A stretch of DNA of 64,000 nt, taken from NCBI GenBank assembly GCA_003168375.1, contig PMSI01000001.1:930001-994000 (forward strand), in the 5' to 3' direction. A model generated the notes under the pieces. It was not told where the DNA came from, did not search any database, and saw only the letters and a list, made by a program, of their open reading frames with translations. The position numbers and the translations under genes were made by a program. The DNA comes from Vulcanimicrobiota bacterium (lineage in GTDB: Bacteria > Vulcanimicrobiota > Vulcanimicrobiia > Vulcanimicrobiales > Vulcanimicrobiaceae). Positions 1 to 64,000 of the stretch are shown one piece after another (position 1 is the first letter of the stretch; the number at the start of each line of letters is the position of its first letter).

Positions 1-1039
1 GCTCGAGGCGCGCGTTGCCGGAGTTTCGCGCCGCGGCCAGCGCGTCGGCGAGCAGTCGCAGCGCGCGCACCAACCGTGCCTGCGGCGTCGCTGCCGCGCG
101 CTCGCGAGCGGGCTGCGCGTCGTCCTCGGCGAGATCGCGCGAGAGGAGCTCCGGGTTCACGCGCGCGACGAGCAGGTGGCGGAACTCGGCGATCGTGCTG
201 CGGATCAGCCCGGTCATGTCGGCGCCCGCATCCGAGCCTTCATCGACGATGCGCAGCGCCGCCGACGCGTCGCCGTCGAGCGTCGCGTCGCGCAGCGCGC
301 GCGCGAAGGCCCGGCCGGTCTGCCCGAACGCCGCGTCGACCGTCGCCGCATCGACCGGACCGGAGGCGAACGCGGCAACCTGCTCGAGCATCGTCAGCGC
401 ATCGCGCAATCCGCCGTCGGCGCGGTACGCGATCGCGCCGAGCGCGCCGTCGTCGATCACGATCCCCTCGGCGCCGGCGATCTCGCGCATCCGCGCGATC
501 ATCACCGGGATCGCGATGCGGCGGAACGCGTAGCGCTGACAGCGCGAGAGGATCGTCGGCGGAAGTGATTCAGGCGCGGTCGTCGCCAACACGAACACCG
601 CCCACTCCGGCGGTTCCTCGAGCGTCTTCAGAAACGCGTTCGCACCCTCTTTGGTGAGCATGTGCGCCTCATCGATGATGTACACTTTCTTGCGCATCGA
701 CGACGGCGCGAACTTGACCGCGTCGCGCAGCGCGCGAATCTCATCGATGCCGCGGTTCGAGGCCGCGTCGATCTCGAGCACGTCGAGCGCCGTGCCTTCG
801 AGGATCGCGACGCAGTTCTCGCACGTGTTGTCGGGGGTCGCGGTCGGGCCGTTCACGCACTCGATGCAGCGCGCGAGGATCTTGGCCGCCGACGTCTTGC
901 CCGATCCTCGCGGCCCGGAGAACAGGTACGCGTGCGCGAGACGTCCGGTCTCGAGGGCCGTCGTCAGCGTCTTGACCACCGCGTCCTGACCGACCAACTC
1001 GGCGAACGTCCGTGGCCGCCAGGTTCGGTAGAGCGACAC
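1..1039 (-). CDS. dnaX: DNA polymerase III subunit gamma/tau (3' part outside window)
   Basis: Clamp-loader ATPase of the replisome, which loads the DnaN sliding clamp. The visible 346 codons begin [18 protein letters not shown], the usual DnaX start. They carry a Walker A ([12 protein letters not shown]), a paired-cysteine zinc module (CIEC...CENC), the [12 protein letters not shown] segment and a DEAH-type Walker B (IIDEAHMLT). The gene runs off the left edge, so the tau C-terminus is not seen. I chose GTG at 1039 because it gives the family-typical N-terminus. An in-frame ATG at 1066 would add nine residues but lies inside a REP-like repeat. Neither start has a good ribosome-binding site. 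Confidence 0.95.
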
Positions 1040-1060
1040 CAATCTGAGATTCGCCCGCCC

Positions 1061-1150
1061 CGTCATCCTGAGCCTGTCGAAGGGCTGTCGAAGGGCGGCG
1101 AAGGGCTGTCGAAGGGAGGCGACGGACTGTCGAAAGGGCTGTCGAGGGTC
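1061..1150. repeat. REP-like / degenerate tandem CTGTCGA repeat
   Basis: The stretch opens with TCCTGAGCCTGTCGAAGG (1065-1082), a short sequence I recognise as a common dispersed repeat of environmental bacteria. It is followed by four more CTGTCGA-containing units at irregular 11-23 base spacing. It sits directly upstream of dnaX and covers a possible alternative dnaX ATG. A related unit occurs inside the phosphoesterase gene near 16,010. Confidence 0.75.
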
Positions 1151-1252
1151 GGTTCCGGCCGCCGCAGCGGCCGGCGAGAAACCGCTTACCGGTTCACGAC
1201 GTTTTAAGGAGGACCGGCTAGGGTACCCGGAAGGCACCGGCTTACCATGGTC

Positions 1253-1282
1253 GCAACGCCCGCTTTCCAAGCGAGGCGTTGC
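1253..1282. promoter_or_regulatory. Stable hairpin in the recQ leader
   Basis: GCAACGCC+CGCTT pairs with AAGCG+GGCGTTGC: 13 base pairs, a 3-base loop (TCC) and one bulged A. It ends 37 bases before the recQ ATG. There is no T-run, so it is not an obvious intrinsic terminator. A leader structure or protein-binding site is possible. The rest of the dnaX-recQ gap (1151-1319) shows no clear promoter. Confidence 0.55.
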
Positions 1283-1319
1283 CTGTCATCCGCGGTCGGA
1301 CAGCAGCCGAAGAGGAACG

Positions 1320-2957
1320 ATGGAGACCATACTGGATCTGCGCGGGGCGTTGCGCGAGAAGTTCGGCTACGATCAGTTCAACCCGGGCCAAGAAGAAGTG
1401 ATCGACCGGGTCATGGAGGGTGAGGACGCCCTTGCGATCCTGGCGACCGGGGCGGGCAAGTCTCTCTGCTACCAGCTCCCGGCGCTGCTGATGGACGGGA
1501 CGACCATCGTTGTCTCGCCGCTGATCGCCCTGATGAAGGACCAGCTCGACATGCTCTCCGAGCGTGGCGTCACCGCGACGGCGGCGCTGAACTCGACGCT
1601 CTCCGAGGATCAGGAGTTGTCGGCGATGGCGCGCATCGCGTCGGGTCAGCTCAAGATCGTCTTCGTCACCCCGGAAAAGCTCGAGGACGACGCGTTCGTC
1701 GCGATCCTGCAGGCGCTCACGATCCCGCTGTTCGTCGTCGACGAAGCGCACTGCATCTCGCAGTGGGGGCACGACTTCCGCCCCGCCTACCTCAATCTCG
1801 GCAAGGTGATCCGCCAGCTGCGCAATCCGACGGTGCTCGCGCTCACCGCGACGGCTACACCCGCGGTGCGCGAGGACATCCTGATCCAGCTCGGGATCCC
1901 GCACGTCAAGCCGATCGTCAAGGGGTTCGACCGCCCCAACCTGCGTTATGTCGTGCGCCGCGCCGAGAGCGAAGCCGGAAAGCTCAAGATGCTCAAGGGA
2001 CTGTTCGAGAAGGGCGAGCTCGAGCAGACCGGGATCGTCTACACCGCGACGATCAAGAACGCGCTCGAAGTGCAGAAATACTTGCAGGACGAGCTGGGCT
2101 TGCCGGCCGCCGTCTACCACTCGAAGCTGCAGAAACACGATCGCACCGCGGTGCACGAGCTGTTCATGCAGGAGGCGATCCGGGCCGTCGTCGCGACCAA
2201 CGCGTTCGGCCTTGGGATCGACAAGTCGAACATCCGCTTCGTCGTACACTACGATCTGCCGGGTTCGGTCGAAGCGTACACGCAAGAAGCCGGTCGCGCC
2301 GGACGCGACGGCGATCTCTCGAAGTGCGTGCTGATCTACCGCATGAGCGACACGCGCGTGCAGAACTACTTCCTGACCGGCAAGTATCCCGACGTCGAGG
2401 AAGTGCAGAAAGTTTACGGGACGCTCGAGATCTTCGGCGGCCAGGAGGGCGGCGTGAGCCTGACCGACCTGCGCAAGATCACGCAGCTTCCGCTCACCAA
2501 GCTCAAAGTGATCATCGCCTTGCTCAAGAAGGGCGGCTTCATCGAGAACTCGATGCGCGGGAAGTACGTGCTGACCGAAGCCGCGCGCGAGCAGCGCGAG
2601 ATGGTGCTCAACCTCGCGAACTACGAGACCAAGAAGAAGTACGACCAGTCGAAGCTCGCGATGATGCTGCAGTACGCCGAGACGACCGGCTGCCGGCGCC
2701 GCTTCATCCTGAACTACTTCGGCGAGGACTACGACGCCGAGACCTGCGGCGCGTGCGACAACTGCCTGCAGGGCCATCGCGTGCTCGCCTCCTCAGGCTA
2801 CCGGATCGCCGACGTGGTCTACCACGCCAAGTTCGGACAAGGCACGGTCGAGCGCGCCGAGAAGGACCTCGTCACCGTGCTGTTCCCGAACGTCGGCTAC
2901 AAGACGCTCCTGGCGTCGGCCGTCTCGCGGGAACCCGCCGCCCAGAAAATCGCGTAG
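1320..2957 (+). CDS. recQ: ATP-dependent DNA helicase RecQ with atypical C-terminus
   Basis: A 3'-5' DNA helicase for recombination and repair, 545 aa. Walker A is TGAGKS (residues 43-48) and DEAH is at 141-144, followed by [11 protein letters not shown] (aromatic-rich loop of RecQ). Motif VI is [11 protein letters not shown] zinc-binding domain follows (C...ETCGACDNC, about 460-482). The usual HRDC domain is absent. Residues about 495-535 ([20 protein letters not shown]...) instead resemble the Tudor-like tail of PcrA/UvrD helicases. The ATG at 1320 is preceded by AGAGGAA at close spacing. It is divergent from dnaX and followed 25 bases later by an unrelated secreted protein. Confidence 0.95.
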
Positions 2958-2982
2958 TCCCCGTTCCGGAATAAGGAGTCGC

Positions 2983-4677
2983 TTGCGACGCGTCTTCGCG
3001 CCGTTCTCTAGCCTCGCGTTCGTATGCGCCCTCGCGCTCGCCGCGGCTGCGCAAGTGAATCCGCCCGTTCCCGCGCCGTCGGCGGGCCCGGTCAACCCGC
3101 CCGGGAACGTCGTGACCCCGGCGCCGGGCGGCCCGAGCGCGCCCGTCGCACCGGCGACCGAATCTCCGAGCGTAGCGCCGTCCCCCCTCGAAACCCCGGC
3201 GCCGCAGGCGACGCCGACCCAGCCGCCGATCGTGGTCGAGCCGCCGCAACTGAACGTCGAGCCCGGCAAGACGGTGACCGCGCGCGTCAACAGCGCGCTC
3301 GGCACGGTCTCCGCGACCGTCGCGGACCCGGCCGTCGCCACGGTCGTCGTCGACCAGGCCCAGCGCGTCGTCTACGTGAGCGGCGTGAAGGTCGGGGCCA
3401 CGACCGTCACCGTCAGCGACTCCCGCGGCGTCACGCGGGACGTACCGGTGCGCGTCGCCTACGCTGCCGGCGCGCTCGCCGACGAGACGACGGTCCGCGT
3501 CACCGGCAACCCGACCTCGGCCGATTACCTGCGTGAAGCCGTCGCCGCCGCCGTCGAACGCGCCGCGACACTACGACCCGGCGCCTCCGTCTATGTCCCA
3601 CCGGAGACCGTGCCGATCCACGGCGAGCTGAAGATCGACAACCGGCTCGAGGTCGACGTCGCCGCGCAGATCGCCGGCAACGGCTACCTGGCGGTCAACG
3701 GCACGACGCACGTGATCGTCGAGAACACCGCCCTGCCTCCGATCCAGCCGGCGCGCCTGCTCGTCAGCGACTACCCGGAGCGGCTGACCGCGAACGGCGT
3801 GCTCTTTACCGCCCGCCTCGACCGCACGCAGGCCCAGCGGTTCCTGTACTACCACTACAACGCCCCGACCGAGCCTGCGCGCCGGATCCTGCTCAAAGCG
3901 CGCAACGCGTCGAACGCGCCGGCAACCGTGCAGATGATCGACGGCAGCGCCGGTCCGGGTGCGAACGAGATGGAGGTCGGCCACCTCTCGACCAAACGCT
4001 TTCTCGTGCGCGAGGCGCGCAACGAGGGTCGCGTGCTGACCATCGCACCGGGCGCGACGATGAATCTCGTCGATCATCCACTGCTCCCGCAAAGCATCGT
4101 GAGCGCGATCCTGCAGCTGCGGCTGGTGAGCGGCGACCCGCTCGATCTCGCGCTCGTCGCACAAGACGCGCTCGCGCCGACCGATCAGTCGATCGACACC
4201 ACGACACTCCTCGCCGGCGGCGCACCGCACGCGCGCGGCGTCTATCCCGTGCCGACCTTCTTCTTCGAGCGCACCTATGACGTCGACGGCGAGGACCTCG
4301 ACATCGCGATCGGTCAGCTTCCGCTCCCGAACCTGCGCCAAGGCGAAGCGCTCAGCGGCGACTACGGCGTCGAGCAGTCGATGAGCGTCGTCGTCGTCAA
4401 CATGACCCGCGGTCCGCGTTCGATCGCGCTCTACGCGAACCCGCGCGGCGGCCGCGCCACCGGCACCTTCCTCATCGACGGCGTCGTGGTGCAAGCACAC
4501 GCGCTGGCAGCGTTCTCACGCTACAAGATCTGGCAAGAGCGCATCAATGCGGGCACCTTCCGCCGCATCAAGATCGTCACCATGCCCGAAGGCGGGTCCT
4601 CGTATCCGCTGCGCCTCACGTTCGCGCAGGACGACGGCTCGGTGGCGCCGGGTGCTCCGGGGTCGCCGATCTACTGA
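2983..4677 (+). CDS. Secreted protein with secretin-type N-terminal (pilus/BIG-like) domain
   Basis: 564 aa, function unknown. A signal peptide (about 1-23, ending AAAAQ) is followed by a Pro/Ala-rich linker to about residue 85. Residues about 87-165 (LNVEPGKTVTARVN... VSATVADPAVATVVV... VSGVKVGATTVTVSDSRGV) match the small beta domain at the N-terminus of CpaC/RcpA-type secretins. No secretin domain follows. The remaining 400 residues look like extracellular beta-rich sequence that I cannot assign. The start is TTG, chosen because AAGGAG (2973-2978) sits at ideal spacing and it gives the signal peptide. Its stop overlaps the stop of the convergent glycosyltransferase by 7 bases. Confidence 0.8.
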   Translation: MRRVFAPFSSLAFVCALALAAAAQVNPPVPAPSAGPVNPPGNVVTPAPGGPSAPVAPATESPSVAPSPLETPAPQATPTQPPIVVEPPQLNVEPGKTVTARVNSALGTVSATVADPAVATVVVDQAQRVVYVSGVKVGATTVTVSDSRGVTRDVPVRVAYAAGALADETTVRVTGNPTSADYLREAVAAAVERAATLRPGASVYVPPETVPIHGELKIDNRLEVDVAAQIAGNGYLAVNGTTHVIVENTALPPIQPARLLVSDYPERLTANGVLFTARLDRTQAQRFLYYHYNAPTEPARRILLKARNASNAPATVQMIDGSAGPGANEMEVGHLSTKRFLVREARNEGRVLTIAPGATMNLVDHPLLPQSIVSAILQLRLVSGDPLDLALVAQDALAPTDQSIDTTTLLAGGAPHARGVYPVPTFFFERTYDVDGEDLDIAIGQLPLPNLRQGEALSGDYGVEQSMSVVVVNMTRGPRSIALYANPRGGRATGTFLIDGVVVQAHALAAFSRYKIWQERINAGTFRRIKIVTMPEGGSSYPLRLTFAQDDGSVAPGAPGSPIY

Positions 4678-5723
4678 ACGGTCGTCGTTGAAGGGCGGTG
4701 GCGCGCGATGACGCGCTCGTAGATCGCGATCATCAAAGCCGCGGCAGTCGACCAGGCGAATCGCGCGACGGCGGCGGCGCGCATCGCGTCGGCTCGCCGC
4801 TGCGCGGCGTCGTGATCGGCCAGCAGCGCGGTGATCGCATCGACCCAGGCCGCGGAATCGTCGGGGTCAACGAGCAGTACCTCGCCGTTCGCGACTTCGA
4901 TCAACGATGAGGAGCGGGCGGCGATCGCGGGGAGACCGGCGCAGAGCGCCTCGGCGAGGGCGTAGCCGAAGCCTTCGTAGCGCGATGGGATCAGGGCGCA
5001 CGTCGCGCGCGCGTAGAGATCGTCGAGCTCCTCGCGCGTGACGTAGCCGCGCAGCTCGATGCGGTCCGCGACCTGCAGCTCGGCGGCGCGCAAGCGCATG
5101 CTGTCCGCGTACGGTGTCGGCGGTCCGACCGAGACGATGCGCAGCGCCGGAAGCGCGGGCAGCGCTTCGATCAGGACGAGCAGGTTCTTGCGGGCTTCGA
5201 CGGTGCCGGTCACGAGCGCGAACGGCGCCTCGTCGGGACGACGCACGATGCCTGCGAAACGCGGATCGACGCCGGGGTGGACGACGTCGACGCGTGCGTT
5301 CGGGTCGACCAGCTCGTTATACTCGCGCGCACTGAACGATGAGTCGCAGACGACCGCCGCGGCGCTGCGGTACGCGCGCGACTGCAGCGCGCCGAAGTAG
5401 GTGCGCGCGTACGCGCGCGTGTGCGCTTGGACGCGCAGCCACGCCAAATCGTGCACGGTGACGATCGTCGGCAGCGTGCGCACGAACGGCATCGTGCCGG
5501 ATGCCGCGTGCAACACCGTTGCGCCGCTGCGCGCGGCCTGCAGCGGGAGGAGCACCTGATCCCACAGCACCCGGCGGTCGAAGCGCCACGGATCGAGCCG
5601 CGGCGCGCGCAGCTCGCGGACGTCGACGCCGTTCGCGCGCAGGGCAGTTGCCAGGTCGCGCTCGTAGACGCCGATCCCGGTCGCGGTGCCGACGGCGAGC
5701 TGCGTGTCGAGCGCGACGATCAC
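4671..5723 (-). CDS. GT4-family glycosyltransferase
   Basis: 350 aa, cytosolic, GT-B fold. It starts VIVALDTQLAVGTATGIGVYERDL (nucleotide-sugar transferase N-terminal Rossmann half). The C-terminal half has the retaining GT4 signatures VTGTVEARKNLLVLIEAL and SRYEGFGYALAEALCAGLPAI (EX7E-like). It resembles mannosyl/rhamnosyl transferases of envelope polysaccharides; donor and acceptor are unknown. The GTG start overlaps the stop of the upstream TPR gene (GTGA), implying coupled translation. A longer in-frame reading upstream is only overlap with the TPR gene. Its closeness to the outer-membrane locus suggests a role in surface glycans (inference). Confidence 0.85.
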   Translation of the reverse strand: MIVALDTQLAVGTATGIGVYERDLATALRANGVDVRELRAPRLDPWRFDRRVLWDQVLLPLQAARSGATVLHAASGTMPFVRTLPTIVTVHDLAWLRVQAHTRAYARTYFGALQSRAYRSAAAVVCDSSFSAREYNELVDPNARVDVVHPGVDPRFAGIVRRPDEAPFALVTGTVEARKNLLVLIEALPALPALRIVSVGPPTPYADSMRLRAAELQVADRIELRGYVTREELDDLYARATCALIPSRYEGFGYALAEALCAGLPAIAARSSSLIEVANGEVLLVDPDDSAAWVDAITALLADHDAAQRRADAMRAAAVARFAWSTAAALMIAIYERVIARHRPSTTTVQ

Positions 5724-6580
5724 GTCGCGCAGCGTTTGAGTGGCGGACCCGCAATCGGGTCGTCGAGCGGGTCGCGGACCGGGTTCGCGGCGGCGCCCCG
5801 CGCGCGGAGCTCGCGCGCACGTGCGAGCGCGGTTCGGGCGCGCGCGCAGTCGTGCACGGCGGCCGTCACCCACGCGATTCCGGCGTAGGCGTCGGCGCTG
5901 TTCGGCACGACCTCCGCCGCGTGCGTATAGAACCGCTCGGCGGCGCGCAGATCGCCGTTCGCGAGCGACTGATAGCCCGCAGCGAGGAGGTAGGTCTCCT
6001 CGTTCGGTGCGAGCTGCAGCGCGCGCTCGTAGGACGCTTCGGCGCGGCGCCACAAGGCGGTGCGCTGCGCCGGCTCGCGGTACCCCGCGGCGGCTTGCAA
6101 CTGCCCGAGCCGCCACCAGGCTTGGCCCGTCACCTCGCTCGCGCTGGGGTCACGCTCGAGCACCTGTACGAGCCGCAGCTGTTCGCCGAGCGCTCGCGCC
6201 GGATCGCGCTCCGCGATCGCATCGATCAGCGCTTGCGCGCGCACCTCGTCGCGCGCCTGTACGTAGAGCGTCACGGCCGCGTCGCGGTCGCCGCGCGCCT
6301 CGGCGATCCGGCCACGCAGGTCGGCGCCGGCAGCGTCGTCCGGGAGCGCCGCCACGAGGCGTTCGGCGGTCGTAAGGTTGCCGTCGTGGAGCGCCGCCGC
6401 CGCTTGCGCGCGGGTCCCCACGAGGAACGGCCGGAGCAGAGCCGGCGCGTGGTCGTGGAGCGCGGCCGGGAGCGACGGCCGCACGGCGAGGTCGCCGAAG
6501 GCGGCCGACGATGCAAGCTGCACCGCGCCGAGGAAGACGGCGAGGCCGAGCGCGGCGAGCAGCAGGACCGTACGGAGCAC
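5720..6580 (-). CDS. TPR-repeat protein, membrane-anchored or exported
   Basis: 286 aa. An N-terminal hydrophobic segment (LRTVLLLAALGLAVFLGAVQL) is a signal anchor or signal peptide. It is followed by helical repeats of TPR type (AERLVAALP..., AEASYERALQLAPNEETYLLAAGY..., AERFYTHAAEVVPNSADAYAGIAWV). TPR units are protein-interaction scaffolds and no catalytic motif is visible. The GTG start is at 6580 with only a weak TAGG upstream. It is coupled to the downstream glycosyltransferase through a GTGA overlap, so the two probably act together. Confidence 0.75.
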   Translation of the reverse strand: MLRTVLLLAALGLAVFLGAVQLASSAAFGDLAVRPSLPAALHDHAPALLRPFLVGTRAQAAAALHDGNLTTAERLVAALPDDAAGADLRGRIAEARGDRDAAVTLYVQARDEVRAQALIDAIAERDPARALGEQLRLVQVLERDPSASEVTGQAWWRLGQLQAAAGYREPAQRTALWRRAEASYERALQLAPNEETYLLAAGYQSLANGDLRAAERFYTHAAEVVPNSADAYAGIAWVTAAVHDCARARTALARARELRARGAAANPVRDPLDDPIAGPPLKRCAT

Positions 6581-6598
6581 GATAGGGCCTACAACGAG

Positions 6599-6628
6599 AA
6601 CGCCCCGGGACCTCGGTCCCAGGGCGTT
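6599..6628. terminator. Hairpin between SLH porin and TPR gene
   Basis: AACGCCC-C-GGGACC pairs with GGTCCC-A-GGGCGTT: 13 pairs with one C/A mismatch around a 2-base apex. It lies just after the porin stop (6653) on the transcribed minus strand and is the only strong stem-loop there. The following minus-strand sequence is only mildly U-rich, so termination efficiency is uncertain. Confidence 0.6.
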
Positions 6629-6652
6629 TCTTGCTTGGACTCCGGTCCGGTC

Positions 6653-9322
6653 CTAAAACCGGATCGAGAAGTTCAGGTCTTCGCGATTCTGGTTGAAGTT
6701 GTACGACGGGATCACGTTGTCGCTGTACTTCTGGTTCCGGAAGAGCGCCGAGATCGAGCTCGTCGTCTTCGGGATGTTGTACGTGAGCGTGCCCTGGTAC
6801 TGATCCTTGCGCTGTGCGATGTTCTGGCCGAGCGTGGTCCCGTACGAGCCGTGGAACGTCTGCGTGTTGTAGCCGACGCCCAGCACGAGGTCGCGTGAGA
6901 CCGGCATCGTCGCCGACGCGTCGATCGTGTTGTGGTACTCGTCGAGGTAGTTCGGATAGAACAGCACCGGCGTCGCACCGCCCGCGAGGTAGGCGTTGAG
7001 CGCCGCGCCCGAGGACGGATCCGGACCGCCGACCGTCGGATTGAAGGGAACGTACGCATAAGCGGTCTTGTCGTTGCGGACGAGGTGCTCGAACGAGTCG
7101 CTCACGCTGACGGCCACCCGCGAGCCGAAGACCGGCAGCGAGAACTGCAGGCCGCCCTCGAGCTTGTCGAACGTGAGCTTCTGCGCCGAGGAGAAACCCG
7201 GACCGTACGCCATCTGACCGAACCCGTTCGGAACCATCTCCGAGAGGTGCTGGCCGAGGAAGCGTCCGTTCAGCTTCGTGTCGCCGACGCTGAACGGGAA
7301 GGTGACGTTGGCGGTGAAGCCCTGCGAGTTCGGAGCGAACGCGCTGAAGAACTGCGGACCGCTGGCCACGAACGGGTTGAACACCGGATAGAGGTAGGTG
7401 AGGTTCGCGTTGTTGCGCGTGCACGCGGCACCCGTGCAGCCCGGCGTGACGGCGCCGTCGAACGTCTGGTTGATCGCCAGGTTGTTCGCGAAGCCGTAGA
7501 ACTGCGGGAAGAAGTTCCCCTTCCAGAACTGGAACGTCGCCGGCGCGGGACCGAAGTAGCGGAGCGGGGCGCCGTCGAGGAAGTTCGGGCCCACGGCCTG
7601 GTACTGGATCGTCGCCGTGGCCTGGTAGAGCTTCAGCCGAAGCCCGACAACGACTGCACTGTCGGTGACCGCCGGCGTGTTGTAGAAGTCCGGCGTGAAC
7701 TTGCTGTACGCACCTTCGCCGAACAGCACCGGGTGCTGGGTCTTGTCGCCGCCCATGTTGATGAACGAGATCGGCAGCTGCGCGTCGATTCCGAACACCG
7801 TGTCGCTGACGACACCGAGGCCGTTCCCGGCGGCGTTGCCGTTCGGCGCGGACTGGAAGAACACCGTGTTCTGTGAGTTCGAGACGTCGGCGAAATCGAA
7901 GATGCGGCTCATCGAGACGCCGATCTCGGCGCCCGGCATACCTTTGATCTTCTGGTTGATGCGCATGTTGGCGTGGTAGCGCTGGTACTGATCGTTGTTG
8001 TTGTACGTCAAGCGAACGTAGGTGATCTGCACGACCGTCCCCGCGGGAAGCGGCGTCGTGAAGACGACCTGGTTCGTCGCGTCGATGTAGTACCAGCCGC
8101 CGCCCGCGATCGGGCAGGCGCCGCCGCTCGAGGTGAGCGCCGCGTTGCTGCAGGCCACGCCGTTCACGGCCGAGACGTAGACCGTGCCGAGCACGGCCTT
8201 CGTGGTCAGATAGACCGCCGAGACCACCTGTCCGTTGGCGGTGAACGTATCGGTGCGCGCTGCGCCTGCCGGCGAGTTCGGCGCGCCCGGCTGGAAGTAG
8301 CTCGTCTGCGGACGGGCCACGGTGAAGAAGTAATTGTTGTTCGCGAACTCACCGTTCGGATCGGCGACGCCCGTCAGCGTGTTGATCATCGACTGGTCGA
8401 GGCGCGTCCACGAGAACTGGAACTCGGTGAGGCCGCCCAAGATGCCGCCGATCTCGAAGCCCTTCTCGTACGGCTGGACGGGGTTCTCGTAGCCGGGACC
8501 CTGCTGGGTCGCGTCGGGCGCGCGGTAGGTGAGGCCGAGCCGCGACGACTTGATGTTGTCGAGCTGGCCATCCCGCAGGTAGACGTTGGTGAAGGCGCCG
8601 GCCTTGGCGATGTTCACGACGATGTCCGGCTCGATCGAGTACTTCGCCTGCGGCGTGAACTCGCCGCCGTACTCGTAGTTGATGATGTGGATCGGCAGCG
8701 AGACCGTCAGGTTCTCGTTGATCGTGTACGTGAAGTTGATCTTGTCGTCGAAGCGGATGAGGTTACCCGCACCCGTCTGTTCGAGCGCGCTGTTGTTCGA
8801 CGGCGAGGTCAGGAAGACGTTGACGAACGGATCGATCGCAGCATGCGCGATCGTCTGCGGAACGCCGTAGCGCTGACGGTACGAGTTGTTGTCGAGGATC
8901 GCGCCGTGCAGCTGGATCGACTGCGCGAACTTCGTCCGCTTGTCGAGCGCATCGAGGGCGTCCTCGAGGTTCGTGACACGCACGCCGAGCGAATCCAGCT
9001 CGTCCTTGAGCGCGTCGATGAGCTTCTGGAGCTTGTCGAGGTCCGCTTTCGAGGCGAACCCCGCGCCGTTCGCCTGCAGCTTCGCGATGACGCGTGCGAC
9101 CAGCACCGCCATCTCGTAGCGCGTCAGCGGACGATCGCCCTTGAACTTACCGTCGGGATACCCCTCGACTAAGCCGTCGGCCGCGAGCGACTGGATCGCT
9201 TGATACGCCCAGTGGTTGGCAGGCACGTCCGAAAACGGCGTGGCGGAGGCGCCCTGACCCAACGCCAACAGCGAGCCCAGACTGAAGCCCGCTGCGAGGA
9301 CGAGGGTAGCGAGACGCTTCAT
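6653..9322 (-). CDS. SLH-domain outer-membrane porin (OmpM-like)
   Basis: 889 aa. Signal peptide 1-27 (ends GASA), then one SLH domain (PFSDVPANHWAYQAIQSL, then GYPDGKFKGDRPLTRYEMA, about 30-85). A short coiled coil follows (about 88-122, LQKLIDALKDELDSLGVRV), then a long beta-barrel ending in SIRF; a terminal Phe is the usual BAM recognition signal. Family knowledge: such porins cross the outer membrane and tether it to peptidoglycan or wall polymers through the SLH domain in Terrabacteria diderms that lack Pal/Lpp. There is a strong GGAGGA Shine-Dalgarno 4 bases before the ATG. A 213-base gap separates it from yqgF, so it probably has its own promoter, though I could not place -35/-10 elements. 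Confidence 0.93.
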   Translation of the reverse strand: MKRLATLVLAAGFSLGSLLALGQGASATPFSDVPANHWAYQAIQSLAADGLVEGYPDGKFKGDRPLTRYEMAVLVARVIAKLQANGAGFASKADLDKLQKLIDALKDELDSLGVRVTNLEDALDALDKRTKFAQSIQLHGAILDNNSYRQRYGVPQTIAHAAIDPFVNVFLTSPSNNSALEQTGAGNLIRFDDKINFTYTINENLTVSLPIHIINYEYGGEFTPQAKYSIEPDIVVNIAKAGAFTNVYLRDGQLDNIKSSRLGLTYRAPDATQQGPGYENPVQPYEKGFEIGGILGGLTEFQFSWTRLDQSMINTLTGVADPNGEFANNNYFFTVARPQTSYFQPGAPNSPAGAARTDTFTANGQVVSAVYLTTKAVLGTVYVSAVNGVACSNAALTSSGGACPIAGGGWYYIDATNQVVFTTPLPAGTVVQITYVRLTYNNNDQYQRYHANMRINQKIKGMPGAEIGVSMSRIFDFADVSNSQNTVFFQSAPNGNAAGNGLGVVSDTVFGIDAQLPISFINMGGDKTQHPVLFGEGAYSKFTPDFYNTPAVTDSAVVVGLRLKLYQATATIQYQAVGPNFLDGAPLRYFGPAPATFQFWKGNFFPQFYGFANNLAINQTFDGAVTPGCTGAACTRNNANLTYLYPVFNPFVASGPQFFSAFAPNSQGFTANVTFPFSVGDTKLNGRFLGQHLSEMVPNGFGQMAYGPGFSSAQKLTFDKLEGGLQFSLPVFGSRVAVSVSDSFEHLVRNDKTAYAYVPFNPTVGGPDPSSGAALNAYLAGGATPVLFYPNYLDEYHNTIDASATMPVSRDLVLGVGYNTQTFHGSYGTTLGQNIAQRKDQYQGTLTYNIPKTTSSISALFRNQKYSDNVIPSYNFNQNREDLNFSIRF

Positions 9323-9535
9323 CGTGTCCTCCGAGAAAGATGTGACCTGCTGTTCCGCGCTGACCGCGTCCCGCCTTCGGTTGCCGGGCGATCGGGTGTC
9401 CGTGTTGCCCCTGATCGATTCGGCACCAAGAACCCGTCTCGGATCCTACCGGAACGGGCACAACGAGGACGCGCTCGATACGGAACGCATGCCGAGGTCG
9501 CTATACCGAAGCGAGCGTCAGGACTCCTCCCCGCA

Positions 9536-9937
9536 TTAAGAAGCCTTGAGGTATCTTTCTGCGATCAGAAGGGCGGCGTAGTCGTCGATCGGCCGTCCGG
9601 GGAGCAGCATCCCGCGCGGGATCAGCCGTCGCCAGCCCCGCGGCGGGTGGTCGTCGAAGTAGCGCGCCCGGGCCAGCAGCGTCGTCTCGCGCTCGTCGAC
9701 CAGCTCGACCTGGAGGCCCAGCGTCCGCGCGATCTCGGCGACCGCCGCCGCGTTCGTCCCGCGGCCGATCGCCGCGATCGTCACCGGCGTCGCCGCGAGC
9801 AGCTCGCGCAGCCGCTCGCCGAGCCCCTCGAGCGGCGCGATCCCGAGCGTCAGCGGCTTCGCACCGAGGCAGGTGAGCAGCGCGTAACCGCACTTGCGCG
9901 TGCCCGGATCGAGCCCGAGGACCGGAGCCGGGCTCAT
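9536..9937 (-). CDS. YqgF/RuvX-like RNase H-fold nuclease
   Basis: 133 aa. The N-terminal LGLDPGTRKCGYAL carries the first catalytic Asp of the YqgF fold. VELVDERETTLLARARYF and DDYAALLIAERYL supply the later acidic residues. The family (YqgF/RuvX) processes the 5' end of pre-16S rRNA and resembles Holliday-junction resolvases. It overlaps the DUF3084 stop by 4 bases (ATGA) and is the last tightly coupled gene of the LPS-export operon. Confidence 0.85.
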   Translation of the reverse strand: MSPAPVLGLDPGTRKCGYALLTCLGAKPLTLGIAPLEGLGERLRELLAATPVTIAAIGRGTNAAAVAEIARTLGLQVELVDERETTLLARARYFDDHPPRGWRRLIPRGMLLPGRPIDDYAALLIAERYLKAS

Positions 9938-10890
9938 TTCGCGGGCTCCAGCGAGACACCCAAGACGAACAGCGAGGTGTGCGGGTACAGGACGCCTTCG
10001 GAGCGCGCGACCAGCCGGAAGCGGCCCTTCACCCGGGCGAGCTCCGCGGTCGCCGACTCGAAGCGCTGCGGATCGAAGCCGCTCGGGGGCGCAAAGAAGG
10101 GGTAGGGGAAGCCCGCCTTCGCGAGCGCGTCGAACGCGCGGGTCTCGAGCAGCCGGTAGTCCGTCGCAGCGATCGGACGCCCGCCCTCGACGTCGATCGA
10201 GGCCACCTCCTCGTTGTTGCCGTACAGCCGCCGGTCGGCCCAGGCGGCGAAGCTGAACGTCATGCGGTCGCCGCGGAAGAGATTGCTGGGCGCGACCGGC
10301 AGAAACAGCAGCGGGACGCCACGGTCACCGACGCCGCTGAAGTGGGTCCGCGCCTCCTGCAGCTCGCCCAGCAGGCCGGCCCGCACCTGTGGGTCGGAGG
10401 AGCGCTTTTGGTCCGGCAGCAGGCCCAGCCGGGCAGCCGTGACGTTCGCCGTGCGCACCGCGTCGTCGAAGAACTGCGAGAAGAGCCGCAGCTGATCGGC
10501 CTCCGGCAGCGTCACGTCGATCACGACGCCTTGCGCCACCGGCGAGGCCTTGGTCACGGCGATGTTGTTGTTGCGGGTCGTATTGAGCTCGTTCTCCTGC
10601 GCGACCGCCTGCGCTTGGAGTTGGTTGATCGTTGCGTTGAGCTGGCCGATGCGGAAGAACGCCGTCCGGACGACGCTGGAGCCGATCAGCGCCGCCAGCG
10701 TGACGGAGAGCGCGATCAGCATCCCGGTCGCGACCGCGACGACCGTCGACGTGTACTTCGGGCGCAGGCCGAACAGCGTCAGCCGTTTGCGGCCGACCTG
10801 GTGCCCGACGCGGTCGCCGATGTACGCGATGACCCCGGCGACGATCGTGATCGCCAGGATGAGCGCGATCCCGGGGAGGTCGGCGACCAT
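9934..10890 (-). CDS. DUF3084-family membrane protein
   Basis: 318 aa. Two transmembrane segments (about 5-28 and 52-78) flank the signature IGDRVGHQVGRKRLTLFGLRPKYTS, characteristic of DUF3084. A short coiled coil (QLNATINQLQAQAVAQENEL) and a C-terminal soluble domain follow. The family occurs in Cyanobacteria, Deinococcus and related diderms; its function is unknown. The ATG at 10890 shares one base with the lptF stop (TGATG), which decides the start over the longer in-frame extension. Its place inside the Lpt operon suggests a link to LPS transport or envelope assembly (inference). Confidence 0.85.
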   Translation of the reverse strand: MVADLPGIALILAITIVAGVIAYIGDRVGHQVGRKRLTLFGLRPKYTSTVVAVATGMLIALSVTLAALIGSSVVRTAFFRIGQLNATINQLQAQAVAQENELNTTRNNNIAVTKASPVAQGVVIDVTLPEADQLRLFSQFFDDAVRTANVTAARLGLLPDQKRSSDPQVRAGLLGELQEARTHFSGVGDRGVPLLFLPVAPSNLFRGDRMTFSFAAWADRRLYGNNEEVASIDVEGGRPIAATDYRLLETRAFDALAKAGFPYPFFAPPSGFDPQRFESATAELARVKGRFRLVARSEGVLYPHTSLFVLGVSLEPAK

Positions 10891-12035
10891 CAGACGCGCG
10901 AGGCGCGCCGCAGCAGCGACGCTCCGATGATGGTGAAGAACAGGTTGGGGGTCCACGCGGCGGGGCCGGCCAGCCACGTCGCGATGCTGCCGATGGACAA
11001 GAAAATCGTCGAGATCACGTAGTACACGAACACGATGGCGACGGCGAGCCCGAAGCCCAGCCCCGTCCCGCCGCCGCGCACGGGGCGGAGCCCGAACGGG
11101 ACCGCGATCAGGGTGAACACGAACGCGGCGAACGGGCGCGCGAGCTTCGATGCATATGTTGCGGTGAAGAGGTTGCGCTGCTGAGGCGAGAGCTGTCCCG
11201 AGTCGAGCCGTTCCTTGATCTCGGCGCGCGAGAGGTCCTCCGGGTTGCTGATCTCGATTTTTTGCTTCGCAATCTGGTTGGGCCGCTCGCCGATGTCGAC
11301 GGTGGCGTGCGGCGCGAACTGGGTCGCGACCCCGCCGTCGGCGTCGAAGTGGTAGGTGGTCGAGTTTTCGAACGTCCAGGTCGGGGGGTCGTACCGTGCG
11401 CGGTCGGCGACGATGAACTCCCGCGGCTTCTGCTGCGCGTCGTAACGAATCACGGTCACGCCGAGCAGCGTCTGCGTCGCGACGTCGAGCCCGCTCGCGA
11501 TAGTGATCTGCTTCCCGCCGCCGGGGAGCGCCAACACCGCCTGTAGGTTGGAGGATGCCGGCGAGACGTGCTCGATCGCCTGCTGTCTCACGTATGCGGC
11601 CTTGTCATTCGCGAACGGGACGAAGAGCTCTTGGACGGCCAGCGAAAAAAGCGAGACGATCAGCCCGACGACGAGCAGCGGCGCAACGATGCGGGAGAGC
11701 GAGATCCCGCCGGCCTTCATCGCGGTGACCTCGCTCTCGCTCGAGAGCCGCTGCATCGCCAGGAGCGTACCCAGCAGCATCGCCATCGGAATCACCAGCA
11801 GCAGATACGCGGGCATGTCCCACAGGAAATACTCGACCGCCGCCCAGAGCGGCGCGTGCTGCTCGGAGACCAGCCGGCCGATGGCGAGGATCTGGGTCGC
11901 GACGAAGATCAGCGTGAACGCCGAGAGCCCGAACAGCGACGGGCCGCCGAGCTCGCCGACGAGATAGCGGTCGAGGATCGTCGGCCGCCACGGCGCGCGC
12001 GGGCGCGTGTGCCCGAGCGCGGGGGCCGCATTCAC
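10890..12035 (-). CDS. lptF: LptF/LptG-family LPS export permease
   Basis: 381 aa YjgP/YjgQ-family inner-membrane permease. It pairs with LptB ATPase to extract LPS and feed it to the periplasmic bridge. Three N-terminal transmembrane helices (ILDRYLVGELGGPSLFGLSAFTLIFVATQIL and two following) precede a beta-jellyroll periplasmic domain (about 150-275, containing LGVTVIRYDAQQKPREFIVADRARYD). Three C-terminal helices follow. It is the only permease of this type here; a second subunit may be encoded elsewhere, or it may act as a homodimer. It overlaps lptB and the DUF3084 gene. Confidence 0.9.
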   Translation of the reverse strand: MNAAPALGHTRPRAPWRPTILDRYLVGELGGPSLFGLSAFTLIFVATQILAIGRLVSEQHAPLWAAVEYFLWDMPAYLLLVIPMAMLLGTLLAMQRLSSESEVTAMKAGGISLSRIVAPLLVVGLIVSLFSLAVQELFVPFANDKAAYVRQQAIEHVSPASSNLQAVLALPGGGKQITIASGLDVATQTLLGVTVIRYDAQQKPREFIVADRARYDPPTWTFENSTTYHFDADGGVATQFAPHATVDIGERPNQIAKQKIEISNPEDLSRAEIKERLDSGQLSPQQRNLFTATYASKLARPFAAFVFTLIAVPFGLRPVRGGGTGLGFGLAVAIVFVYYVISTIFLSIGSIATWLAGPAAWTPNLFFTIIGASLLRRASRV

Positions 12036-12775
12036 AGGCGAAAGCTCTCGCCGAGATAGAAGCGGCGCGCGACCGGCGAGTCGAGCACGTCTTGCGCGGT
12101 CCCGCTGACCTCGATCTTGCCGTCGTTGAGGATATACGCGCGGTCGACGATCGCGAGCGTCTCGCGCACCTGATGGTCGGTGATCAGGATGCCGAGTCCG
12201 CGATCGCGCAGCTGGCGGATCATCGCTTGGATGTCGGCGACCGCGATCGGGTCGATCCCGGTGAAGGGCTCGTCGAGCAGCAGAAACGCCGGTTCGGTCG
12301 CGATCGCGCGGGCGATCTCGACGCGCCGGCGTTCACCGCCCGAGAGCGAGTCGCCGCGGGCATCGACGAACTGCGCGAGGCCGAACTCGGCCAGCAGCTC
12401 GGGGAGACGGCGCTCGCGCTCGGCAAACGGAACGCCGTTCATCTCCCAGATCAAGCGCAGGTTGTCCCCGACGGAGAGTTTCCGGAAGATCGAGTTCTCC
12501 TGCGAGAGGTAGCCGATCCCGGCGCGCGCCCGCTCGTGCATCGGCGCGCTGGTGATCTCGCGTGCACTGCCGTCGCGTTCGAGCACGACGGTGCCGCCGT
12601 CGGGACGGATGAGCCCGACGACCATGTAGAACGTGGTCGTCTTTCCGGCCCCGTTGGGTCCGAGCAATCCGACGACTTCGCCGCGCTGCACCTCGGCGCT
12701 GATACCCTTGACGACGGTGCGCTGCCCGTAGCGCTTCTCGAGATCACGCAGCACGATCCGGTCGCGGTCGATCAT
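12032..12775 (-). CDS. lptB: LPS export ABC transporter ATPase
   Basis: 247 aa cytoplasmic ATPase that powers LPS extraction. Walker A is GPNGAGKTTTFYMVVGL, Q-loop LSQENSIFRKLSV, signature LSGGERRRVEIARA, Walker B FLLLDEPFTGIDP and H-loop LITDHQVRETL. The sequence IFRKLSVGDNL and the length are typical of LptB rather than of other ABC ATPases. It overlaps lptF (ATGA) downstream and the lptC-like gene upstream, forming lptC-lptB-lptF. Confidence 0.95.
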   Translation of the reverse strand: MIDRDRIVLRDLEKRYGQRTVVKGISAEVQRGEVVGLLGPNGAGKTTTFYMVVGLIRPDGGTVVLERDGSAREITSAPMHERARAGIGYLSQENSIFRKLSVGDNLRLIWEMNGVPFAERERRLPELLAEFGLAQFVDARGDSLSGGERRRVEIARAIATEPAFLLLDEPFTGIDPIAVADIQAMIRQLRDRGLGILITDHQVRETLAIVDRAYILNDGKIEVSGTAQDVLDSPVARRFYLGESFRL

Positions 12776-13356
12776 ACGCCGTTCCCCGTCACGCGCACGT
12801 CCTGCAGCTTGACGTCGCCGTCGAGATGCTGGCCGCCCAGCTGCAGGCCGTTCGGCGCGCTGAGCTGCACGTTGCCCTCGCCGCGGAAGCGCTCGGTGCG
12901 GCCGTTGTAGGTCAGCGTGTCGCAGGTCAGGACGCTGCCGCTGCTGGTGTGGGCATGGACACCTCCGCTCATCACCACCGTCTTGTCCCGTTCGAAGACG
13001 CGGGCCTTCGGCGCGTCGGCGATCGTCGTCGTCCCGCTCTTGTCGACGAAGGTGACGTGTGGCTGCTCGAGCTCGCCCCTCCCCTGCTCGGTGCCGTAGC
13101 GCTGCGCGACCCCCGAGAGTGCGCGGATCGTGTAGACCTTGCGCCCATGCAGACTCTCCACGATGGTGACGTACTGCCCGTTACCGCCGCGCGTTTCGAC
13201 GTGGATCGGTACGGTCGTCGGGGTAGACGACGCGGCCGGAACCGCGGAGGCCCGAGCGGAGGCGCCCGGCGCGCCGGCCGAACCGCTCGGCGGGGCATGC
13301 GGCGCGCAGCCGGCGGCGAGCACCAGGAGTGCCGCGAGCGACCTAGCGGAGCGCAT
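12772..13356 (-). CDS. LptC-like lipoprotein
   Basis: 194 aa. The lipobox LVLAAGC predicts a lipid-anchored protein. A Ser/Ala/Pro-rich spacer (to about 47) precedes an OstA/LptC-type repeat region (RALSGVAQRYGTEQGRGELEQPHVTFVD, AKARVFERDKTVVMSGGVHAHTSSGSVLTCDTLTYN, RGEGNVQLSAPNGLQL). The alternating 'V.L.G.V......G..L....L.Y' pattern is that of LptC/LptA jellyrolls. It probably receives LPS from LptF and passes it to an LptA-like bridge. It overlaps lptB by 4 bases. An LptA rather than LptC role cannot be excluded. Confidence 0.8.
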   Translation of the reverse strand: MRSARSLAALLVLAAGCAPHAPPSGSAGAPGASARASAVPAASSTPTTVPIHVETRGGNGQYVTIVESLHGRKVYTIRALSGVAQRYGTEQGRGELEQPHVTFVDKSGTTTIADAPKARVFERDKTVVMSGGVHAHTSSGSVLTCDTLTYNGRTERFRGEGNVQLSAPNGLQLGGQHLDGDVKLQDVRVTGNGV

Positions 13357-14533
13357 CGGTGCGGATCACGGCGACGCCGAGCGTCGTAACCATAAGGCAG
13401 AGCGGAAACATGAGGCTCAGCGTGTTGATCGCGCTGTCGGCGAGCAGCGCGATCAAGGCGGCGGCGAGGCTGAACCCGAGGGCGCGAGGCAGCGCGGCGG
13501 CGCCCCGGGCGCCACGCAGCAGCTGTCGCAGGAGGATGCCGAACGAGACGGTGAGGGTCACGATCGCCACGATACCGCCGTCGGCTGCGAACGCTATCGG
13601 AAGCGAGTGCGGGTCGAATGCGACGGCGGTCGTGGTCCCCGGCGCGTCGGGCGGGCGGAGCTCGCCGTAGGTCCTTGGAAACGCGAACGGCCCGACGCCC
13701 AGTAGCGGAAACCGCTCGAACGTGGTGAGCCCGGCCCGCCAGGCGACCGCCCGCGCTTCGGTGTCGCGCGGATTGTGATGCTGGGCGCCGGCCAGCGCAT
13801 CGAGCCCGATCCCGGCCAGCGCCACCACGACGGCGGCGACCAGCAAGATCCGCGCACGGGCCGCGAGCGCGTAGACGGCCACACCGATCACGGCCGAGAG
13901 CGCTCCCCAGCGTGAGAACGTCGCGCCGAGCGTGACGACCAGGACGATCGCGCACAGCGTCGCGAGGCGGTCGCGGCCACGCGATGCCACTGCGAGCGGG
14001 ACGGCGAGTCCGAGCCCGGCGAGCGTGAACGCCGCCAGCTCGTTCGGGTTCAAAAACGTCCCGACTGCCCGTCCGTTGTCGAAGGCGTAGAGCGCCGCCG
14101 GGCGCTTGGTGACCAGCATCGCCAGCGCGAGCAGCGAGGCGAGCAGGGCCGCCCACAGGAACGTCCGGATGCAGAGCCGGATCGTCGCGGCGTCCGCCTC
14201 GCGGGCGATCACCAATCCGGCGGCGCCCAGCCCGGTGACGAACGCGCCCAGCCCGATCCCCAGCGTCGGGTCGAAGCCGGTCACCGCAGCCAGAATCGTC
14301 GCCAACCCGGGCGCGAGGAACGCGAAGGTCAACCAATCGCGGCGGGCGGCGCGGATCGCCGCCGGCACGATCGCCGCCAAGGCGGCGAGGCCCGCGAAGG
14401 CGATCGCCACCGTCAGCCCGCGCGGGACGAGCGGTGGGATCCCGGGACCGGCCGGGAACAGCGCGGCAAACGTTCCGTACAGCGGGATGATTGCGAACAG
14501 CACCGCCAGGGCGATCGGGGTGACGCGCTTCAT
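13343..14533 (-). CDS. O-antigen ligase / polymerase-like (Wzy_C) membrane protein
   Basis: 396 aa with about 10-12 hydrophobic segments. The periplasmic loop around residues 265-325 has the Wzy_C features: DTEARAVAWRAGLTTFERFPLLGVGPFAF, and the FDPHSLPIAFAADGG motif with the conserved His. Such proteins join O-antigen or other glycans to lipid A-core (WaaL) or polymerise repeat units. Its place between the LpxB-related gene and the Lpt genes fits LPS decoration before export (inference). Its 3' end overlaps the lptC-like start by 14 bases and its ATG overlaps the upstream stop. Confidence 0.85.
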   Translation of the reverse strand: MKRVTPIALAVLFAIIPLYGTFAALFPAGPGIPPLVPRGLTVAIAFAGLAALAAIVPAAIRAARRDWLTFAFLAPGLATILAAVTGFDPTLGIGLGAFVTGLGAAGLVIAREADAATIRLCIRTFLWAALLASLLALAMLVTKRPAALYAFDNGRAVGTFLNPNELAAFTLAGLGLAVPLAVASRGRDRLATLCAIVLVVTLGATFSRWGALSAVIGVAVYALAARARILLVAAVVVALAGIGLDALAGAQHHNPRDTEARAVAWRAGLTTFERFPLLGVGPFAFPRTYGELRPPDAPGTTTAVAFDPHSLPIAFAADGGIVAIVTLTVSFGILLRQLLRGARGAAALPRALGFSLAAALIALLADSAINTLSLMFPLCLMVTTLGVAVIRTDALR

Positions 14534-15618
14534 GCGGCCCCCGCCAGCGCGACCACCGACGCGGCGATCGCGCGCGCTCCGCCCGGGCCGCCCATGCGGT
14601 CGCGTCCCACTGCGCCCATTCGCGCGCGGCGGACGTCGTCGGCGAGCAGCTCCGCGACCGCGGCGGCGGCAGGTCCGGGCTCACCGGGGACGATCAGCAG
14701 CGCATCCCCGAGCAGCGCCATTTGGCGCTTTCGATACCAGGCGTCGCGCGGCGCGTCCTCGAGCTCGAGCGCGACGACCGGAAGGCCCTCGGCCGCCGCT
14801 GCCTCGTTCGCCGTCCCGCTCTGCCCGATCGCCAGCGTCGCGCCGTGCAGCAGCGCTCCGAGCGGCCCGGTCCACGCGCGCAGGCCGCCGCGCTGCAGCG
14901 CGGGCTCGAACCGATCCTCGCGCAGGTTCGGCGCGACCGAGAGCACTGCGTCGGGCTGCGCGCCGCGCGCCCGCAGCGCGGCCACGACGTTGGCGATGTG
15001 CACTGCGTCGGCGTACGCGCGCTCCCGCGAGCCCGGCAGCAGCGCCAAGCGCAGCGGCGCCCGCCAGTCGACGCGCGCGCTCGTCGCGAGCAAGTCGACG
15101 ATCACGTTGCCCGGCGCCTCGGCCTGCACGCCGTGCGCGCGCAGATCGTGCGCGGTCGCCGCGTCGCGCACGAAGATCCGCTGCGCGGCTCGCAGGATGC
15201 GCCGTTCGCCCGGTCCGTACGCGGCGACGTAGACGCTCTTGGCGGTGCCGACGTACGCCAGCGGAGCCCGCGGGATCCGGGCCAGCGCGCACGCATACGC
15301 ATCGCCCACCGCGACGACCGCCGCGTACCGCCGCTCGCGCCGGGCCGCGCGCAAGAAGCCGATCTGGCGCGCGAAAAGCGCGAGAAACCCGGCGCCCAGA
15401 TCGCGCACGAACGCGCGCGCGTTCCCCATCGCGACGAGCCCGCCCGACGGCATCGCGCGCTGCGGCCCGACATCGGGGAAATCGCCGCCGCCCAGTCGCT
15501 CGCCGACCAGCGCGAAGTGTTCGGTCCGCAGGTTCGCGAGCGCGCGCGTCTCCTGCGCGATCCGCGCCGCGATCGCCGCCTCGCCGTGACCGTTCGAAAC
15601 AAACAGAACGCTAGGCAC
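14530..15618 (-). CDS. Lipid-A-disaccharide synthase-related protein
   Basis: 362 aa GT-B protein resembling LpxB but distinct from the true lpxB upstream. It begins VLFVSNGHGEAAIAARIA, with NGHGE in place of LpxB's GEASGD. It has LPGSRERAYADAVHI in the C-terminal half and IGQSGTANEAAAAEGLPVVAL near the end. A 'lipid-A-disaccharide synthase-related' family of this kind is known from Cyanobacteria and Deinococcus-like bacteria, with unassigned function. It overlaps the phosphoesterase 3' end by 8 bases. It probably adds a sugar to a lipid precursor (inference). Confidence 0.82.
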   Translation of the reverse strand: MPSVLFVSNGHGEAAIAARIAQETRALANLRTEHFALVGERLGGGDFPDVGPQRAMPSGGLVAMGNARAFVRDLGAGFLALFARQIGFLRAARRERRYAAVVAVGDAYACALARIPRAPLAYVGTAKSVYVAAYGPGERRILRAAQRIFVRDAATAHDLRAHGVQAEAPGNVIVDLLATSARVDWRAPLRLALLPGSRERAYADAVHIANVVAALRARGAQPDAVLSVAPNLREDRFEPALQRGGLRAWTGPLGALLHGATLAIGQSGTANEAAAAEGLPVVALELEDAPRDAWYRKRQMALLGDALLIVPGEPGPAAAAVAELLADDVRRARMGAVGRDRMGGPGGARAIAASVVALAGAA

Positions 15619-16360
15619 GGGTGAGTGGCTCTAACGCGAAGTCGGTGATGCGCGCGCGACCCGACGCGTCCTTCGCGAGCTCGGTGCGCGATGCGAACCG
15701 GCCGTACGGCCCGGCGTGAACGATCGGCACGCCGCCGACCAGCTCGGGCTCGGGCAGCGTGTCGTGACTGTGGCCGCCCAGGATCAGCTCGAGCCGCGGC
15801 ACGCGCTGCGCGAGCAGCCGGTCGTGACGCAGGCCGAGGTGCGAGAGCGCGATCAGCGTCGTACCGGCCGGCGTCGTCTCCGCCATCCGCCGTGCGACCT
15901 CGACCGGGTCGAGGAAACGCCAGCCGAAGAGCCGCTCCCAGGGCGATCCGGAGGGATACTGCACCACCAGCAATCCGAAGAAGCGCAGCGTCCACGGCGT
16001 AGCTTGTCCTGAGCTCGTCGAAGGATCGGCGCGTTCCAGCACGACGTCGGCCGTGAACGGCAGCGGGCGGCCCTTCGCGTCGATCAGGTTCGCGCAGGTC
16101 AGCGGGTGTCGCATCTGCGCGGCGCGCGCGCGCACCGCGCCGAACACGTAGTGGAACTCGCGGTTGCCCATCGCCTGCACGTCGACGTGGGCGGCGTCCA
16201 ACTCGGTGAGCACCGGTTCTTTCCGGTGGTACACGGTCTGCGAACCGCGCAGCGCGTCGCCGCAGTCGGCGTACACTCCCGGTTTCGCGGCACGTAGCGC
16301 GTTGATCGGCGCAGCGATGTGCCGCCGGTCGTGCACATCGCTCGTGTGATAGACGCGCAT
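15611..16360 (-). CDS. Cytoplasmic calcineurin-like phosphoesterase (candidate LpxH replacement)
   Basis: 249 aa metallophosphoesterase of the UshA/5'-nucleotidase type. Metal-ligand motifs are HTSDVHDR (5-12), ADCGDA (31-36), GNREFHY (the family GNHE motif, with Arg for His) and LILGGHSHD. No signal peptide is visible, unlike most UshA-type enzymes, so it should act in the cytosol. It starts 2 bases after lpxB. The Raetz pathway needs a UDP-2,3-diacylglucosamine pyrophosphatase (LpxH, LpxG or LpxI) between LpxA/D and LpxB; LpxH and LpxG are calcineurin-like and none is recognisable here, so this gene is the best local candidate (inference). Residues DPSTSSGQA come from an in-frame REP-like insert. 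Confidence 0.8.
   Translation of the reverse strand: MRVYHTSDVHDRRHIAAPINALRAAKPGVYADCGDALRGSQTVYHRKEPVLTELDAAHVDVQAMGNREFHYVFGAVRARAAQMRHPLTCANLIDAKGRPLPFTADVVLERADPSTSSGQATPWTLRFFGLLVVQYPSGSPWERLFGWRFLDPVEVARRMAETTPAGTTLIALSHLGLRHDRLLAQRVPRLELILGGHSHDTLPEPELVGGVPIVHAGPYGRFASRTELAKDASGRARITDFALEPLTRA
16001..16027. repeat. REP-like element inside the phosphoesterase gene
   Basis: TCCTGAGCTCGTCGAAGG (16008-16025) is almost identical to the repeat upstream of dnaX (16 of 18 bases). It is read in frame on the minus strand as DPSTSSGQA. The insert falls in a loop between VVLERA and TPWTLRFFGL, away from the metal-ligand motifs, so the protein is probably still functional. Confidence 0.75.
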
Positions 16361-16362
16361 GG

Positions 16363-17469
16363 TTAGGTCTCGCGTACCGTGGAGAGGACCCAGTCGGCGT
16401 TACGCTGGAGCGAATCGGGCGGGCCGAGCGCGGCGCGGACGCGCGCGAAGCCGTCGCGCTGCTGCGCGGGGTGCGCGAGGAGATCGAGCAGCGCGTCGGC
16501 GAGCGCGGCCGGGGTCGCGGCTTCTTGCAGCAGCTCCGGCACGACGAGCTCGTCGAGCACCAGGTTCGGAAGCGTCACGTACTTGCCGCGGTAGACACGC
16601 CGCGCGATCTTCGCCTGCGGGGCGGAGAGGACGTAGAGCGCGACCGCGGGCGTCTCGATCAGCGACGCTTCGAGCACCGCCGTGCCGGATGCGATCGCGG
16701 CGGCGTCTGCTTCGCGCAGCGCCGCGCGCGCGTCGCGCACGACCTCGACGGGGAGCGGGGAGCGGAATGAGAGCAGGTGCTCGGCGTGCCGCTGCGCGTC
16801 GTCGTCCGCAGCGACCAGCAGCGCGCGCACGTTCGGCCGCACCTCGCGCACGCGCGCGATCGCATCGAGCAGCCGCGGCGTGTGCCGCTCGATCTCACCG
16901 GCGCGGCTGCCGGGCAGCAGCGCGACGAGCCCACCGTCCGCCGGCGGCGCATCGCGCGGCCCGCGCGGGGCGATCGTCGAGACCATCGGATGGCCGACGT
17001 AGCCGATCGGAAGCCCGAGCGAGCGATAGAACTCGGCTTGGTGCCGAAAGATCGTCAGTGCATCGCAGAGCGATGCGACCCGGCGCGCGCGGTGCACGCT
17101 GTCAAGCCACGCGGACGGGGGCGCGTAGTGGACGATCGGCTTCGCGTAGCCGAGCCCGCGAAGGATGCGCGCGAGCCGTAGGTTGAACGCGCCGAAGTCG
17201 ACCAGCACGATCAAGTCGGGCGGCTCCCGCCACAGCGCGAACGCCACCCGCAGCCCGGCAGAGAACGTCCGCGGCAGCCGGCGGATCGCCTCGAAGACGC
17301 CCAGCGAGGCCCAGCCGCGGTTGCGCTGCACGATGCGAACCCCTGCGTGCTCCAAGCGCGCGTCGCCGATACCCTCGGCGTCGATCGCGGCGCGCGTGCG
17401 CATCGCACCGAGCAGCTCGGCCGCGAGCAGCTCGCCCGAGGCCTCACCCGTCGAGAAGAACACGCGCAT
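16363..17469 (-). CDS. lpxB: Lipid-A-disaccharide synthase
   Basis: 368 aa GT-B enzyme condensing UDP-2,3-diacylglucosamine and lipid X into the lipid A disaccharide. The N-terminal MRVFFSTGEASGELLAAEL is the LpxB signature. LIVLVDFGAFNLRLAR and VHYAPPSAWLDSVHRARRVA match the conserved core, and VALLPGSRAGEIERHTPRLL is the nucleotide-sugar half. It lies 20 bases downstream of lpxA and 2 bases upstream of the phosphoesterase, in a lipid A operon running lpxD-lpxC-fabZ-lpxA-lpxB. Confidence 0.96.
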   Translation of the reverse strand: MRVFFSTGEASGELLAAELLGAMRTRAAIDAEGIGDARLEHAGVRIVQRNRGWASLGVFEAIRRLPRTFSAGLRVAFALWREPPDLIVLVDFGAFNLRLARILRGLGYAKPIVHYAPPSAWLDSVHRARRVASLCDALTIFRHQAEFYRSLGLPIGYVGHPMVSTIAPRGPRDAPPADGGLVALLPGSRAGEIERHTPRLLDAIARVREVRPNVRALLVAADDDAQRHAEHLLSFRSPLPVEVVRDARAALREADAAAIASGTAVLEASLIETPAVALYVLSAPQAKIARRVYRGKYVTLPNLVLDELVVPELLQEAATPAALADALLDLLAHPAQQRDGFARVRAALGPPDSLQRNADWVLSTVRET

Positions 17470-17489
17470 AGTAGCGGCGCCCGCGATCT

Positions 17490-18259
17490 CTATTTCAAGA
17501 TCCCGCGTTCGGAGCCGGCTTCGAGGAAGGCGAGAAGCGTGCGGCCTTCTTCCGTCTGGACCGTTTCGCGCAGCGCTTTGACGGCTTGGGTGGTGTTCTT
17601 GTCCGACTGGTAGATCGTCTTGTACGCCTCCTTCAGCTCGGTCAACACGTCGCGCGCGAAGCCTGCGCGGCGCAAACCGACCAGGTTGAGGCCGTAGACT
17701 TGCGGTGGCGTGCCGTCGGCGAGCAGATACGGCGGCAGGTCGCGCCCGAGCTTCGAATAGCCGCCGACGAACGCGTAGCGCCCGATCCGCACGTGCTGGT
17801 GCACGCCCGCCATCGCGCTGACGACCGCGTGGTCCTCGACGACGACGTGGCCGGCGAGCTGGGCGAGATTCGACATCGTCACGTTGTTGCCAACGCGGCA
17901 GTTGTGCGCGACGTGGCCGTAGGCCAGGATCAGGCAGTCGTCGCCGACCGACGTCAGGCCGCCGGCGTCGGCGGTCCCGCGGTGGATCGACACGTACTCG
18001 CGGATCACGGTACGCGCACCGATCGTCGTGTAGGAGACCTCGTCCTCTTCCGCTTTGCGATCCTGCGACGGCGCGCCGATGGTGGCGAACGGATGGATCA
18101 TCGTGTCCTCGCCGATCGTCGTTCGCCCGGTGACGACGACGTGCGCGAGCAGCGTTGCGCGCGCCCCGAGCGTAACGTGCTTCCCGACGACGCAGTACGG
18201 CCCGACGTCCGCGTTCTTGCTGATGTTCGCGTTGGGATGAACGATCGCGCTGGGATGGA

Positions 18260-18263
<4 letters not shown>
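17490..18263 (-). CDS. lpxA: UDP-GlcNAc O-acyltransferase
   Basis: 257 aa left-handed beta-helix acyltransferase, first step of lipid A synthesis. Hexapeptide repeats run from VIHPSAIVHPNANIS onwards. AYGHVAHNCRVGNNVTMSN contains the catalytic His. The C-terminal helices (LKEAYKTIYQ...) are typical. I chose GTG at 18263 because it overlaps the fabZ stop (GTGA) and gives the family N-terminus. The longer in-frame reading upstream lies inside fabZ. Confidence 0.96.
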
Positions 18264-18733
<470 letters not shown>

Positions 18734-18749
18734 GGGGGTACGCTTTCTC

Positions 18750-19595
18750 TTAAGAGGTCGCGGAGACTGCGGTCGACTCGCCGTCGCCGTGACGGCGAAG
18801 CTCGCGCACCGCGGTGCAGTGCAGCTTGTGCCCGCTCTTGATCGCGATCACCTCGCACTGCGGGTACGCGCCGAGCAGTGCGAAGTCGCCGACCAGGTCG
18901 AGGATCTTGTGTCGGGCGGGCTCGTTCGGGTCGCGAAGCGGTGTGAGCGGTCCATCGGGCCCGAACACGACCGCGTTCTCGAGCGTCCCGCCCTGCGCGA
19001 GGCCGCGTCTGACCAGCGCCTCGACCTCGTGGAGGAAGCCGAAGGTCCGGTTCGGGGCCACCTCCCGGACGTAGGATTCCGGCGCGATCTCGGCCTCGAC
19101 GTACTGGGCCCCGATCGGCGCCGGATAGTCGACGGTCATCCGCACCCGGAACGACGACGCCGGCGCGACGATCAGCAGCTTGTCGCCGTCGCGAAAGACG
19201 CGCGGCTCGGTCGGGATCCAGCGGATCCGCGGCTCGTGCAGGGTCGCGAGGCCAACCGCCTCGACGGCGTCGGCGAAGACCTTCGCGCTGCCGTCCGCGA
19301 CCGGGATCTCCGGCCCGTCGACGGCGATCAGGGCGTTGTCGACCCCGCAGCCCAGCAGCGCCGAGAGCAGGTGCTCGACCGTCGACACCCGGTGCTCGCC
19401 GCAGCCCAGCACCGTCGCGCGGACCGTCTCGACGACGTAATCGCCGCGCGCGGGGAATTCGACCGCGTCGTTCAGGCGGAAACGGAGGCCGTGGCCGGCC
19501 GGGGCCGGGAGGACGCGAACACGGGCCGGGGCGCCGGTGTGGAGGCCGGCGCCTTCGAACGCGATCGCGTCGCGCAACGTCGTCTGGTACTGCAC
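18750..19595 (-). CDS. lpxC: UDP-3-O-acyl-GlcNAc deacetylase
   Basis: 281 aa zinc deacetylase, committed step of lipid A synthesis. QTTLRDAIAFEGAGLHTG is the typical N-terminus. STVEHLLSALLGCGVDNALI contains a zinc His, RHKILDLVGDFALLG the zinc His and Asp, and IKSGHKLH the catalytic His. No FabZ fusion is present. It starts 6 bases after the lpxD stop. Full length and complete. Confidence 0.97.
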   Translation of the reverse strand: MQYQTTLRDAIAFEGAGLHTGAPARVRVLPAPAGHGLRFRLNDAVEFPARGDYVVETVRATVLGCGEHRVSTVEHLLSALLGCGVDNALIAVDGPEIPVADGSAKVFADAVEAVGLATLHEPRIRWIPTEPRVFRDGDKLLIVAPASSFRVRMTVDYPAPIGAQYVEAEIAPESYVREVAPNRTFGFLHEVEALVRRGLAQGGTLENAVVFGPDGPLTPLRDPNEPARHKILDLVGDFALLGAYPQCEVIAIKSGHKLHCTAVRELRRHGDGESTAVSATS

Positions 19596-19601
19596 GTGGC
19601 T

Positions 19602-20633
19602 TTAGGGTGGATCGCGCTTTTCAAGGGCATCGACCCGAGCGTTCAGCTTCGGCAGGCGCCGGATGTACGCCTGGAGCCGCACGTGGTCGCGGTGGTTCTG
19701 GGCGGGCTGACCGCTGACGAAGGCGCCGTCGGGGACGTCGCCCCAGACGTGCGAGGCTCCGCCGATCGTGACCCGGTCACCGATCGTCGTGTGGCCCGGG
19801 AAGAGCGCCGAGCCGGCGATCCGGCCGTAGTCACCGATCGTGGTCGTCCCGGCCAGGCCGGCGAACGCCGCGATCGCGGTGTGCCGTCCGATGCGCGCGT
19901 TGTGCCCGATCTGGCACAGGTTGTCGATCTTCGTCCCGGTCCCGATCGAGGTGACCCCGGTCTGCGCCCGGTCGACGCAGGTGTTCGCCCCGATCTCGAC
20001 GTCGTCGCCGAGCGTCACGATTCCGACCTGCGGGATCTTGACCAGGCGCCCGTCGAGAAACGCCCAGCCGAAGCCGTCGCTGCCGATGACGGCGCCGGCC
20101 TGCAGCACGACGCGGTCGCCCGCGACGCAGCGGTCCGCCAAATAGGCGCGCGGGTGGAACAGGCAGTCAGCACCGGCCACGGCGTCGGCGCCAAGGACGA
20201 CGCCGGCCTGGAGCACGCTGCGGTCGCCGACGCGCGTCCGCGCCCCGATCGCGACGTGCGGGCCGATCCAGACGTCCTCGCCGATCTGCGCGCTGACGTC
20301 GACGGCAGCGGTCGGGTGGACGAACGGGCCCTGCGGGCGCGGCGGCTCGAGCGCCGCCAGCAGTGCGGCGAGCGCGACGCGCGCCGACGGGACCGCGAGG
20401 ACCGGCTTCGGATACGCCGTGCCGTCTGCGAGCAGCGCCTCGTCGGTCAGCACCGCGGCCGCGCGCGACTCGAGCGCGGTCCGCAGGTAGCGCTCGTCGA
20501 CCGCGAAGGTCAGCGCGCCGGGGCCTGCCTCGTCGATCGCGCTGACGCGCTCGATCACGACGTCCGGATCGCCGACGACGCGCCCGCCGACGGTCTCGGC
20601 AAGCTCCCCGAGCGTGCCGAGAGAACCGATCAT
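19602..20633 (-). CDS. lpxD: UDP-3-O-acylglucosamine N-acyltransferase
   Basis: 343 aa. The N-terminal uridine-binding domain (IGSLGTLGELAETVGGRVVGD) is followed by a left-handed beta-helix with many hexapeptide repeats. The catalytic-His region is IDNLCQIGHNARIGRHTAIA. A C-terminal helix (LQAYIRRLPKLNARVDALEKRD) completes it. It adds the N-linked 3-hydroxyacyl chain after LpxC. The ATG overlaps the upstream ompH stop (ATGA), coupling lipid A synthesis to the outer-membrane protein genes. Confidence 0.96.
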   Translation of the reverse strand: MIGSLGTLGELAETVGGRVVGDPDVVIERVSAIDEAGPGALTFAVDERYLRTALESRAAAVLTDEALLADGTAYPKPVLAVPSARVALAALLAALEPPRPQGPFVHPTAAVDVSAQIGEDVWIGPHVAIGARTRVGDRSVLQAGVVLGADAVAGADCLFHPRAYLADRCVAGDRVVLQAGAVIGSDGFGWAFLDGRLVKIPQVGIVTLGDDVEIGANTCVDRAQTGVTSIGTGTKIDNLCQIGHNARIGRHTAIAAFAGLAGTTTIGDYGRIAGSALFPGHTTIGDRVTIGGASHVWGDVPDGAFVSGQPAQNHRDHVRLQAYIRRLPKLNARVDALEKRDPP

Positions 20634-21046
20634 GGCGAGGGGCTCGGTTTTTCTACGATCTTGAGAATCTTCTCGACGTCCGGCGTGATGTCGACGCCGC
20701 CGTAGCCGACGTACTGGCGGGTGAGGACGTAGGTCAGGTGCTTGTCGGCGGCAACCTGCTTCGCAGCCGTGCTCACGTCCCCGCTGAGCTCGCTCTGCGC
20801 CTGCGCGAAGCGCTGCTGGAGCTGGGCGCGCGCACGCGCTTTGTCGCCGGCGGACCGGTTCGAGCGCTCGATGGTCTGCGCGTCGTTCGCGAGCTGGTTC
20901 TGATAGTTCTGGAACTTCGGCCAGTTCTGCGAGATCCGCTGGACGTCGACGAGTCCGATGTTGCTCTGCGGCGCGTTGTTGCAGGCGCAGAGCAAAGCGA
21001 ACAGCGTGGTGACGAGGAGGGCGCGGAGGCCCGGATTCGTGGTCAT
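20630..21046 (-). CDS. Short OmpH/Skp-like lipoprotein
   Basis: 138 aa. The lipobox LLCAC predicts lipid anchoring. IGLVDVQRISQNWPKFQNYQNQL is the OmpH start, followed by a helical-hairpin region (RAQLQQRFAQAQSELSGDV) and the terminal VGYGGVDITPDVEKILK. Skp-type chaperones hold unfolded outer-membrane proteins. Third of three OmpH-type genes between bamA and lpxD, overlapping its neighbours on both sides (ATGA). Confidence 0.85.
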   Translation of the reverse strand: MTTNPGLRALLVTTLFALLCACNNAPQSNIGLVDVQRISQNWPKFQNYQNQLANDAQTIERSNRSAGDKARARAQLQQRFAQAQSELSGDVSTAAKQVAADKHLTYVLTRQYVGYGGVDITPDVEKILKIVEKPSPSP

Positions 21047-22401
21047 TCGTGCAGACTTTCGATATCTTTGAGAGCGTCCGGCGTGAGATCGACTCCGCCG
21101 GCCGGTGCGACGACGTTGGTCAGGACGACCGCGATCCCGCGCTGCTGCGCGATCAGGCGGACTTCGCGATCGATCTGGGCGACCATTTGGTCGTACAGGT
21201 CGTCGCGCTTCTTGCGGAGCGACGCGATCTGCGCCTGCGCCCCTTGCTGCGAGGCTCCTTCGATGCCGTGCAGCTCGGCATACCGGCGTGAGAGATCGTG
21301 GCGCGTCTTCTCGAAATCAGCGATCGTCGTTTTGGCGTCGTCCTGGAAGCGCCGCTGGTAGTCGCTGTGGAGCTGCTCGATCCGCGCGCGCAGAGCGGGC
21401 GGAAGGTTCGGGTTGATCTGCTGCTGAGGCTTCCCGTTGATGAGTCTCGTGCGAACGACCGGTCCGGTCGCGATCTGCTTCGAAAGCGACTGCTGGCGCT
21501 GCGTGAGCGAGCCGATCGAGCGCTTCCGAATCGACGCCACCTGCGCGTTGAGGTCGCCCTGGACTTGGTCGTGGAGCTGCGCCAGCAGCGCGGAGAGCGA
21601 CTGCTGGTCGCGATTGCGCTGTGCGGCAAGTGCGTCCGCCTCTTTGCGGTCGAGCGCGGCCAGCTGCTTCTGCGCGTCGTCACGGGCCGCATCGTCGAGC
21701 GCGAGCGAAGAGAGCTTCGTGCGCAGCGCGAGCCGCTGCGGTGCGTCTTCGTTCGCCATCTTCAGCGAGAGGGCCGACTCTTTCGACTGGACCTCTTCGA
21801 CCTTGGCACGGTAGCTCCGGGCGGCGCGGTCGCTCAGCGCTTTCTGGACGGCGGCGATCTGCGCGTCATCCTGCTTCGTCAGGTTCGCGCGGTAGGACTC
21901 GAAGTCACGCCGCGCCTGCGAGCTGACGCCGCTCTGCTGCTGCTGCGCGGTCGCGTTGACGCTGCCGGCGATTTGGGTCGCGCTCGGACCGCTCTGACCG
22001 GCGCCGCGCATCGCGGCGGCGATCGCCGCCGCTTCTTGCTGCTGGTACTGCTGCTGCTTCTGACCCAGGAGCTTCTGGGTACGCTCGGCCGCGTCGCGGA
22101 GCTCCTTCTGGAGCGCGCGCTCGCGCTCGGCGAGATGCGGATCGGTGCGCGCGAGCTGCGGCGCCGTCGCGGTGAGGTCGAACGCCTGGATGCTGCGGTC
22201 GTAGCGCGAGAGCTGATCGTAGAGCGGATGCTTCTGCACCAGCTCCTCCATCCGTACGTAGCCGACGGCCCCCGACCCGGAGGCTGCTGGACCGGGCTGC
22301 GACGCCGAATGCGAACACCCCGGCAGCAAGAGAAAGGCAAGCACGGCCGTCGCGGTAACGCGGCGGCCGTGACGGCTTCCGCGGAACGCGGAAGCCGTCA
22401 C
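21043..22401 (-). CDS. Large OmpH/Skp-like lipoprotein
   Basis: 452 aa. The lipobox is LLLPGC and the body is long, Gln/Ala/Arg-rich and coiled-coil-prone (about 60-400). It starts with the OmpH-like VGYVRMEELVQKHPLYDQLSRYD and ends in a second OmpH-like tail (QIDREVRLIAQQRGIAVVLTNV, APAGGVDLTPDALKDIE). It is about three times normal Skp length. GTG at 22401 overlaps the upstream stop (GTGA) and gives the lipoprotein signal. Probably an enlarged periplasmic chaperone or spacer. Confidence 0.8.
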   Translation of the reverse strand: MTASAFRGSRHGRRVTATAVLAFLLLPGCSHSASQPGPAASGSGAVGYVRMEELVQKHPLYDQLSRYDRSIQAFDLTATAPQLARTDPHLAERERALQKELRDAAERTQKLLGQKQQQYQQQEAAAIAAAMRGAGQSGPSATQIAGSVNATAQQQQSGVSSQARRDFESYRANLTKQDDAQIAAVQKALSDRAARSYRAKVEEVQSKESALSLKMANEDAPQRLALRTKLSSLALDDAARDDAQKQLAALDRKEADALAAQRNRDQQSLSALLAQLHDQVQGDLNAQVASIRKRSIGSLTQRQQSLSKQIATGPVVRTRLINGKPQQQINPNLPPALRARIEQLHSDYQRRFQDDAKTTIADFEKTRHDLSRRYAELHGIEGASQQGAQAQIASLRKKRDDLYDQMVAQIDREVRLIAQQRGIAVVLTNVVAPAGGVDLTPDALKDIESLHE

Positions 22402-23207
22402 TTCAGTTTTTCGGTGACGTCTTTGGTGATGTCGGTGCCGCCGAAGACGATGTTGCCCTTGTCGACGACCAGGATCAGGCCCTTGCTTTTCGCGATGTCG
22501 GAGATCGCGTTGCGCGTCGAGTCGACCATCGGCTTCAGCGACTGGGTCTGCTTGTCGTCGAGCGTCTTGCGGTAGTCCTTGAGGATCGCGTCGCGGTCCG
22601 CGTCGGTCTTGGCGGTCTTGAGCTTGTCGGCCGCCGCTTTGTCCTGCTCGTTCTTGAACTTGACGAACGCGTCGGTCGCGGCCTTGACCCTCGGCGTCTG
22701 GTCGATCGCCGCTTGATCGACGTATCCGACCTTGGAGGGCGGCGGCGTCGAGACCGGCGGGACCGGATCGCCGACGCTGCTCAGCAAATCGCGGACGCTG
22801 CTCGTGATGTCCTGGCCGCCGAAGACGACGATGCGCTTGTCGACCACGACCGAGAGGTTCTTCGACGACGCGACGGACGCGATCGCGATCTGCGCCTTGT
22901 TGAACAGCGGACCGAAGAGTTGCCGCTGCTTGTCGGCCATCTTCGACTGGAACTCCGCGGCCAGCTTCTGCTGATCGCCCTGCGAGGCGTGCTGCGCCCG
23001 GCCGATGTACTGCTTGCGCAGCGAGTTGCCGTAGTCGTTGAGCTGTTTGTTCGCGATCTGAAACGACGGCAGCGCGGCGAGCGCCGCCTGGTCGAGCGAT
23101 CCGATGTCCGTGACGTCCGTAGCGCCGATCGCCGGCGCCGAGACGATCGCGGCGCCGAGCGCAAACGCGAGCGCGGCAGCGCGGCCGCGCGTGAAGGGGT
23201 TGTTCAT
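22398..23207 (-). CDS. Tandem OmpH/Skp periplasmic protein
   Basis: 269 aa with a cleavable signal peptide (about 1-29, ends AIGA). It holds two OmpH-like units. The first ends LSVVVDKRIVVFGGQDITSSV; the second starts KVGYVDQAAIDQTPRVK and ends LILVVDKGNIVFGGTDITKDV. Each has the helical-hairpin pattern of Skp. It probably escorts BamA substrates through the periplasm. It starts 2 bases after bamA, so co-expression is very likely. Confidence 0.88.
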   Translation of the reverse strand: MNNPFTRGRAAALAFALGAAIVSAPAIGATDVTDIGSLDQAALAALPSFQIANKQLNDYGNSLRKQYIGRAQHASQGDQQKLAAEFQSKMADKQRQLFGPLFNKAQIAIASVASSKNLSVVVDKRIVVFGGQDITSSVRDLLSSVGDPVPPVSTPPPSKVGYVDQAAIDQTPRVKAATDAFVKFKNEQDKAAADKLKTAKTDADRDAILKDYRKTLDDKQTQSLKPMVDSTRNAISDIAKSKGLILVVDKGNIVFGGTDITKDVTEKLK

Positions 23208-23209
23208 AA

Positions 23210-25600
23210 CTAAAAGCTCTGTCCGATTCCGAACGAGGTATGCGTGCCTTGGCTTCCCTTCGCAAAGTCCAAACGGATCGTGCGAAGCCCGAGCTGCGGG
23301 ACATCGAATCGGAGACCGACCCCGATGTCGCTGTGGAACGAGTACCGGTTGAGGTCGAAGGTGGTGGTCGTCATCCCGGAAGCGTCGGTCGAGGACGACT
23401 TGCCGCCGCGAATGCGCGTACCGCCGCTCTCGGCGAACCCGACCACCGCGAACTTGCGATCCTGCGTGAGCGGGAGGCGCAGCTCCATCTGCCCCAGCAG
23501 GATGTCGGTTCCGTAGAACGGGTCCGAATACCCGCGCAGATCCTGGTCGGAGAAGATGAACAGCTTGTTGGTCGGGATGGCGCCGGTCGAGATCCCAGCC
23601 CGGCCGTGGAACCCGAGCGTCGCGTTGCGCAGGATGGGGAAGAACTTCGCCCCGTCGACCGTGATCAGCTGGTAATTGAAATCCGATCCGAGGCTGTGGG
23701 TGCTAACCTCGTCGTTGACCGTCAGGTTGATCCCGCGCCGCGGGTTGAAGACGTCGTCGCGCGAGTCGGCGCCGGCACCCAACAGAAGGCTGCGGACCTT
23801 GTACGGGTGGGTGGAATCGATCTGCGCCAGCGACGGCGCGGTGACGCCGACGGCGGCGCTCGGGCTGTTGGGGTCGGCGCCCAGCAGCGTGTTGCTGGTC
23901 GGCGACGCGAGCGAGATAACGCTCTGCGTCGTCGGGAAGATGTAGCCGCTCGGCAGGTCGGCCGAGGCGGCGACTTGCTGGACGTTCGCGCCCGCCGAGA
24001 TGCGGAAGACGTCGGTCAGGCGGCGGCCGATGCTGACCGAGAGTCCGGTCGAGCGGGCCTTATAGGTCGAGACGACGCCGTCGACGACCTGGAACGTGGT
24101 CGGGTCCGTCGGCACGATCGTCACCGGGATCGGCCCACTGGTCGGGCACGCGCTCGAGGCGACCGCCGACGTCGTGCCGCTCGTGCACGCCAGGTAGACG
24201 GGATAGAAGTTCGTCTGCTGCTGGGTGAACAGGGTCGCGCCGAGGCTGTACTTCTGCGTTTTCTCGGTCTTGCCCAAATACGGGACGGTGACCGACAGGG
24301 AGGCGTCGGAGACGCGCGCGCCGCGCTCGAGGCGGATCGATCCGCCGTTCCCGGTCCCGTTGATGTTGTTCTGCTGGTACGAGAGCGTGCCGGTCAGCCC
24401 GGTCCCGGTCAGCCCGCCGGAGTAGCCGGCGCCGAGCGTCGCGGTCCCGGTGCGCTGCTCCTTGACCTGCCAGTTGACCGTGATCAGACCCGGGCGCTTG
24501 GGATCCGGGCCCGGCTTCGCCTGGAAGTCGATCTTCTCGAAGAAGCCCAGGTTGTTGAGCCGGTCGTAGTCGCGGCGCAGCCCGGAGTCGGTCACCACGT
24601 TGCCCGGTCGCAAGCGGAGCTCGCGCCGGATCACGTCATCGTGGGTCTTCGTGTTCCCGGTGATCTCGATCGCGCCGACGCGCAGGACGCTGATCGTGTA
24701 ACGCACGTCGGCGGTTCCGGCCTTCTGGTCGATCGTCGTCGGGTCGACGCCGGCTTCGACGTCGCCGAGCTTCAGGTCGTACTTTTCGTAGAGCGTCTTG
24801 AGCGCTTCGTAGTCTTTGTCGCGCTGGGCCTCGGAGTACGGCGTGCCGGGCTTCGTCACCAAGGCGGGGATGATGATGGAATTCGCGAGCAGCGGATCGG
24901 CGTCGGGCGCCGGGGTGATGATGATGTTGCGGACCGTCAGCCCTTCTTGGATCTTCAGCGTCAGGACGCCGTCGGCGCCGATGTTGACGTCGGTGACGTG
25001 CGAGGGCAGCTGGCCGCCGAAGCCGATCTTGTCGTAGTAGCTGTTGATCTTGAGGACGTCTTGCTGATAGGTCTTGATGTTGAAGACCTGGCCCGGCGCA
25101 GTGTCCATCAGCGCCAGTAGCGTGTCGGCCGAGACGCTCTTGTCGCCCTCGAACCGAATCGAGGTGACGACCGGGTTCTCGATGACGCGGAACGTGACGG
25201 CGACGCCGTCCGGCCGCTGCTTGATGATCGGCGGCGCCTGATCGGCGAAGAATCCGAGGTCGGCGATCGCGCGCAGATCCTGCTGCACGACGGCCGCGTC
25301 GAACGGGTCGCCGATCTTCGTCTTGACGACCGAGAGGATGCGGTCTGTGGGGATGTGTGCGTTGCCGGTCACGGAGACCGAGACCACGGTCGGAGCGGCC
25401 GGCGCGGAATACGCCGGCGGCATCATCAGACCGAGTAACGCGAGCACGGCAAGCACGACGTGAGGCGTGCGGCGGAACCGTTCGAACAAGCGGAAGACGT
25501 CCTTCGTACGAGATTTCGAAACCCGGCCCGCACCGTGGGCGACCGCCGAGCTGCAGCTATTGGGCGTAACGCGCCACGGTTCGTGCGCGTTCCCCGGCAC
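23210..25600 (-). CDS. bamA: Outer-membrane protein assembly factor BamA
   Basis: Up to 796 aa; Omp85 family insertase of beta-barrels. A signal peptide (around residues 45-66, ending AYS) is followed by about four POTRA domains (starting VVSVSVTGNAHI, VVTSIRFEGDK, VRNIIITPAP, VGAIEITGNTK). The C-terminal 16-stranded barrel contains LRGYSDPFYG (the RGF/RGY motif of Omp85) and ends GQSF. The N-terminus is uncertain: GTG at 25600 has no Shine-Dalgarno, and a TTG about 37 codons in is the other option that keeps a signal peptide. Confidence 0.95.
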   Translation of the reverse strand: MPGNAHEPWRVTPNSCSSAVAHGAGRVSKSRTKDVFRLFERFRRTPHVVLAVLALLGLMMPPAYSAPAAPTVVSVSVTGNAHIPTDRILSVVKTKIGDPFDAAVVQQDLRAIADLGFFADQAPPIIKQRPDGVAVTFRVIENPVVTSIRFEGDKSVSADTLLALMDTAPGQVFNIKTYQQDVLKINSYYDKIGFGGQLPSHVTDVNIGADGVLTLKIQEGLTVRNIIITPAPDADPLLANSIIIPALVTKPGTPYSEAQRDKDYEALKTLYEKYDLKLGDVEAGVDPTTIDQKAGTADVRYTISVLRVGAIEITGNTKTHDDVIRRELRLRPGNVVTDSGLRRDYDRLNNLGFFEKIDFQAKPGPDPKRPGLITVNWQVKEQRTGTATLGAGYSGGLTGTGLTGTLSYQQNNINGTGNGGSIRLERGARVSDASLSVTVPYLGKTEKTQKYSLGATLFTQQQTNFYPVYLACTSGTTSAVASSACPTSGPIPVTIVPTDPTTFQVVDGVVSTYKARSTGLSVSIGRRLTDVFRISAGANVQQVAASADLPSGYIFPTTQSVISLASPTSNTLLGADPNSPSAAVGVTAPSLAQIDSTHPYKVRSLLLGAGADSRDDVFNPRRGINLTVNDEVSTHSLGSDFNYQLITVDGAKFFPILRNATLGFHGRAGISTGAIPTNKLFIFSDQDLRGYSDPFYGTDILLGQMELRLPLTQDRKFAVVGFAESGGTRIRGGKSSSTDASGMTTTTFDLNRYSFHSDIGVGLRFDVPQLGLRTIRLDFAKGSQGTHTSFGIGQSF

Positions 25601-25669
25601 CAGGGTACGACACGCCCCCGTCAGGGCCTTTAGCGCGGCAGAGCAGCCAGGCTAGCGCCAGCGCGTCGC

Positions 25670-25756
25670 GCCACGAGCGAAGCCCGCTCGGCTTCGGCGC
25701 AGCCGAACGGCGCACAGCGCCACGGGCGCAGCCCGCTCGGCTTCGGCGGAGCCGAA
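25670..25756. repeat. Two-copy direct repeat, each copy a hairpin
   Basis: Two 38-base copies (25670-25707 and 25719-25756), about 90% identical. Each ends in CGGCTTCGGC-N3-GCCGAA, a self-pairing stem. They lie between the tamB stop (25761) and bamA. They could act as a transcript-stabilising or attenuating element between the two genes, or be a dispersed REP-like repeat. The remaining gap sequence (25601-25669) shows nothing clear. Confidence 0.7.
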
Positions 25757-25760
25757 GCCA

Positions 25761-28700
25761 TCATGGATATTTTCGGACGATCGAGAAGGTGAACCCTTGG
25801 CGGTTCGCCAGCGGCTGAATCCCTTTGAGCCGCTGGATGTAGGAATACGCCTGCGAGCCGTTGCCGCTGTTCGTGATCGCCGGGTTGCCGTTCTGGGTGA
25901 AGTAGCTGAACTGGACCGATGTCGTCGCGTCGGGACGCGCGGTGAACCCCGCCGAGGTCCGCACCGGGTTCGAGAGCGTCTGGCCGAAGCTCGCGTAGAC
26001 GTCGCGCTTGCCGAGCTGCTTGAGCGCGTTGTAGCCGATCCCGCCGCCGTAGTCGGTGGTGATCTCGAAGTCGGTCAGACCGAACCGCCCGGTGAACACG
26101 CGCTCGATCGGAGCCAGCCAGCGCTGCAAGAGCTGGCCGTTGAGGATCGAGAACGCCTCCTGGTTGAAGTTGATCACGCCCACCTGGTACGGCGTGACGC
26201 CGGGCGGCAACAGCGGGTTCGACTCGCCGGGCGCCCCCCGCAGCGTCGTCCCGTTCTGCTGCTGGCCGAAGTTGACCGCGCCGAAGAGCGACGCGTCGAG
26301 CAGCAGGCCGACGATCTGCTCCTGCGAGTACGGCGGGTTCGAGGCGTAGCTGATCGCCGATCCGGACCCCGCGGCAAGTTCGTCGGCCGGGCCGTTCACG
26401 GTGACCGTGATATCGGCGCTGCCGACGGCATTGCGGGACAGATCGGGATCGGGGTTCGTCACGTGGGCGTAGGCGCGCAGGTCGATGTACGGCAGCAGCC
26501 CGCTAGCGGGACTGAACGCCACCGACGCTTGCTGCACGCGGAACGCGCGGTTGTAGGTCGAGAAGATCCCGCCCGGCGTCGCGGTCAGCACGCCGGCGAG
26601 CTTCGGCGAGGCGAGGGTCCCGGTAAGATCGAGCGTCCCGGTCGTGCCGACGTCGATGTACGGTGACGACGCTTGGATGCGCACGTTCTTCCCCGCGTGC
26701 GCGGCGACGTCGAAGCTCAGGGCGAGAGGCAGGCCGCCGGTGACGCCCCCGCCCGTGCCGCCGCTCGCGCTGCGGTAGATCGAGAGGATCGGGATCGATG
26801 CGTTGCTGACGGTCAGGTCCCCGGAGAGCAGCGGGATCCCGGTTCCGCTGTGCAGTTGCAGCGCGCCGTCGAGCGTCCCGCGCCCGAACTGCGGCGAGTC
26901 GACCTTCGCGCCGTGCGCGGTCAGCGCGATCGCGTAGTTGTTCGTGTGGACCTCGGGGAACGGCAGGTCGAGCCGTCCCCTGCCGTCGAGGGTTCCGCCG
27001 CCGACGTTCGCGTGCAGTGCCTGGAGCGCGACGCTGGTCCCCGAGAACGCCAGCTGCGCGTCGGCGTTGGTGATCGCGGCGCGGTCGAGCGCCGAGACGT
27101 ACAGGCCGTGCGAGAGCGCGACCGTGCCGACCACGCTGGGTGCTCGAACGGTGCCTTCGATCGCTAGCCGGCCGTCGAGGGTGCCGCCGAGCTTCGTCTG
27201 CGGTCCGGGGACGAACGGCGCGAACGGCGCAAGGTCGAGCGCGGTCAGCCCCAGCGTGAACGAAACCGGCGCATCAAGGGGGACGCTGAGCGGCCGCAGC
27301 GAGACGGGGAGCGACCCAGTCACCAAGATGTTGCCCTTCTCGAACGTCGCCTCGGCGTCTTTGACGAGCAGCATCTTTCCGTCGTAGCCGACGTTGCCGA
27401 GAACGTGCGCGATCGCCAGCGACGCGTAGCGCGCGTTCGTCATCTCGAAACCGATCGTCGCGCGCGGCTGGGCGAACGTTCCGGCGATGAGCGCGTTCGC
27501 TTGAATCGCGCCGCCGACGTCGTACCGCGGTCCCTTCGGGAAGAGCGCGACGAGTGCTTTGGCGACGTCGGGCGACTCGGTGTGGATCGAGAGTGCGAGC
27601 GGCTCGCCGGCCGCGAGCCCGAACGCGCCGCTGGCGTCGAAGTGCGCGAAGCCGAGATCGAGGCTCGTGTTCGTCAGCGCAATGCGCGCGCCGTCGCTGC
27701 GCGCGTGCGCGGTCGCCGCGACGACTTTGTAGCCGAACAGCGAGCCGTTCGCCAGAGACGCCTCGCCGTTCACACCCAGGCGCGGCCATTGGCCGGCCAG
27801 CGTTCCGCTCGCGTCGACCTCTCCGAGGACCGGCGCGGTGATGCCGAACGGCGGCAGCCAGGTCGCGAGGTCGACGTGCTGCGCCTGCACCGTCGCGCGA
27901 TAGGTCGCGCGCTCGAACGCGCGCACCGAATCGCCGGAGGCTGCGACGACGGTCCCGTTCGCGCGCAGCACGCCGTGCGAGCCGTGCACGTTCAATGCGG
28001 CGGTGACCGCGCCGCCGCGCTGCGACCACGTCGCGTCGGTGGTGCCCAACGCAAAGCGCCGATACCGGAAGTCGCGCACGTTCATGCGCCCCGACGTGCG
28101 CGTCGTCGCACCGTCGTTCGCGAACATCAGCGCGACCGGCCCGCGCCCGTCGAGCGTCTCGGCTTCGTCGAAGTAGTCGTCGAAGTCGGCTAAGTTCGCA
28201 TCGGCGCTGCGCACGTCGACCGAGAAGGCGCGGCGCGCGATCGAGATCGCGGCGTCGAGCTTCGCGTTGGTCGTGCCGACGGTGACCACGCCGTCGCTCG
28301 CGGTCAACGAGCTCGGCGTGATCGCCACACCGGCGCGCGCGTCGCGGAAGGCGAGCCCGTTGTACGATCCCTCGGAAACGGCGACGCCGCCCGCGAGGCG
28401 CGGACGCGCGCCGTTTCCGCCGATCCGAAGCTGCGCAGCGAAGCTGCCTTCGAGGTACTTCACCGGCAAGCGCAGCGCGCGGCGCATCTCGCCGACGTCG
28501 CCGATCGGCACGCGCGCGGAGAGATCGTACGCCAGCGCGCTCGGACCGGTCGTCCCGATCCCGCCGACGTTCCCGTTGAACGTGCCGTACGTCGCGCCGA
28601 ACGCGGCGACGCCGCTGCGGATGCGCGCGGTGCCGTCGGTCAGCGTCAGATCGGCGTCGCCGCTGACCGGGAATCCGGACGCGACGCCGCCGTCGAGCGA

Positions 28701-31028
28701 GATCAGGCCGTCGAAGGCCGGCGCGCGGCCGCGCAGGTCGGCCAGCCCGTAGAAGGCCAGCGTTCCGGCCTGCAGCGGGATCCCGGCGCCGCGCAGCGCC
28801 GTGACGGGGACCCCGGGCGCGGAGACCAGGAACGGGCCGCCGGCGTCGGCTGCGACGACCCGGCCGCCGCCGATCGTGCCGTCGGCCGCGATGATGCGCA
28901 GCGCGTTGCCGTCGACGAGCAGGGTCCCGGCGACCCGCTCGAGCGCGACGCCGCGCACGCGGGCGCCGGGGAGCTCCGCGCCGGTCGTCTGGACGACGAT
29001 CCGGTTCTGGGCGATCGTCGCGCGGACGGGACCGTGCACCTCGCCGTGCGCGCTCGGATCGGTCGTGAACGGCCGCAGCTCGTCGAGCGTGCCGTCGTAC
29101 CGGCCCTCGAGCGCGAACAGGCCGCCGTCGTACGCACCGTCGCCGCTGAACCGACCCAGCGGCCCGTCCAACCGGATATCGGCGAGGCGAACCTCGCGCA
29201 TGGAGCCGCCGAGCCGGACGCTCCCGCTGCCGAGCGCGAACTTTCCGTAGCGCAGGTCGTGCCCGGTCAAGGTTCCGGCCAGCCCGAACGAATCCGGCGT
29301 ACCGCCGCCGGCGAGGTCGCCGTCGATGACGCCGGAGAGCGGCGGCAGCGCCGCGATCACCGCGCCCGGGAGCCTCGCCTCGCTGCGCACCGCGGCGAGG
29401 CGGAAGCCGTGCGCGTGGAGCCAGCCGGCGCTCTGCGAGATCGGCCGCTGCAGCTCGAAACCGCCGGCGAGCGAGGTGCCGTCCGCGCGCGCGAACTCGA
29501 GCGGCCCGAACTCGCCGACGCCGTGCGGATCGACCGCGAACGTCCCCGCGCCGGTCGTCGCGCCGAGCGCGCCGATCGTCCCGCGCGCGCTGAACCCGGC
29601 GCCGGGCGGCTGCGTGATCAGCGCGGTCGCGACGATGTCGGCGTCGGGTGCGAGCACGTCGGTGTACGGCAGCGAGGCCCCGCGGCCGTGCGCGTTCACG
29701 GCGATCCACACGTCGTCACCCGCGTCGCCGATCAGGATCCGGCCGCCGATCGCGACGTTCGCGCTGCCGTAGCGGCCTTGCGCGCCGTCGATCGTCAGCG
29801 CCTTGTCGTAGTAGTCGACGGTGCCGTCGAGAGCGTCGACCGGGAAGCGATCGTAACTGACGTGCGCGCCGCTGAAGCGGGAGTGAATCAGCGGCTTCGA
29901 CAGCTTCGAGGCGAGCAGCGTCTCGAAGTGCGCGCCGCCGCGCAGCGGCATCTTCGCCGAGAACGCGAAGAGCGAGCGCAGGTCGTGCAGGTCGGCGTTC
30001 GCCGCGAACGCCAAGCGGAACTCGGGCGTGCCGAACAGATCGTAGATCGCGCCGCGGCCGCGCACCGGGATCCCGTTGAGCGTTCCGTCGATCGACGTCG
30101 CCGCGAGCATGTCGTCGGTGATGATCAGCGGGGCGTCGAGGTTCCGCACGGCGTGCGCGAGCGCGCCCACGGCGATCCGGCCGGCGCGCAGGTTCGCGCT
30201 GCCGCCGAGCCGATATGCGAACTCCGACCCCTCCTTCGGCGCGAGCGCGTAGTAGCGTGCATCGACGCTGTCGAGGACGCCGTCATCGAACCGGATCGAC
30301 TTCGAGTGGACGAGAAAGCCCAGCGCGCCGCGCAGCGGCAGCCGTGCCGCGGTGATGGTGTTCAGCGCGATCCCGCGCTGCACGTCGATGACCGTATGTG
30401 CTGCGAGCGGATAGCGTTCGAGCTTCGCGCCGGGAGCGCGCCGCCCCAGGAACACGCCGTCGACCTTGGCGGTCGTTCGCGCGTCGGACTTGACCGAGGC
30501 GTCGATCGAGACGTTCTCGATCGTCTGGTTGGCGAGGTCGGCTTGCAGCGGAGCGACGTCGATCAGCCGGATGACCCCTTCGCGAACGCGGGCGGTGAAG
30601 TAGTACGGCGCCGCGGCTTTGCGCGTCGTCGACGGCGGCGTCCCCGACGTCCCCCCGGTCCGGTTGAACGTCATCGTTCCGTCGGCGTGGCGGGTGATCG
30701 TCAGGACCGGTTTGAGGATCGAGATCGCGGCGAAGCCGAAGCGGTGCTGGCCGCCCGGGAAGATGTCGCGCAAGGCGTACTCGACGTCGACGCGCTGCGC
30801 GTCGAGCACCGGGTCGCCGTTCTTGACGACGTGAACCTCGAAGAGGACCGCGTGGTGGGTTCCGAGCGTCTGGGACCCGATCGAGACCTGGTACCCGGTA
30901 GCGGCCGAAAGGACGCCTTGGAGGACGGTCCGCGCGATCGTGTGCCGGGCGGCGATGAGCACGACGAGGAGCGCCGCGACGACCGCGGCGACGACGACCG
31001 CCCGCCGCGACGCTCTTACGCGAAACAC
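25761..31028 (-). CDS. tamB: TamB-like translocation and assembly / lipid-transport protein
   Basis: 1755 aa. An N-terminal signal anchor (about 9-27, VVVAAVVAALLVVLIAA) is followed by a very long repetitive beta-rich body (AsmA/TamB type, glycine- and alanine-rich strands). The C-terminal DUF490 domain has VTNPDPDLSRNAVGSADITVTVNG, then GLLLDASLFGAVNFG and a short barrel-like tail. TamB proteins bridge inner and outer membranes and are linked to phospholipid transport and outer-membrane protein assembly. No TamA is seen; BamA next door may be the partner. GTG start; 57 bases separate it from gyrB. Confidence 0.9.
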   Translation of the reverse strand: MFRVRASRRAVVVAAVVAALLVVLIAARHTIARTVLQGVLSAATGYQVSIGSQTLGTHHAVLFEVHVVKNGDPVLDAQRVDVEYALRDIFPGGQHRFGFAAISILKPVLTITRHADGTMTFNRTGGTSGTPPSTTRKAAAPYYFTARVREGVIRLIDVAPLQADLANQTIENVSIDASVKSDARTTAKVDGVFLGRRAPGAKLERYPLAAHTVIDVQRGIALNTITAARLPLRGALGFLVHSKSIRFDDGVLDSVDARYYALAPKEGSEFAYRLGGSANLRAGRIAVGALAHAVRNLDAPLIITDDMLAATSIDGTLNGIPVRGRGAIYDLFGTPEFRLAFAANADLHDLRSLFAFSAKMPLRGGAHFETLLASKLSKPLIHSRFSGAHVSYDRFPVDALDGTVDYYDKALTIDGAQGRYGSANVAIGGRILIGDAGDDVWIAVNAHGRGASLPYTDVLAPDADIVATALITQPPGAGFSARGTIGALGATTGAGTFAVDPHGVGEFGPLEFARADGTSLAGGFELQRPISQSAGWLHAHGFRLAAVRSEARLPGAVIAALPPLSGVIDGDLAGGGTPDSFGLAGTLTGHDLRYGKFALGSGSVRLGGSMREVRLADIRLDGPLGRFSGDGAYDGGLFALEGRYDGTLDELRPFTTDPSAHGEVHGPVRATIAQNRIVVQTTGAELPGARVRGVALERVAGTLLVDGNALRIIAADGTIGGGRVVAADAGGPFLVSAPGVPVTALRGAGIPLQAGTLAFYGLADLRGRAPAFDGLISLDGGVASGFPVSGDADLTLTDGTARIRSGVAAFGATYGTFNGNVGGIGTTGPSALAYDLSARVPIGDVGEMRRALRLPVKYLEGSFAAQLRIGGNGARPRLAGGVAVSEGSYNGLAFRDARAGVAITPSSLTASDGVVTVGTTNAKLDAAISIARRAFSVDVRSADANLADFDDYFDEAETLDGRGPVALMFANDGATTRTSGRMNVRDFRYRRFALGTTDATWSQRGGAVTAALNVHGSHGVLRANGTVVAASGDSVRAFERATYRATVQAQHVDLATWLPPFGITAPVLGEVDASGTLAGQWPRLGVNGEASLANGSLFGYKVVAATAHARSDGARIALTNTSLDLGFAHFDASGAFGLAAGEPLALSIHTESPDVAKALVALFPKGPRYDVGGAIQANALIAGTFAQPRATIGFEMTNARYASLAIAHVLGNVGYDGKMLLVKDAEATFEKGNILVTGSLPVSLRPLSVPLDAPVSFTLGLTALDLAPFAPFVPGPQTKLGGTLDGRLAIEGTVRAPSVVGTVALSHGLYVSALDRAAITNADAQLAFSGTSVALQALHANVGGGTLDGRGRLDLPFPEVHTNNYAIALTAHGAKVDSPQFGRGTLDGALQLHSGTGIPLLSGDLTVSNASIPILSIYRSASGGTGGGVTGGLPLALSFDVAAHAGKNVRIQASSPYIDVGTTGTLDLTGTLASPKLAGVLTATPGGIFSTYNRAFRVQQASVAFSPASGLLPYIDLRAYAHVTNPDPDLSRNAVGSADITVTVNGPADELAAGSGSAISYASNPPYSQEQIVGLLLDASLFGAVNFGQQQNGTTLRGAPGESNPLLPPGVTPYQVGVINFNQEAFSILNGQLLQRWLAPIERVFTGRFGLTDFEITTDYGGGIGYNALKQLGKRDVYASFGQTLSNPVRTSAGFTARPDATTSVQFSYFTQNGNPAITNSGNGSQAYSYIQRLKGIQPLANRQGFTFSIVRKYP

Positions 31029-31085
31029 CGCTTCCTTCGTCCCCGAGCGGACATGCTCACAAACGTGCGAACGCGAGCGGCTGGA

Positions 31086-32993
<1,908 letters not shown>

Positions 32994-33032
32994 CTATGTC
33001 TTCGCCGTCGACATGATTTTCACCTGACAGCA

Positions 33033-33046
33033 GGCACGATCGTGCC
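33033..33046. promoter_or_regulatory. Perfect 14-bp palindrome upstream of gyrB
   Basis: GGCACGATCGTGCC, a perfect dyad in the 73-base gap between dciA and gyrB, 46 bases before the gyrB ATG. It could be an operator or part of a supercoiling-sensitive promoter region. No clear -35/-10 pair was found. Confidence 0.4.
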
Positions 33047-33060
33047 GGAAGCCCCGCGCC

Positions 33061-33903
33061 TTACGCCGTCTCTATTTGCGTCACGAAGTCGTACAACTCG
33101 CCGAGCGCGTTCTTACGCACAGCGGAATCCATCTCGAGACGCAGCGGATCGATTCGTGTTTCGAGCAGGACGAACGAGCTCGCCAGCTTGCGCAGACGCA
33201 CGCGGTCGAGCGGCTGACGCAGCTTGTGCAGCTTGTTCGCGCGCCACATCTCGTCCCACCAGGCTTGCAGCAGGCGCCGGCGGCTGGCATCGTACTGCTC
33301 CGGCGTCAGCCCCTCGACCAGCGCGAGCACCTCGTCCGAACCAAGCCAGGGCGCTTCGAACAGCAGGCGCTCGCACGCGAACCGCCGGCGGCGTTCTTGG
33401 TCGTCGCGGCACGGGCGGCACGTCGGCCCGGCGTCGACCGGTGCGTCGCAAAGCGCGCAAAAGAGGCCGCCGCGCGCCCGGTGCGCGTCGCGCGTCCGCT
33501 CGACCGAACGGCGCAGGCGTGCGAGCGCGTCGTCGAGCGTTCGTGCCGCGGGCTCGGCCGCGATCTCGGCGTTCGCGCGGCGCGGTCCGCCGGGGCTTTC
33601 GCGGATCGGGACGGAGCGCCGGATCTTGCCGACCCGAAACCGCAGGCGGGCCAGTTCGCGGGCTTCGGGGAGCGCCCGCAGGCCGCGGACGATTTCGGGC
33701 TCCAGGAACGAGAGCTGATGCGACCATGCCGGCGAGCTGGTCAGCACGATCAGGACGTCGCGCTCGATCGCCACCGGCTGCGCCGCGCGGGCGACGTCAC
33801 TGCCGACGAGCTCGGCCCAGGCGGAACGGACCGAGACCAGCGGATCGGATCCCGCCCCCGGCTTCGGCCGCCAGGCGTCGAGGATGCTGCCGAGCCTCAG
33901 CAC
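33061..33903 (-). CDS. dciA: DciA-like (DUF721) helicase loader with zinc-ribbon extension
   Basis: 280 aa. The N-terminal DUF721 domain (1-105: ILDAWRPKP..., VRSAWAELVGSDVARAAQPVAIERDVLIVLTSSPAWSHQLSFLEPEIV) is the KH-like fold of DciA, the widespread loader of replicative helicase DnaB. A CALC...CRPC zinc-ribbon (about 148-165) and a further helical C-terminal domain follow, neither of which is usual. The gene sits between recF and gyrB, a common site for this family. GTG start; overlaps the recF end by 7 bases. Confidence 0.85.
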   Translation of the reverse strand: MLRLGSILDAWRPKPGAGSDPLVSVRSAWAELVGSDVARAAQPVAIERDVLIVLTSSPAWSHQLSFLEPEIVRGLRALPEARELARLRFRVGKIRRSVPIRESPGGPRRANAEIAAEPAARTLDDALARLRRSVERTRDAHRARGGLFCALCDAPVDAGPTCRPCRDDQERRRRFACERLLFEAPWLGSDEVLALVEGLTPEQYDASRRRLLQAWWDEMWRANKLHKLRQPLDRVRLRKLASSFVLLETRIDPLRLEMDSAVRKNALGELYDFVTQIETA

Positions 33904-34967
33904 CGGGTCACCGTCGCGGCGTGGATCGACCAGGTCGCCGCCGCGCCCAAGTCGCGCGGCAGCTCGGTCGTCGTCAGAAACGCCTGCTCGAAGCCCTCGA
34001 CCGCGCCGAGGAAGCCGCCGGCGCGCTCGGCGTCGAGCTCGGAGAGCACGTCGTCGAGCAGCAGGATCGGGGCGTCTCCGGTGCGGGCCCGCATGACGTC
34101 GTATTCGGCGACCTTGAGCGCGAGCACCGCTGTTCGCTGCTGCCCTTGCGAGCCGAACGCTGCCAGCGACGTACCGTCGACCAGCAGCCGCAGGTCGTCA
34201 CGGTGGGGGCCGACCAGCGTGCTCCGGCGCCGGAGCTCGCTCTCGACCGCGGCCGCGAGTGCTTCGCCGACATCGCCATCGGGGTTCGGGGCATACGTCA
34301 CCCCGAGCCGTTCGCGAGTCCCCCGCCAGCGCCCGTAGATCGCCGCCGTCGCCGCCGCCAGTTCGTCGACGAACGCGCGCCGTGCCGCGATCAGCGCCGT
34401 TGCCGGGCGCACGAGTTCGTCGTTGTACGCCAGCAAGAGATCGCGGTCGGGAGCGATCGCGCCACGGAGCAGCGCCGACTTCTGCCCGACGACCTTCTGG
34501 TACAGCGCGAGATCGCGGTAATACACCGGCGAGAGCTGCGCGAGCGCGCCGTTCAGGAACGACCGCCGCAGCGCCGGTCCGCCGGAGACCAGCTGTAAAT
34601 CGGCCGGCACGAACGTGACGACGCGCGCACGCCCCAGGAATCGCGCGAAGCCGACCGACCCGCCGTTGACCTCGAAGCTCTTGCGCGTCCCCGCCGGCGT
34701 GCGCACGATCGTGCATCGCAGCCGAATCTCTCCCGCCGCGATCCTCGCCTCGCCGCCGATCTCGGCGCGCTCCGTCCCGCTGCGAATCAGCTCGCTCTCG
34801 CGATGCGCGCGGAACGACTTCCCCGTCGCGAGCATCGCCAGCGCCTCGAGCAGATTCGACTTCCCCTGCGCGTTGGGCCCCACGAACACGTTCAACCCGG
34901 AAGCCGGAGGGAAGTCGAGACTCTCGTAGTTGCGAAAATCGGCCAGGCGCACATGTTCGAGGCGCAC
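33897..34967 (-). CDS. recF: DNA replication and repair protein RecF
   Basis: 356 aa SMC-like ATPase that helps RecOR load RecA at gaps. LADFRNYESLDFPPASGLNVFVGPNAQGKSNLLEALAMLATGKSFR contains the Walker A. GSQGQQRTAVLALKVAEYDVM is the signature and ILLLDDVLSELDAER the Walker B. The GTG start at 34967 gives the family N-terminus (MRLEHVRLADFRNY). Operon order is dnaN-recF-dciA-gyrB. Confidence 0.97.
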   Translation of the reverse strand: MRLEHVRLADFRNYESLDFPPASGLNVFVGPNAQGKSNLLEALAMLATGKSFRAHRESELIRSGTERAEIGGEARIAAGEIRLRCTIVRTPAGTRKSFEVNGGSVGFARFLGRARVVTFVPADLQLVSGGPALRRSFLNGALAQLSPVYYRDLALYQKVVGQKSALLRGAIAPDRDLLLAYNDELVRPATALIAARRAFVDELAAATAAIYGRWRGTRERLGVTYAPNPDGDVGEALAAAVESELRRRSTLVGPHRDDLRLLVDGTSLAAFGSQGQQRTAVLALKVAEYDVMRARTGDAPILLLDDVLSELDAERAGGFLGAVEGFEQAFLTTTELPRDLGAAATWSIHAATVTRC

Positions 34968-35009
34968 GCTACGTTCGGCGCGTCGTGATCAGGTTGGCCA
35001 ATTCGGGGT

Positions 35010-36128
35010 TTACTGACGGAGCGGCATCAGAACATAGAGCTGCTGGCCGGATTCTTCGCCGAGCTCGAGCGGGCGGATCGCGGCCGGTGAGAGCGGGCCA
35101 AGGAACTCGAGCACCGTCTGCGGCGAGTCGACGTGGTTGAGGATCTCGACCAGGTAGCGCGCGTTGAACGCGATCGCAAGATCCTCGCCCGTCTGCTCGA
35201 CTTCGAGCTCTTCGTACGCATTGCCGGTGACATCTGATTTTGCGGTGATCATCAGCGTCTGATTTGCGACCTCGAGCTTGACCATCGAGGCGCGGTCGCC
35301 GGCGACGAGCTCCGCGCGGCGCAGCCCGCCGATCAGACCCTGCGTGTTGACGACGACGCGGCGGTCGAACTTCGCGGGGATCACCTGCTGGTAGTTCGGG
35401 TACTGCCCGTCGACGAGCCGCACGACGATCGACGTCGCGCCGGCGGTGAACTGCAGCTGGTTCGCGTTCGCTCCCAGCGCGGTGATCTCGACCAGCTCGG
35501 CGGTGCCGAGATTGCGCGCGGCTTCGCTGAGCGCGCGCGACGGGACGATGTACTTCGCGGTTCCCTCGATCGCGCGCTCCAGCTTCGAGGTCCAGCGCGC
35601 GAGTCGGTAGCCGTCGGTCGCGACCAGCGTGATGTTGTCGCCGTCGAGCTCGAGCAGCGTTCCCATCAGCACGGCGCCGCGCGCCTCTTCGTTCGACGCG
35701 GCGAAGATCGTAGCGGTGACACCTTCCCGAAAGCGTTTCGCCGGGATCGCGAAGCTCTGCCCTTTTTGGGCGACGGGGAGCGGGGGATACTCGTCGGCCG
35801 GGAGCGCGTGAAAGTCGTAGTTGGAGCGCTCGGCTTTTACCGACGCCCGCGAGGGCGAGCCGGTCAGCTCGAGCAACCCCGCCGGCAAGTTTCCGAGATA
35901 CCCGCTGAACAAGCGAGCCGGCACCGTCACCGAGCCGGGCTCGGTGATCTCGGCCGGGAAGGACTGTTCGAGCGTGAGTTCGAGATCGGTGGCGCGCACG
36001 CGAATCGCACCCTCGTCCGCGCTGAGCAGGACGTTCGACAGGATCGGCACCGTCGTGTGCGCGTTGACGACTTTGCTCGCCGCGCCGACCGCGGACGCGA
36101 TGTCTTTCGTACTACACGTGAACTTCAC
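35010..36128 (-). CDS. dnaN: DNA polymerase III beta sliding clamp
   Basis: 372 aa processivity clamp of three topologically similar domains. KFTCSTKDIASAVGAASKVVN is the start of domain 1, VLMGTLLELDGDNITLVATDGYRLA lies in domain 2, and the tail ends LYVLMPLRQ, the usual clamp C-terminus. GTG start with GGTGG 5 bases upstream. A -10-like TATACT lies about 39 bases upstream (36172-36167). It is separated from dnaA by a 720-base gap holding a pseudogene. Confidence 0.98.
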   Translation of the reverse strand: MKFTCSTKDIASAVGAASKVVNAHTTVPILSNVLLSADEGAIRVRATDLELTLEQSFPAEITEPGSVTVPARLFSGYLGNLPAGLLELTGSPSRASVKAERSNYDFHALPADEYPPLPVAQKGQSFAIPAKRFREGVTATIFAASNEEARGAVLMGTLLELDGDNITLVATDGYRLARWTSKLERAIEGTAKYIVPSRALSEAARNLGTAELVEITALGANANQLQFTAGATSIVVRLVDGQYPNYQQVIPAKFDRRVVVNTQGLIGGLRRAELVAGDRASMVKLEVANQTLMITAKSDVTGNAYEELEVEQTGEDLAIAFNARYLVEILNHVDSPQTVLEFLGPLSPAAIRPLELGEESGQQLYVLMPLRQ

Positions 36129-36478
36129 TGATCCACCGTTTCGAGAACCGTCGCGGTCCGGTCTTTAGTATATAGAAAGAACGTCGTACCAGCAGTAAGG
36201 GCGTGAATAACGGGGACAACTGCCCGACCCCGCCGGTGCCATGGCATCGCGGGCATTTCGGGCTGTGGACGCCGGAGGCCCCGCCTCCACCCAATCCCCC
36301 GACTGCGCGCGCATCCCGTTTTTCCACGGTACTGAACCGGCCCTGTGCCCGGGCTGGGAATAGACGCTGTGTATTCGGAAGGGCGCGCCTCTTTCGCCGC
36401 CCGCCGGAGATGTCGAGGGCGAGGCTAGTCGTACCCGCCCCGCCCTCGAGGTCACCATCCCGCGATCGAGCGGTGCGG
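36129..36478. promoter_or_regulatory. dnaN upstream region: promoter-like -10 and inverted repeats
   Basis: 350 bases without a convincing gene. On the minus strand TATACT (36172-36167) is a good -10 for dnaN; the -35 about 17 bases upstream is poor. There is an inverted repeat TCGAGGGCG/CGCCCTCGA (36413-36421 and 36441-36449) and a small stem GGAGGC/GCCTCC (36274-36288). A minus-strand reading frame through here contains CPRCHGTGG but has no coding character otherwise. Confidence 0.5.
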
Positions 36479-36840
36479 CTAGGTGTTGGTGGTGAACACA
36501 AAGGGTGAAGTGCTCGTGAATCCGTCCAGCACCAGCGTCGTGCCGAAGATCGTGATTCCGTTGTAGTTTCCGCCGGGCCCCGTGAGAAGATCGACGCGAC
36601 CGGTCGCGTGGTCGATGCGACCGAGCCGGCCGTCCAGGGAGTTGACGAACCACAGGTTGTCGTTGGTGTCGACCGTTGCGAAGGTCGTGATCAACGAGCG
36701 GGCGTTCGAGCGTTTAGGCGCGGCACGGCGACGATCTTCACCGTACCGGTCGCGGTGTCGTACCGCTCGACCTCGCTCAGCTTCGTGCCCGTCGTCGAGT
36801 ACTTCGCGGGCCGGCGTGGAGCCGCGCCACTCTAGCGGCG
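36479..36840 (-). pseudogene. Frameshifted beta-propeller (Vgb/NHL-like) gene fragment
   Basis: Two adjacent minus-strand frames together read as one propeller fragment. The first is KLSEVERYDTATGTVKIVAVPR, closing at a TGA (36694-36692). The second, one frame over, is FATVDTNDNLWFVNSLDGRL, GRIDHATGRVDLLTGPGGN and so on to a TAG at 36481-36479. The repeated 'D.ATG.V' and 'NLWF' patterns are those of virginiamycin-B-lyase/NHL propellers. The 5' part is missing: it begins right behind the dnaA stop. No start codon or ribosome-binding site is apparent, so I call it a decayed remnant. Confidence 0.65.
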
Positions 36841-36844
36841 CGGC
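36821..36844. terminator. GC hairpin just after dnaA
   Basis: GCCGCGCC (36821-36828) pairs with GGCGCGGC (36837-36844) around an 8-base loop, 6 bases beyond the dnaA stop on the transcribed strand. There is no U-tract, so any termination effect is uncertain. Confidence 0.4.
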
Positions 36845-36849
36845 CGCGA

Positions 36850-38214
36850 TCACTCGGACTGGATCTGAGCGACCAGCGAACGGATCTTGTTGCGGAACGC
36901 TTCGTCGGCGTCCATCATGTCGGCGATCTTGTCGCGTGCGTACATCGCGGTCGTATGGTCTTTCTTGCCGAACTCTCGCGCGATCTGCGGGAGCGACGCC
37001 CCGGTGAGCTGCCAGGCGATGTACATCGCGATCTGGCGCGGTAGCGTCACGCGCTGATCGCGCCGCTGCGCTTCCATCTCCTTGACCGAGATCGCGTAGC
37101 CCTTCGCGACGCGCTCCTTGATGAGCGGGATCGTCACGCGGTGCATGGGCGCCTGTGCGACGGCGTTCTTCAGCACTTCGGCCGCGAGCTCGACGTTGAT
37201 CGTCGACTTCGTCAGTGAGGCGAACGCGACGACGCGGATCAGCGAGCCTTCGAGCTCGCGGATATTCGACGGGATCACCTTCGCGATGAAGGCCAGCACC
37301 TCGTCGGGGACCGGAACCTTTTCGGTCTCGGCCTTCTTGCGCAGGATCGCTTCGCGAGTCTCGAAGTCCGGCGGCTGGATGTCGGTCAGCAGGCCCCACT
37401 CGAAGCGCGAGCGCAGCCGGTTCTCCAGCGTCTGGATCTCCTTCGGCGGACGATCGCTCGAGATCACGAGCTGCTTCTGCGCCTCGTGAAGCGAGTTGAA
37501 GGTGTGAAAGAACTCTTCCTGAGTCTGCTCCTTGCCTTCGAGGAACTGAATGTCGTCGATTAGCAGCACGTCGACGTGGCGGTACCGGTTGCGGAACTCG
37601 ACGGTCTGGTTGTTCTTGATCGCGATGATGAACTCGTTGGTGAACTTCTCCGACGAGACGTACGCGATGTTCGCGTTCGGATTGCGCTCGAGCACGCGGT
37701 GCCCGATCGCATGCATGAGGTGCGTCTTGCCCAAACCGACGCCGCCGTAGAGGAACAGCGGGTTATAGGCCATCGACGGCGCCTCGGCGACCGCCTGTGC
37801 GGCGGCGTGGGCGAACCGGTTCGAGTTTCCGATGACGAAATCGTCGAACGTGTAGCGCGCGTTGAGGTGACCGACGCGCAGGTCGTCGGTTGCGGCGGGC
37901 TTCGCCGCCGGGGCGACCGAGGTCGCCGGCGTTTGGGTCCCGTTCCCCGGGTCGACGACGACCCGCAACGCGATCTCCGCGCCCAGCAGCTCGTGCAGCA
38001 CCGAGGTGATGTCCGCCTTGAGGCGGTTCTCCACCCAGTCGCGGGCGAACGTGGTCTGCACCGCGAGGACGATCTCCGACGGGGTGAGGTCGACCAGCCG
38101 CATCGGCTTGAGCCACATTTCGAAGACCGGCTTGTTGTAGAGCGGCTCGAGCCGCTCGAGTGCTGCGGTCCAGAGATCTTGTGGTGCTGTAGCCGATGTG
38201 CTGGTCTGATGCAT
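36850..38214 (-). CDS. dnaA: Chromosomal replication initiator DnaA
   Basis: 454 aa. Domain I (LWTAALERLEPLYNKPVFEMWLKPM), a variable linker, then AAA+ domain III from NARYTFDDFVIGNSNRFAHAAA with Walker A GGVGLGKTHLMHAIG and Walker B VLLIDDIQFLEGKEQTQEEFF. DNA-binding domain IV has VTLPRQIAMYIAWQLTGASL and the DnaA signature FGKKDHTTAMYARDKI. I chose ATG at 38214 (MHQTSTSAT...), which gives the normal length; the longer upstream frame would run through the origin. Divergent from rpmH. Confidence 0.97.
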   Translation of the reverse strand: MHQTSTSATAPQDLWTAALERLEPLYNKPVFEMWLKPMRLVDLTPSEIVLAVQTTFARDWVENRLKADITSVLHELLGAEIALRVVVDPGNGTQTPATSVAPAAKPAATDDLRVGHLNARYTFDDFVIGNSNRFAHAAAQAVAEAPSMAYNPLFLYGGVGLGKTHLMHAIGHRVLERNPNANIAYVSSEKFTNEFIIAIKNNQTVEFRNRYRHVDVLLIDDIQFLEGKEQTQEEFFHTFNSLHEAQKQLVISSDRPPKEIQTLENRLRSRFEWGLLTDIQPPDFETREAILRKKAETEKVPVPDEVLAFIAKVIPSNIRELEGSLIRVVAFASLTKSTINVELAAEVLKNAVAQAPMHRVTIPLIKERVAKGYAISVKEMEAQRRDQRVTLPRQIAMYIAWQLTGASLPQIAREFGKKDHTTAMYARDKIADMMDADEAFRNKIRSLVAQIQSE

Positions 38215-38637
38215 GCCGTACCTACCGCATAGTCCGGACCGGCGAGCAGAGCACGCGCCGGGGGAGAATGAGCGATGGGGATTGGCCCGGAGAGGGTCGT
38301 TCCCTGCGGCGTTTTCCCCCGGAGTTGTCCACTTCTCCACAGGGGGGCGGACCGCGTCCCGCCGCGGCTCGTCGCGCGTATCCACGAGTTTCCCGCCCGC
38401 ACGAATGGCGGCAGGAACCCGTGCCGCGCCTGGTTCGGCGGCCACGAGCAACCGGCGCTGTCCACAGGTCTGTCCACCGTTGTGGACAACTTAGGAACCA
38501 TTCTCGGAACGCGAAATTTCCCTTGACGCTGCGGGCAGCGCGCCCGTATACTGTCTTGTCGCACCTGTCGTTCGTGGCCGTCCGCGCCGCGCCGCCTTAG
38601 GGACCGGCAACCCCCGTAGCTCCAGGAGAACTCGCTC
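38215..38637. other. Probable oriC: DnaA-box cluster between dnaA and rpmH
   Basis: Non-coding gap between divergent dnaA and rpmH. DnaA-box-like sequences (consensus TTATCCACA) include TTGTCCACT (38325-38333), TTCTCCACA (38333-38341), GTATCCACG (38378-38386), CTGTCCACA (38458-38466), CTGTCCACC (38470-38478) and, on the minus strand, TTGTCCACA (38489-38481). An AT-richer stretch follows at about 38488-38522, a candidate unwinding element. Gene orientation switches here from minus to plus. The box motif suggests a TTGTCCACA-type preference. Confidence 0.75.
38523..38552 (+). promoter_or_regulatory. Sigma-70-type promoter of rpmH
   Basis: TTGACG (38523-38528), an 18-base spacer and TATACT (38547-38552). 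It is the best promoter match in the window, about 86 bases upstream of the rpmH GTG, and presumably drives rpmH-rnpA-yidD-yidC. Confidence 0.8.
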
Positions 38638-38772
38638 GTGAAGCGGACCTATCAGCCGCATAACCGGCGCCGTAAGCGCGTCCACGGCTTCCTCGAACGT
38701 ATGTCAACGAAGAACGGCCGTCGCGTTCTCGCGGCACGCCGCAAGAAGGGCCGCCACCGCCTGGCCGTCTAG
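38638..38772 (+). CDS. rpmH: 50S ribosomal protein L34
   Basis: 44 aa, too short for most automatic reading-frame lists. It translates as (M)[20 protein letters not shown], then [20 protein letters not shown] and LAV: the complete, highly conserved L34. GTG start with AGGAGA upstream at 38623-38628. Structural protein of the large subunit; it begins the conserved rpmH-rnpA-yidD-yidC origin cluster. Confidence 0.98.
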
Positions 38773-38817
38773 TGCGTTCGCATAAAGTACGCGAACGCTC
38801 GCGGTCCTCGCTTCGCT

Positions 38818-39156
38818 GTGGTCCGCCCTCGAATGCGGGGGTATGACTCCCTTCGCCGCCGCGGCGACTTCGCTCGTGTCACGCGCCGGGGGAAGCGCTA
38901 CGCCGGAATCCACCTCACTTGCTTCGTCGCCGAAGGCCGCCGGCGCACCCGCGTTGGGATCACGGTCGCCGGCTCGATCGGCGGGGCGGTGGTACGCAAC
39001 CGCCTGCGCCGCCGGATCAAAGCCATCCTCGATCGCTATCCCCTGAGCGCGCCGCCTTGGCGCGACGTCGTCTTCATCGCTCGGCCCGGCGCCGGCGAGC
39101 TCGCCTTTCCAGAGCTCGCCGACGAAGTGGCGCGCGTGTTCCGGCCCGCTCCGTGA
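38818..39156 (+). CDS. rnpA: Ribonuclease P protein component
   Basis: 112 aa basic protein that assists the RNase P RNA in maturing tRNA 5' ends. [22 protein letters not shown] is the N-terminal helix/strand and [25 protein letters not shown] contains the RNR motif. The start is GTG 38818 or ATG 38833; neither has a clear Shine-Dalgarno, and the ATG gives the more typical length. It overlaps yidD by 4 bases (GTGA). Confidence 0.93.
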
Positions 39157-39383
39157 TCGTGCGCTCCATCGCGCTCGCGGCACTGCGCGGGTACAAACGC
39201 TTCCTCTCGCCGCTGCTCCCGCCGGCTTGTCGCTTCGCCCCGACCTGTTCAGAGTATGCGGCGGAGGCGATCGAGAAACACGGCATCCTGCGGGGCGGTA
39301 CGCTCGCGGTGGGCCGGCTGGCCCGCTGCGGACCCTGGCATCCGGGCGGCTACGACCCGGTCCCCATTCGAAAGGCCTCCTGA
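39153..39383 (+). CDS. yidD: Membrane protein insertion efficiency factor YidD
   Basis: 76 aa. [20 protein letters not shown] and [18 protein letters not shown] carry the conserved Cys pair. [18 protein letters not shown] is the invariant YidD tail. A membrane-associated amphipathic protein that aids YidC-dependent insertion. The GTG start overlaps the rnpA stop. In its usual place between rnpA and yidC. Confidence 0.96.
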
Positions 39384-39388
39384 CACCC

Positions 39389-40237
39389 GTGCTCCTCGCC
39401 GCTAACGTCTTCTTCGATCCGATCGTGAACGCGCTCGGCCAAGTGCTGACCGCGGTCCACGCCGTGATCCCCTCGTACGGCTGGGCGCTGATCGCGCTCG
39501 CGCTGCTCGTGCGGATCGTGCTGTGGCCGCTCTCCGACATGCAGTTCAAGTCGATCGCGGAGATGCAGAAGATCCAGCCGCTGGTCAAGCAGCTCCAGGC
39601 GAAGTTCAAGAGCGACCCGCAGGCGCTCAACGCCGCGACGATGGCGCTCTACAAGGAACACAAGGTCAACCCGCTCGCCGGCTGCGTCCCCATGCTGGTC
39701 CAGTTTCCGATCCTGATCGGGCTGTACTGGGCGATCAACGCGCGCATCGATTCGTTCCACCAGGAGCACTGGCTGTGGATCGGATCCTGGGTCTCCCACC
39801 AGTGGCCGGACGTCTTCGCCCAGAGCCTGGCGGTCCCGGACATCTTCCTGCTCGTCCTGTACGTGATCTCGATGTACTTCACGGTCCGCTACGGCAGCCC
39901 GCCGTCGACCGATCCGCAGCAGGCGCAGACCCAGAAGATCATGGCGTTCGTCTCGCCGGCGATGATCGCGTTCTTCGGCTTCAAGTACCGCTGGGCGTCG
40001 GCGCTCTATATCTACTGGCTCGCGACGAACGTCTTCACGGTCGCGCAGCAGTACCTGATGTTCCGCCGCTACGGTCTGATCGGACCCGCCGCGGCCGCGA
40101 ACCGCGCCGCGCTGCTCGCATCGGCGGAGGCCGCCCCTGCCACGGCCGGGACGTCCGGGTCGAAGGCCCCGAACAACGGGGCGGCGCCGGCGAACGGGAA
40201 GCGCGCCTACCGCCCGAAGAAGCGGTCACGCCGGTAG
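39389..40237 (+). CDS. yidC: Membrane protein insertase YidC/Oxa1
   Basis: 282 aa, the short Oxa1-type form without the large periplasmic domain of proteobacterial YidC. Five transmembrane segments are predictable (including SYGWALIALALLVRIVLWPL and VPMLVQFPILIGLYWAI). The first cytoplasmic hairpin is MQFKSIAEMQKIQPLVKQLQ. The groove Arg is in LLVRIVLWPL. A basic C-terminal tail (KRAYRPKKRSRR) is suited to ribosome binding. GTG at 39389, five bases after the yidD stop, gives the N-terminal helix region; no better start exists. Confidence 0.93.
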   Translation: MLLAANVFFDPIVNALGQVLTAVHAVIPSYGWALIALALLVRIVLWPLSDMQFKSIAEMQKIQPLVKQLQAKFKSDPQALNAATMALYKEHKVNPLAGCVPMLVQFPILIGLYWAINARIDSFHQEHWLWIGSWVSHQWPDVFAQSLAVPDIFLLVLYVISMYFTVRYGSPPSTDPQQAQTQKIMAFVSPAMIAFFGFKYRWASALYIYWLATNVFTVAQQYLMFRRYGLIGPAAAANRAALLASAEAAPATAGTSGSKAPNNGAAPANGKRAYRPKKRSRR

Positions 40238-40263
40238 TCACCCAGCACACGGAATAAGGACGG

Positions 40264-40902
40264 ATGGAAGAGTTCGAAGGCGGGCGCCGAGGCGCCCATG
40301 GTCAGCGGCGCCGCGCGGGACGCGCGCTCGACAAGCCGGTACGGTCCGGGCCACCCAGCGCCGGCGCAGGCGCTGAGCGGCGCCCGCGGCGCCCCCTGCC
40401 GCCGCGCGACCGGCCGATGGCCGACGTGGAACCGTCGGTCGAGCCGGAAGAGGCGAAGCCTGCTCGCGCGCTGCTCGAGGAGATCCTGACGAAGATGGGG
40501 CTCGACGACGTCGAGATCGTCTACATCGCCCGCAGCGAAGGTGAGTACTTCGAGGTGCGCGGGCCGCTGCTCGCCTCGCTGATCGGGCGTGAAGGCAAGA
40601 CGCTCGAAGCGCTCAACCTGATCTACAACAACATCATCAACGCGGGCGTGCGCAACAACCGCCGGTACTACACGATCGACGCGGAAGGCTATCGCGCGCG
40701 GCGCGCCGACCAGCTCAAGACGCTCGCGCTGGCAACACTCGAACGCGTCGTGCGCGAGAACAAGCCGGTAAAGCTCGATCCGATGCTGCCCTCGGAACGC
40801 AAGATCGTCCATCTCGCGCTCGCCGATTCGCCGTTCGTCCGGACCGAATCGGAAGGCGTCGAACCCGAGCGGCGGCTCGTCGTTTTTCCCAAGGCCGAGT
40901 AA
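40264..40902 (+). CDS. khpB: RNA-binding protein KhpB/Jag (KH + R3H)
   Basis: 212 aa. A basic Arg/Gly/Pro-rich N-terminal 50 residues replaces the usual Jag-N domain. The KH-like domain (EEILTKMGLDDVEIVYI, LLASLIGREGKTLEALNLI) is about 66-140. The R3H domain (SERKIVHLALADSPFVRTES, ERRLVVFPK) is about 150-208. It binds RNA and is linked to cell elongation and division in Gram-positives, in its usual place after yidC. AAGGA lies 3 bases before the ATG. Its TAA directly abuts mnmE. Confidence 0.93.
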   Translation: MEEFEGGRRGAHGQRRRAGRALDKPVRSGPPSAGAGAERRPRRPLPPRDRPMADVEPSVEPEEAKPARALLEEILTKMGLDDVEIVYIARSEGEYFEVRGPLLASLIGREGKTLEALNLIYNNIINAGVRNNRRYYTIDAEGYRARRADQLKTLALATLERVVRENKPVKLDPMLPSERKIVHLALADSPFVRTESEGVEPERRLVVFPKAE

Positions 40903-42252
40903 ACGGCGGACACGATCGCGGCGATCGCGACGCCGCCCGGGAAGGGTGCGATCGCGATCGTGCGCTGCAGCGGACCCGACGCGCGCGCGATCGCGGCGCG
41001 CGTGTTCAGCAGCCGCGAGCCGTTGCGCGATCGCGTCGTCGCCTACGGCGAGATCGTCGACGCGGAAGGCGTCGTGATCGATCGCGGCCTCGCGCTGGCG
41101 ATGGACGCGCCGCGCACCGTCACGGGCGAGGACGTCGTCGAACTGCACGTGCACGGCAGCCCGGTCGTGGCGCGCGAGACGTTGCGCGCGCTTCTTAATG
41201 CCGGCGCGCGCACGGCCGGCCCCGGCGAGTTCACGCGGCGCGCCTTTCTCAACGGCAAGCTCGATCTCAGCGCGGCCGAAGCGGTCGCGGACGTGATCGA
41301 CGCAGAATCGCGCGCCGCCGCCCGAGCCGCGCAAGCGAATCTCGCCGGCGGCCTGCGTGCCGCGGTCGACGCTGCGCGCACCGCACTGGCCGCGATCCTC
41401 GAGGAGCTGGCCGGCGCGATCGACTATCCCGACGAGGTTCCCGAACCGCCGCGCGAGCGCGTGCGCGCGGCGGTCGACGACGTCGATGCGCAGCTCGCGG
41501 CGCTGATCGGCGACTGGGAGCGCGGGCGTTTCGTGCGCGAGGGCGTCTCGCTCGCGATCGTCGGGCCGCCGAACGCCGGCAAATCGTCGCTGCTGAACGC
41601 GTTGCTCGGGGAAGAGCGCGCGATCGTCTCCGAGATCGCCGGCACGACGCGCGACGTCATCGAGGAGGCGTTCGCCGTCGACGGCGTACGCGTGCGCGTG
41701 CTCGACACGGCGGGTCTGCGCGCGAGCGACGACGCGATCGAGCGGATCGGGATCGACCGTGCGCGCCGCGCGCTCGGCGGTGCCGCCGTCGCGCTCGTCG
41801 TCGTCGACGGTTCGCGCGCGCTCGACGGCGACGCGCACGACGTGCTGCTGCAGACGCGCGGGCGCGACCGGGTCGTGCTGTTCAACAAACGCGATCTCGG
41901 CACGGCGGGCTACGCCGCGCGCGATGCGGCGGAGCGCGACGCACTCTCGGGCTCGGTGTTCGACCCCGCGACGCTGGACGCGGTGCGCGCTGCGATCGCG
42001 CACGCCGGCTGGCAGGGTGAGAGCATCGACCTCGCGCGGCCGCATCTCGCCTCGGCGCGGCAGGCGGACGCGGTCGCGCGCGGGCGCGAGGCGCTCGCCC
42101 ACGCCCGGTCGACGCTGAGCGCCGGGGACCCCGTCGACTTGATCGCGCCGGAGCTCTTCGGGGCGGTCGCCGCGCTGGGTGAGATCACCGGCGCGGCGGC
42201 GACCGAGGCGGTGCTCGACGGCGTGTTCGCGCGGTTCTGCATCGGGAAATGA
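40903..42252 (+). CDS. mnmE: tRNA modification GTPase MnmE, apparent non-AUG (ACG) start
   Basis: About 449 aa. With MnmG it installs cmnm5/nm5 groups on wobble uridine. The conserved start DTIAAIATPPGKGAIAIVRC is encoded immediately after the khpB TAA in the same frame, with no ATG, GTG or TTG before it. ACG at 40903, preceded by AAGG (40891-40894, 8-base spacing), would give (M)ADTIAAIATPPGKG, the exact family length. A GTG at 40960 would remove this strand of the formyl-folate domain. The G domain has GPPNAGKSS, IAGTTRDVI, DTAGLR and NKRD; the C-terminus FCIGK holds the catalytic Cys. Confidence 0.9.
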   Translation, partial: TADTIAAIATPPGKGAIAIVRCSGPDARAIAARVFSSREPLRDRVVAYGEIVDAEGVVIDRGLALAMDAPRTVTGEDVVELHVHGSPVVARETLRALLNAGARTAGPGEFTRRAFLNGKLDLSAAEAVADVIDAESRAAARAAQANLAGGLRAAVDAARTALAAILEELAGAIDYPDEVPEPPRERVRAAVDDVDAQLAALIGDWERGRFVREGVSLAIVGPPNAGKSSLLNALLGEERAIVSEIAGTTRDVIEEAFAVDGVRVRVLDTAGLRASDDAIERIGIDRARRALGGAAVALVVVDGSRALDGDAHDVLLQTRGRDRVVLFNKRDLGTAGYAARDAAERDALSGSVFDPATLDAVRAAIAHAGWQGESIDLARPHLASARQADAVARGREALAHARSTLSAGDPVDLIAPELFGAVAALGEITGAAATEAVLDGVFARFCIGK

Positions 42253-42320
42253 TCCGCACAGCGGGATGCCGCAGCAACGTACGGAGCGCGGCCGGCCCGC
42301 GCAAACGGTACGCTGGCACC

Positions 42321-43349
42321 ATGGAACCGATCGACGACGCGCGCTGGGACACGGTGCGCACCCGCAACTCCGACGACCGCTTCGTGTTCGCCGTGCGCAC
42401 GACCAGCATCTACTGCCGTCCCGGCTGTCCCTCGCGCACGCCGGCGCGCCGCAACGTGTTCGCGTTCGGCGACGCGCGCTCCGCGGAGCAGGCCGGCTTT
42501 CGCGCGTGCAAGCGCTGCGCACCGGATGACGTCACCGCCGACGCGGAGCGCGTGCGGCTGATCGAGCGCGCGTGTGCACTCCTCGCCGCCGACGAGCCGC
42601 AGCCGCTCGAGGCGATCGCGCGAGAAGTGGGACTCAGCCGCTTCCACTTCCAGCGCACGTTCCGCCGCGTGGTCGGCGTGACGCCGGGGGAATACGCGCG
42701 AGCGCGCCGTGCGGAACGCTTCCGCACGCGGCTCGCTTCAGGCGCGAGCGTGACCGCCGCGATCCATGATGCAGGGTACGGTTCGTCGAGCCGGCCGTAC
42801 GCAAGCGGTGCGCTCGGGATGACGCCGTCGCGCTATCGCGCCGGCGGCCGCGGCGAGCGCGCGACCTATGCGATCGCAGCGTGCTCGCTCGGGCGCGTGC
42901 TGGTCGCGACCACGGATCGCGGCGTGTGCGCGATCGAACTCGGCGATGACGACGAAGCGGTGCTCGCCGCGCTGGCGCGGCACGTTCCGAACGCCGAGCT
43001 CCGCCGTGACGACGACGCGCTGCGCGCGACGGTCGCCGCGGTCGTCGCGCTGGTCGACGATCCGGGCGCTCCGTTCGAGCTGCCGCTCGACGTGCGCGGC
43101 ACCGCGTTTCAGCGCCGTGTGTGGAACGCGTTGCGCGGCGTGCGCCCGGGTGAGCCGGTGACGTACGCATCGATCGCGCGTGCGGTCGGAAGCCCGCATG
43201 GCGCGCAAGCCGTCGGTGCGGCCTGCGCCGCGAACCGCCTGGCGGTCGCGATCCCCTGCCACCGGGTCGTCCGCGAAGACGGCGGACTCGCCGGGTACCG
43301 CTGGGGGATCGAACGCAAGCGCGCGCTGCTCGCCCGCGAGCGCGGCTGA
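42321..43349 (+). CDS. ada: Ada-type methyltransferase / transcriptional regulator
   Basis: 342 aa. N-terminal methylphosphotriester-repair zinc domain with four Cys (YCRPGC...CKRC, the first being the acceptor). AraC-type helix-turn-helix ([32 protein letters not shown]). C-terminal O6-alkylguanine methyltransferase with [10 protein letters not shown] (acceptor Cys). Methylation turns it into an activator of the adaptive response in known Ada proteins. I chose ATG 42321 for the typical N-terminus; an earlier in-frame ATG at 42249 overlaps the mnmE stop. It interrupts the usual mnmE-mnmG pair. Confidence 0.95.
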
Positions 43350-43464
43350 GCCGAAACTCCGGCACGGCCGCCGCGGTAGGCGCGCGACGCGAGCCCTGGC
43401 GACGAGATCCCGACCGATCGCCTCGCGCCGTCTGCCGCGGCCGTGCTACGATGGGCGACGTTCC

Positions 43465-45336
43465 ATGACTACCGTCCTCCGCGGCGACGATGCCGCCGTG
43501 ATCGTCGTCGGGGGCGGACACGCGGGCCTCGAAGCCGCGCTCGCGGCCGCCCGGCTCGGCGCCGAGACGCTCCTGGTGACCGGCGATCCCGATCGCATCT
43601 GCACGCTCGCCTGCAACCCGTCGATCGGCGGGAGCGCGAAGGGTCAGCTCGTGCGCGAGATCGACGCGCTCGGCGGCGCGATGGCGCGCATCACCGATCG
43701 CGTCTCGCTGCACGCGCGCTTCCTGAACGAGTCGAAGGGCCCGTCGGTCCGCGCGCTGCGTGCGCTCGCCGATAAGCCGGCGTACGTGCGCGTCGCGAGC
43801 GCGACGACCGCGGCGCAACCGGGTCTGACGGTCGTGCGCGGCATGGCGGAAGATCTGATCGTCGAGGCGGGCGCGGTGCGCGGCGTCGTGCTCGCCGGCG
43901 GCGCAACGCTGCGCGCGCCGAACGTCGTGCTCGCGACCGGGACGTTCCTGGGCGGCAAGACGTTTCGCGGCGACGAGGTGCGCGCCGAAGGGCGGTTCGG
44001 TGAAGCGCCGGCGATCGGAATGAGCGCGGCGCTCGCGCGGCTTGGCTTCCCGCTCGCGCGCCTCAAAACGGGGACGCCGCCGCGCGTCGACCGCACGACG
44101 CTCGATCTCACGATGATGGCGGAACAGCGGCCCAGTGCGGTTCCGCTGCCGTTTTCGTATGCGAGTACGCGTGCATTCGCGGGTCCGCAACTGCCGTGCT
44201 GGATCGTCGACACAAACGAACGCACGCACGCGCTCGTGCGCGAGAACCTGCACCGTTCGCCGCTTTATGGGCTCGATCTGATTCGCGGGATCGGTCCGCG
44301 CTATTGTCCGTCGATCGAAGACAAGGTCGTCAAGTTCGCGCACAATCCGACGCACCAAGTCTTCGTCGAGCCCGAGGGGTGGGACGAACCGACGTTCTAC
44401 GTCGGCGGTTTCTCGACGTCGCTGCCGGCCGACGTGCAGCTCGCGATGCTGCGTACGCTGCCCGGCTTCGAATCGGTCGTGATGCTGCGCGCGGGATACG
44501 CCGTCGAGTACGACTTCGTGCAGCCGACCGAGCTCGACACGAGTCTCGAGACGCGTCGCGTCGCGGGACTCTTCCACTGCGGGCAGCTCAACGGTACGAG
44601 CGGATACGAAGAGGCCGCTGCGCAAGGGCTGGTCGCTGGGGTCAACGCTGCGCTGCGGGCGCGCGGGCGTCCGGCGTTGCGGCTCGGACGCGAAAGTTCG
44701 TACATCGGCGTGCTGGTCGACGATCTCGTGACACGCGGAGTGGACGAACCGTACAGAATGCTTACCTCGCGCGCCGAGCACCGGGTGATCTTGCGGCACG
44801 ACAACGCCGATCTGCGGCTGACGCCGCTCGGCCGCGACGCCGGTTTGGTCGACGACGAGGCCTGGGAGGCGTTCTCGCAGCGCCGGTCGGCGCTCGAGGC
44901 CGGAACGCGGCATGCCGAGGCGACGCGGATGGCGCCCGGCGCGCTCCCGGGGATCGTGCTGCCCGCCGGCGCGACGCTCGCCGGGACGCTCCGCCGTCCG
45001 GACGTCGCGATCGCCGACGTCGCCGGCCGGTTCCCGGCCGGGACGGACCCCGAGATCGCTGCGCGCGTCGAGATCGAGCTCAAGATGGACGGGTACGTCC
45101 GCCGCCAACAGGCGGCGATCGATCGGGCGGCGCGTGACGAGGCGATCGGCGTCCCCGCCGATCTCGATTACTCGGCGATCCGGGCGCTCTCGCGCGAAGC
45201 CCGCGAGAAGTTCGAGCGGGCTCGGCCGCGGACGATGGGCGCCGCGGCACGCATCCCCGGGGTCACCCCGGCCGACGTCGCGCTGGTCGGCGTCTACGTT
45301 CACCGCGCGAGCGCCGCGCAGCCGTCCCCGGCGTGA
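43465..45336 (+). CDS. mnmG: tRNA uridine-34 modification enzyme MnmG
   Basis: 623 aa FAD enzyme, partner of MnmE. The FAD motif [21 protein letters not shown] and [22 protein letters not shown] are diagnostic. [25 protein letters not shown] and [21 protein letters not shown] are further signatures. The ATG at 43465 starts [18 protein letters not shown]; the in-frame extension upstream lies in ada. GTGA overlap with rsmG. Confidence 0.97.
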
Positions 45337-46022
45337 GCCCCCTGCCGGACCCTGCGGCGCTCGCGGCGCTCCGCATGGCCGGCGTGGACGACGATCTCGC
45401 CGTCCGGCTCGCGGTCTACGCCGCGCTGGTTCTCGACGCGAACCGCCGTCTCAACCTGACCGGCGCCAAGGACGGGGCCGCGTTCGCCGTCCATATCCTC
45501 GACGCGCTGACCCTCCGCGAAGACGTCGAGTCCCCGCTCATCGACGTCGGTTCCGGCAACGGCGTCCCGGGGATCCCGCTGGCCCTCGCGACCGGCGCCC
45601 GCGTAACGCTCCTAGAACCGATCAAGAAACGGGCGGCCTTCCTGCGGCAGGCGCTCGCGACGCTCGCCATCGACGGCGACGTCGTCGCGGCACGCGCCGA
45701 AGATGCTGGACGCGACCCAGAGCGGCGCGAGCATTATCGGACGGCGACGGCGCGTGCGGTCGCCAGTGCCCCGGCGGTCGCCGAGCTGACCGTTCCGTTC
45801 ATCGCCGTCGGCGGCCGCGCGCTGCTCCAGCGCGGCGGGCTCGAGGCGAAGGAGCGCAACGCCGTCGCGGATGCGGCACTCGTCCTCGGCGCCGAGCTGG
45901 TCGAGGAGCGGGCCGTCGGCGGCGACCGCCTGATCCTCGTCCTCCGGAAGACCACCGCAACGGGCCCGCGCTTCCCACGAAAGAACGGCACGCCGGCAAA
46001 GCGCCCGCTCTGCTTAGCCTGA
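45333..46022 (+). CDS. rsmG: 16S rRNA (guanine-527 N7) methyltransferase
   Basis: 229 aa SAM methyltransferase acting on 16S rRNA (loss causes low-level streptomycin resistance in known cases). [20 protein letters not shown] precedes [18 protein letters not shown] (SAM motif I), then RAEDAG and [17 protein letters not shown]. The C-terminal [13 protein letters not shown] is the usual RsmG tail. GTG start overlaps mnmG. Its last 9 bases overlap a gene on the opposite strand. Confidence 0.95.
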
Positions 46023-46487
46023 AGCCTGGTCGCTCGCCCTCGAGGTACCGTCCTCGTCCGCGCTCGTTTCGACGGTAAGAGACTCCCAGGCGGGCAATAA
46101 GGAGCCCTCAAATGTCGGGCGAGCGTACAACGGGACATCGGTGAGACGGTACCGCTCCTTCATCCTCTGGTACCGGCCATAGGAATGCGGGTCGATCTCG
46201 CTCCATTTCGTTGCCTCTAGCCAAGGCATCAGCCCGTACTGGAGCTGAGTTCCGCGCCACATCAACTGAAAATAATGGCGGTTGTTGTGGAAGTATGGGC
46301 CGTAAAGGCGCGCGTATGGAAAGCGCTCGTTTACCCATCGGAGAAGCGGCTCGTGGCGAACGTGCATTTTCAAGGTTACTTGGGCTTGCTTCTGATCCCC
46401 ACCGAAGTGAGCTTCCCCGATCAGGAGCCCGAGCATCAGCCCTGCTTCGAAGGCATCGACCTGAGGCCGCCGCCCGTTTTGTTCCAC
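46014..46487 (-). CDS. LAGLIDADG-like small protein, lower-GC insert
   Basis: 157 aa. EAGLMLGLLIGEAHFGGD resembles a degenerate LAGLIDADG helix with the acidic residue kept as Glu. It is followed by VTLKMHVRHEPLLRWVNERF, YGPYFHNNRHYFQLMWRGTQ and a terminal helix (RYQRMKERY), the half-domain layout of single-motif homing endonucleases. Base composition is visibly less GC-rich than its neighbours. It is the only minus-strand gene among plus-strand origin genes, and its GTG start lies inside a long inverted repeat. These are signs of a transferred element. It could also be a domesticated DNA-binding protein; catalytic activity is doubtful. Confidence 0.6.
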   Translation of the reverse strand: MEQNGRRPQVDAFEAGLMLGLLIGEAHFGGDQKQAQVTLKMHVRHEPLLRWVNERFPYARLYGPYFHNNRHYFQLMWRGTQLQYGLMPWLEATKWSEIDPHSYGRYQRMKERYRLTDVPLYARPTFEGSLLPAWESLTVETSADEDGTSRASDQASG

Positions 46488-46551
46488 GTTTTACATATCG
46501 GTGAAACAGAGGTCGACTCCTGTTGTTTCACCGTTATGTAAAACGTGAAAC
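46481..46551. repeat. 71-bp inverted repeat with parS-like half-sites
   Basis: Arms 46481-46508 and 46524-46551 pair at 26 of 28 positions around a 15-base loop. Within them lie GTGAAACA (46501-46508), TGTTTCAC (46524-46531), CGTGAAAC (46544-46551) and GTTCCACG (46481-46488). These are exact or one-mismatch halves of the ParB target TGTTTCACGTGAAACA. The element lies upstream of cca, 1.4 kb from parA and 8 kb from the likely oriC. It is markedly AT-rich for this genome. There is no U-tract, so it is not a typical terminator. Confidence 0.7.
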
Positions 46552-46577
46552 CATTGACGGCGTAGAAGAGACCGTCC

Positions 46578-47978
46578 GTGCGCCATCCTCTCGACGACGT
46601 TCTGATCGCTGCCCTGCCCGCGGGATCGGTCTATGCCGTCGGTGGGCGGGTCCGTGACGAGTTTCGCGAGCGGCTCGACGGCGCCGAGCGGCCGCCGAAG
46701 GATCTCGACTACGTCGTCACCGGGATCCCGCTCGAGGGACTGCTGGCGGCGTTGCGCCAGGTGGGGCGGGTCGACCTCGTCGGGGCCTCGTTCGCGGTGC
46801 TGAAGTTCCGCCATCCGGCGGGCGAAGCCGACATCGCGCTCCCGCGGCGCGAGCGATCGACCGGGGCCGGCCATAAGGAGTTCGCAGTCGAGGCCGGCCC
46901 GGACGTGCCCCTGGCGGACGATCTGCGGCGGCGCGACTTTCGGATGAACATGATCGCACGGCGGCTGGCCGACGACGAGATCGCCGACCCGTACGGCGGG
47001 GTCGAGGATATCCGCTTCGGTCGGATCGACATCGTCGACGAGAGCGCGTTCGAGGAAGATCCGCTCCGCATGCTCCGCGCCGCCCAGTTCGCGGCACGCT
47101 TCGGCTACGCGCTCACCGAGCGAGCCGAGGCGGGTATGCGCGCGGCCGCCGCGCTGGTCACGACGGTCTCGGCCGAGCGCGTCGGCGAGGAGATCGGCAA
47201 GCTGATGGCCGCCCCGGCTCCGTCGGTGGGGCTCGAGATCCTCCGCACGACCGGTGTCCTCGCCCAGCTCTGGCCGGAGCTGTTGGAGGGGATCGGGGTC
47301 GACCAGAACGACTGGCATGCGCACGACGTCTACCGGCACAATCTGGCGACGGTCGACGCCGCGCCGGCCGGCGACGTCACGCTCCGGCTCGCGGCGCTGC
47401 TGCACGACGTGGGGAAGCCGCGGACCGCCGCGCCACGCGAGGACGGGCGCGGGAACTCGTTCTACCAGCACGAGCACATCGGCGCCGAGATGGTGCTGCC
47501 GATGCTGGCGAAGCTGCGCCTGCCGGCCGAGCTCGTCGGGACGGTCGCTCACCTCGTCCGGCACCATATGTACGCGGCCGATCCCGACGCGCAGGACAAG
47601 ACGCTGCGCCGGTTCGTCCGGCGGATCGGCCCCGAACACCTCGACCGGCTGTTCGCGCTTCGCTCGGCGGATGTGCGCGGCTCCGGGCTGCCCCGACGCG
47701 ACGACTCGAACGAACGCTTCCAGGCGCGCATCGCGGCGGTGCTCGCCGAGGGACCTGCCTTCAGCGTCCGCGATCTCGCGCTCTCGGGGGGAGACGTCAT
47801 CGCGATCTTCGAGCGAAAAGGCCTTGCAGCGTCAGGATTTCGCGGAGACCGGCGCGTCGGGGAGGTGCTCCAGGCGCTGTTCGAGGAGGTCACCGATGAC
47901 CCGTCTCGGAACGAGGCGGGCGCGCTCGCCGAGCGTGCTGAACGCTACATCGACGAGCATTTCTCCGCGTCCCGGTAG
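46578..47978 (+). CDS. cca: CCA tRNA nucleotidyltransferase (HD-domain form)
   Basis: 466 aa. N-terminal Pol-beta-type head with VYAVGGRVRDEF, the Asp-containing LDYVVTG and FRMNMIARRLADDEIADPYGGVEDI. Then the RNA-binding neck (DPLRMLRAAQFAARFGY). The C-terminal HD phosphohydrolase motif is HNLATVDAA... LAALLHDVGKPRT. It adds or repairs the 3' CCA of tRNAs. The GTG at 46578 has a weak upstream GAAGAGA. A position just before parAB is a common origin arrangement. Confidence 0.95.
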   Translation: MRHPLDDVLIAALPAGSVYAVGGRVRDEFRERLDGAERPPKDLDYVVTGIPLEGLLAALRQVGRVDLVGASFAVLKFRHPAGEADIALPRRERSTGAGHKEFAVEAGPDVPLADDLRRRDFRMNMIARRLADDEIADPYGGVEDIRFGRIDIVDESAFEEDPLRMLRAAQFAARFGYALTERAEAGMRAAAALVTTVSAERVGEEIGKLMAAPAPSVGLEILRTTGVLAQLWPELLEGIGVDQNDWHAHDVYRHNLATVDAAPAGDVTLRLAALLHDVGKPRTAAPREDGRGNSFYQHEHIGAEMVLPMLAKLRLPAELVGTVAHLVRHHMYAADPDAQDKTLRRFVRRIGPEHLDRLFALRSADVRGSGLPRRDDSNERFQARIAAVLAEGPAFSVRDLALSGGDVIAIFERKGLAASGFRGDRRVGEVLQALFEEVTDDPSRNEAGALAERAERYIDEHFSASR

Positions 47979-47988
47979 GTCGGTTTTC

Positions 47989-48771
47989 TTGTCCGCGGTT
48001 GTTCCGGTGCAGAGGACGGCGCGCATCATCGCGATCGTCAACCAAAAGGGTGGGGTCGGGAAATCGACGACCGCCGTGAACCTCGGCGCGTCGCTGGCGC
48101 TGTTAGGGCGGCGCGTCCTCGTCGTCGATATCGACCCGCAGGGAAATACCACGACAGGGGTCGGGGTCGACAAGCGCGTCGTCGAGCGCGACATCTACAA
48201 CGTGCTGCTCCATCGCGCGGCGGTCGCCGACGTAACGCGCCCGACCGAGGTCGAAAATCTCTTCATCGTCCCCGCGACCTTGAACCTGGCGGGCGCCGAG
48301 GTCGAGCTCGTCTCAGCACTCCAGCGCGAGAACCGGCTCAAGAGCGCCCTCACGAAAATCGTCCACGACTACGACGAGGTGCTGATCGACTGCCCGCCCT
48401 CGCTCGGCCTGCTGACGATCAACGCGCTGACGGCGGCCAACGAAGTGATCATCCCGGTGCAGGCCGAGTACTACGCGCTCGAAGGGCTCAGCCAGCTCGT
48501 CGCGATCGTCCGGCGGATCAAAGAAGGGCTCAATCCCGACCTGACGATTCGCGGCGTGTTGATCACGATGTTCGATGGACGTACCAAGCTGGCGACCGAG
48601 GTTCTGGAGGAGGTGCACCGCTACTTTCCGGACCTCGTGTTCCAAACACAGATCCCGCGCAACATCCGCCTCTCGGAGGCGCCCTCGTACGGAAAGCCCG
48701 CCATCCTCTTCGACGTGAAGAGCCGCGGCGCGCAGGCGTACCTCTCGCTCGCCAGAGAGCTCGCGCCATGA
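47989..48771 (+). CDS. parA: Chromosome-partitioning ATPase ParA
   Basis: 260 aa deviant-Walker ATPase. RIIAIVNQKGGVGKSTTAVNLG (signature Lys), VVDIDPQGNTT, and DEVLIDCPPSLGLLTINALTAA. It drives segregation of origin-proximal ParB-parS complexes. I took TTG at 47989 because AGGT sits 8 bases upstream; GTG at 48007 would give MQRTARIIAIVNQ and is also plausible. It ends in an ATGA overlap with parB. Confidence 0.96.
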   Translation: MSAVVPVQRTARIIAIVNQKGGVGKSTTAVNLGASLALLGRRVLVVDIDPQGNTTTGVGVDKRVVERDIYNVLLHRAAVADVTRPTEVENLFIVPATLNLAGAEVELVSALQRENRLKSALTKIVHDYDEVLIDCPPSLGLLTINALTAANEVIIPVQAEYYALEGLSQLVAIVRRIKEGLNPDLTIRGVLITMFDGRTKLATEVLEEVHRYFPDLVFQTQIPRNIRLSEAPSYGKPAILFDVKSRGAQAYLSLARELAP

Positions 48772-49631
48772 GCAAGCGCGCTCTGGGCAGTGGTCTGGGC
48801 GCGCTGCTGGGCGAGGGCGGGATCGCCGACCTCACCTCGCCTCCGCCGCGGCGCGACCTGCAGCAGATTCCGCTCGCGTCGATCCGCCCGAACCCGCGCC
48901 AGCCGCGTCAGACGTTCGGTGCAGCCGCGCTCGAAGAGCTGCGCGCGTCGATCGCCGCGTTCGGCGTCCTGGTGCCGGTAATCGTGCGCGCGCACGGTGA
49001 CGGCTACGAGCTCATCGCCGGCGAACGCCGCGTTCGCGCCGCGCAGGCGGCCGGTCTCCAGACGATCCCGGGGATCGTGCGGCCGTCGGACGACCGCGAG
49101 TCGCTCGAGGTTGCGATCATCGAGAACTTGCAGCGCGAAAACCTCGACGCACTCGAGGAAGCGATGGGCTTTCAGCACTTGATGGAAGCGTACGCGTTCA
49201 CGCAAGAGCAGGTGGCGGAACGCGTCGGCAAGAGCCGGCCCTCGATCGCGAACGCATTGCGCCTGCTCTCGCTCAGTGACGCGATCAAACAGTACGTGCG
49301 CGACGGAAAGCTCAGCGCCGGTCACGCGCGCGCGATCCTGTCGCTGCCGCCGGAACGGCGCGAGTCGGTCGCGCGCCGTGCGATCGACGAGGAGCTCTCG
49401 GTGCGCGCGCTGGAGCGTCTCGCGCACGACGGCGTGCCGAAGCGTGCGCGCGCCACGTCCGCGCCGCGCGCGAGCAGCGACGACGAAGCGTTCGTCGAAC
49501 GCCTGCGCTACAAGTACGCAACCAACGTGCGCGTCGTTCGCCAAGAACGCGGCGGCACGGTCGAGCTGCGCTACGCCGATGCCGCCGATCTGATGCGAAT
49601 CGTCGACCTGCTGCTGGGAGAACCGTCGTGA
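48768..49631 (+). CDS. parB: Chromosome-partitioning protein ParB
   Basis: 287 aa CTP-dependent DNA clamp that loads at parS. The N-terminal box LGSGLGALLGEGG is ParA-interacting. IRPNPRQPRQTF and YELIAGERRVRAAQAAG (GERR CTP-binding motif) follow, then IIENLQRENLDALEEA and the HTH TQEQVAERVGKSRPSIANALRLL. C-terminal dimerisation helices end the protein. GTGA overlap with the following exported protein. Confidence 0.97.
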   Translation: MSKRALGSGLGALLGEGGIADLTSPPPRRDLQQIPLASIRPNPRQPRQTFGAAALEELRASIAAFGVLVPVIVRAHGDGYELIAGERRVRAAQAAGLQTIPGIVRPSDDRESLEVAIIENLQRENLDALEEAMGFQHLMEAYAFTQEQVAERVGKSRPSIANALRLLSLSDAIKQYVRDGKLSAGHARAILSLPPERRESVARRAIDEELSVRALERLAHDGVPKRARATSAPRASSDDEAFVERLRYKYATNVRVVRQERGGTVELRYADAADLMRIVDLLLGEPS

Positions 49632-50458
49632 GAACCTTCGAGCGCGCGGCGTGCGCGCTGCTCTGCACTGCGCTGCTCGGTGCGTCGCCCGCGCCGCAGC
49701 CGCGGCCGAGCTACGGGCCGGTGCCGAACAACGCGCAGACCGGCGTCGTCCGGCGGTACCTCGACGCGCTGCGCGACGCGCGCTACGACGACGCGTTCGC
49801 ACTGCTCACCGATGACGAGCGCGCGTACTTCGGCAGCGCGGCGTGGTTCAAGAGCGTCTTCGAAGCCGACGGCGTCGTGCTGAAGAGCGCTTCGGTCGCC
49901 GGCGCGCGCGGCGACGACCGCGGGCGCGTGTACTTCGTGCGCGAGCGCATCGGGTTCGTCGACCATGCCGACGACGCGCGGCACGAGATCGAAGCGATCG
50001 TGCCGATCGGGATTCTGCCGGAGCGCGGCGCGCTGCACGTGAAGGATCCGGGCAAGCCGTACCGCGCGTTCGCGTCGGCGGCGACGACCGACGTGTCGGG
50101 GCTTCGTGCGACGGTCAAGAAGGTCGATTTCTTCCCCGACCGGATCGACGTCGTGATCACGTTCACGAATGTGGGGGACAACTTCGTGACGGTGCTGCCG
50201 TACGGCAAGAGCGTACTTCGCGACGACCGCGGAGGCGTGTACCGCATCCTCGCGACGAAGAACTGGAACGTCACCGACAAGCGGCTCTACGAGGGGATGC
50301 GGCTGGCGCCGAACTCGCGGTACACCGGCTCGCTGGCCTTCAGCGCCGCGCGGCTGGGCGACGTGAAACGCACCTGGTCCCTCACCCTGGCGCCGGCGCT
50401 TCGGGAGGGCGCCGACGAGCCGTTCGAGCTCACGGTCCAGATCGCGCCGGGCGCCTAG
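49628..50458 (+). CDS. Exported protein of unknown function downstream of parB
   Basis: 276 aa. Signal peptide (about 1-22, TFERAACALLCTALLGASPA). The N-terminal half (GVVRRYLDALRDARYDDAFALLTDDERAYF) looks like a small cystatin/NTF2-like helical-sheet domain of the kind found in DUF4878-type proteins. The C-terminal half has a beta-sandwich-like region (VDFFPDRIDVVITFTNVGDNFVTVLPYGKSVL). No catalytic motif is visible. The GTG start overlaps the parB stop, so it is probably co-translated, though a partitioning role is unlikely for an exported protein. Confidence 0.65.
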   Translation: MRTFERAACALLCTALLGASPAPQPRPSYGPVPNNAQTGVVRRYLDALRDARYDDAFALLTDDERAYFGSAAWFKSVFEADGVVLKSASVAGARGDDRGRVYFVRERIGFVDHADDARHEIEAIVPIGILPERGALHVKDPGKPYRAFASAATTDVSGLRATVKKVDFFPDRIDVVITFTNVGDNFVTVLPYGKSVLRDDRGGVYRILATKNWNVTDKRLYEGMRLAPNSRYTGSLAFSAARLGDVKRTWSLTLAPALREGADEPFELTVQIAPGA

Positions 50459-50481
50459 CCGAATCCGGTCGAGAGAGGAAC

Positions 50482-50565
50482 CGACTCCCAGCCTACGGAA
50501 CGGTCGCACCGCCCGGCGGCGACTTTGAGAGATGCCTCCGGTGTTTTCCGTGCTTACGGGAGTCG
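50482..50565 (+). promoter_or_regulatory. Lipoprotein leader with long-range pairing over the ribosome-binding site
   Basis: CGACTCCC (50482-50489) is an exact complement of GGGAGTCG (50558-50565), and the latter contains the Shine-Dalgarno (GGGAG) of the next gene. Pairing would enclose about 70 bases of structured, GC-rich leader and hide the site. No known riboswitch could be assigned. Confidence 0.45.
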
Positions 50566-50569
50566 ATCC

Positions 50570-51142
50570 ATGCGTCGCATCGTCAAGTCCCTAGCAGCCG
50601 CCGGCGTCGTCCTCGCGCTCGGTGCGTGCAGTGGGGGCGGCTCGGTCCTGAACTTCAACAGCAGCGCGACCCCCGACCGTGTCATCGTGACGGTGGTCGG
50701 GCCGACGAACCTGGCCCGCGTCCTGCCCGGGGCGGGGCTCCCGCTGACCGCGGTGGCGGTGCAAGGGTCGCAGAACGGGTTCCTCAACTCCAACAGGTTC
50801 AGGTGGAGCGCCGCGCTGACGACCGGCATGACCTACAACTTCACCAGCGACGGCAACCAGACGCGGCCCTGCGCGAACGTGAACCTCACCCAGTCGGGGA
50901 CCAGCGCACCGTACACGGCCGACTTCGGCATCTACATCGCGATCGACCCGACCAACGAGGCCAACATCGAGTTCATCCCGCCGACGATCATCCCGGTGCC
51001 GGGCACCGCGACCCCGGGCTCGACGATCCAGACGAACTTTCCCTACTGCGTGGTCGTCACGGCGACCCCGATCGGCGGCGGCGCGCAAAACTCCGGCTCG
51101 ATAACCGTCGTGGTCGTTAGCCCAGCGGCTCCGCTCGGCTAA
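50570..51142 (+). CDS. Putative lipoprotein, unknown function
   Basis: 190 aa. Lipobox LALGAC at about residue 15-20, followed by GGGS and a beta-rich domain (PDRVIVTVVGPTNLARVLPGAG, GFLNSNRFRWSAALTTG). It contains two further Cys and a C-terminal TPIGGGAQNSGSITVVVV strand, the pattern of an Ig-like surface domain. ATG 50570 has GGGAG at good spacing; an in-frame ATG 15 codons upstream would spoil the lipoprotein signal. No relatives recognised. Confidence 0.7.
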   Translation: MRRIVKSLAAAGVVLALGACSGGGSVLNFNSSATPDRVIVTVVGPTNLARVLPGAGLPLTAVAVQGSQNGFLNSNRFRWSAALTTGMTYNFTSDGNQTRPCANVNLTQSGTSAPYTADFGIYIAIDPTNEANIEFIPPTIIPVPGTATPGSTIQTNFPYCVVVTATPIGGGAQNSGSITVVVVSPAAPLG

Positions 51143-51158
51143 CGGGTTTCTCTCTCGA

Positions 51159-51800
51159 ATGGTGACGACGAGGAGCGGTGACGCTCCTCGTTCGCATTTG
51201 CGAGGCGTGTACGCGTTGGTCGACCCCGACCGGGTCGAGCCGATCGCATTCACCGAGGCGCTGCTGCGCGGCGGGATCCGGTTGATCCAGGTTCGGGCCA
51301 AAAGCGGGATCGACGGTGCGACGCTGATCGCGATCGTCGGCAGGGTCCGGGCCGCGAGTGGCCTGGCCCTCGTCAACGACGACGTACGGCTCGCCAGGCT
51401 CGCCGACGGCGTCCACCTCGGCCAGGAAGACGCCGCGCTGCTCGATCTTCCCGCATTGCGCCGCGCGCTCGGCACCGCCGTCATCGGGCTCTCCTGCGGA
51501 ACGCCGCAGGAGGCGCGAGCCGCCGATCCCGCGCTGGTCGACTACGTCGCTGCCGGCCCTGCGTTCGCCACCCCGTCGAAGCAAGACGCCGGCTTGCCGA
51601 TCGGGCTCAGCGGCGTCCGCGCGGTCGCGAGCGCGACCTCGCTGCCGTGCGCGGCGATCGGCGGGATCGGTGCGGCCACCATCGGGCGCGTCCGTGAAAC
51701 CGGCGCGCAGATGGCTGCCGTGATCTCGGCGCTGGTCTGCGACGACGTCGAAGTCGCGGCGCGCGAGCTCGTGGCCCGCTGGGAGCACGCGAGCCCGTGA
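51159..51800 (+). CDS. thiE: Thiamine-phosphate synthase
   Basis: 213 aa TIM barrel joining HMP-PP and thiazole phosphate. LRGGIRLIQVRAKSGIDGATL, LVNDDVRLARLADGVHLGQEDAAL, DYVAAGPAFATPSKQDAGLPIG and AIGGIGAATIGRV are family motifs including the phosphate-binding loops. The first 14 residues may be excess. It overlaps thiD by 4 bases (GTGA). No TPP riboswitch was seen upstream. Confidence 0.93.
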   Translation: MVTTRSGDAPRSHLRGVYALVDPDRVEPIAFTEALLRGGIRLIQVRAKSGIDGATLIAIVGRVRAASGLALVNDDVRLARLADGVHLGQEDAALLDLPALRRALGTAVIGLSCGTPQEARAADPALVDYVAAGPAFATPSKQDAGLPIGLSGVRAVASATSLPCAAIGGIGAATIGRVRETGAQMAAVISALVCDDVEVAARELVARWEHASP

Positions 51801-52564
51801 CGGTCGTTGCGACGGTCGGGACGACGCACCCGCTCGCGTTCGCCGGCCTCGCGTTCGCGGTGCTCGCCCTCGCCGAAGAGGGCGTGCGACCGGTCTGCGT
51901 CGTCGCCGGTGTGACCGCGCAAGACGCGGACCGCGTCACGGCGCGCGCGCCGATCGACGCCGCGACGATCCGCGCCCAGTTCGACGCGCTGCGCGACGCG
52001 AACGTCGATGCGTTCCACGTCGGCGCGCTCCTGTCGGCCGAGGCCGTGCGCGCCGTCGCCGCCGCGCTCGCCGATTATCCCGCGATCCCCGTCGTCCTCG
52101 ACCCCGTCCTCGCCGCATCGCACGGCGACCGGCTCGGCGACGCCGCAACACGCACCGCACTGCGTGAGACGCTGATCCCGCGCGCCACACTCGTCACGCC
52201 GAACCTCGACGAAGCCGCAGCGCTGCTCGATTGCACGATCGCCGACATCGACGCGATGCGCGCCGCCGGCGCCGCGTTCGTCGCACTCGGCGCGCATGCC
52301 GCATTGGTCAAAGGCGGTCACCTCGACGGTGATCCGCACGACGTCTACGCCGACGCGAACGGCGTTCGCACGCTCCCGTCGCACCGCGTCGCCGGCACGC
52401 TGCGCGGAACCGGCGACCTGCTCGCCGTCACGATCGCCGCCTCCCTCGCGCGCGGTGCATCGCTCACCGAAGCGATCGAACACGCACGCCATCGCGTCCG
52501 CGAAGCGATCGCCCGCGCAACCCCCTTCGCCGGCACCCACGCCGCCACGTTCAACAACACCTAA
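51797..52564 (+). CDS. thiD: Hydroxymethylpyrimidine kinase-like protein ThiD (divergent)
   Basis: 255 aa ribokinase fold. PVVLDPVLAASHG, TLVTPNLDEAAALL, ALVKGGHL and GTLRGTGDLLAVTIAA match ThiD. The N-terminal substrate loop of ThiD (usually GSDPSGGAGIQAD) is degenerate (GTTHPLAFAGLAF). The usual GTGC segment reads GTGD, placing Asp at the catalytic-base position of the wider ribokinase family. Coupling to thiE supports a thiamine role, but altered specificity is possible. Confidence 0.82.
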   Translation: MTVVATVGTTHPLAFAGLAFAVLALAEEGVRPVCVVAGVTAQDADRVTARAPIDAATIRAQFDALRDANVDAFHVGALLSAEAVRAVAAALADYPAIPVVLDPVLAASHGDRLGDAATRTALRETLIPRATLVTPNLDEAAALLDCTIADIDAMRAAGAAFVALGAHAALVKGGHLDGDPHDVYADANGVRTLPSHRVAGTLRGTGDLLAVTIAASLARGASLTEAIEHARHRVREAIARATPFAGTHAATFNNT

Positions 52565-52586
52565 CGAAGCAGCGAGTAGGTTCCCG

Positions 52587-52910
52587 TCAGCGATGCGACC
52601 GTTGTGATTGGAAGCAGTCGCGGCAATACACGGGCTTGTCGCCCCGCGGCGCAAACGGCACCTCCGCCGCCTGTCCGCAACTGCTGCACGTCACGCTGAA
52701 CATCTCGCGCGCCGAGCCGCCGCCACTGTAGTCGCCGCGGGCGCCGCCGTTTCCGCCGCCCTGACGCGCATTCTTCCGCGCGGTGCGGCAATCGGGACAG
52801 CGGTTGGGCTTGTTCTGAAAACCCTTGGTCGCAAAGAATTGCTGTTCGCCGACGGTGAAGACGAACTCCGTTCCACAGTCGATGCAGGTCAGCCGTTCAT
52901 CGGTATACAA
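52587..52910 (-). CDS. Small zinc-ribbon protein, two CxxC-CxxC modules
   Basis: 107 aa. Eight Cys form two modules: C9/C12 with C38/C41 (LTCIDCGTEFVFTVGEQQFF, then PNRCPDC) and C75/C78 with C96/C99 (VTCSSCGQ, YCRDCF). A Gly-rich linker (about 51-66) joins them. The N-terminal half matches the 'probable zinc-ribbon' family common in Chloroflexi and other environmental bacteria; function unknown, perhaps nucleic-acid binding. TTG start with GGAG 9 bases upstream. Confidence 0.8.
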   Translation of the reverse strand: MYTDERLTCIDCGTEFVFTVGEQQFFATKGFQNKPNRCPDCRTARKNARQGGGNGGARGDYSGGGSAREMFSVTCSSCGQAAEVPFAPRGDKPVYCRDCFQSQRSHR

Positions 52911-53068
52911 GCGAATTGACTCCTGAGATAGGCCTGGTTTCGACTCGCTGAGTACCTTGGTGCGGTGAAGCTACGGTGACGGGACCGCGCGGCGATCGAG
53001 AACCGGTCGATTATGCGTGGATATTACCACGGCCCCAGGTACCGCGCAAGACAGCCCACCGAGCAGCG

Positions 53069-54070
53069 ATGAACGTCGAGAAACCCGCGTCACCAGCGCC
53101 TTCCCGCGTCATGTCAGGCCACCGGCCGACCGGGCGACTTCACCTCGGCCACTTGCTCGGGACGTTGAACACCTGGGTCGAGCTCAGCAAGACGGCGGAG
53201 ACGTTCTTCGAGGTCGCCGACCTGCACGCGTTCACCACCGCATTCGATCAGCCGCAGCAGATCCGCGACGCGCGCGAGGATCTCATCCTCGACTGGCTCG
53301 CCGCCGGCATCGACCCCGCCCGCTCGACGATCTTCTTGCAATCGGCGGTACCGGAGATTACCGAGCTGCACGCGCTGCTCTCGATGATCGTGCCGGTCTC
53401 GTGGCTGCAGCGCGTGCCGACGTACAAGGACCAGATCGAGGCGCTCGGACCTGAGATCGCGACGTACGGCTTCTTGGGCTACCCGCTGCTGCAGCTGTGC
53501 GACATCGCGGTTTTTCGCGCCGACCTCGTTCCGGCCGGGAAGGATCAGCTCTCACATCTCGAGTTGGGACGCGAGGCCGTGCGCCGCTTCAACCATCTCT
53601 ACGGTCCGGCGCTGGTCGAACCGCAGGCGCTGCTCTCCGAGTTCCCGGCGGTCCCCGGAACCGACGGCCGCAAGATGTCGAAGTCGTATCACAACACGAT
53701 CGACATCGCCGACGACGAGGCGACGACGACCAAGAAGGTCCGTTCGTACGTCACCGATCCGCGCAAGGTGCGGCGGAACGATCCCGGGCGGCCCGAGATC
53801 TGTCCGGTGTTCGCGCTGCACCACTCCTCGAACGCGGCGCGCGTCCCCGCGATCCGCGAAGCCTGCGCGTCGGGAGCGCTCGGGTGCGTTGCCTGCAAGT
53901 CGGAGCTCGCCGAGACGCTCAACGCGATGCTGCGTCCGGCGCGCGAGCGGCGCGCGTCGATCGACCGCGCCCGCGTCGATCAGATCCTGCGGGACGGCAG
54001 CGCGAAAGCGCGCGAAGTCGCCAACGCGACGATGCGCGACGTCCGCCGCGCGATGAAGCTCATCGACTGA
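53069..54070 (+). CDS. trpS: Tryptophanyl-tRNA synthetase
   Basis: 333 aa class Ic synthetase. HIGH motif PTGRLHLGHLLG, KMSKS motif DGRKMSKSYHNTI, and EVADLHAFTT in the Rossmann core. PVSWLQRVPTYKDQ and CDIAVFRADLVPAGKDQ are family signatures. ATG 53069 gives the normal N-terminus; an in-frame GTG at 52976 would add 31 residues without family support. Convergent with the aminotransferase. Confidence 0.96.
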   Translation: MNVEKPASPAPSRVMSGHRPTGRLHLGHLLGTLNTWVELSKTAETFFEVADLHAFTTAFDQPQQIRDAREDLILDWLAAGIDPARSTIFLQSAVPEITELHALLSMIVPVSWLQRVPTYKDQIEALGPEIATYGFLGYPLLQLCDIAVFRADLVPAGKDQLSHLELGREAVRRFNHLYGPALVEPQALLSEFPAVPGTDGRKMSKSYHNTIDIADDEATTTKKVRSYVTDPRKVRRNDPGRPEICPVFALHHSSNAARVPAIREACASGALGCVACKSELAETLNAMLRPARERRASIDRARVDQILRDGSAKAREVANATMRDVRRAMKLID

Positions 54071-54116
54071 GCCCTTCGATTAGGCATCGTCCGCCGTGTG
54101 GAGGCGGTCGCGGTAC

Positions 54117-55316
54117 TTAGCCGTGATAACGCGGAAGCGCGTCGCGCAGCTGGGCGAGCGCCCAGCCGATGTCGTCGAGCGAGGCCGCGTACGAAAAGCG
54201 CAGATAGCCTTTGCCGGCCGCGCCGAAGCTCGAGCCTCCCAGGCACGCGACGCCGGCGTTGTCGAGCAGCCACTGTGCGAGGTGCTTGTCATCGCCGGTG
54301 ATCTGCGAGACGTTGGGGAAGGCGTAGAACGCGCCCTCGGGGATCGTGCACGAGACGCCCGGGATCGCGTTGAGGCCCGAGACGATCGCGTCGCGGCGCT
54401 CGCGGAAGATCGCGTTCATCTTCTGCACCGGACCGTCGTCGCCGGTCAGCGCCGCGATCCCGGCGCGCTGCACAAACGTGGCGACGCACGAGAACGTGTT
54501 GTTGTTGAACAGCGTCACGGTCTCGGCGATCGCCTTCGGCGCGATGCAGTAGCCGAGCCGCCAGCCCGTCATCGCGTAGGCCTTCGAGAACCCGTCGATG
54601 ATGATCGTGCGGTCGCGCATCCCCTCGATTTGGGTGATGGAGACGAAGTTCGGGCCGTAGATGTTGCGCGAGTAGATCTCGTCGGTGATCACCAAAAAGC
54701 GGTGGCGCTGCGCGAGCTGTGCGATGACCTCGAGATCGCCGCGGGTCAGAACTCCGCCGGTCGGATTGTGCGGCGAGTTGATGACCACTGCTTTGGTCTT
54801 TGGGGTGATCTTCGCGGCGAGCTCGTCCAGGTCGAGCCGCCAGTCGCGGGACTCGAGCAGGTGGACCGGGACTGCCTTCGCCTCGAGATAACCGGCCGCC
54901 GAGGCGTACGCCGGGTAGGCCGGGTCGGCGTAGATCAGCTCGTCGCCGGGGTCGAGCAGCGCCGAGAGCAGGTTCCAGATGATCGGCTTCGCGCCGGCGC
55001 CGACCACGACGTTCTCGAGCGTAAAGGGCTCGCTAAGCCCGCGAAAACTGCTTGCATGGGCCGCGATCGTCTCGCGGAGCTCGGGGATCCCGGCCGATGG
55101 TGTGTAGTGGGAGTAGTTGTCCCTGATCGCCCGGATGCCGGCTTCCTTGATGTGGTCCGGCGTGTCGAAATCAGGCTCACCGATCTCCATATGGACGACG
55201 CGCCGCCCCGTCGCCTCGATCGCCTTCGCGCGGGCCAGCACCGCAAAGGCGCTCTCGGAGCCGAGCCGTGACACGGCTGCGCAGAGGAAGTCGGCGTGGT
55301 GGGCGATCGTCGTCAT
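54117..55316 (-). CDS. Class I/II aminotransferase (aspartate aminotransferase-like)
   Basis: 399 aa PLP enzyme, fold type I. HMEIGEPDFDTPDHI, YTPSAGIPELRETIA, VVINSPHNPTGGVLT, ITDEIYSRNIYG and IDGFSKAYAMTGWRLGY (Schiff-base Lys). The C-terminal YLRFSYAASLDDI supplies the substrate-carboxylate Arg. It probably transaminates Asp or a related amino acid; specificity cannot be read from sequence. Its ATG shares the palindrome CATG with a possible start of the divergent gene. Confidence 0.9.
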   Translation of the reverse strand: MTTIAHHADFLCAAVSRLGSESAFAVLARAKAIEATGRRVVHMEIGEPDFDTPDHIKEAGIRAIRDNYSHYTPSAGIPELRETIAAHASSFRGLSEPFTLENVVVGAGAKPIIWNLLSALLDPGDELIYADPAYPAYASAAGYLEAKAVPVHLLESRDWRLDLDELAAKITPKTKAVVINSPHNPTGGVLTRGDLEVIAQLAQRHRFLVITDEIYSRNIYGPNFVSITQIEGMRDRTIIIDGFSKAYAMTGWRLGYCIAPKAIAETVTLFNNNTFSCVATFVQRAGIAALTGDDGPVQKMNAIFRERRDAIVSGLNAIPGVSCTIPEGAFYAFPNVSQITGDDKHLAQWLLDNAGVACLGGSSFGAAGKGYLRFSYAASLDDIGWALAQLRDALPRYHG

Positions 55317-55371
55317 GGCAAACCTGCAAGCGAGGTCGGCGACGCGGGATCGCCGAACGGGGGCGGAACTG

Positions 55372-58300
55372 ATGCGGACCCTGACGGAAGTTTTCGCGCC
55401 GGGCGCGCCGTCGTTACCCGAAGGGCTACGAACGCTCGTCGTTTCTCCCGAGCGAACGGTCGAACCTGGAACGACGGTCCGTGCAACGTTCGCGTTCTAC
55501 AACTTCGGCGGCGCCGCCGCGACCGGCTTGCGCGTCCGCTTCGCGCTGCCCGACGGTCTCCGCTACGTACCCGGCAGTGCGCGCGTCGACGACCGGGCGC
55601 TCGACGACATCCGCGGCGAGACGAGCCTGCTCAACCCGAACGGGGCCGACGTCGGCGAGGTGCCGCCGGGCGTCGAGCGCCGCATCAACCTGGCCTACGT
55701 CGTCGCGCCGACGATCGAGAACGGGGCCGCGATCGAGCTGCAGGCCGCGCTCGTCAGCAACGAGACGGAGGTCATCGGCTCGAACGTCGTGCGCCTCGTT
55801 GCGAACAGCGCGCCGGAACTCGAGAACCCCGACACCGTCGCGTCGCTCGAAGCGGTCCGCGTCCCCGAGCCGGGCGAAGAGATCCACGTCGCGGCGCGCG
55901 TCCACAACAGCGGCCACGCAACCGCGCACGACGTCGTCGTCGTGCTGCCGGTCCCCGACCGGACCAGCTATGTCGGCGGCAGCGCACGCATCGACGGCCG
56001 CGAGGTCACGATCGACGAGCGCGGCGGCGACCCGTTCGGGTTCGGCAACGCCACGATCGCCTCGACGGCGCTCGCGGCCGGCGCGACGCTGGTCGTCGAG
56101 TACCGTGCCCGCATCGACTCGCCGCTCGACGACAACACCCGCATCGTCCTGGGTGGGGCCGTCGCATCGAGCGAGACCGCGGAGTTCGAGCTCGCGCGCG
56201 CCGAACTCACCGTCCGCAGTTCCAGCCGCTTCGACACCGACGCGACGCGCCTGGTCGTCGATGCGCCGAGCGAGGTCGAGCCGGGACGGCGCGTCCGCGT
56301 CGCGCTGATCGCCGAGAACGCCGGGACCTGCGCCGCCGAAGACGTGCGCGTCCGGCTGACGCTCCCCGAGGGGCTTCGCTACGCGCCCGGATCGCGCGCG
56401 GTCGACGGCCGCTCGGCCGGCGAGGCCGAGCCGCCCGGGGCCTTTGTCTTTCCGCGCATCGACGCGGGCCGCCGGGTCGAAGCCGCGATCGACGCCTACG
56501 TCGTCTCGCCGGCGGTCGACGGGACACCGCTGCCGGTCACCGGATCGCTCCAATGGGGGACCGGGACGCGCACGTTCGAGCGGACGCTCACCATCCGCTC
56601 CTCGCCGCGGTTCCTCGAGTCGCGCAACGCCCTCACGCTCGACGGACCGGCCCAGGTTAGCCCGGCGAGCGACGTCAAGGCGACGATCCGCATCGCCAAC
56701 GACGGCACCGCTCAGGCGACCGGGGTCCGCATCGCGATCGAAGCCGACCCCGCGCTGCGGCTCCTCCGCTATGCCGACGAGGGAGGCGAGGCGCGCGTCC
56801 AGCCCGCCGGGATCGATGTCGGCACGCTCGCGCCGGGTGCCAGCCGGACGCTGACGCTCGCCGGTACCGTCGCCTCTCCGATCGCCGACCGCTCCGCGAT
56901 CCGGTTGCGAGCCCGGCTCGAGAACGACCAGACCCCGGCGATCGCGCTGGGCCAGATCGAGCTGACCGTCCGGTCGCGCCCGCGCTTCGCGCCGGCGACC
57001 TCATTGCTCGCGTATCCCGGTGGCGAGGCGCTGCGCCCGAGTGGCCACGGCGACATCCACGTCGTCCTCATCAACGAGGGGACCGACACCGCGCGGGACG
57101 TGCGGGCGCAGCTCGAGATCACTCACGACGCGCGGATCGAGGCGGTCGACGGGGCGACGCGGGTCGGGACGACGCTGCTCTTCGGCGACGTCCAGCCGGG
57201 TGCACGCGCCGAGGCGACCGTGCGGCTGCGGATGGCCCGGCTGGTCGCCCGCGGCACGGCGATCACCGTCAACGCGCGGCTCGAAGCGGTCGGCCTCCTG
57301 CCGCTCGGGCTCGCGCCGGTCACCATCCCGACGGTCGCGGAGCCGCGCTTCGACGACGGCGCGTCGCTGCGCACCCAGCCGTCCGAGACCGTCGACGCCG
57401 GCGAGCCGCTCTACGTCCGTCTCTCGGTGCGCAACACCGGCGACGGTGCCGCGAGCCGGCTGGTGGTCCGCGGCCAGCTCCCGCCGTATACGGCCTACCT
57501 GCCCGGCACGACCGCGGTGAATGACGTCCCGCTGCTCGACGTCGACGGCGGTTCCGTCCTGTGGTCCAAAGGCGGCCTCGTCCTCGAGGACGTCGACCCC
57601 GGCGTCGAGGTGATCGTCCGCTACGGCAGCGTCGTCAACACGCCGCTCGCCGCCGGCACCCTGGTCGACGCGCACGTCGAGCTGGGCTGGGACGGCGGCG
57701 GTACGCTCACCGTCTCCTCGCCGGCCGTCCGCGTGCGCTCGACCCCGGCGTTCGCGGTGCGCGCGAGCGGGCTTCCGTTCTCGGTCTCGGGGATCGCGCC
57801 GCGCACCGCCGACGTGCTCCAGGACATCGCGGATCAGCGCCGCGCCGCGCAGGCGTTCCCGCCTCCGCTCACCGCGCTGCCGCCCGCGAGCACGATCCAG
57901 CCGCCGAGCACGCCGCCGCCCCCAGCCCCGCCGTCGCCGCCGGCGGAGCGCGCGACATTCCGCTACGACGAAGAGGCGATCGAGGCGCGCTTCACGCCGG
58001 CCGCCGCGCCCGAAGCACCGGAGGCGCCGCCCGAAGCCGCACCGCCGGTCGCCGAAGCTCCGCCGCCGGTCGCCGAGCCGCCGATGCCGGACGCCGACGT
58101 TGCAGCCGGCCCGGTCGAGGTGCTCCCCGAAGCGCCCGAACACGTCGACGAGGTCCCCGCGGCTCAAGACGTCGCGGCACCCCCGCACGCTGCCGCTGCA
58201 GCACCCCCGCCGGCTGCCGCCGCGCCGGCCGAGCCGGTCGCGCCGGCGATCGAGCCGGCCCCCGAGCCGGTCGCGCGCCGCGTGCGGCTCGTGTTCGCCC

Positions 58301-58938
58301 GCGACGCCCTCGAACGCGCTCTGATGTTTCTCGAGCAGTCCGACTACGGCGGGCTGATCACCCACCTGTTTGCGATCCGCACGCTACTGCCGACCGCGTT
58401 CGTCGGTCTCAACGGCGACGTTCCGGGCAAGCTCGCCGCCGAGCGCGAGGCGCTGCGCGGCGTCGTCGACCGGTTGTTCATCAAGATGCGGATGCCGCGT
58501 TACGCGCTGACCGCGAAGGACCTCGAAGATCGCGGCAGCCGTTCGGCGCTGGCGGAGCTGATCCGCTCACTCGAAGCGTCGAAACCGTTCGACGAGTCCG
58601 ACGCCGGCGATGCCACTGTCGTGCTCGAAGGTCCGATCGACGTCGCGCTGCTCACGCCGCACATCGCTCTGCTGGAGTCCGAGCCGCTCGGCAGCGCGCG
58701 GCCATGGCTGCTGCTGGCCGAGTTGCTGCCCTCGACGTTCGTCGTGCCCAACGGCGGCGAATCGATGAACGCGTACCGCAGCGCGCTGATCGCGACGTTC
58801 ACGAACGTCGCCGCGCTGCCGGCGGAAGAATTCCACCGCGTCCTTTCGGGGACGCAGAACGCTGCGCTCGATGCGGCGCTCCGCGACGTGCGTGCAGCAT
58901 TGCGCGAGGCGCTCGAAGCAGCAGCAGCAACAGCGTAG
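55372..58938 (+). CDS. Very large CARDB/DUF11-like repeat protein without visible signal peptide
   Basis: 1188 aa. Six tandem beta-sandwich repeats of about 120-140 residues (each with a pattern like VEPG..V.....N.G.A.A.DV.V...LP....Y.PGSA.VDGR) fill residues about 20-825. A Pro/Ala/Glu-rich linker (about 826-966) and a compact helical C-terminal domain (about 967-1188) follow. Such repeats normally belong to exported adhesin or S-layer proteins, yet neither this start nor the earlier in-frame ATG at 55315 gives a signal peptide. ATG 55372 is preferred because it has GGGGGCGGA upstream. One base separates it from the membrane HEAT protein. Function unknown. Confidence 0.75.
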   Translation: MRTLTEVFAPGAPSLPEGLRTLVVSPERTVEPGTTVRATFAFYNFGGAAATGLRVRFALPDGLRYVPGSARVDDRALDDIRGETSLLNPNGADVGEVPPGVERRINLAYVVAPTIENGAAIELQAALVSNETEVIGSNVVRLVANSAPELENPDTVASLEAVRVPEPGEEIHVAARVHNSGHATAHDVVVVLPVPDRTSYVGGSARIDGREVTIDERGGDPFGFGNATIASTALAAGATLVVEYRARIDSPLDDNTRIVLGGAVASSETAEFELARAELTVRSSSRFDTDATRLVVDAPSEVEPGRRVRVALIAENAGTCAAEDVRVRLTLPEGLRYAPGSRAVDGRSAGEAEPPGAFVFPRIDAGRRVEAAIDAYVVSPAVDGTPLPVTGSLQWGTGTRTFERTLTIRSSPRFLESRNALTLDGPAQVSPASDVKATIRIANDGTAQATGVRIAIEADPALRLLRYADEGGEARVQPAGIDVGTLAPGASRTLTLAGTVASPIADRSAIRLRARLENDQTPAIALGQIELTVRSRPRFAPATSLLAYPGGEALRPSGHGDIHVVLINEGTDTARDVRAQLEITHDARIEAVDGATRVGTTLLFGDVQPGARAEATVRLRMARLVARGTAITVNARLEAVGLLPLGLAPVTIPTVAEPRFDDGASLRTQPSETVDAGEPLYVRLSVRNTGDGAASRLVVRGQLPPYTAYLPGTTAVNDVPLLDVDGGSVLWSKGGLVLEDVDPGVEVIVRYGSVVNTPLAAGTLVDAHVELGWDGGGTLTVSSPAVRVRSTPAFAVRASGLPFSVSGIAPRTADVLQDIADQRRAAQAFPPPLTALPPASTIQPPSTPPPPAPPSPPAERATFRYDEEAIEARFTPAAAPEAPEAPPEAAPPVAEAPPPVAEPPMPDADVAAGPVEVLPEAPEHVDEVPAAQDVAAPPHAAAAAPPPAAAAPAEPVAPAIEPAPEPVARRVRLVFARDALERALMFLEQSDYGGLITHLFAIRTLLPTAFVGLNGDVPGKLAAEREALRGVVDRLFIKMRMPRYALTAKDLEDRGSRSALAELIRSLEASKPFDESDAGDATVVLEGPIDVALLTPHIALLESEPLGSARPWLLLAELLPSTFVVPNGGESMNAYRSALIATFTNVAALPAEEFHRVLSGTQNAALDAALRDVRAALREALEAAAATA

Positions 58939-58939
58939 C

Positions 58940-59611
58940 GTGATCGGCGTTCAGCTCGCGTACGCCGGAGAGCTGCTCCCTGCCGGTATCGTCCTCGGTA
59001 TCGTCGGGGTCATCTTGATCGGCTTGACCATCTTCTGGCCCCACTCGTCGAAGCCGGTCGTCACCGCGCGCTCGCCCGTCGAGACGATCGCGCTCGGCCC
59101 GCAAGGCGCCGCCCACGAACGCGAGATGACCGGACCGGTCGCCGTCTTCGCGCGCACGATCTCGTGGCCAGCGTTGGTCGACCCCGCGGCCGGCGAGCTC
59201 GACGACCACGAACGCCGCCGCGTCATCGACGGGCTCGGGATCGTCGGCGACGCCTGGTGCGCCGGCATCCTCGCGAAAGCGTTCGACGAAGAGGAAGGCG
59301 AACTGCGCGTCGCCGCGATCGAATCGCTCGGTCAATCCGACGGTGAGATCGTCGCGCCGACGCTCGAGCGCGCGTACGCCTCGTACGTCGTCGCCGAGCG
59401 CTACGCGGCGGTCGACGGCGCATCGCGGCGCGGTGACGTCGCGCTGCTGGAACGCGCGCTGCGCGACACCGACGGAACCGTCGCCCTCGCTGCCGCCTAC
59501 GGCCTGCACCGCGCGAAGCGCGACGACCTGATCGACAGCAACCTCGCCGGCCGGACCGACGCGCGCGCGAACGAGATCCGGCGCGTGCTCCCGATCCTCT
59601 CGGGCGTCTAA
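58940..59611 (+). CDS. Membrane-anchored HEAT-like repeat protein
   Basis: 223 aa. One N-terminal transmembrane helix (about 14-38, LPAGIVLGIVGVILIGLTIFW) is followed by a short linker. A HEAT/PBS-lyase-type helical repeat domain follows (RRRVIDGLGIVGDAWCAGILAKAF, ELRVAAIESLGQSDGEIVAPTLERA, DVALLERALRDTDGTVALAAAYGL). These repeats bind proteins. The GTG is one base after the stop of the giant repeat protein, so the pair likely forms a complex at the inner membrane (inference). Confidence 0.75.
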   Translation: MIGVQLAYAGELLPAGIVLGIVGVILIGLTIFWPHSSKPVVTARSPVETIALGPQGAAHEREMTGPVAVFARTISWPALVDPAAGELDDHERRRVIDGLGIVGDAWCAGILAKAFDEEEGELRVAAIESLGQSDGEIVAPTLERAYASYVVAERYAAVDGASRRGDVALLERALRDTDGTVALAAAYGLHRAKRDDLIDSNLAGRTDARANEIRRVLPILSGV

Positions 59612-59630
59612 CCGCCCTCGCTCATCGGGG

Positions 59631-61502
59631 TCAGATCGGCGGAATCTTCTTGCCGAAGTACTCGGCGATCACGTGCTGCGCGACGGGCGCGGCGACTTGC
59701 GAACCGTAGCCGGCGGACTTCTCCATGTAGACCGCTATCGCGATCTTCGGGTGGTCGGACGGCGCGTAGGCGACAAACCACGTCGTGTTCGGTCCCGCGC
59801 CGCCCTCGGTCTCCGCGGTTCCGGTCTTGCCGCCGAACGGCAGCCCGTCGATCGCCAGTCCGGCCGCGGTGCCCCACGGCTGCGTGACCTGCGACATCCC
59901 GGCCCGCACCTCTTTGATCGACTCGGCGGTGACGTTGACCTTGCGGATCACCTCACGTCCGATCGTCTTGAGCACGCGCCCGCGCGGCGAGCGGATCTCG
60001 GCGACGATGTGCGGCCGGTACAGCGTACCACCGTTCACGACGGTCGCGGTGATGTTCGCCATCTGCAGCGGCGTCGCTTGCATCGCACCTTGTCCGATCG
60101 CGAGCTGGCACATGTCGCTCTTCTCGAGGTGAATGCCGGCGCCGTACGTCTTCTGCGTCCACTCCTCGGTCGGCCAATTTCCCGTGTACTCGCCCGGCAG
60201 ATCGATACCGAGCTTCGAGCCGAGCCCGTACTGTGTCGCGTAGTAGCGCAGCCGATCGTGCCCCAGGCGATAACCGAGCTGATAGAAGTAGCCGTCGGAC
60301 GACGCGGCGAGCGCGCGCACGAATCCGACGCTGCCGAGTCCCCCCGCCGCGATGTCGCGGAACAGCACACCGTAACAGTTCACGGCGCCGGAGTCGTACA
60401 ATACTTGATTCGGCTGGATCACGCCGCTCGAGATCGCAGCGGTGCCGGTGACCATCTTGAACGTCGAGCCGACCGGCGAGGCGGCGCCGATCGCGCGGTC
60501 GTAGAGCGGGTTGAGCCTATCGCGCAGCAGCGCGCCGTACTTCTTCTCGTCGATCGGCGTGGCGAACGCGTTCGGATCGAACTCAGGCATCGAGGCGAGG
60601 GCAAGGATCCCGCCGTTGGACGGGTCGATCACGACGACCGCGCCCGACAGCCGCCGGCCGCGCAGCTTGCCCCATTTCGAGAGCATCGCGCCGAGGTTCT
60701 TCTCGACGATCTTCTGTAGGCGCCAGTCGATCGTCGTCACCAGCGTATTCCCCGGGATGGGGTCGAGCGGCTTGAGCCTGCGCACGAGCGCGCCGGACGC
60801 GTTGACCTCGACTTGCTCGCCGCCCGCGTGCCCGTGCAGCGCCCGGTCGTACGCGTTCTCGAGACCGTCTTTTCCCGTGACGTCGTTGGGCGAGTAGCCG
60901 TTGCGCTTGCGTGCGTTGTACTCGTCCTCGTCGATCGCGCCGACGTAGCCGAACAGATGCGAGCCCGTCTTGCCGTACGGGTAGTCGCGCACCGGCTGCT
61001 CTTCCATGTCGACGCCGCGGAGATCGCTCTGGGCCTCGGCCAGGCGCGCGGTCTGCGCCGGTGTCAAATCGCTGGCGAGAATCACCGGCCCGTACGGTTC
61101 GTACGTCTTGACCTGCTCGAAGTCGTCGTAGTTCTTGTCGTGATGGTGCAGCAGCCGCCGCCGCAGTTTCTCGACCGGGACGGCGAGCACGTCGGAGAGT
61201 CTGGCGAGCGTCTGGTCGATGTTGGATATCTCGGACGGGATCAGCGCGCAGACGAACGAGGGCCGCGAACGCACCAGGACGACGCCGCGGCGGTCGACGA
61301 TCAGGCCGCGCGGCGCGGCGACCGGGATCACTTCGATCTGGTTCGCGCGCGCCTGCGCGGCGAACGTCTCGCCCTGCACCAACTGCACCTGGGCCAGTCG
61401 CACGACGATCACGACCAGCGCGACGGCGAGCAGACCGCTGAACGACAGCAGCCGCAGCAGCAGCCCATCTCCGGTGCTCGAACCGCGTTCGATCGCCGCC
61501 AT
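59631..61502 (-). CDS. mrdA: Penicillin-binding protein 2 (elongasome transpeptidase)
   Basis: 623 aa class B PBP. One N-terminal transmembrane helix (LLSFSGLLAVALVVIVVRLAQV), dimerisation domain (GLIVDRRGVVLVRSRPSFVC...), then transpeptidase with STFK (catalytic Ser), SSD and GGKTGTAET. It cross-links peptidoglycan during side-wall elongation with MreBCD. I chose ATG 61502 because it shares one base with the mreD stop (TGATG). The longer upstream frame lies inside mreD. Confidence 0.95.
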   Translation of the reverse strand: MAAIERGSSTGDGLLLRLLSFSGLLAVALVVIVVRLAQVQLVQGETFAAQARANQIEVIPVAAPRGLIVDRRGVVLVRSRPSFVCALIPSEISNIDQTLARLSDVLAVPVEKLRRRLLHHHDKNYDDFEQVKTYEPYGPVILASDLTPAQTARLAEAQSDLRGVDMEEQPVRDYPYGKTGSHLFGYVGAIDEDEYNARKRNGYSPNDVTGKDGLENAYDRALHGHAGGEQVEVNASGALVRRLKPLDPIPGNTLVTTIDWRLQKIVEKNLGAMLSKWGKLRGRRLSGAVVVIDPSNGGILALASMPEFDPNAFATPIDEKKYGALLRDRLNPLYDRAIGAASPVGSTFKMVTGTAAISSGVIQPNQVLYDSGAVNCYGVLFRDIAAGGLGSVGFVRALAASSDGYFYQLGYRLGHDRLRYYATQYGLGSKLGIDLPGEYTGNWPTEEWTQKTYGAGIHLEKSDMCQLAIGQGAMQATPLQMANITATVVNGGTLYRPHIVAEIRSPRGRVLKTIGREVIRKVNVTAESIKEVRAGMSQVTQPWGTAAGLAIDGLPFGGKTGTAETEGGAGPNTTWFVAYAPSDHPKIAIAVYMEKSAGYGSQVAAPVAQHVIAEYFGKKIPPI

Positions 61503-62056
61503 CAGGTGTACCCGTACCGCTCGATCGTCGTCTTGTCGGTCACCATCCGCCCGCGCGCGACGAGCCACGCGAACGCGACCACGGCGGTCAGCAGCGCGCG
61601 CCAGAGCGCCGTGTGCGCGTGGGCGGTCGCGAAGCCCGGCGGAAAGCCTTCGGCGCGCATCACGGTCCAGAAGATCAGGTCGCGCGCCAGCACGGCGAGG
61701 CCGCAGAGCACCGCCGGCACGAACGCGCCGTCGGCGAACATGCGGCGCGAGACGCCGCCGACGAGCAGTCCGATGATGGTCGTCGCGATCGTCCAGCCGC
61801 CCGCGGTGCCGGCGAAAATGTCGAGCAGCAGGCCCGCCGGCAGGCCCAGCATCGCACCGCGGCGCGCGCCGGCGCGCGAGGCGTAGAGCACGACGGCGAT
61901 CGTGACCAGCGACGGCACCGCTCCGCGGAACGCGATGAGCGGGACCAGAACGGTTTGCGCGAGCGCGAGCAGCGAGGTCCAGCCGAGCACCGGCCAATAG
62001 GCCGGGCCGACCGAGATCTCGATGCTCCTATATTTTCTGCGGTAGAACGAGGACAC
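61502..62056 (-). CDS. mreD: Rod-shape protein MreD
   Basis: 184 aa with about five transmembrane segments (GWTSLLALAQTVLVPLIAF, VTIAVVLYAS, AMLGLPAGLLLDIFAG and later). RRGAMLGLPAGLLLDIFAGT is a typical MreD segment. It couples MreC to the elongation synthases. GTG 62056 is the only workable start and makes the gene overlap the mreC 3' end by 29 bases. Confidence 0.85.
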   Translation of the reverse strand: MSSFYRRKYRSIEISVGPAYWPVLGWTSLLALAQTVLVPLIAFRGAVPSLVTIAVVLYASRAGARRGAMLGLPAGLLLDIFAGTAGGWTIATTIIGLLVGGVSRRMFADGAFVPAVLCGLAVLARDLIFWTVMRAEGFPPGFATAHAHTALWRALLTAVVAFAWLVARGRMVTDKTTIERYGYT

Positions 62057-62852
62057 GTGAGAGTGCCGTGAGGTCTGCTGCAGGTTGCACGATCGCGGTT
62101 TGATCGAGCGCGCCCGCCGAGACCGGCTCGAGCTGTTTGATGCGCCCGATCAGGACGCCGGCGCGGAACGAGCGTCCCTCGCCGGTGACGACGCGGTCGC
62201 CGATCTTGAGCTTTGCGTCCTGTGAGACGTACTGGAGTTTCACCCGGGTGGACGTGCCGACGGCGATCGCCCACCAGCGGCCGTGCTGTACGACCGCCGG
62301 CAGCTTCGAGGTCGCGTCGGTGACGAGCAAGACTTTCGACGAAAGCGGTCCGACCTCGACGATGCGTCCGACGACGCCGCGTCCGGTGACGACGCCGTCG
62401 TCGCGGTGCACGTGATCCTTTGCGCCGCGATCGATCGTCACCACGTGCGTCGCGGCCTCGGGATCGTAGCCGATCACCATGGCGGGGATTCCGTCGGGAT
62501 GCGCGAGCCGCGCCGCCGCGAGCTCTTGCGTGGCGGGGACGCGCGCGAGCTGTTCCTGCAGTTCGTCGTTCCGCGTGAGCAGCGTCGCGTTTTGGGTGCG
62601 TAGCCGCCCGTTCTCCGACGCGAGCCCCGGCGTGCGGACGATCGTGTCGAACGTGCCGCGCACGCCGTTGACGACCACTGCCGCGGCGAGCTGAAGGTAC
62701 GCGCTCACCGACGTTACCGTCACCGTGAGCGGCGAGGTTCTACCCGCGCGCGCGAAGTCGAGCTGAAGAAGCGCGATGAGAGCGGCCACGATGACCGTCC
62801 CGATTATCGCGAATAGCTTTCTCTCATCCCGATTCGTAACGATTGGTACCAC
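62028..62852 (-). CDS. mreC: Rod-shape protein MreC
   Basis: 274 aa. N-terminal transmembrane helix (LFAIIGTVIVAALIALLQL), coiled coil (about 78-110, ENGRLRTQNATLLTRNDELQEQLAR), then the MreC beta-barrel domain (GIPAMVIGYDP, TIDRGAKDHVHRDDGVVTGRGVVGRIVEV, KIGDRVVTGEG). It scaffolds PBP2 and MreD in the periplasm. GTG start overlaps the mreB 3' end by 49 bases; no later start would keep the membrane helix, so the overlap appears real. Confidence 0.93.
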   Translation of the reverse strand: MVPIVTNRDERKLFAIIGTVIVAALIALLQLDFARAGRTSPLTVTVTSVSAYLQLAAAVVVNGVRGTFDTIVRTPGLASENGRLRTQNATLLTRNDELQEQLARVPATQELAAARLAHPDGIPAMVIGYDPEAATHVVTIDRGAKDHVHRDDGVVTGRGVVGRIVEVGPLSSKVLLVTDATSKLPAVVQHGRWWAIAVGTSTRVKLQYVSQDAKLKIGDRVVTGEGRSFRAGVLIGRIKQLEPVSAGALDQTAIVQPAADLTALSRVLVLPQKI

Positions 62853-63892
62853 CTCGTCAGCCGGTCAGCGTGCGGCCGAAGCCGTTCGAGCAGACCAGGC
62901 GACGCGAGAATCTCGCCGGCGCCGCGCGCGACGCACCCCAAAGGATCGTCGGCGACGGTCGTCGGCACGTTCGTGCGCGCGCCGATCTCGCCTGCGAGCC
63001 CGTGCACGAGCGCGCCGCCGCCGGTCAGCACGATCCCCGCTTCCATCAGCTCGCCGGCGAGATCCGGCGGGCACGCTTCGAGAATCGACCAAGCGGCGCG
63101 AGCGATGCGATCGATCGCGTCGTGCATCGCGTCGCCGACCAGCGCTTCGTCGACCGCGCGTTTGCCCGGTCGCAAGTTGCGCATGTCGGTGCCGGCGACG
63201 ACGTACGGCTCGCGGCCGGGCGCGCGCCCGGCGAAGCCGCGCTCGATCTTCAATCGTTCGGCCGTCAGCACGCCGATCCCAAAGTAGTCCTGGCGCAGCC
63301 GGGCCGCGATCGCGGCGTCGAACGTGTCGCCGCCGACCTTGATCGAGTGCATCGCCACGACGCCGCACAGCGTCAGAACCGCGATCTCGGTCGTCCCGCC
63401 GCCGATGTCGATCACCATCGCCGGCCGCGTCCCGGTGATGTCGAGCCCCGCGCCGACCGCCGCCGCGACCGCCTGCGGAACGAAGGTCGTCGTCCGCGGA
63501 CCCGCCGCGCGGATCGCTTCTTCGACCGCCTTGCACTCGATATCCGTCGCGCAGCCCGGGACGCAGGCGATCACACGCGGCGCGACGCGCGGCCGAGCGG
63601 CGAGCGCCCGGTCGACGACGGTCTTCACCAGCGCGTGCGCGCCGCGGAAATCGGAGATCGTACCGCCGCGCAGCGGCCGCACGACGCGGATCCGGCCGGG
63701 CGTGCGCCCGTCGAGCTCCTTGGCGGCTTGGCCGACCGCGACGATCGCATCGTCGGTCGTCCGGTACGCCACCACCGACGGCTCGCTGATCAAAATCCCC
63801 TCGTCATGCGAGTACACGACGGTGTTGGCCGTCCCGAGGTCGATCCCGAGATCCGGACTGAACGTCGCTCGAAGGGTGCCGGCCAGGCTCAT
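62804..63892 (-). CDS. mreB: Rod-shape determining actin homologue MreB
   Basis: 362 aa. Phosphate-1 LGIDLGTANTVVYSHDEGIL, connect/phosphate-2 MVIDIGGGTTEIAVLTLCGV, adenosine motif IVLTGGGALVHGLAGEI. It forms membrane filaments that direct PBP2/RodA. The N-terminus MSLAGTLRATFSPDLGIDLG lacks a strong amphipathic helix. ATGA overlap with the maf stop; order is maf-mreB-mreC-mreD-mrdA. Confidence 0.96.
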   Translation of the reverse strand: MSLAGTLRATFSPDLGIDLGTANTVVYSHDEGILISEPSVVAYRTTDDAIVAVGQAAKELDGRTPGRIRVVRPLRGGTISDFRGAHALVKTVVDRALAARPRVAPRVIACVPGCATDIECKAVEEAIRAAGPRTTTFVPQAVAAAVGAGLDITGTRPAMVIDIGGGTTEIAVLTLCGVVAMHSIKVGGDTFDAAIAARLRQDYFGIGVLTAERLKIERGFAGRAPGREPYVVAGTDMRNLRPGKRAVDEALVGDAMHDAIDRIARAAWSILEACPPDLAGELMEAGIVLTGGGALVHGLAGEIGARTNVPTTVADDPLGCVARGAGEILASPGLLERLRPHADRLTRWYQSLRIGMRESYSR

Positions 63893-64000
63893 CGCGCATG
63901 GACCTCGGAGTTCATTAGGTGGAGGCGGTAGCCGACGCGGGGGAGCGCTTGGGCGAAGGCGGCGAGCGGGAAGCCGACCACCGTGAAGTAGTCGCCGTCG
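63889..64000 (-). CDS. maf: Maf-like nucleotide pyrophosphatase (C-terminal end only)
   Basis: Only the last 36 codons are in the window, reading DGDYFTVVGFPLAAFAQAL and ending SEVHAR. The 'GDY..VVG.PL' segment is the conserved C-terminal signature of Maf/YhdE-type dTTP/UTP pyrophosphatases, which remove non-canonical nucleotides. Its TGA overlaps the mreB ATG. A maf gene next to mreB is a common arrangement. Confidence 0.85.
   Translation of the reverse strand, partial: DGDYFTVVGFPLAAFAQALPRVGYRLHLMNSEVHAR

Follow-up and report, generated by a model that had tools for sequence, protein, structure and literature searches.

A probable remnant of a Vgb-like propeller gene between dnaA and dnaN in a Vulcanimicrobiota bacterium

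Why a stretch of DNA with the character of a protein-coding gene lies between dnaA and dnaN, close to a putative origin of replication, is the question raised by this locus of a Vulcanimicrobiota bacterium. The locus was analyzed within a window of 64,000 nucleotides, to which all coordinates refer unless otherwise given, taken from a genome of 4.43 Mb in 7 contigs. Both flanking genes are intact and lie on the minus strand. The upstream neighbour dnaA (36850-38214) encodes 454 aa and shares 98.9% amino acid identity across 454 aa with the sister-genome locus L009, and the downstream neighbour dnaN (35010-36128) encodes 372 aa. The gap between them (36129-36849) is 721 bp long. A search of genome_contigs with the dnaA C-terminus returned eight loci, seven of which belong to metagenome-assembled "Candidatus Eremiobacterota" or candidate division WPS-2; the name Eremiobacterota/WPS-2 is placed under Vulcanimicrobiota in the NCBI taxonomy.

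The gap was surveyed at dnaA loci from 63 genomes, namely this genome and 62 relatives, and dnaN was found within the first fetched stretch in 62 of them. The exception (locus L089 of G042, a member of another genus) could not be measured in the first survey and was measured separately from a longer stretch. Omitted from the counts were G099, which gave partial dnaA matches only, the second dnaA-like match of G046, and four genomes without a dnaA match at the limits used (G001, G007, G011, and G041). The gap ranges from 205 to 514 bp in 61 relatives, with a median of 281 bp, compared with 721 bp here, which is the second longest among the 63 after that of G042 (about 2.8 kb). The gap of the sister genome, G004, measures 468 bp and is the fourth longest among the 62 first-stretch gaps. 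The original prediction took the dnaA-dnaN gap to be tightly conserved, but given the range among the 61 relatives and the two intact genes that occupy the gap of G042, its length is not tightly conserved within this family.

The coding-like DNA in the gap consists of two pieces on the minus strand that sit in different frames, as was originally described, and together amount to about 110 codons. The 5' piece (36709-36810) carries the coding-like frame PAKYSTTGTKLSEVERYDTATGTVKIVAVPRLNA. The 3' piece (36479-36700) reads SLITTFATVDTNDNLWFVN...SPFVFTTNT-stop from 36697 to 36479 and ends in TAG; its frame is open from inside dnaA down to 36479. Between 36700 and 36709 the assembled sequence changes frame, and the change may reflect either a small indel or a larger deletion that left a scar. 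GC contents at the three codon positions are 0.55/0.52/0.94 in the 5' piece (about 36810-36709) and 0.49/0.49/0.85 in the 3' piece (36700-36479), for comparison with third-position values of 0.89 in dnaA and 0.87 in dnaN, and no such bias is seen in the gap DNA on the dnaN side (36129-36478; 0.68/0.66/0.63). The coding-like part starts about 40 bp past the dnaA stop and not, as first proposed, right at it.

Similarity searches of both translated frames gave different outcomes for the two pieces. The best PDB match of the 3' piece (phmmer) is virginiamycin B lyase, with a whole-sequence E value of 0.00071 over 26 residues and no stretch passing alone; similarity to solved Vgb lyases is therefore present in weak form, at E values of 0.00071 and 0.00083 over 26 to 27 residues. 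The Pfam model Vgb_lyase (PF24684) matched the 3' piece at 14.1 bits (E value of 0.021), below its curated cut-off of 50 bits, and the NCBIfam model TIGR03032 at 17.6 bits (E value of 0.0015) against a cut-off of 251.5 bits. Eight propeller ORFs, of which 6 come from this genome and 2 from relatives, served for comparison; the best score of the 3' piece against them was equalled by none of 500 shuffles of itself and by 3 of 500 pieces taken from open frames of the first 30 kb of the window. Structure prediction for the 3' piece gave a model made entirely of strands, at low confidence (mean pLDDT of 50). On this sequence evidence, the 3' piece is taken as propeller, apparently the last blade and C terminus of a Vgb-like protein. 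The 5' piece did not score above chance against the same 8 ORFs (92 of 500 shuffles did equally well), had no Vgb_lyase match in Pfam (Kelch_3 appeared at an E value of 0.093), and had no match in NCBIfam.

The 5' piece is tied to the 3' piece by its codon bias and by an internal repeat. The repeat reads RYDTATGTV in the 5' piece and RIDHATGRV in the 3' piece, giving the common motif RxDxATGxV, and the two motifs start 146 bp apart, which is close to one blade length; in two sets of 5000 shuffles, 32 and 62 reached the repeat score. The 5' piece is thus probably the preceding blade, and the two pieces are likely, if not proven, to be parts of one frameshifted propeller gene. The claim that both frames are consecutive parts of a single propeller accordingly stands for the 3' piece, whereas the 5' piece has no family match above shuffles. 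Vgb propellers have seven blades, and the remnant does not hold a full propeller in a single open frame. It resembles the Vgb family (PF24684; PDB 2z2n/2z2p) in the blade-like NLWFVN...GRIDxATGxV of the 3' piece, but it differs in comprising about one to two blades with a broken frame, in its sub-threshold scores, and in having no assignable function. Likewise, residues 13 to 57 of the 3' piece show a sub-threshold match to the TIGR03032/DUF4915 proteins, but the remnant falls far under their curated cut-off.

Comparison with G004 shows how the two lineages differ at this site. The two genomes share about 94% DNA identity around it. They align over the first 12 bp past the dnaA stop (36838-36849, minus strand), which form the left junction of a differing segment, and again from 36508 to dnaN. 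The first match, which reaches from dnaA down to 36838 over 63 positions of the query, has 89% identity, and a separate alignment block stops at the same point; the second match has 97% identity. The right junction lies at the last nine codons, SPFVFTTNT (36482-36508, minus strand), which are present in G004 together with the stop. The differing middle comprises 329 bp here (36509-36837) versus 77 unrelated bp in G004, and the latter are also coding-like, with codon-position GC contents of 0.56/0.44/0.84 over 25 codons. None of the seven other members of the genus whose gap could be read carries the shared tail or either middle piece; in these genomes, similarity to this gap, the dnaA end aside, starts at about 36407 or nearer to dnaN. 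At an E value of 1e-6, DNA matching 36395-36830 was found in 2 of 149 phylum genomes, this genome and G004. Such a distribution, with the remnant missing from seven of seven genus members and its tail alone in G004, is consistent with a pseudogene.

The feature is judged to be a genuine, if unremarkable, piece of a decayed gene, and the original prediction described it correctly in part. The best explanation, to which we assign a probability of roughly 0.65, is that a Vgb-like propeller gene was inserted in an ancestor shared by this genome and G004, was trimmed separately in each lineage, and survives here as a non-functional remnant at 36479-36810. A gene or gene piece would have landed on the minus strand just past dnaA and before the origin core in that ancestor, and separate deletions would then have shortened the insert in each lineage. 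This genome would have lost the 5' part and acquired the frame break between 36700 and 36709, and G004 would have kept the last nine codons alone, beside a different short piece. Insertion followed by loss near the origin, as originally proposed, is supported by a gap longer than those of 61 of the 62 measured relatives and by the differing middle of G004. Several findings argue against this explanation. The left junctions of both genomes lie about 12 bp past the dnaA stop, a coincidence that has no explanation under this model. In addition, the 3' piece has no donor or close intact homologue, the 5' piece has no family match, the mean pLDDT is 50, the G004 piece has no identified relative, and the genes of G042 do not match the remnant.

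Independent events at a tolerant site, in which the tail entered once and unrelated scraps were captured separately here and in G004, are an unlikely alternative. They would fit the findings that the middles share nothing and that both start about 12 bp past the dnaA stop, and other genes do occupy the same interval of G042. However, the propeller frame here runs on unbroken through the nine shared codons, and the tail and the 3' piece are for this reason most simply read as one gene. The 77-bp piece of G004 itself was searched against 60 genomes, which gave, besides G004, two weak matches with E values of 0.033 and 0.28. The former lies just upstream of a ribosomal-protein-L3-like gene, named by reading its translation, and its frame overlaps that gene out of phase; the latter lies inside a 74-codon open frame. 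A first impression that the piece was part of an outer-membrane receptor was dropped on these results.

An assembly or sequencing error, either a chimeric join or an indel in a continuous frame, is less probable still. Seven of the eight related dnaA loci come from metagenome assemblies and this genome may be of the same kind, but the tail and the DNA downstream of it recur in a separately assembled genome, and even if the frame break were false, the gap would fit about two blades only. Least credible is a short expressed gene of about 72 codons that would start at a TTG in the 3' piece, or else a frame that happens to be open in GC-rich DNA: the 3' frame is indeed open from within dnaA to 36479, but the sister genome has the tail alone, no close match was found among 149 phylum genomes, a simple scan of 36100-36900 picked out no promoter-like site, and the codon bias and the propeller similarity speak against a chance frame.

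The source of the inserted propeller gene was sought in this genome and beyond. Twelve stretches matching the Vgb family lie at 7 places in this genome, so Vgb-type genes are at hand, but none is close to the remnant. No intact close homologue or donor of the 3' piece was found elsewhere in the genome, where the best match by E value (0.019) has 35% identity. Only distant propellers were found in the genomes of 98 relatives (this genome included), plasmids, genome_contigs, and viral_contigs. Among the 149 phylum genomes, the best matches of the 3' piece besides itself showed 35 to 46% identity over 34 to 47 residues, and a search with the remnant DNA found no intact homologue. Weak DNA matches in G009, G004, and G001 were judged on reading to be chance or unrelated genes. 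Among the titles and abstract openings listed for DnaA-trio origins, Eremiobacterota pseudogenes, and dnaA-dnaN insertions, none refers to the remnant.

The dnaN side of the gap carries what may be the origin itself. A DnaA-box-like sequence, TTATTCACG (36202-36210, minus strand), has one mismatch to TTWTNCACA, a consensus supplied by the analysts, and is a putative part of the origin. A DnaA-trio-like sequence, TACTGCTGGTACGAC (36183-36197, minus strand), with an AT-rich stretch after it, is the putative unwinding site and is intact, 54 bp upstream of dnaN. DnaA boxes and DnaA-trios are separated by a GC-rich spacer, and the order here is TTATTCACG, CCCT, TACTGCTGGTACGAC, and AT-rich DNA (36183-36210), which fits a box, a short spacer, and a trio. 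The DnaA-trio is outlined in the excerpted text of one report as a trinucleotide repeat with the consensus 3'-GAT-5' beside a DnaA box (PMC6669920). A trio-like pattern with two or fewer mismatches, chosen after some of the scored gaps had been viewed, is present in 56 of 62 gaps. Shuffling this gap 2000 times produced the pattern in 5 cases. In 58 of the 62 gaps, the best match lies 43 to 69 bp from dnaN. In loci L035, L041, and L108, the trio-like element is set back from dnaN by 204, 216, and 137 bp, respectively, which places the extra DNA of these three on the dnaN side; in L025, the best trio match has 5 mismatches. Judged by sequence pattern and position, the DnaA box and the trio-like element near dnaN are likely the oriC core of the family. 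The remnant ends about 285 bp from the trio-like element, so the putative origin core looks undamaged.

The long gap of G042 bears on how much DNA this interval can hold. Its dnaN lies about 2.8 kb past dnaA (gap at 6630-9462 of locus L122, G042:C5), and the gap contains two intact open frames on the dnaA strand, of 295 and 505 codons (6751-7638 and 7641-9158), whose translations begin, by eye, like those of secreted or lipoproteins. Neither matches the remnant. The trio-like element of G042 lies at 9394, downstream of the inserted genes, and because two intact genes are held there, whole genes can enter the interval between dnaA and the trio. Translation of the long gaps of L014, L035, L041, and L042 yielded no identified gene scraps; L042 has a 69-codon frame with a third-position GC of 0.83 in the first 207 bases of its 514-bp gap, which may be such a scrap. 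G042 has two intact genes, this genome and G004 have decayed scraps, and the dnaN-side element stays intact. It is conceivable, if doubtful, that in this family genes for secreted proteins, oriented like dnaA, repeatedly land between the dnaA stop and the origin core, and that they always do so before the unwinding site as read from dnaA. In this phylum the interval tolerates several hundred extra bases on the dnaA side, and nearly three thousand in G042, as the putative unwinding element near dnaN stays put, and such tolerance is a help in locating the start of the origin core. IS6110 inserts in the dnaA-dnaN gap of Mycobacterium tuberculosis, according to the excerpted portion of another report (PMC3701491), a likeness in that foreign DNA is tolerated between the two genes; the insert described there is a mobile element, whereas that found here is a decayed protein gene.

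Other elements of the gap were also inspected. A strong hairpin without a T run (36406-36456, minus strand) may terminate transcription of either dnaA or the lost gene, and the region 36395-36470 folds at -46 kcal/mol with a z score of -4.1. A terminator scan found none under the rule built into the scan, no Rfam family matched 35900-38700 at gathering scores, and the gap was negative for direct repeats. A minimum of the cumulative GC skew is usually expected at an origin, which is not the pattern seen here: across positions 1 to 64000 of the window, the cumulative skew climbs up to about 30 kb, stays roughly level over dnaA, and declines beyond about 51 kb.

Follow-up and report, generated by a model that had tools for sequence, protein, structure and literature searches.

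Conserved bacterial housekeeping genes can begin at a codon other than ATG, GTG or TTG, as infC, the gene for IF3, does. The infC start is AUA in Staphylococcus aureus (PMC13009471), and is given as ATT for E. coli and as ATC for Streptomyces (PMC5472188). Such starts are presumed to be of low efficiency and sensitive to IF3, and to be read by the normal initiator tRNA. The second of these papers also describes sigR in Streptomyces, whose non-canonical GTC start is conserved between species and wrongly placed in annotations, and whose protein level was shown experimentally to be held down through IF3; the passages available do not describe sigR as reinitiating from an upstream gene (PMC5472188). 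In termination-reinitiation overlaps, stop and start are adjacent or overlap within a few nucleotides, and the upstream gene is the expected source of ribosomes; the surveyed examples are of the ATGA and TGATG type with canonical starts (PMC6728339, PMC2268962), and extra IF3 reduces reinitiation in E. coli (PMC2268962). A more relaxed form is known from caliciviruses and influenza B, where near- or non-cognate restart codons work and a stop-adjacent position outweighs codon identity, although these systems use eukaryotic ribosomes and have different RNA requirements (reviewed in PMC5972666).

The mnmE gene described here resembles infC in being a conserved housekeeping gene without an ATG, GTG or TTG start. 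However, a purine-rich Shine-Dalgarno-like stretch usually precedes infC, which has a single conserved start codon (ATA in this family) and feeds back on itself, whereas mnmE has a weak Shine-Dalgarno-like stretch, sits directly on a stop codon and varies in its start codon between lineages. It is like sigR in the conservation and misannotation of its start, but its start is predicted from sequence and it is proposed to draw ribosomes from the gene upstream. Literature searches found no published account of start codons in MnmE or in Eremiobacterota.

The window is a 64,000-nucleotide stretch of contig PMSI01000001.1 from a Vulcanimicrobiota bacterium (genome G000). Read directly, the 3' end of khpB and the 5' end of mnmE are CCC AAG GCC GAG TAA (40900-40902) ACG (40903-40905), with 0 nt between the khpB stop and ACG and both genes in the same reading frame. 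The features of the junction are as follows.

40264..40902, plus strand: khpB (jag/eloR), the gene 5' of mnmE; an open reading frame with an R3H domain (PF01424) above cut-off, ending in TAA at 40900-40902.
40891..40894, plus strand: AAGG, a weak Shine-Dalgarno-like sequence within khpB, 8 nt upstream of ACG; G002 and G007 have AAGG too, formed there by the K codon of khpB; putative function.
40903..40905, plus strand: ACG, the proposed mnmE start codon, abutting the khpB stop; TAA-ACG is kept in G000, G002 and G007.
40909..40959, plus strand: the conserved MnmE N-terminal segment DTIAAIATPPGKGAIAI, 5' of the first canonical start, recognized by codon differences and Pfam TrmE_N.
40960..40962, plus strand: GTG, the first canonical start in the mnmE frame; not regarded as the initiation codon because TrmE_N positions 1-16 would be lost.
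40903..42252, plus strand: mnmE (trmE), 449 codons from ACG plus TGA, with matches to TIGR00450, TrmE_N, MnmE_helical and MMR_HSR1.

From position 40903 the codons run ACG GCG GAC ACG ATC GCG GCG ATC GCG ACG CCG CCC GGG AAG GGT GCG ATC GCG ATC GTG, the last being GTG 40960. This is the earliest ATG, GTG or TTG in the mnmE frame; it lies inside the conserved TrmE_N domain, and it is where mechanical calling of open reading frames puts the start. Direct reading thus bears out the preliminary description, which had placed the N-terminal segment between the in-frame khpB TAA and GTG 40960. The upstream protein matches NCBIfam NF041568 with an E-value of 2.1e-36 and a score of 125.8 bits, below the cut-off of 145.

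The mnmE product scores above the curated family cut-off of TIGR00450 (338 bits, cut-off 252.6) and slightly below that of NCBIfam NF003661 (377.1 against 380), and its C-terminus (...FCIGK) carries the CIGK expected of the family. Started at ACG, it contains TrmE_N (residues 4-119), MnmE_helical and MMR_HSR1; its residue 2 aligns with NF003661 profile position 3, and its alignments with three solved MnmE structures (3GEH, 1XZP and 9HIP) begin at residue 3. Because NF003661, TrmE_N and the structures align from residues 2-4, the ACG start gives an MnmE of normal length, as had been claimed for ACG 40903 with its AAGG 8 nt upstream. A start at GTG 40960, which has in its favour that this is the first canonical start in frame, would treat the upstream conservation as incidental and leave DTIAAIATPPGK absent from MnmE. 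However, it would remove 19 residues, including TrmE_N profile positions 1-16, the opening segment that aligns in the solved structures. Across 16 codons, beginning with the T of DTI and ending with the final isoleucine ahead of GTG 40960, eight relatives differ from the window by 0-2 nonsynonymous and 0-5 synonymous changes. Because these differences are mostly synonymous, the codons between ACG and GTG 40960 are translated; the codon pattern shows an N-terminal segment under selection at the protein level, and we consider a start at GTG 40960 highly improbable.

A search of the window's genome found no second mnmE; its other matches to MnmE span the GTPase domain only (residues 214-332), the pattern that Der or another related GTPase would give. 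Elsewhere in the class, genome G044 (L204, G044:C150) carries a second, divergent mnmE copy with 44% identity to that of the window.

Support for ACG as the first codon comes from close relatives. TAA-ACG is also present in two other species of the genus, G002 and G007, whose MnmE proteins are 84% and 80% identical to that of the window. The junctions read GAG TAA ACG GCG GAC in G000, GCA TAA ACG AGC GAT in G002 and GGT TAA ACG CAC GAC in G007; the codons flanking TAA-ACG all differ, and divergence at four-fold sites among the three is 0.32-0.39. A public MAG contig of the G007 sequence, JAQBPK010000013.1, has the same TAA-ACG bases, and a fourth relative, G008, has ACG ACG ACG at the position of the single ACG. 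ACG and ATG differ by a single transition, and the preliminary description had raised the prospect that the genome really has ATG at 40903, the C being a sequencing or assembly error. This is contradicted by an identical ACG in separate species (G002 and G007/JAQBPK010000013.1) beside different neighbouring codons; we rejected sequencing error and give it a negligible probability. Near-cognate codons are frequent by chance in a GC-rich gene, which counts against reading any one ACG as a start. However, ACG 40903 is the best-supported first codon because it is conserved beside variable codons. In other words, the position of the MnmE start at ACG 40903 is well supported, and from its conservation we infer the exact first codon.

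A tree built from the N-terminal part of MnmE, with the first 20 residues omitted, leaves 30 of its 100 inner branches unresolved; in it the window's species, G002, G007 and G008 cluster together (support 81, inner order open). All four have ACG candidates; relatives starting with ATG or GTG fall outside the cluster, and in sister lineages an ATG or GTG is found close to where ACG 40903 lies. The ACG shared by three to four species may represent one inherited event.

Initiation could instead take place slightly downstream, at ACG 40912, which encodes the T of DTI, or at ATC 40915, and MnmE would then lack three to four residues. In favour of this, the two codons are near-cognate, ATC or ATA occurs at the downstream site in some relatives that lack a candidate codon at the junction, and G010 and G003 start directly before the T of DTI. 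However, ACG 40912 is ACC in G007, so that a near-cognate codon is not kept there; ATC 40915 is constrained as isoleucine, making its conservation uninformative; and the spacing from AAGG to either codon would be at least 17 nt. We regard a downstream start as unlikely.

A KhpB-MnmE fusion made by readthrough of the khpB TAA, also raised in the preliminary description, draws on the shared frame of khpB and mnmE here, in G002 and in G007. It can also point to genus g32 (L196-L203), where a glyoxalase/VOC-like open reading frame (Pfam Glyoxalase, 2.8e-6) follows khpB and shares its frame with MnmE, no stop intervening; such an apparent VOC-MnmE fusion suggests that an N-terminal extension is tolerated in the family. 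However, the frame relation differs in the close relatives G008, G003 and G010 and varies across the class: all three relative frames occur among 27 tight non-canonical junctions (14, 8 and 5). A conserved fusion by readthrough or frameshift needs one frame, and is disfavoured because all three are used. No common slippery site is visible, and TAA is the least leaky of the stop codons. We consider readthrough very unlikely, which leaves initiation at ACG as the last standing of the three options first put forward.

The absence of a canonical start extends beyond these species. We surveyed 103 mnmE loci of the class, mostly from uncultured bacteria (the nearest named records are Candidatus Eremiobacterota), and scored a locus as having no canonical start if no ATG, GTG or TTG occurs from the preceding in-frame stop to the invariant TIxAxATPxG motif. 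Such loci number 22 of the 103 and are spread over 13 genera. Among mnmE genes of other phyla there were none in 75 (in 72 a canonical start lies no more than 20 codons away, in three it lies farther away), and controls from the same family gave none in 25 mnmG and 30 murG genes (0/55). The frequency of missing canonical starts exceeds chance by both comparisons (Fisher p 2.6e-6 against mnmE of other phyla and 4.9e-5 against mnmG/murG, relatedness being ignored in each). When loci are divided by whether or not a canonical start lies within 12 codons, parsimony requires at least 23 changes of state, a rough figure since the tree is partly unresolved. The window's mnmE is thus an instance of something that recurs in the family and, against the two control genes, is specific to mnmE: a canonical start lost where khpB adjoins it. 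A comparison of all open reading frames in syntenic stretches with relatives, made for other non-canonical starts, returned mainly shadow-frame noise in this GC-rich DNA. In four relatives (G012, G033, G036 and G044) the junction offers no near-cognate codon that would make a convincing start.

Loss of the canonical start is associated with the spacing between the two genes. Of the 22 loci that have no canonical start at all, 20 have the khpB stop within 34 nt of the anchor, with all three relative frames represented. Where the khpB stop is 20 nt or less from the motif, 24 loci lack and six have a canonical start within 12 codons; where it is more than 20 nt away, such a start is missing from 11 loci and present in 44 (p 1e-7, without regard to relatedness). 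Phylogeny-aware pairs on well-supported branches likewise favour the link to spacing, 4.3 against 0.2, but the seven usable pairs are not enough to reach significance (median p 0.125). Genus g46 illustrates the pattern: its tight junctions have ATA, ATA and GTA, and in sisters whose spacers measure about 125 nt the codons are GTG, ATG and ATG. Among the 14 junctions in the commonest frame, the codon overlapping the stop is ATA, GTA, CTA, TTA or CTG, a list that alone is not evidence because it is partly forced by the overlap.

Separately, two loci, G080 (L162) and G111 (L192), have mnmE without a canonical start though khpB is 127 and 486 nt away. Genera g41 and g47 (L152, L180) encode a protein of about 150 residues with hydrophobic stretches between khpB and mnmE; the one tested had no Pfam match.

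The upstream junction of murG is equally tight in these genomes, often with a 4-nt overlap, yet murG always starts with ATG, GTG or TTG (0/30 lost). We therefore rejected coupling as a sufficient cause of start loss: tight coupling permits the loss and does not cause it, and it leaves the choice of mnmE unexplained because murG keeps its canonical starts. The simplest added condition would be that weak initiation of MnmE is tolerated or even favoured.

We propose that mnmE is initiated by fMet-tRNA at ACG 40903, chiefly by ribosomes that finished translating khpB immediately before, a reading we consider likely. In this mechanism a frame with no canonical start before a conserved, translated N-terminus would open at ACG 40903, which the ordinary initiator fMet-tRNA would read with one mismatch to its CAU anticodon. 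Ribosomes would be supplied by khpB termination, with a weak AAGG contact behind, as zero spacing here and the spacing trend in the class suggest. By precedent, initiation at ACG would be inefficient and probably IF3-sensitive, keeping MnmE low and tied to khpB translation. The locus shares properties with two known classes. As in other genes with non-canonical starts, no ATG, GTG or TTG precedes the conserved N-terminus and the codon is kept across species. Its stop and proposed restart codon lie within the roughly 30 nt of termination-reinitiation (0 nt), but because that restart codon is the non-canonical ACG, and elsewhere ATA, CTG, GTA and similar, we put khpB-mnmE coupling forward as a proposed way of working and do not file it as membership of that class.

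More tentatively, ribosomes at these junctions might restart where the stop codon dictates, the codon found there (ACG, ATA, GTA, CTA, TTA or CTG) being nearly irrelevant. The khpB-mnmE junction would then be a bacterial counterpart of relaxed-codon viral termination-reinitiation, holding MnmE low and tied to khpB; we regard this as possible, though doubtful. Unlike the viral systems, the junction yielded no structured element: there was no Rfam match, and folding was unremarkable (z -0.8 to -1.4). Repeated loss of the start at one junction amounts to a natural experiment on the start-codon needs of reinitiating bacterial ribosomes. Gene finders, which assume ATG, GTG or TTG, will shorten MnmE in these genomes.

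The initiation machinery appears ordinary. infC starts with ATA followed by GCN in 37 of 37 genomes (L287-L317, L319-L324; e.g. G000:C4:1487754-1488251), usually after a purine-rich Shine-Dalgarno-like stretch and in many cases without an alternative in-frame canonical start, which points to a family-wide AUA start for IF3. IF3 discrimination is probably intact because infC keeps ATA, a start type known in other bacteria, and the mnmE codons would be among those that IF3 opposes. The initiator tRNA gene is standard: it has a C1-A72 mismatch, an anticodon stem with three G-C pairs (GGG/CCC) and the anticodon CAU. We found no special initiator tRNA reading ACG: there is one ordinary initiator, and neither CGU tRNA has initiator features. 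Besides its dispersed tRNA genes, the window's genome carries an array of 28 tRNA genes in about 3.8 kb (G000:C7:181500-187500, L355 1-6001), many of them with low covariance-model scores.
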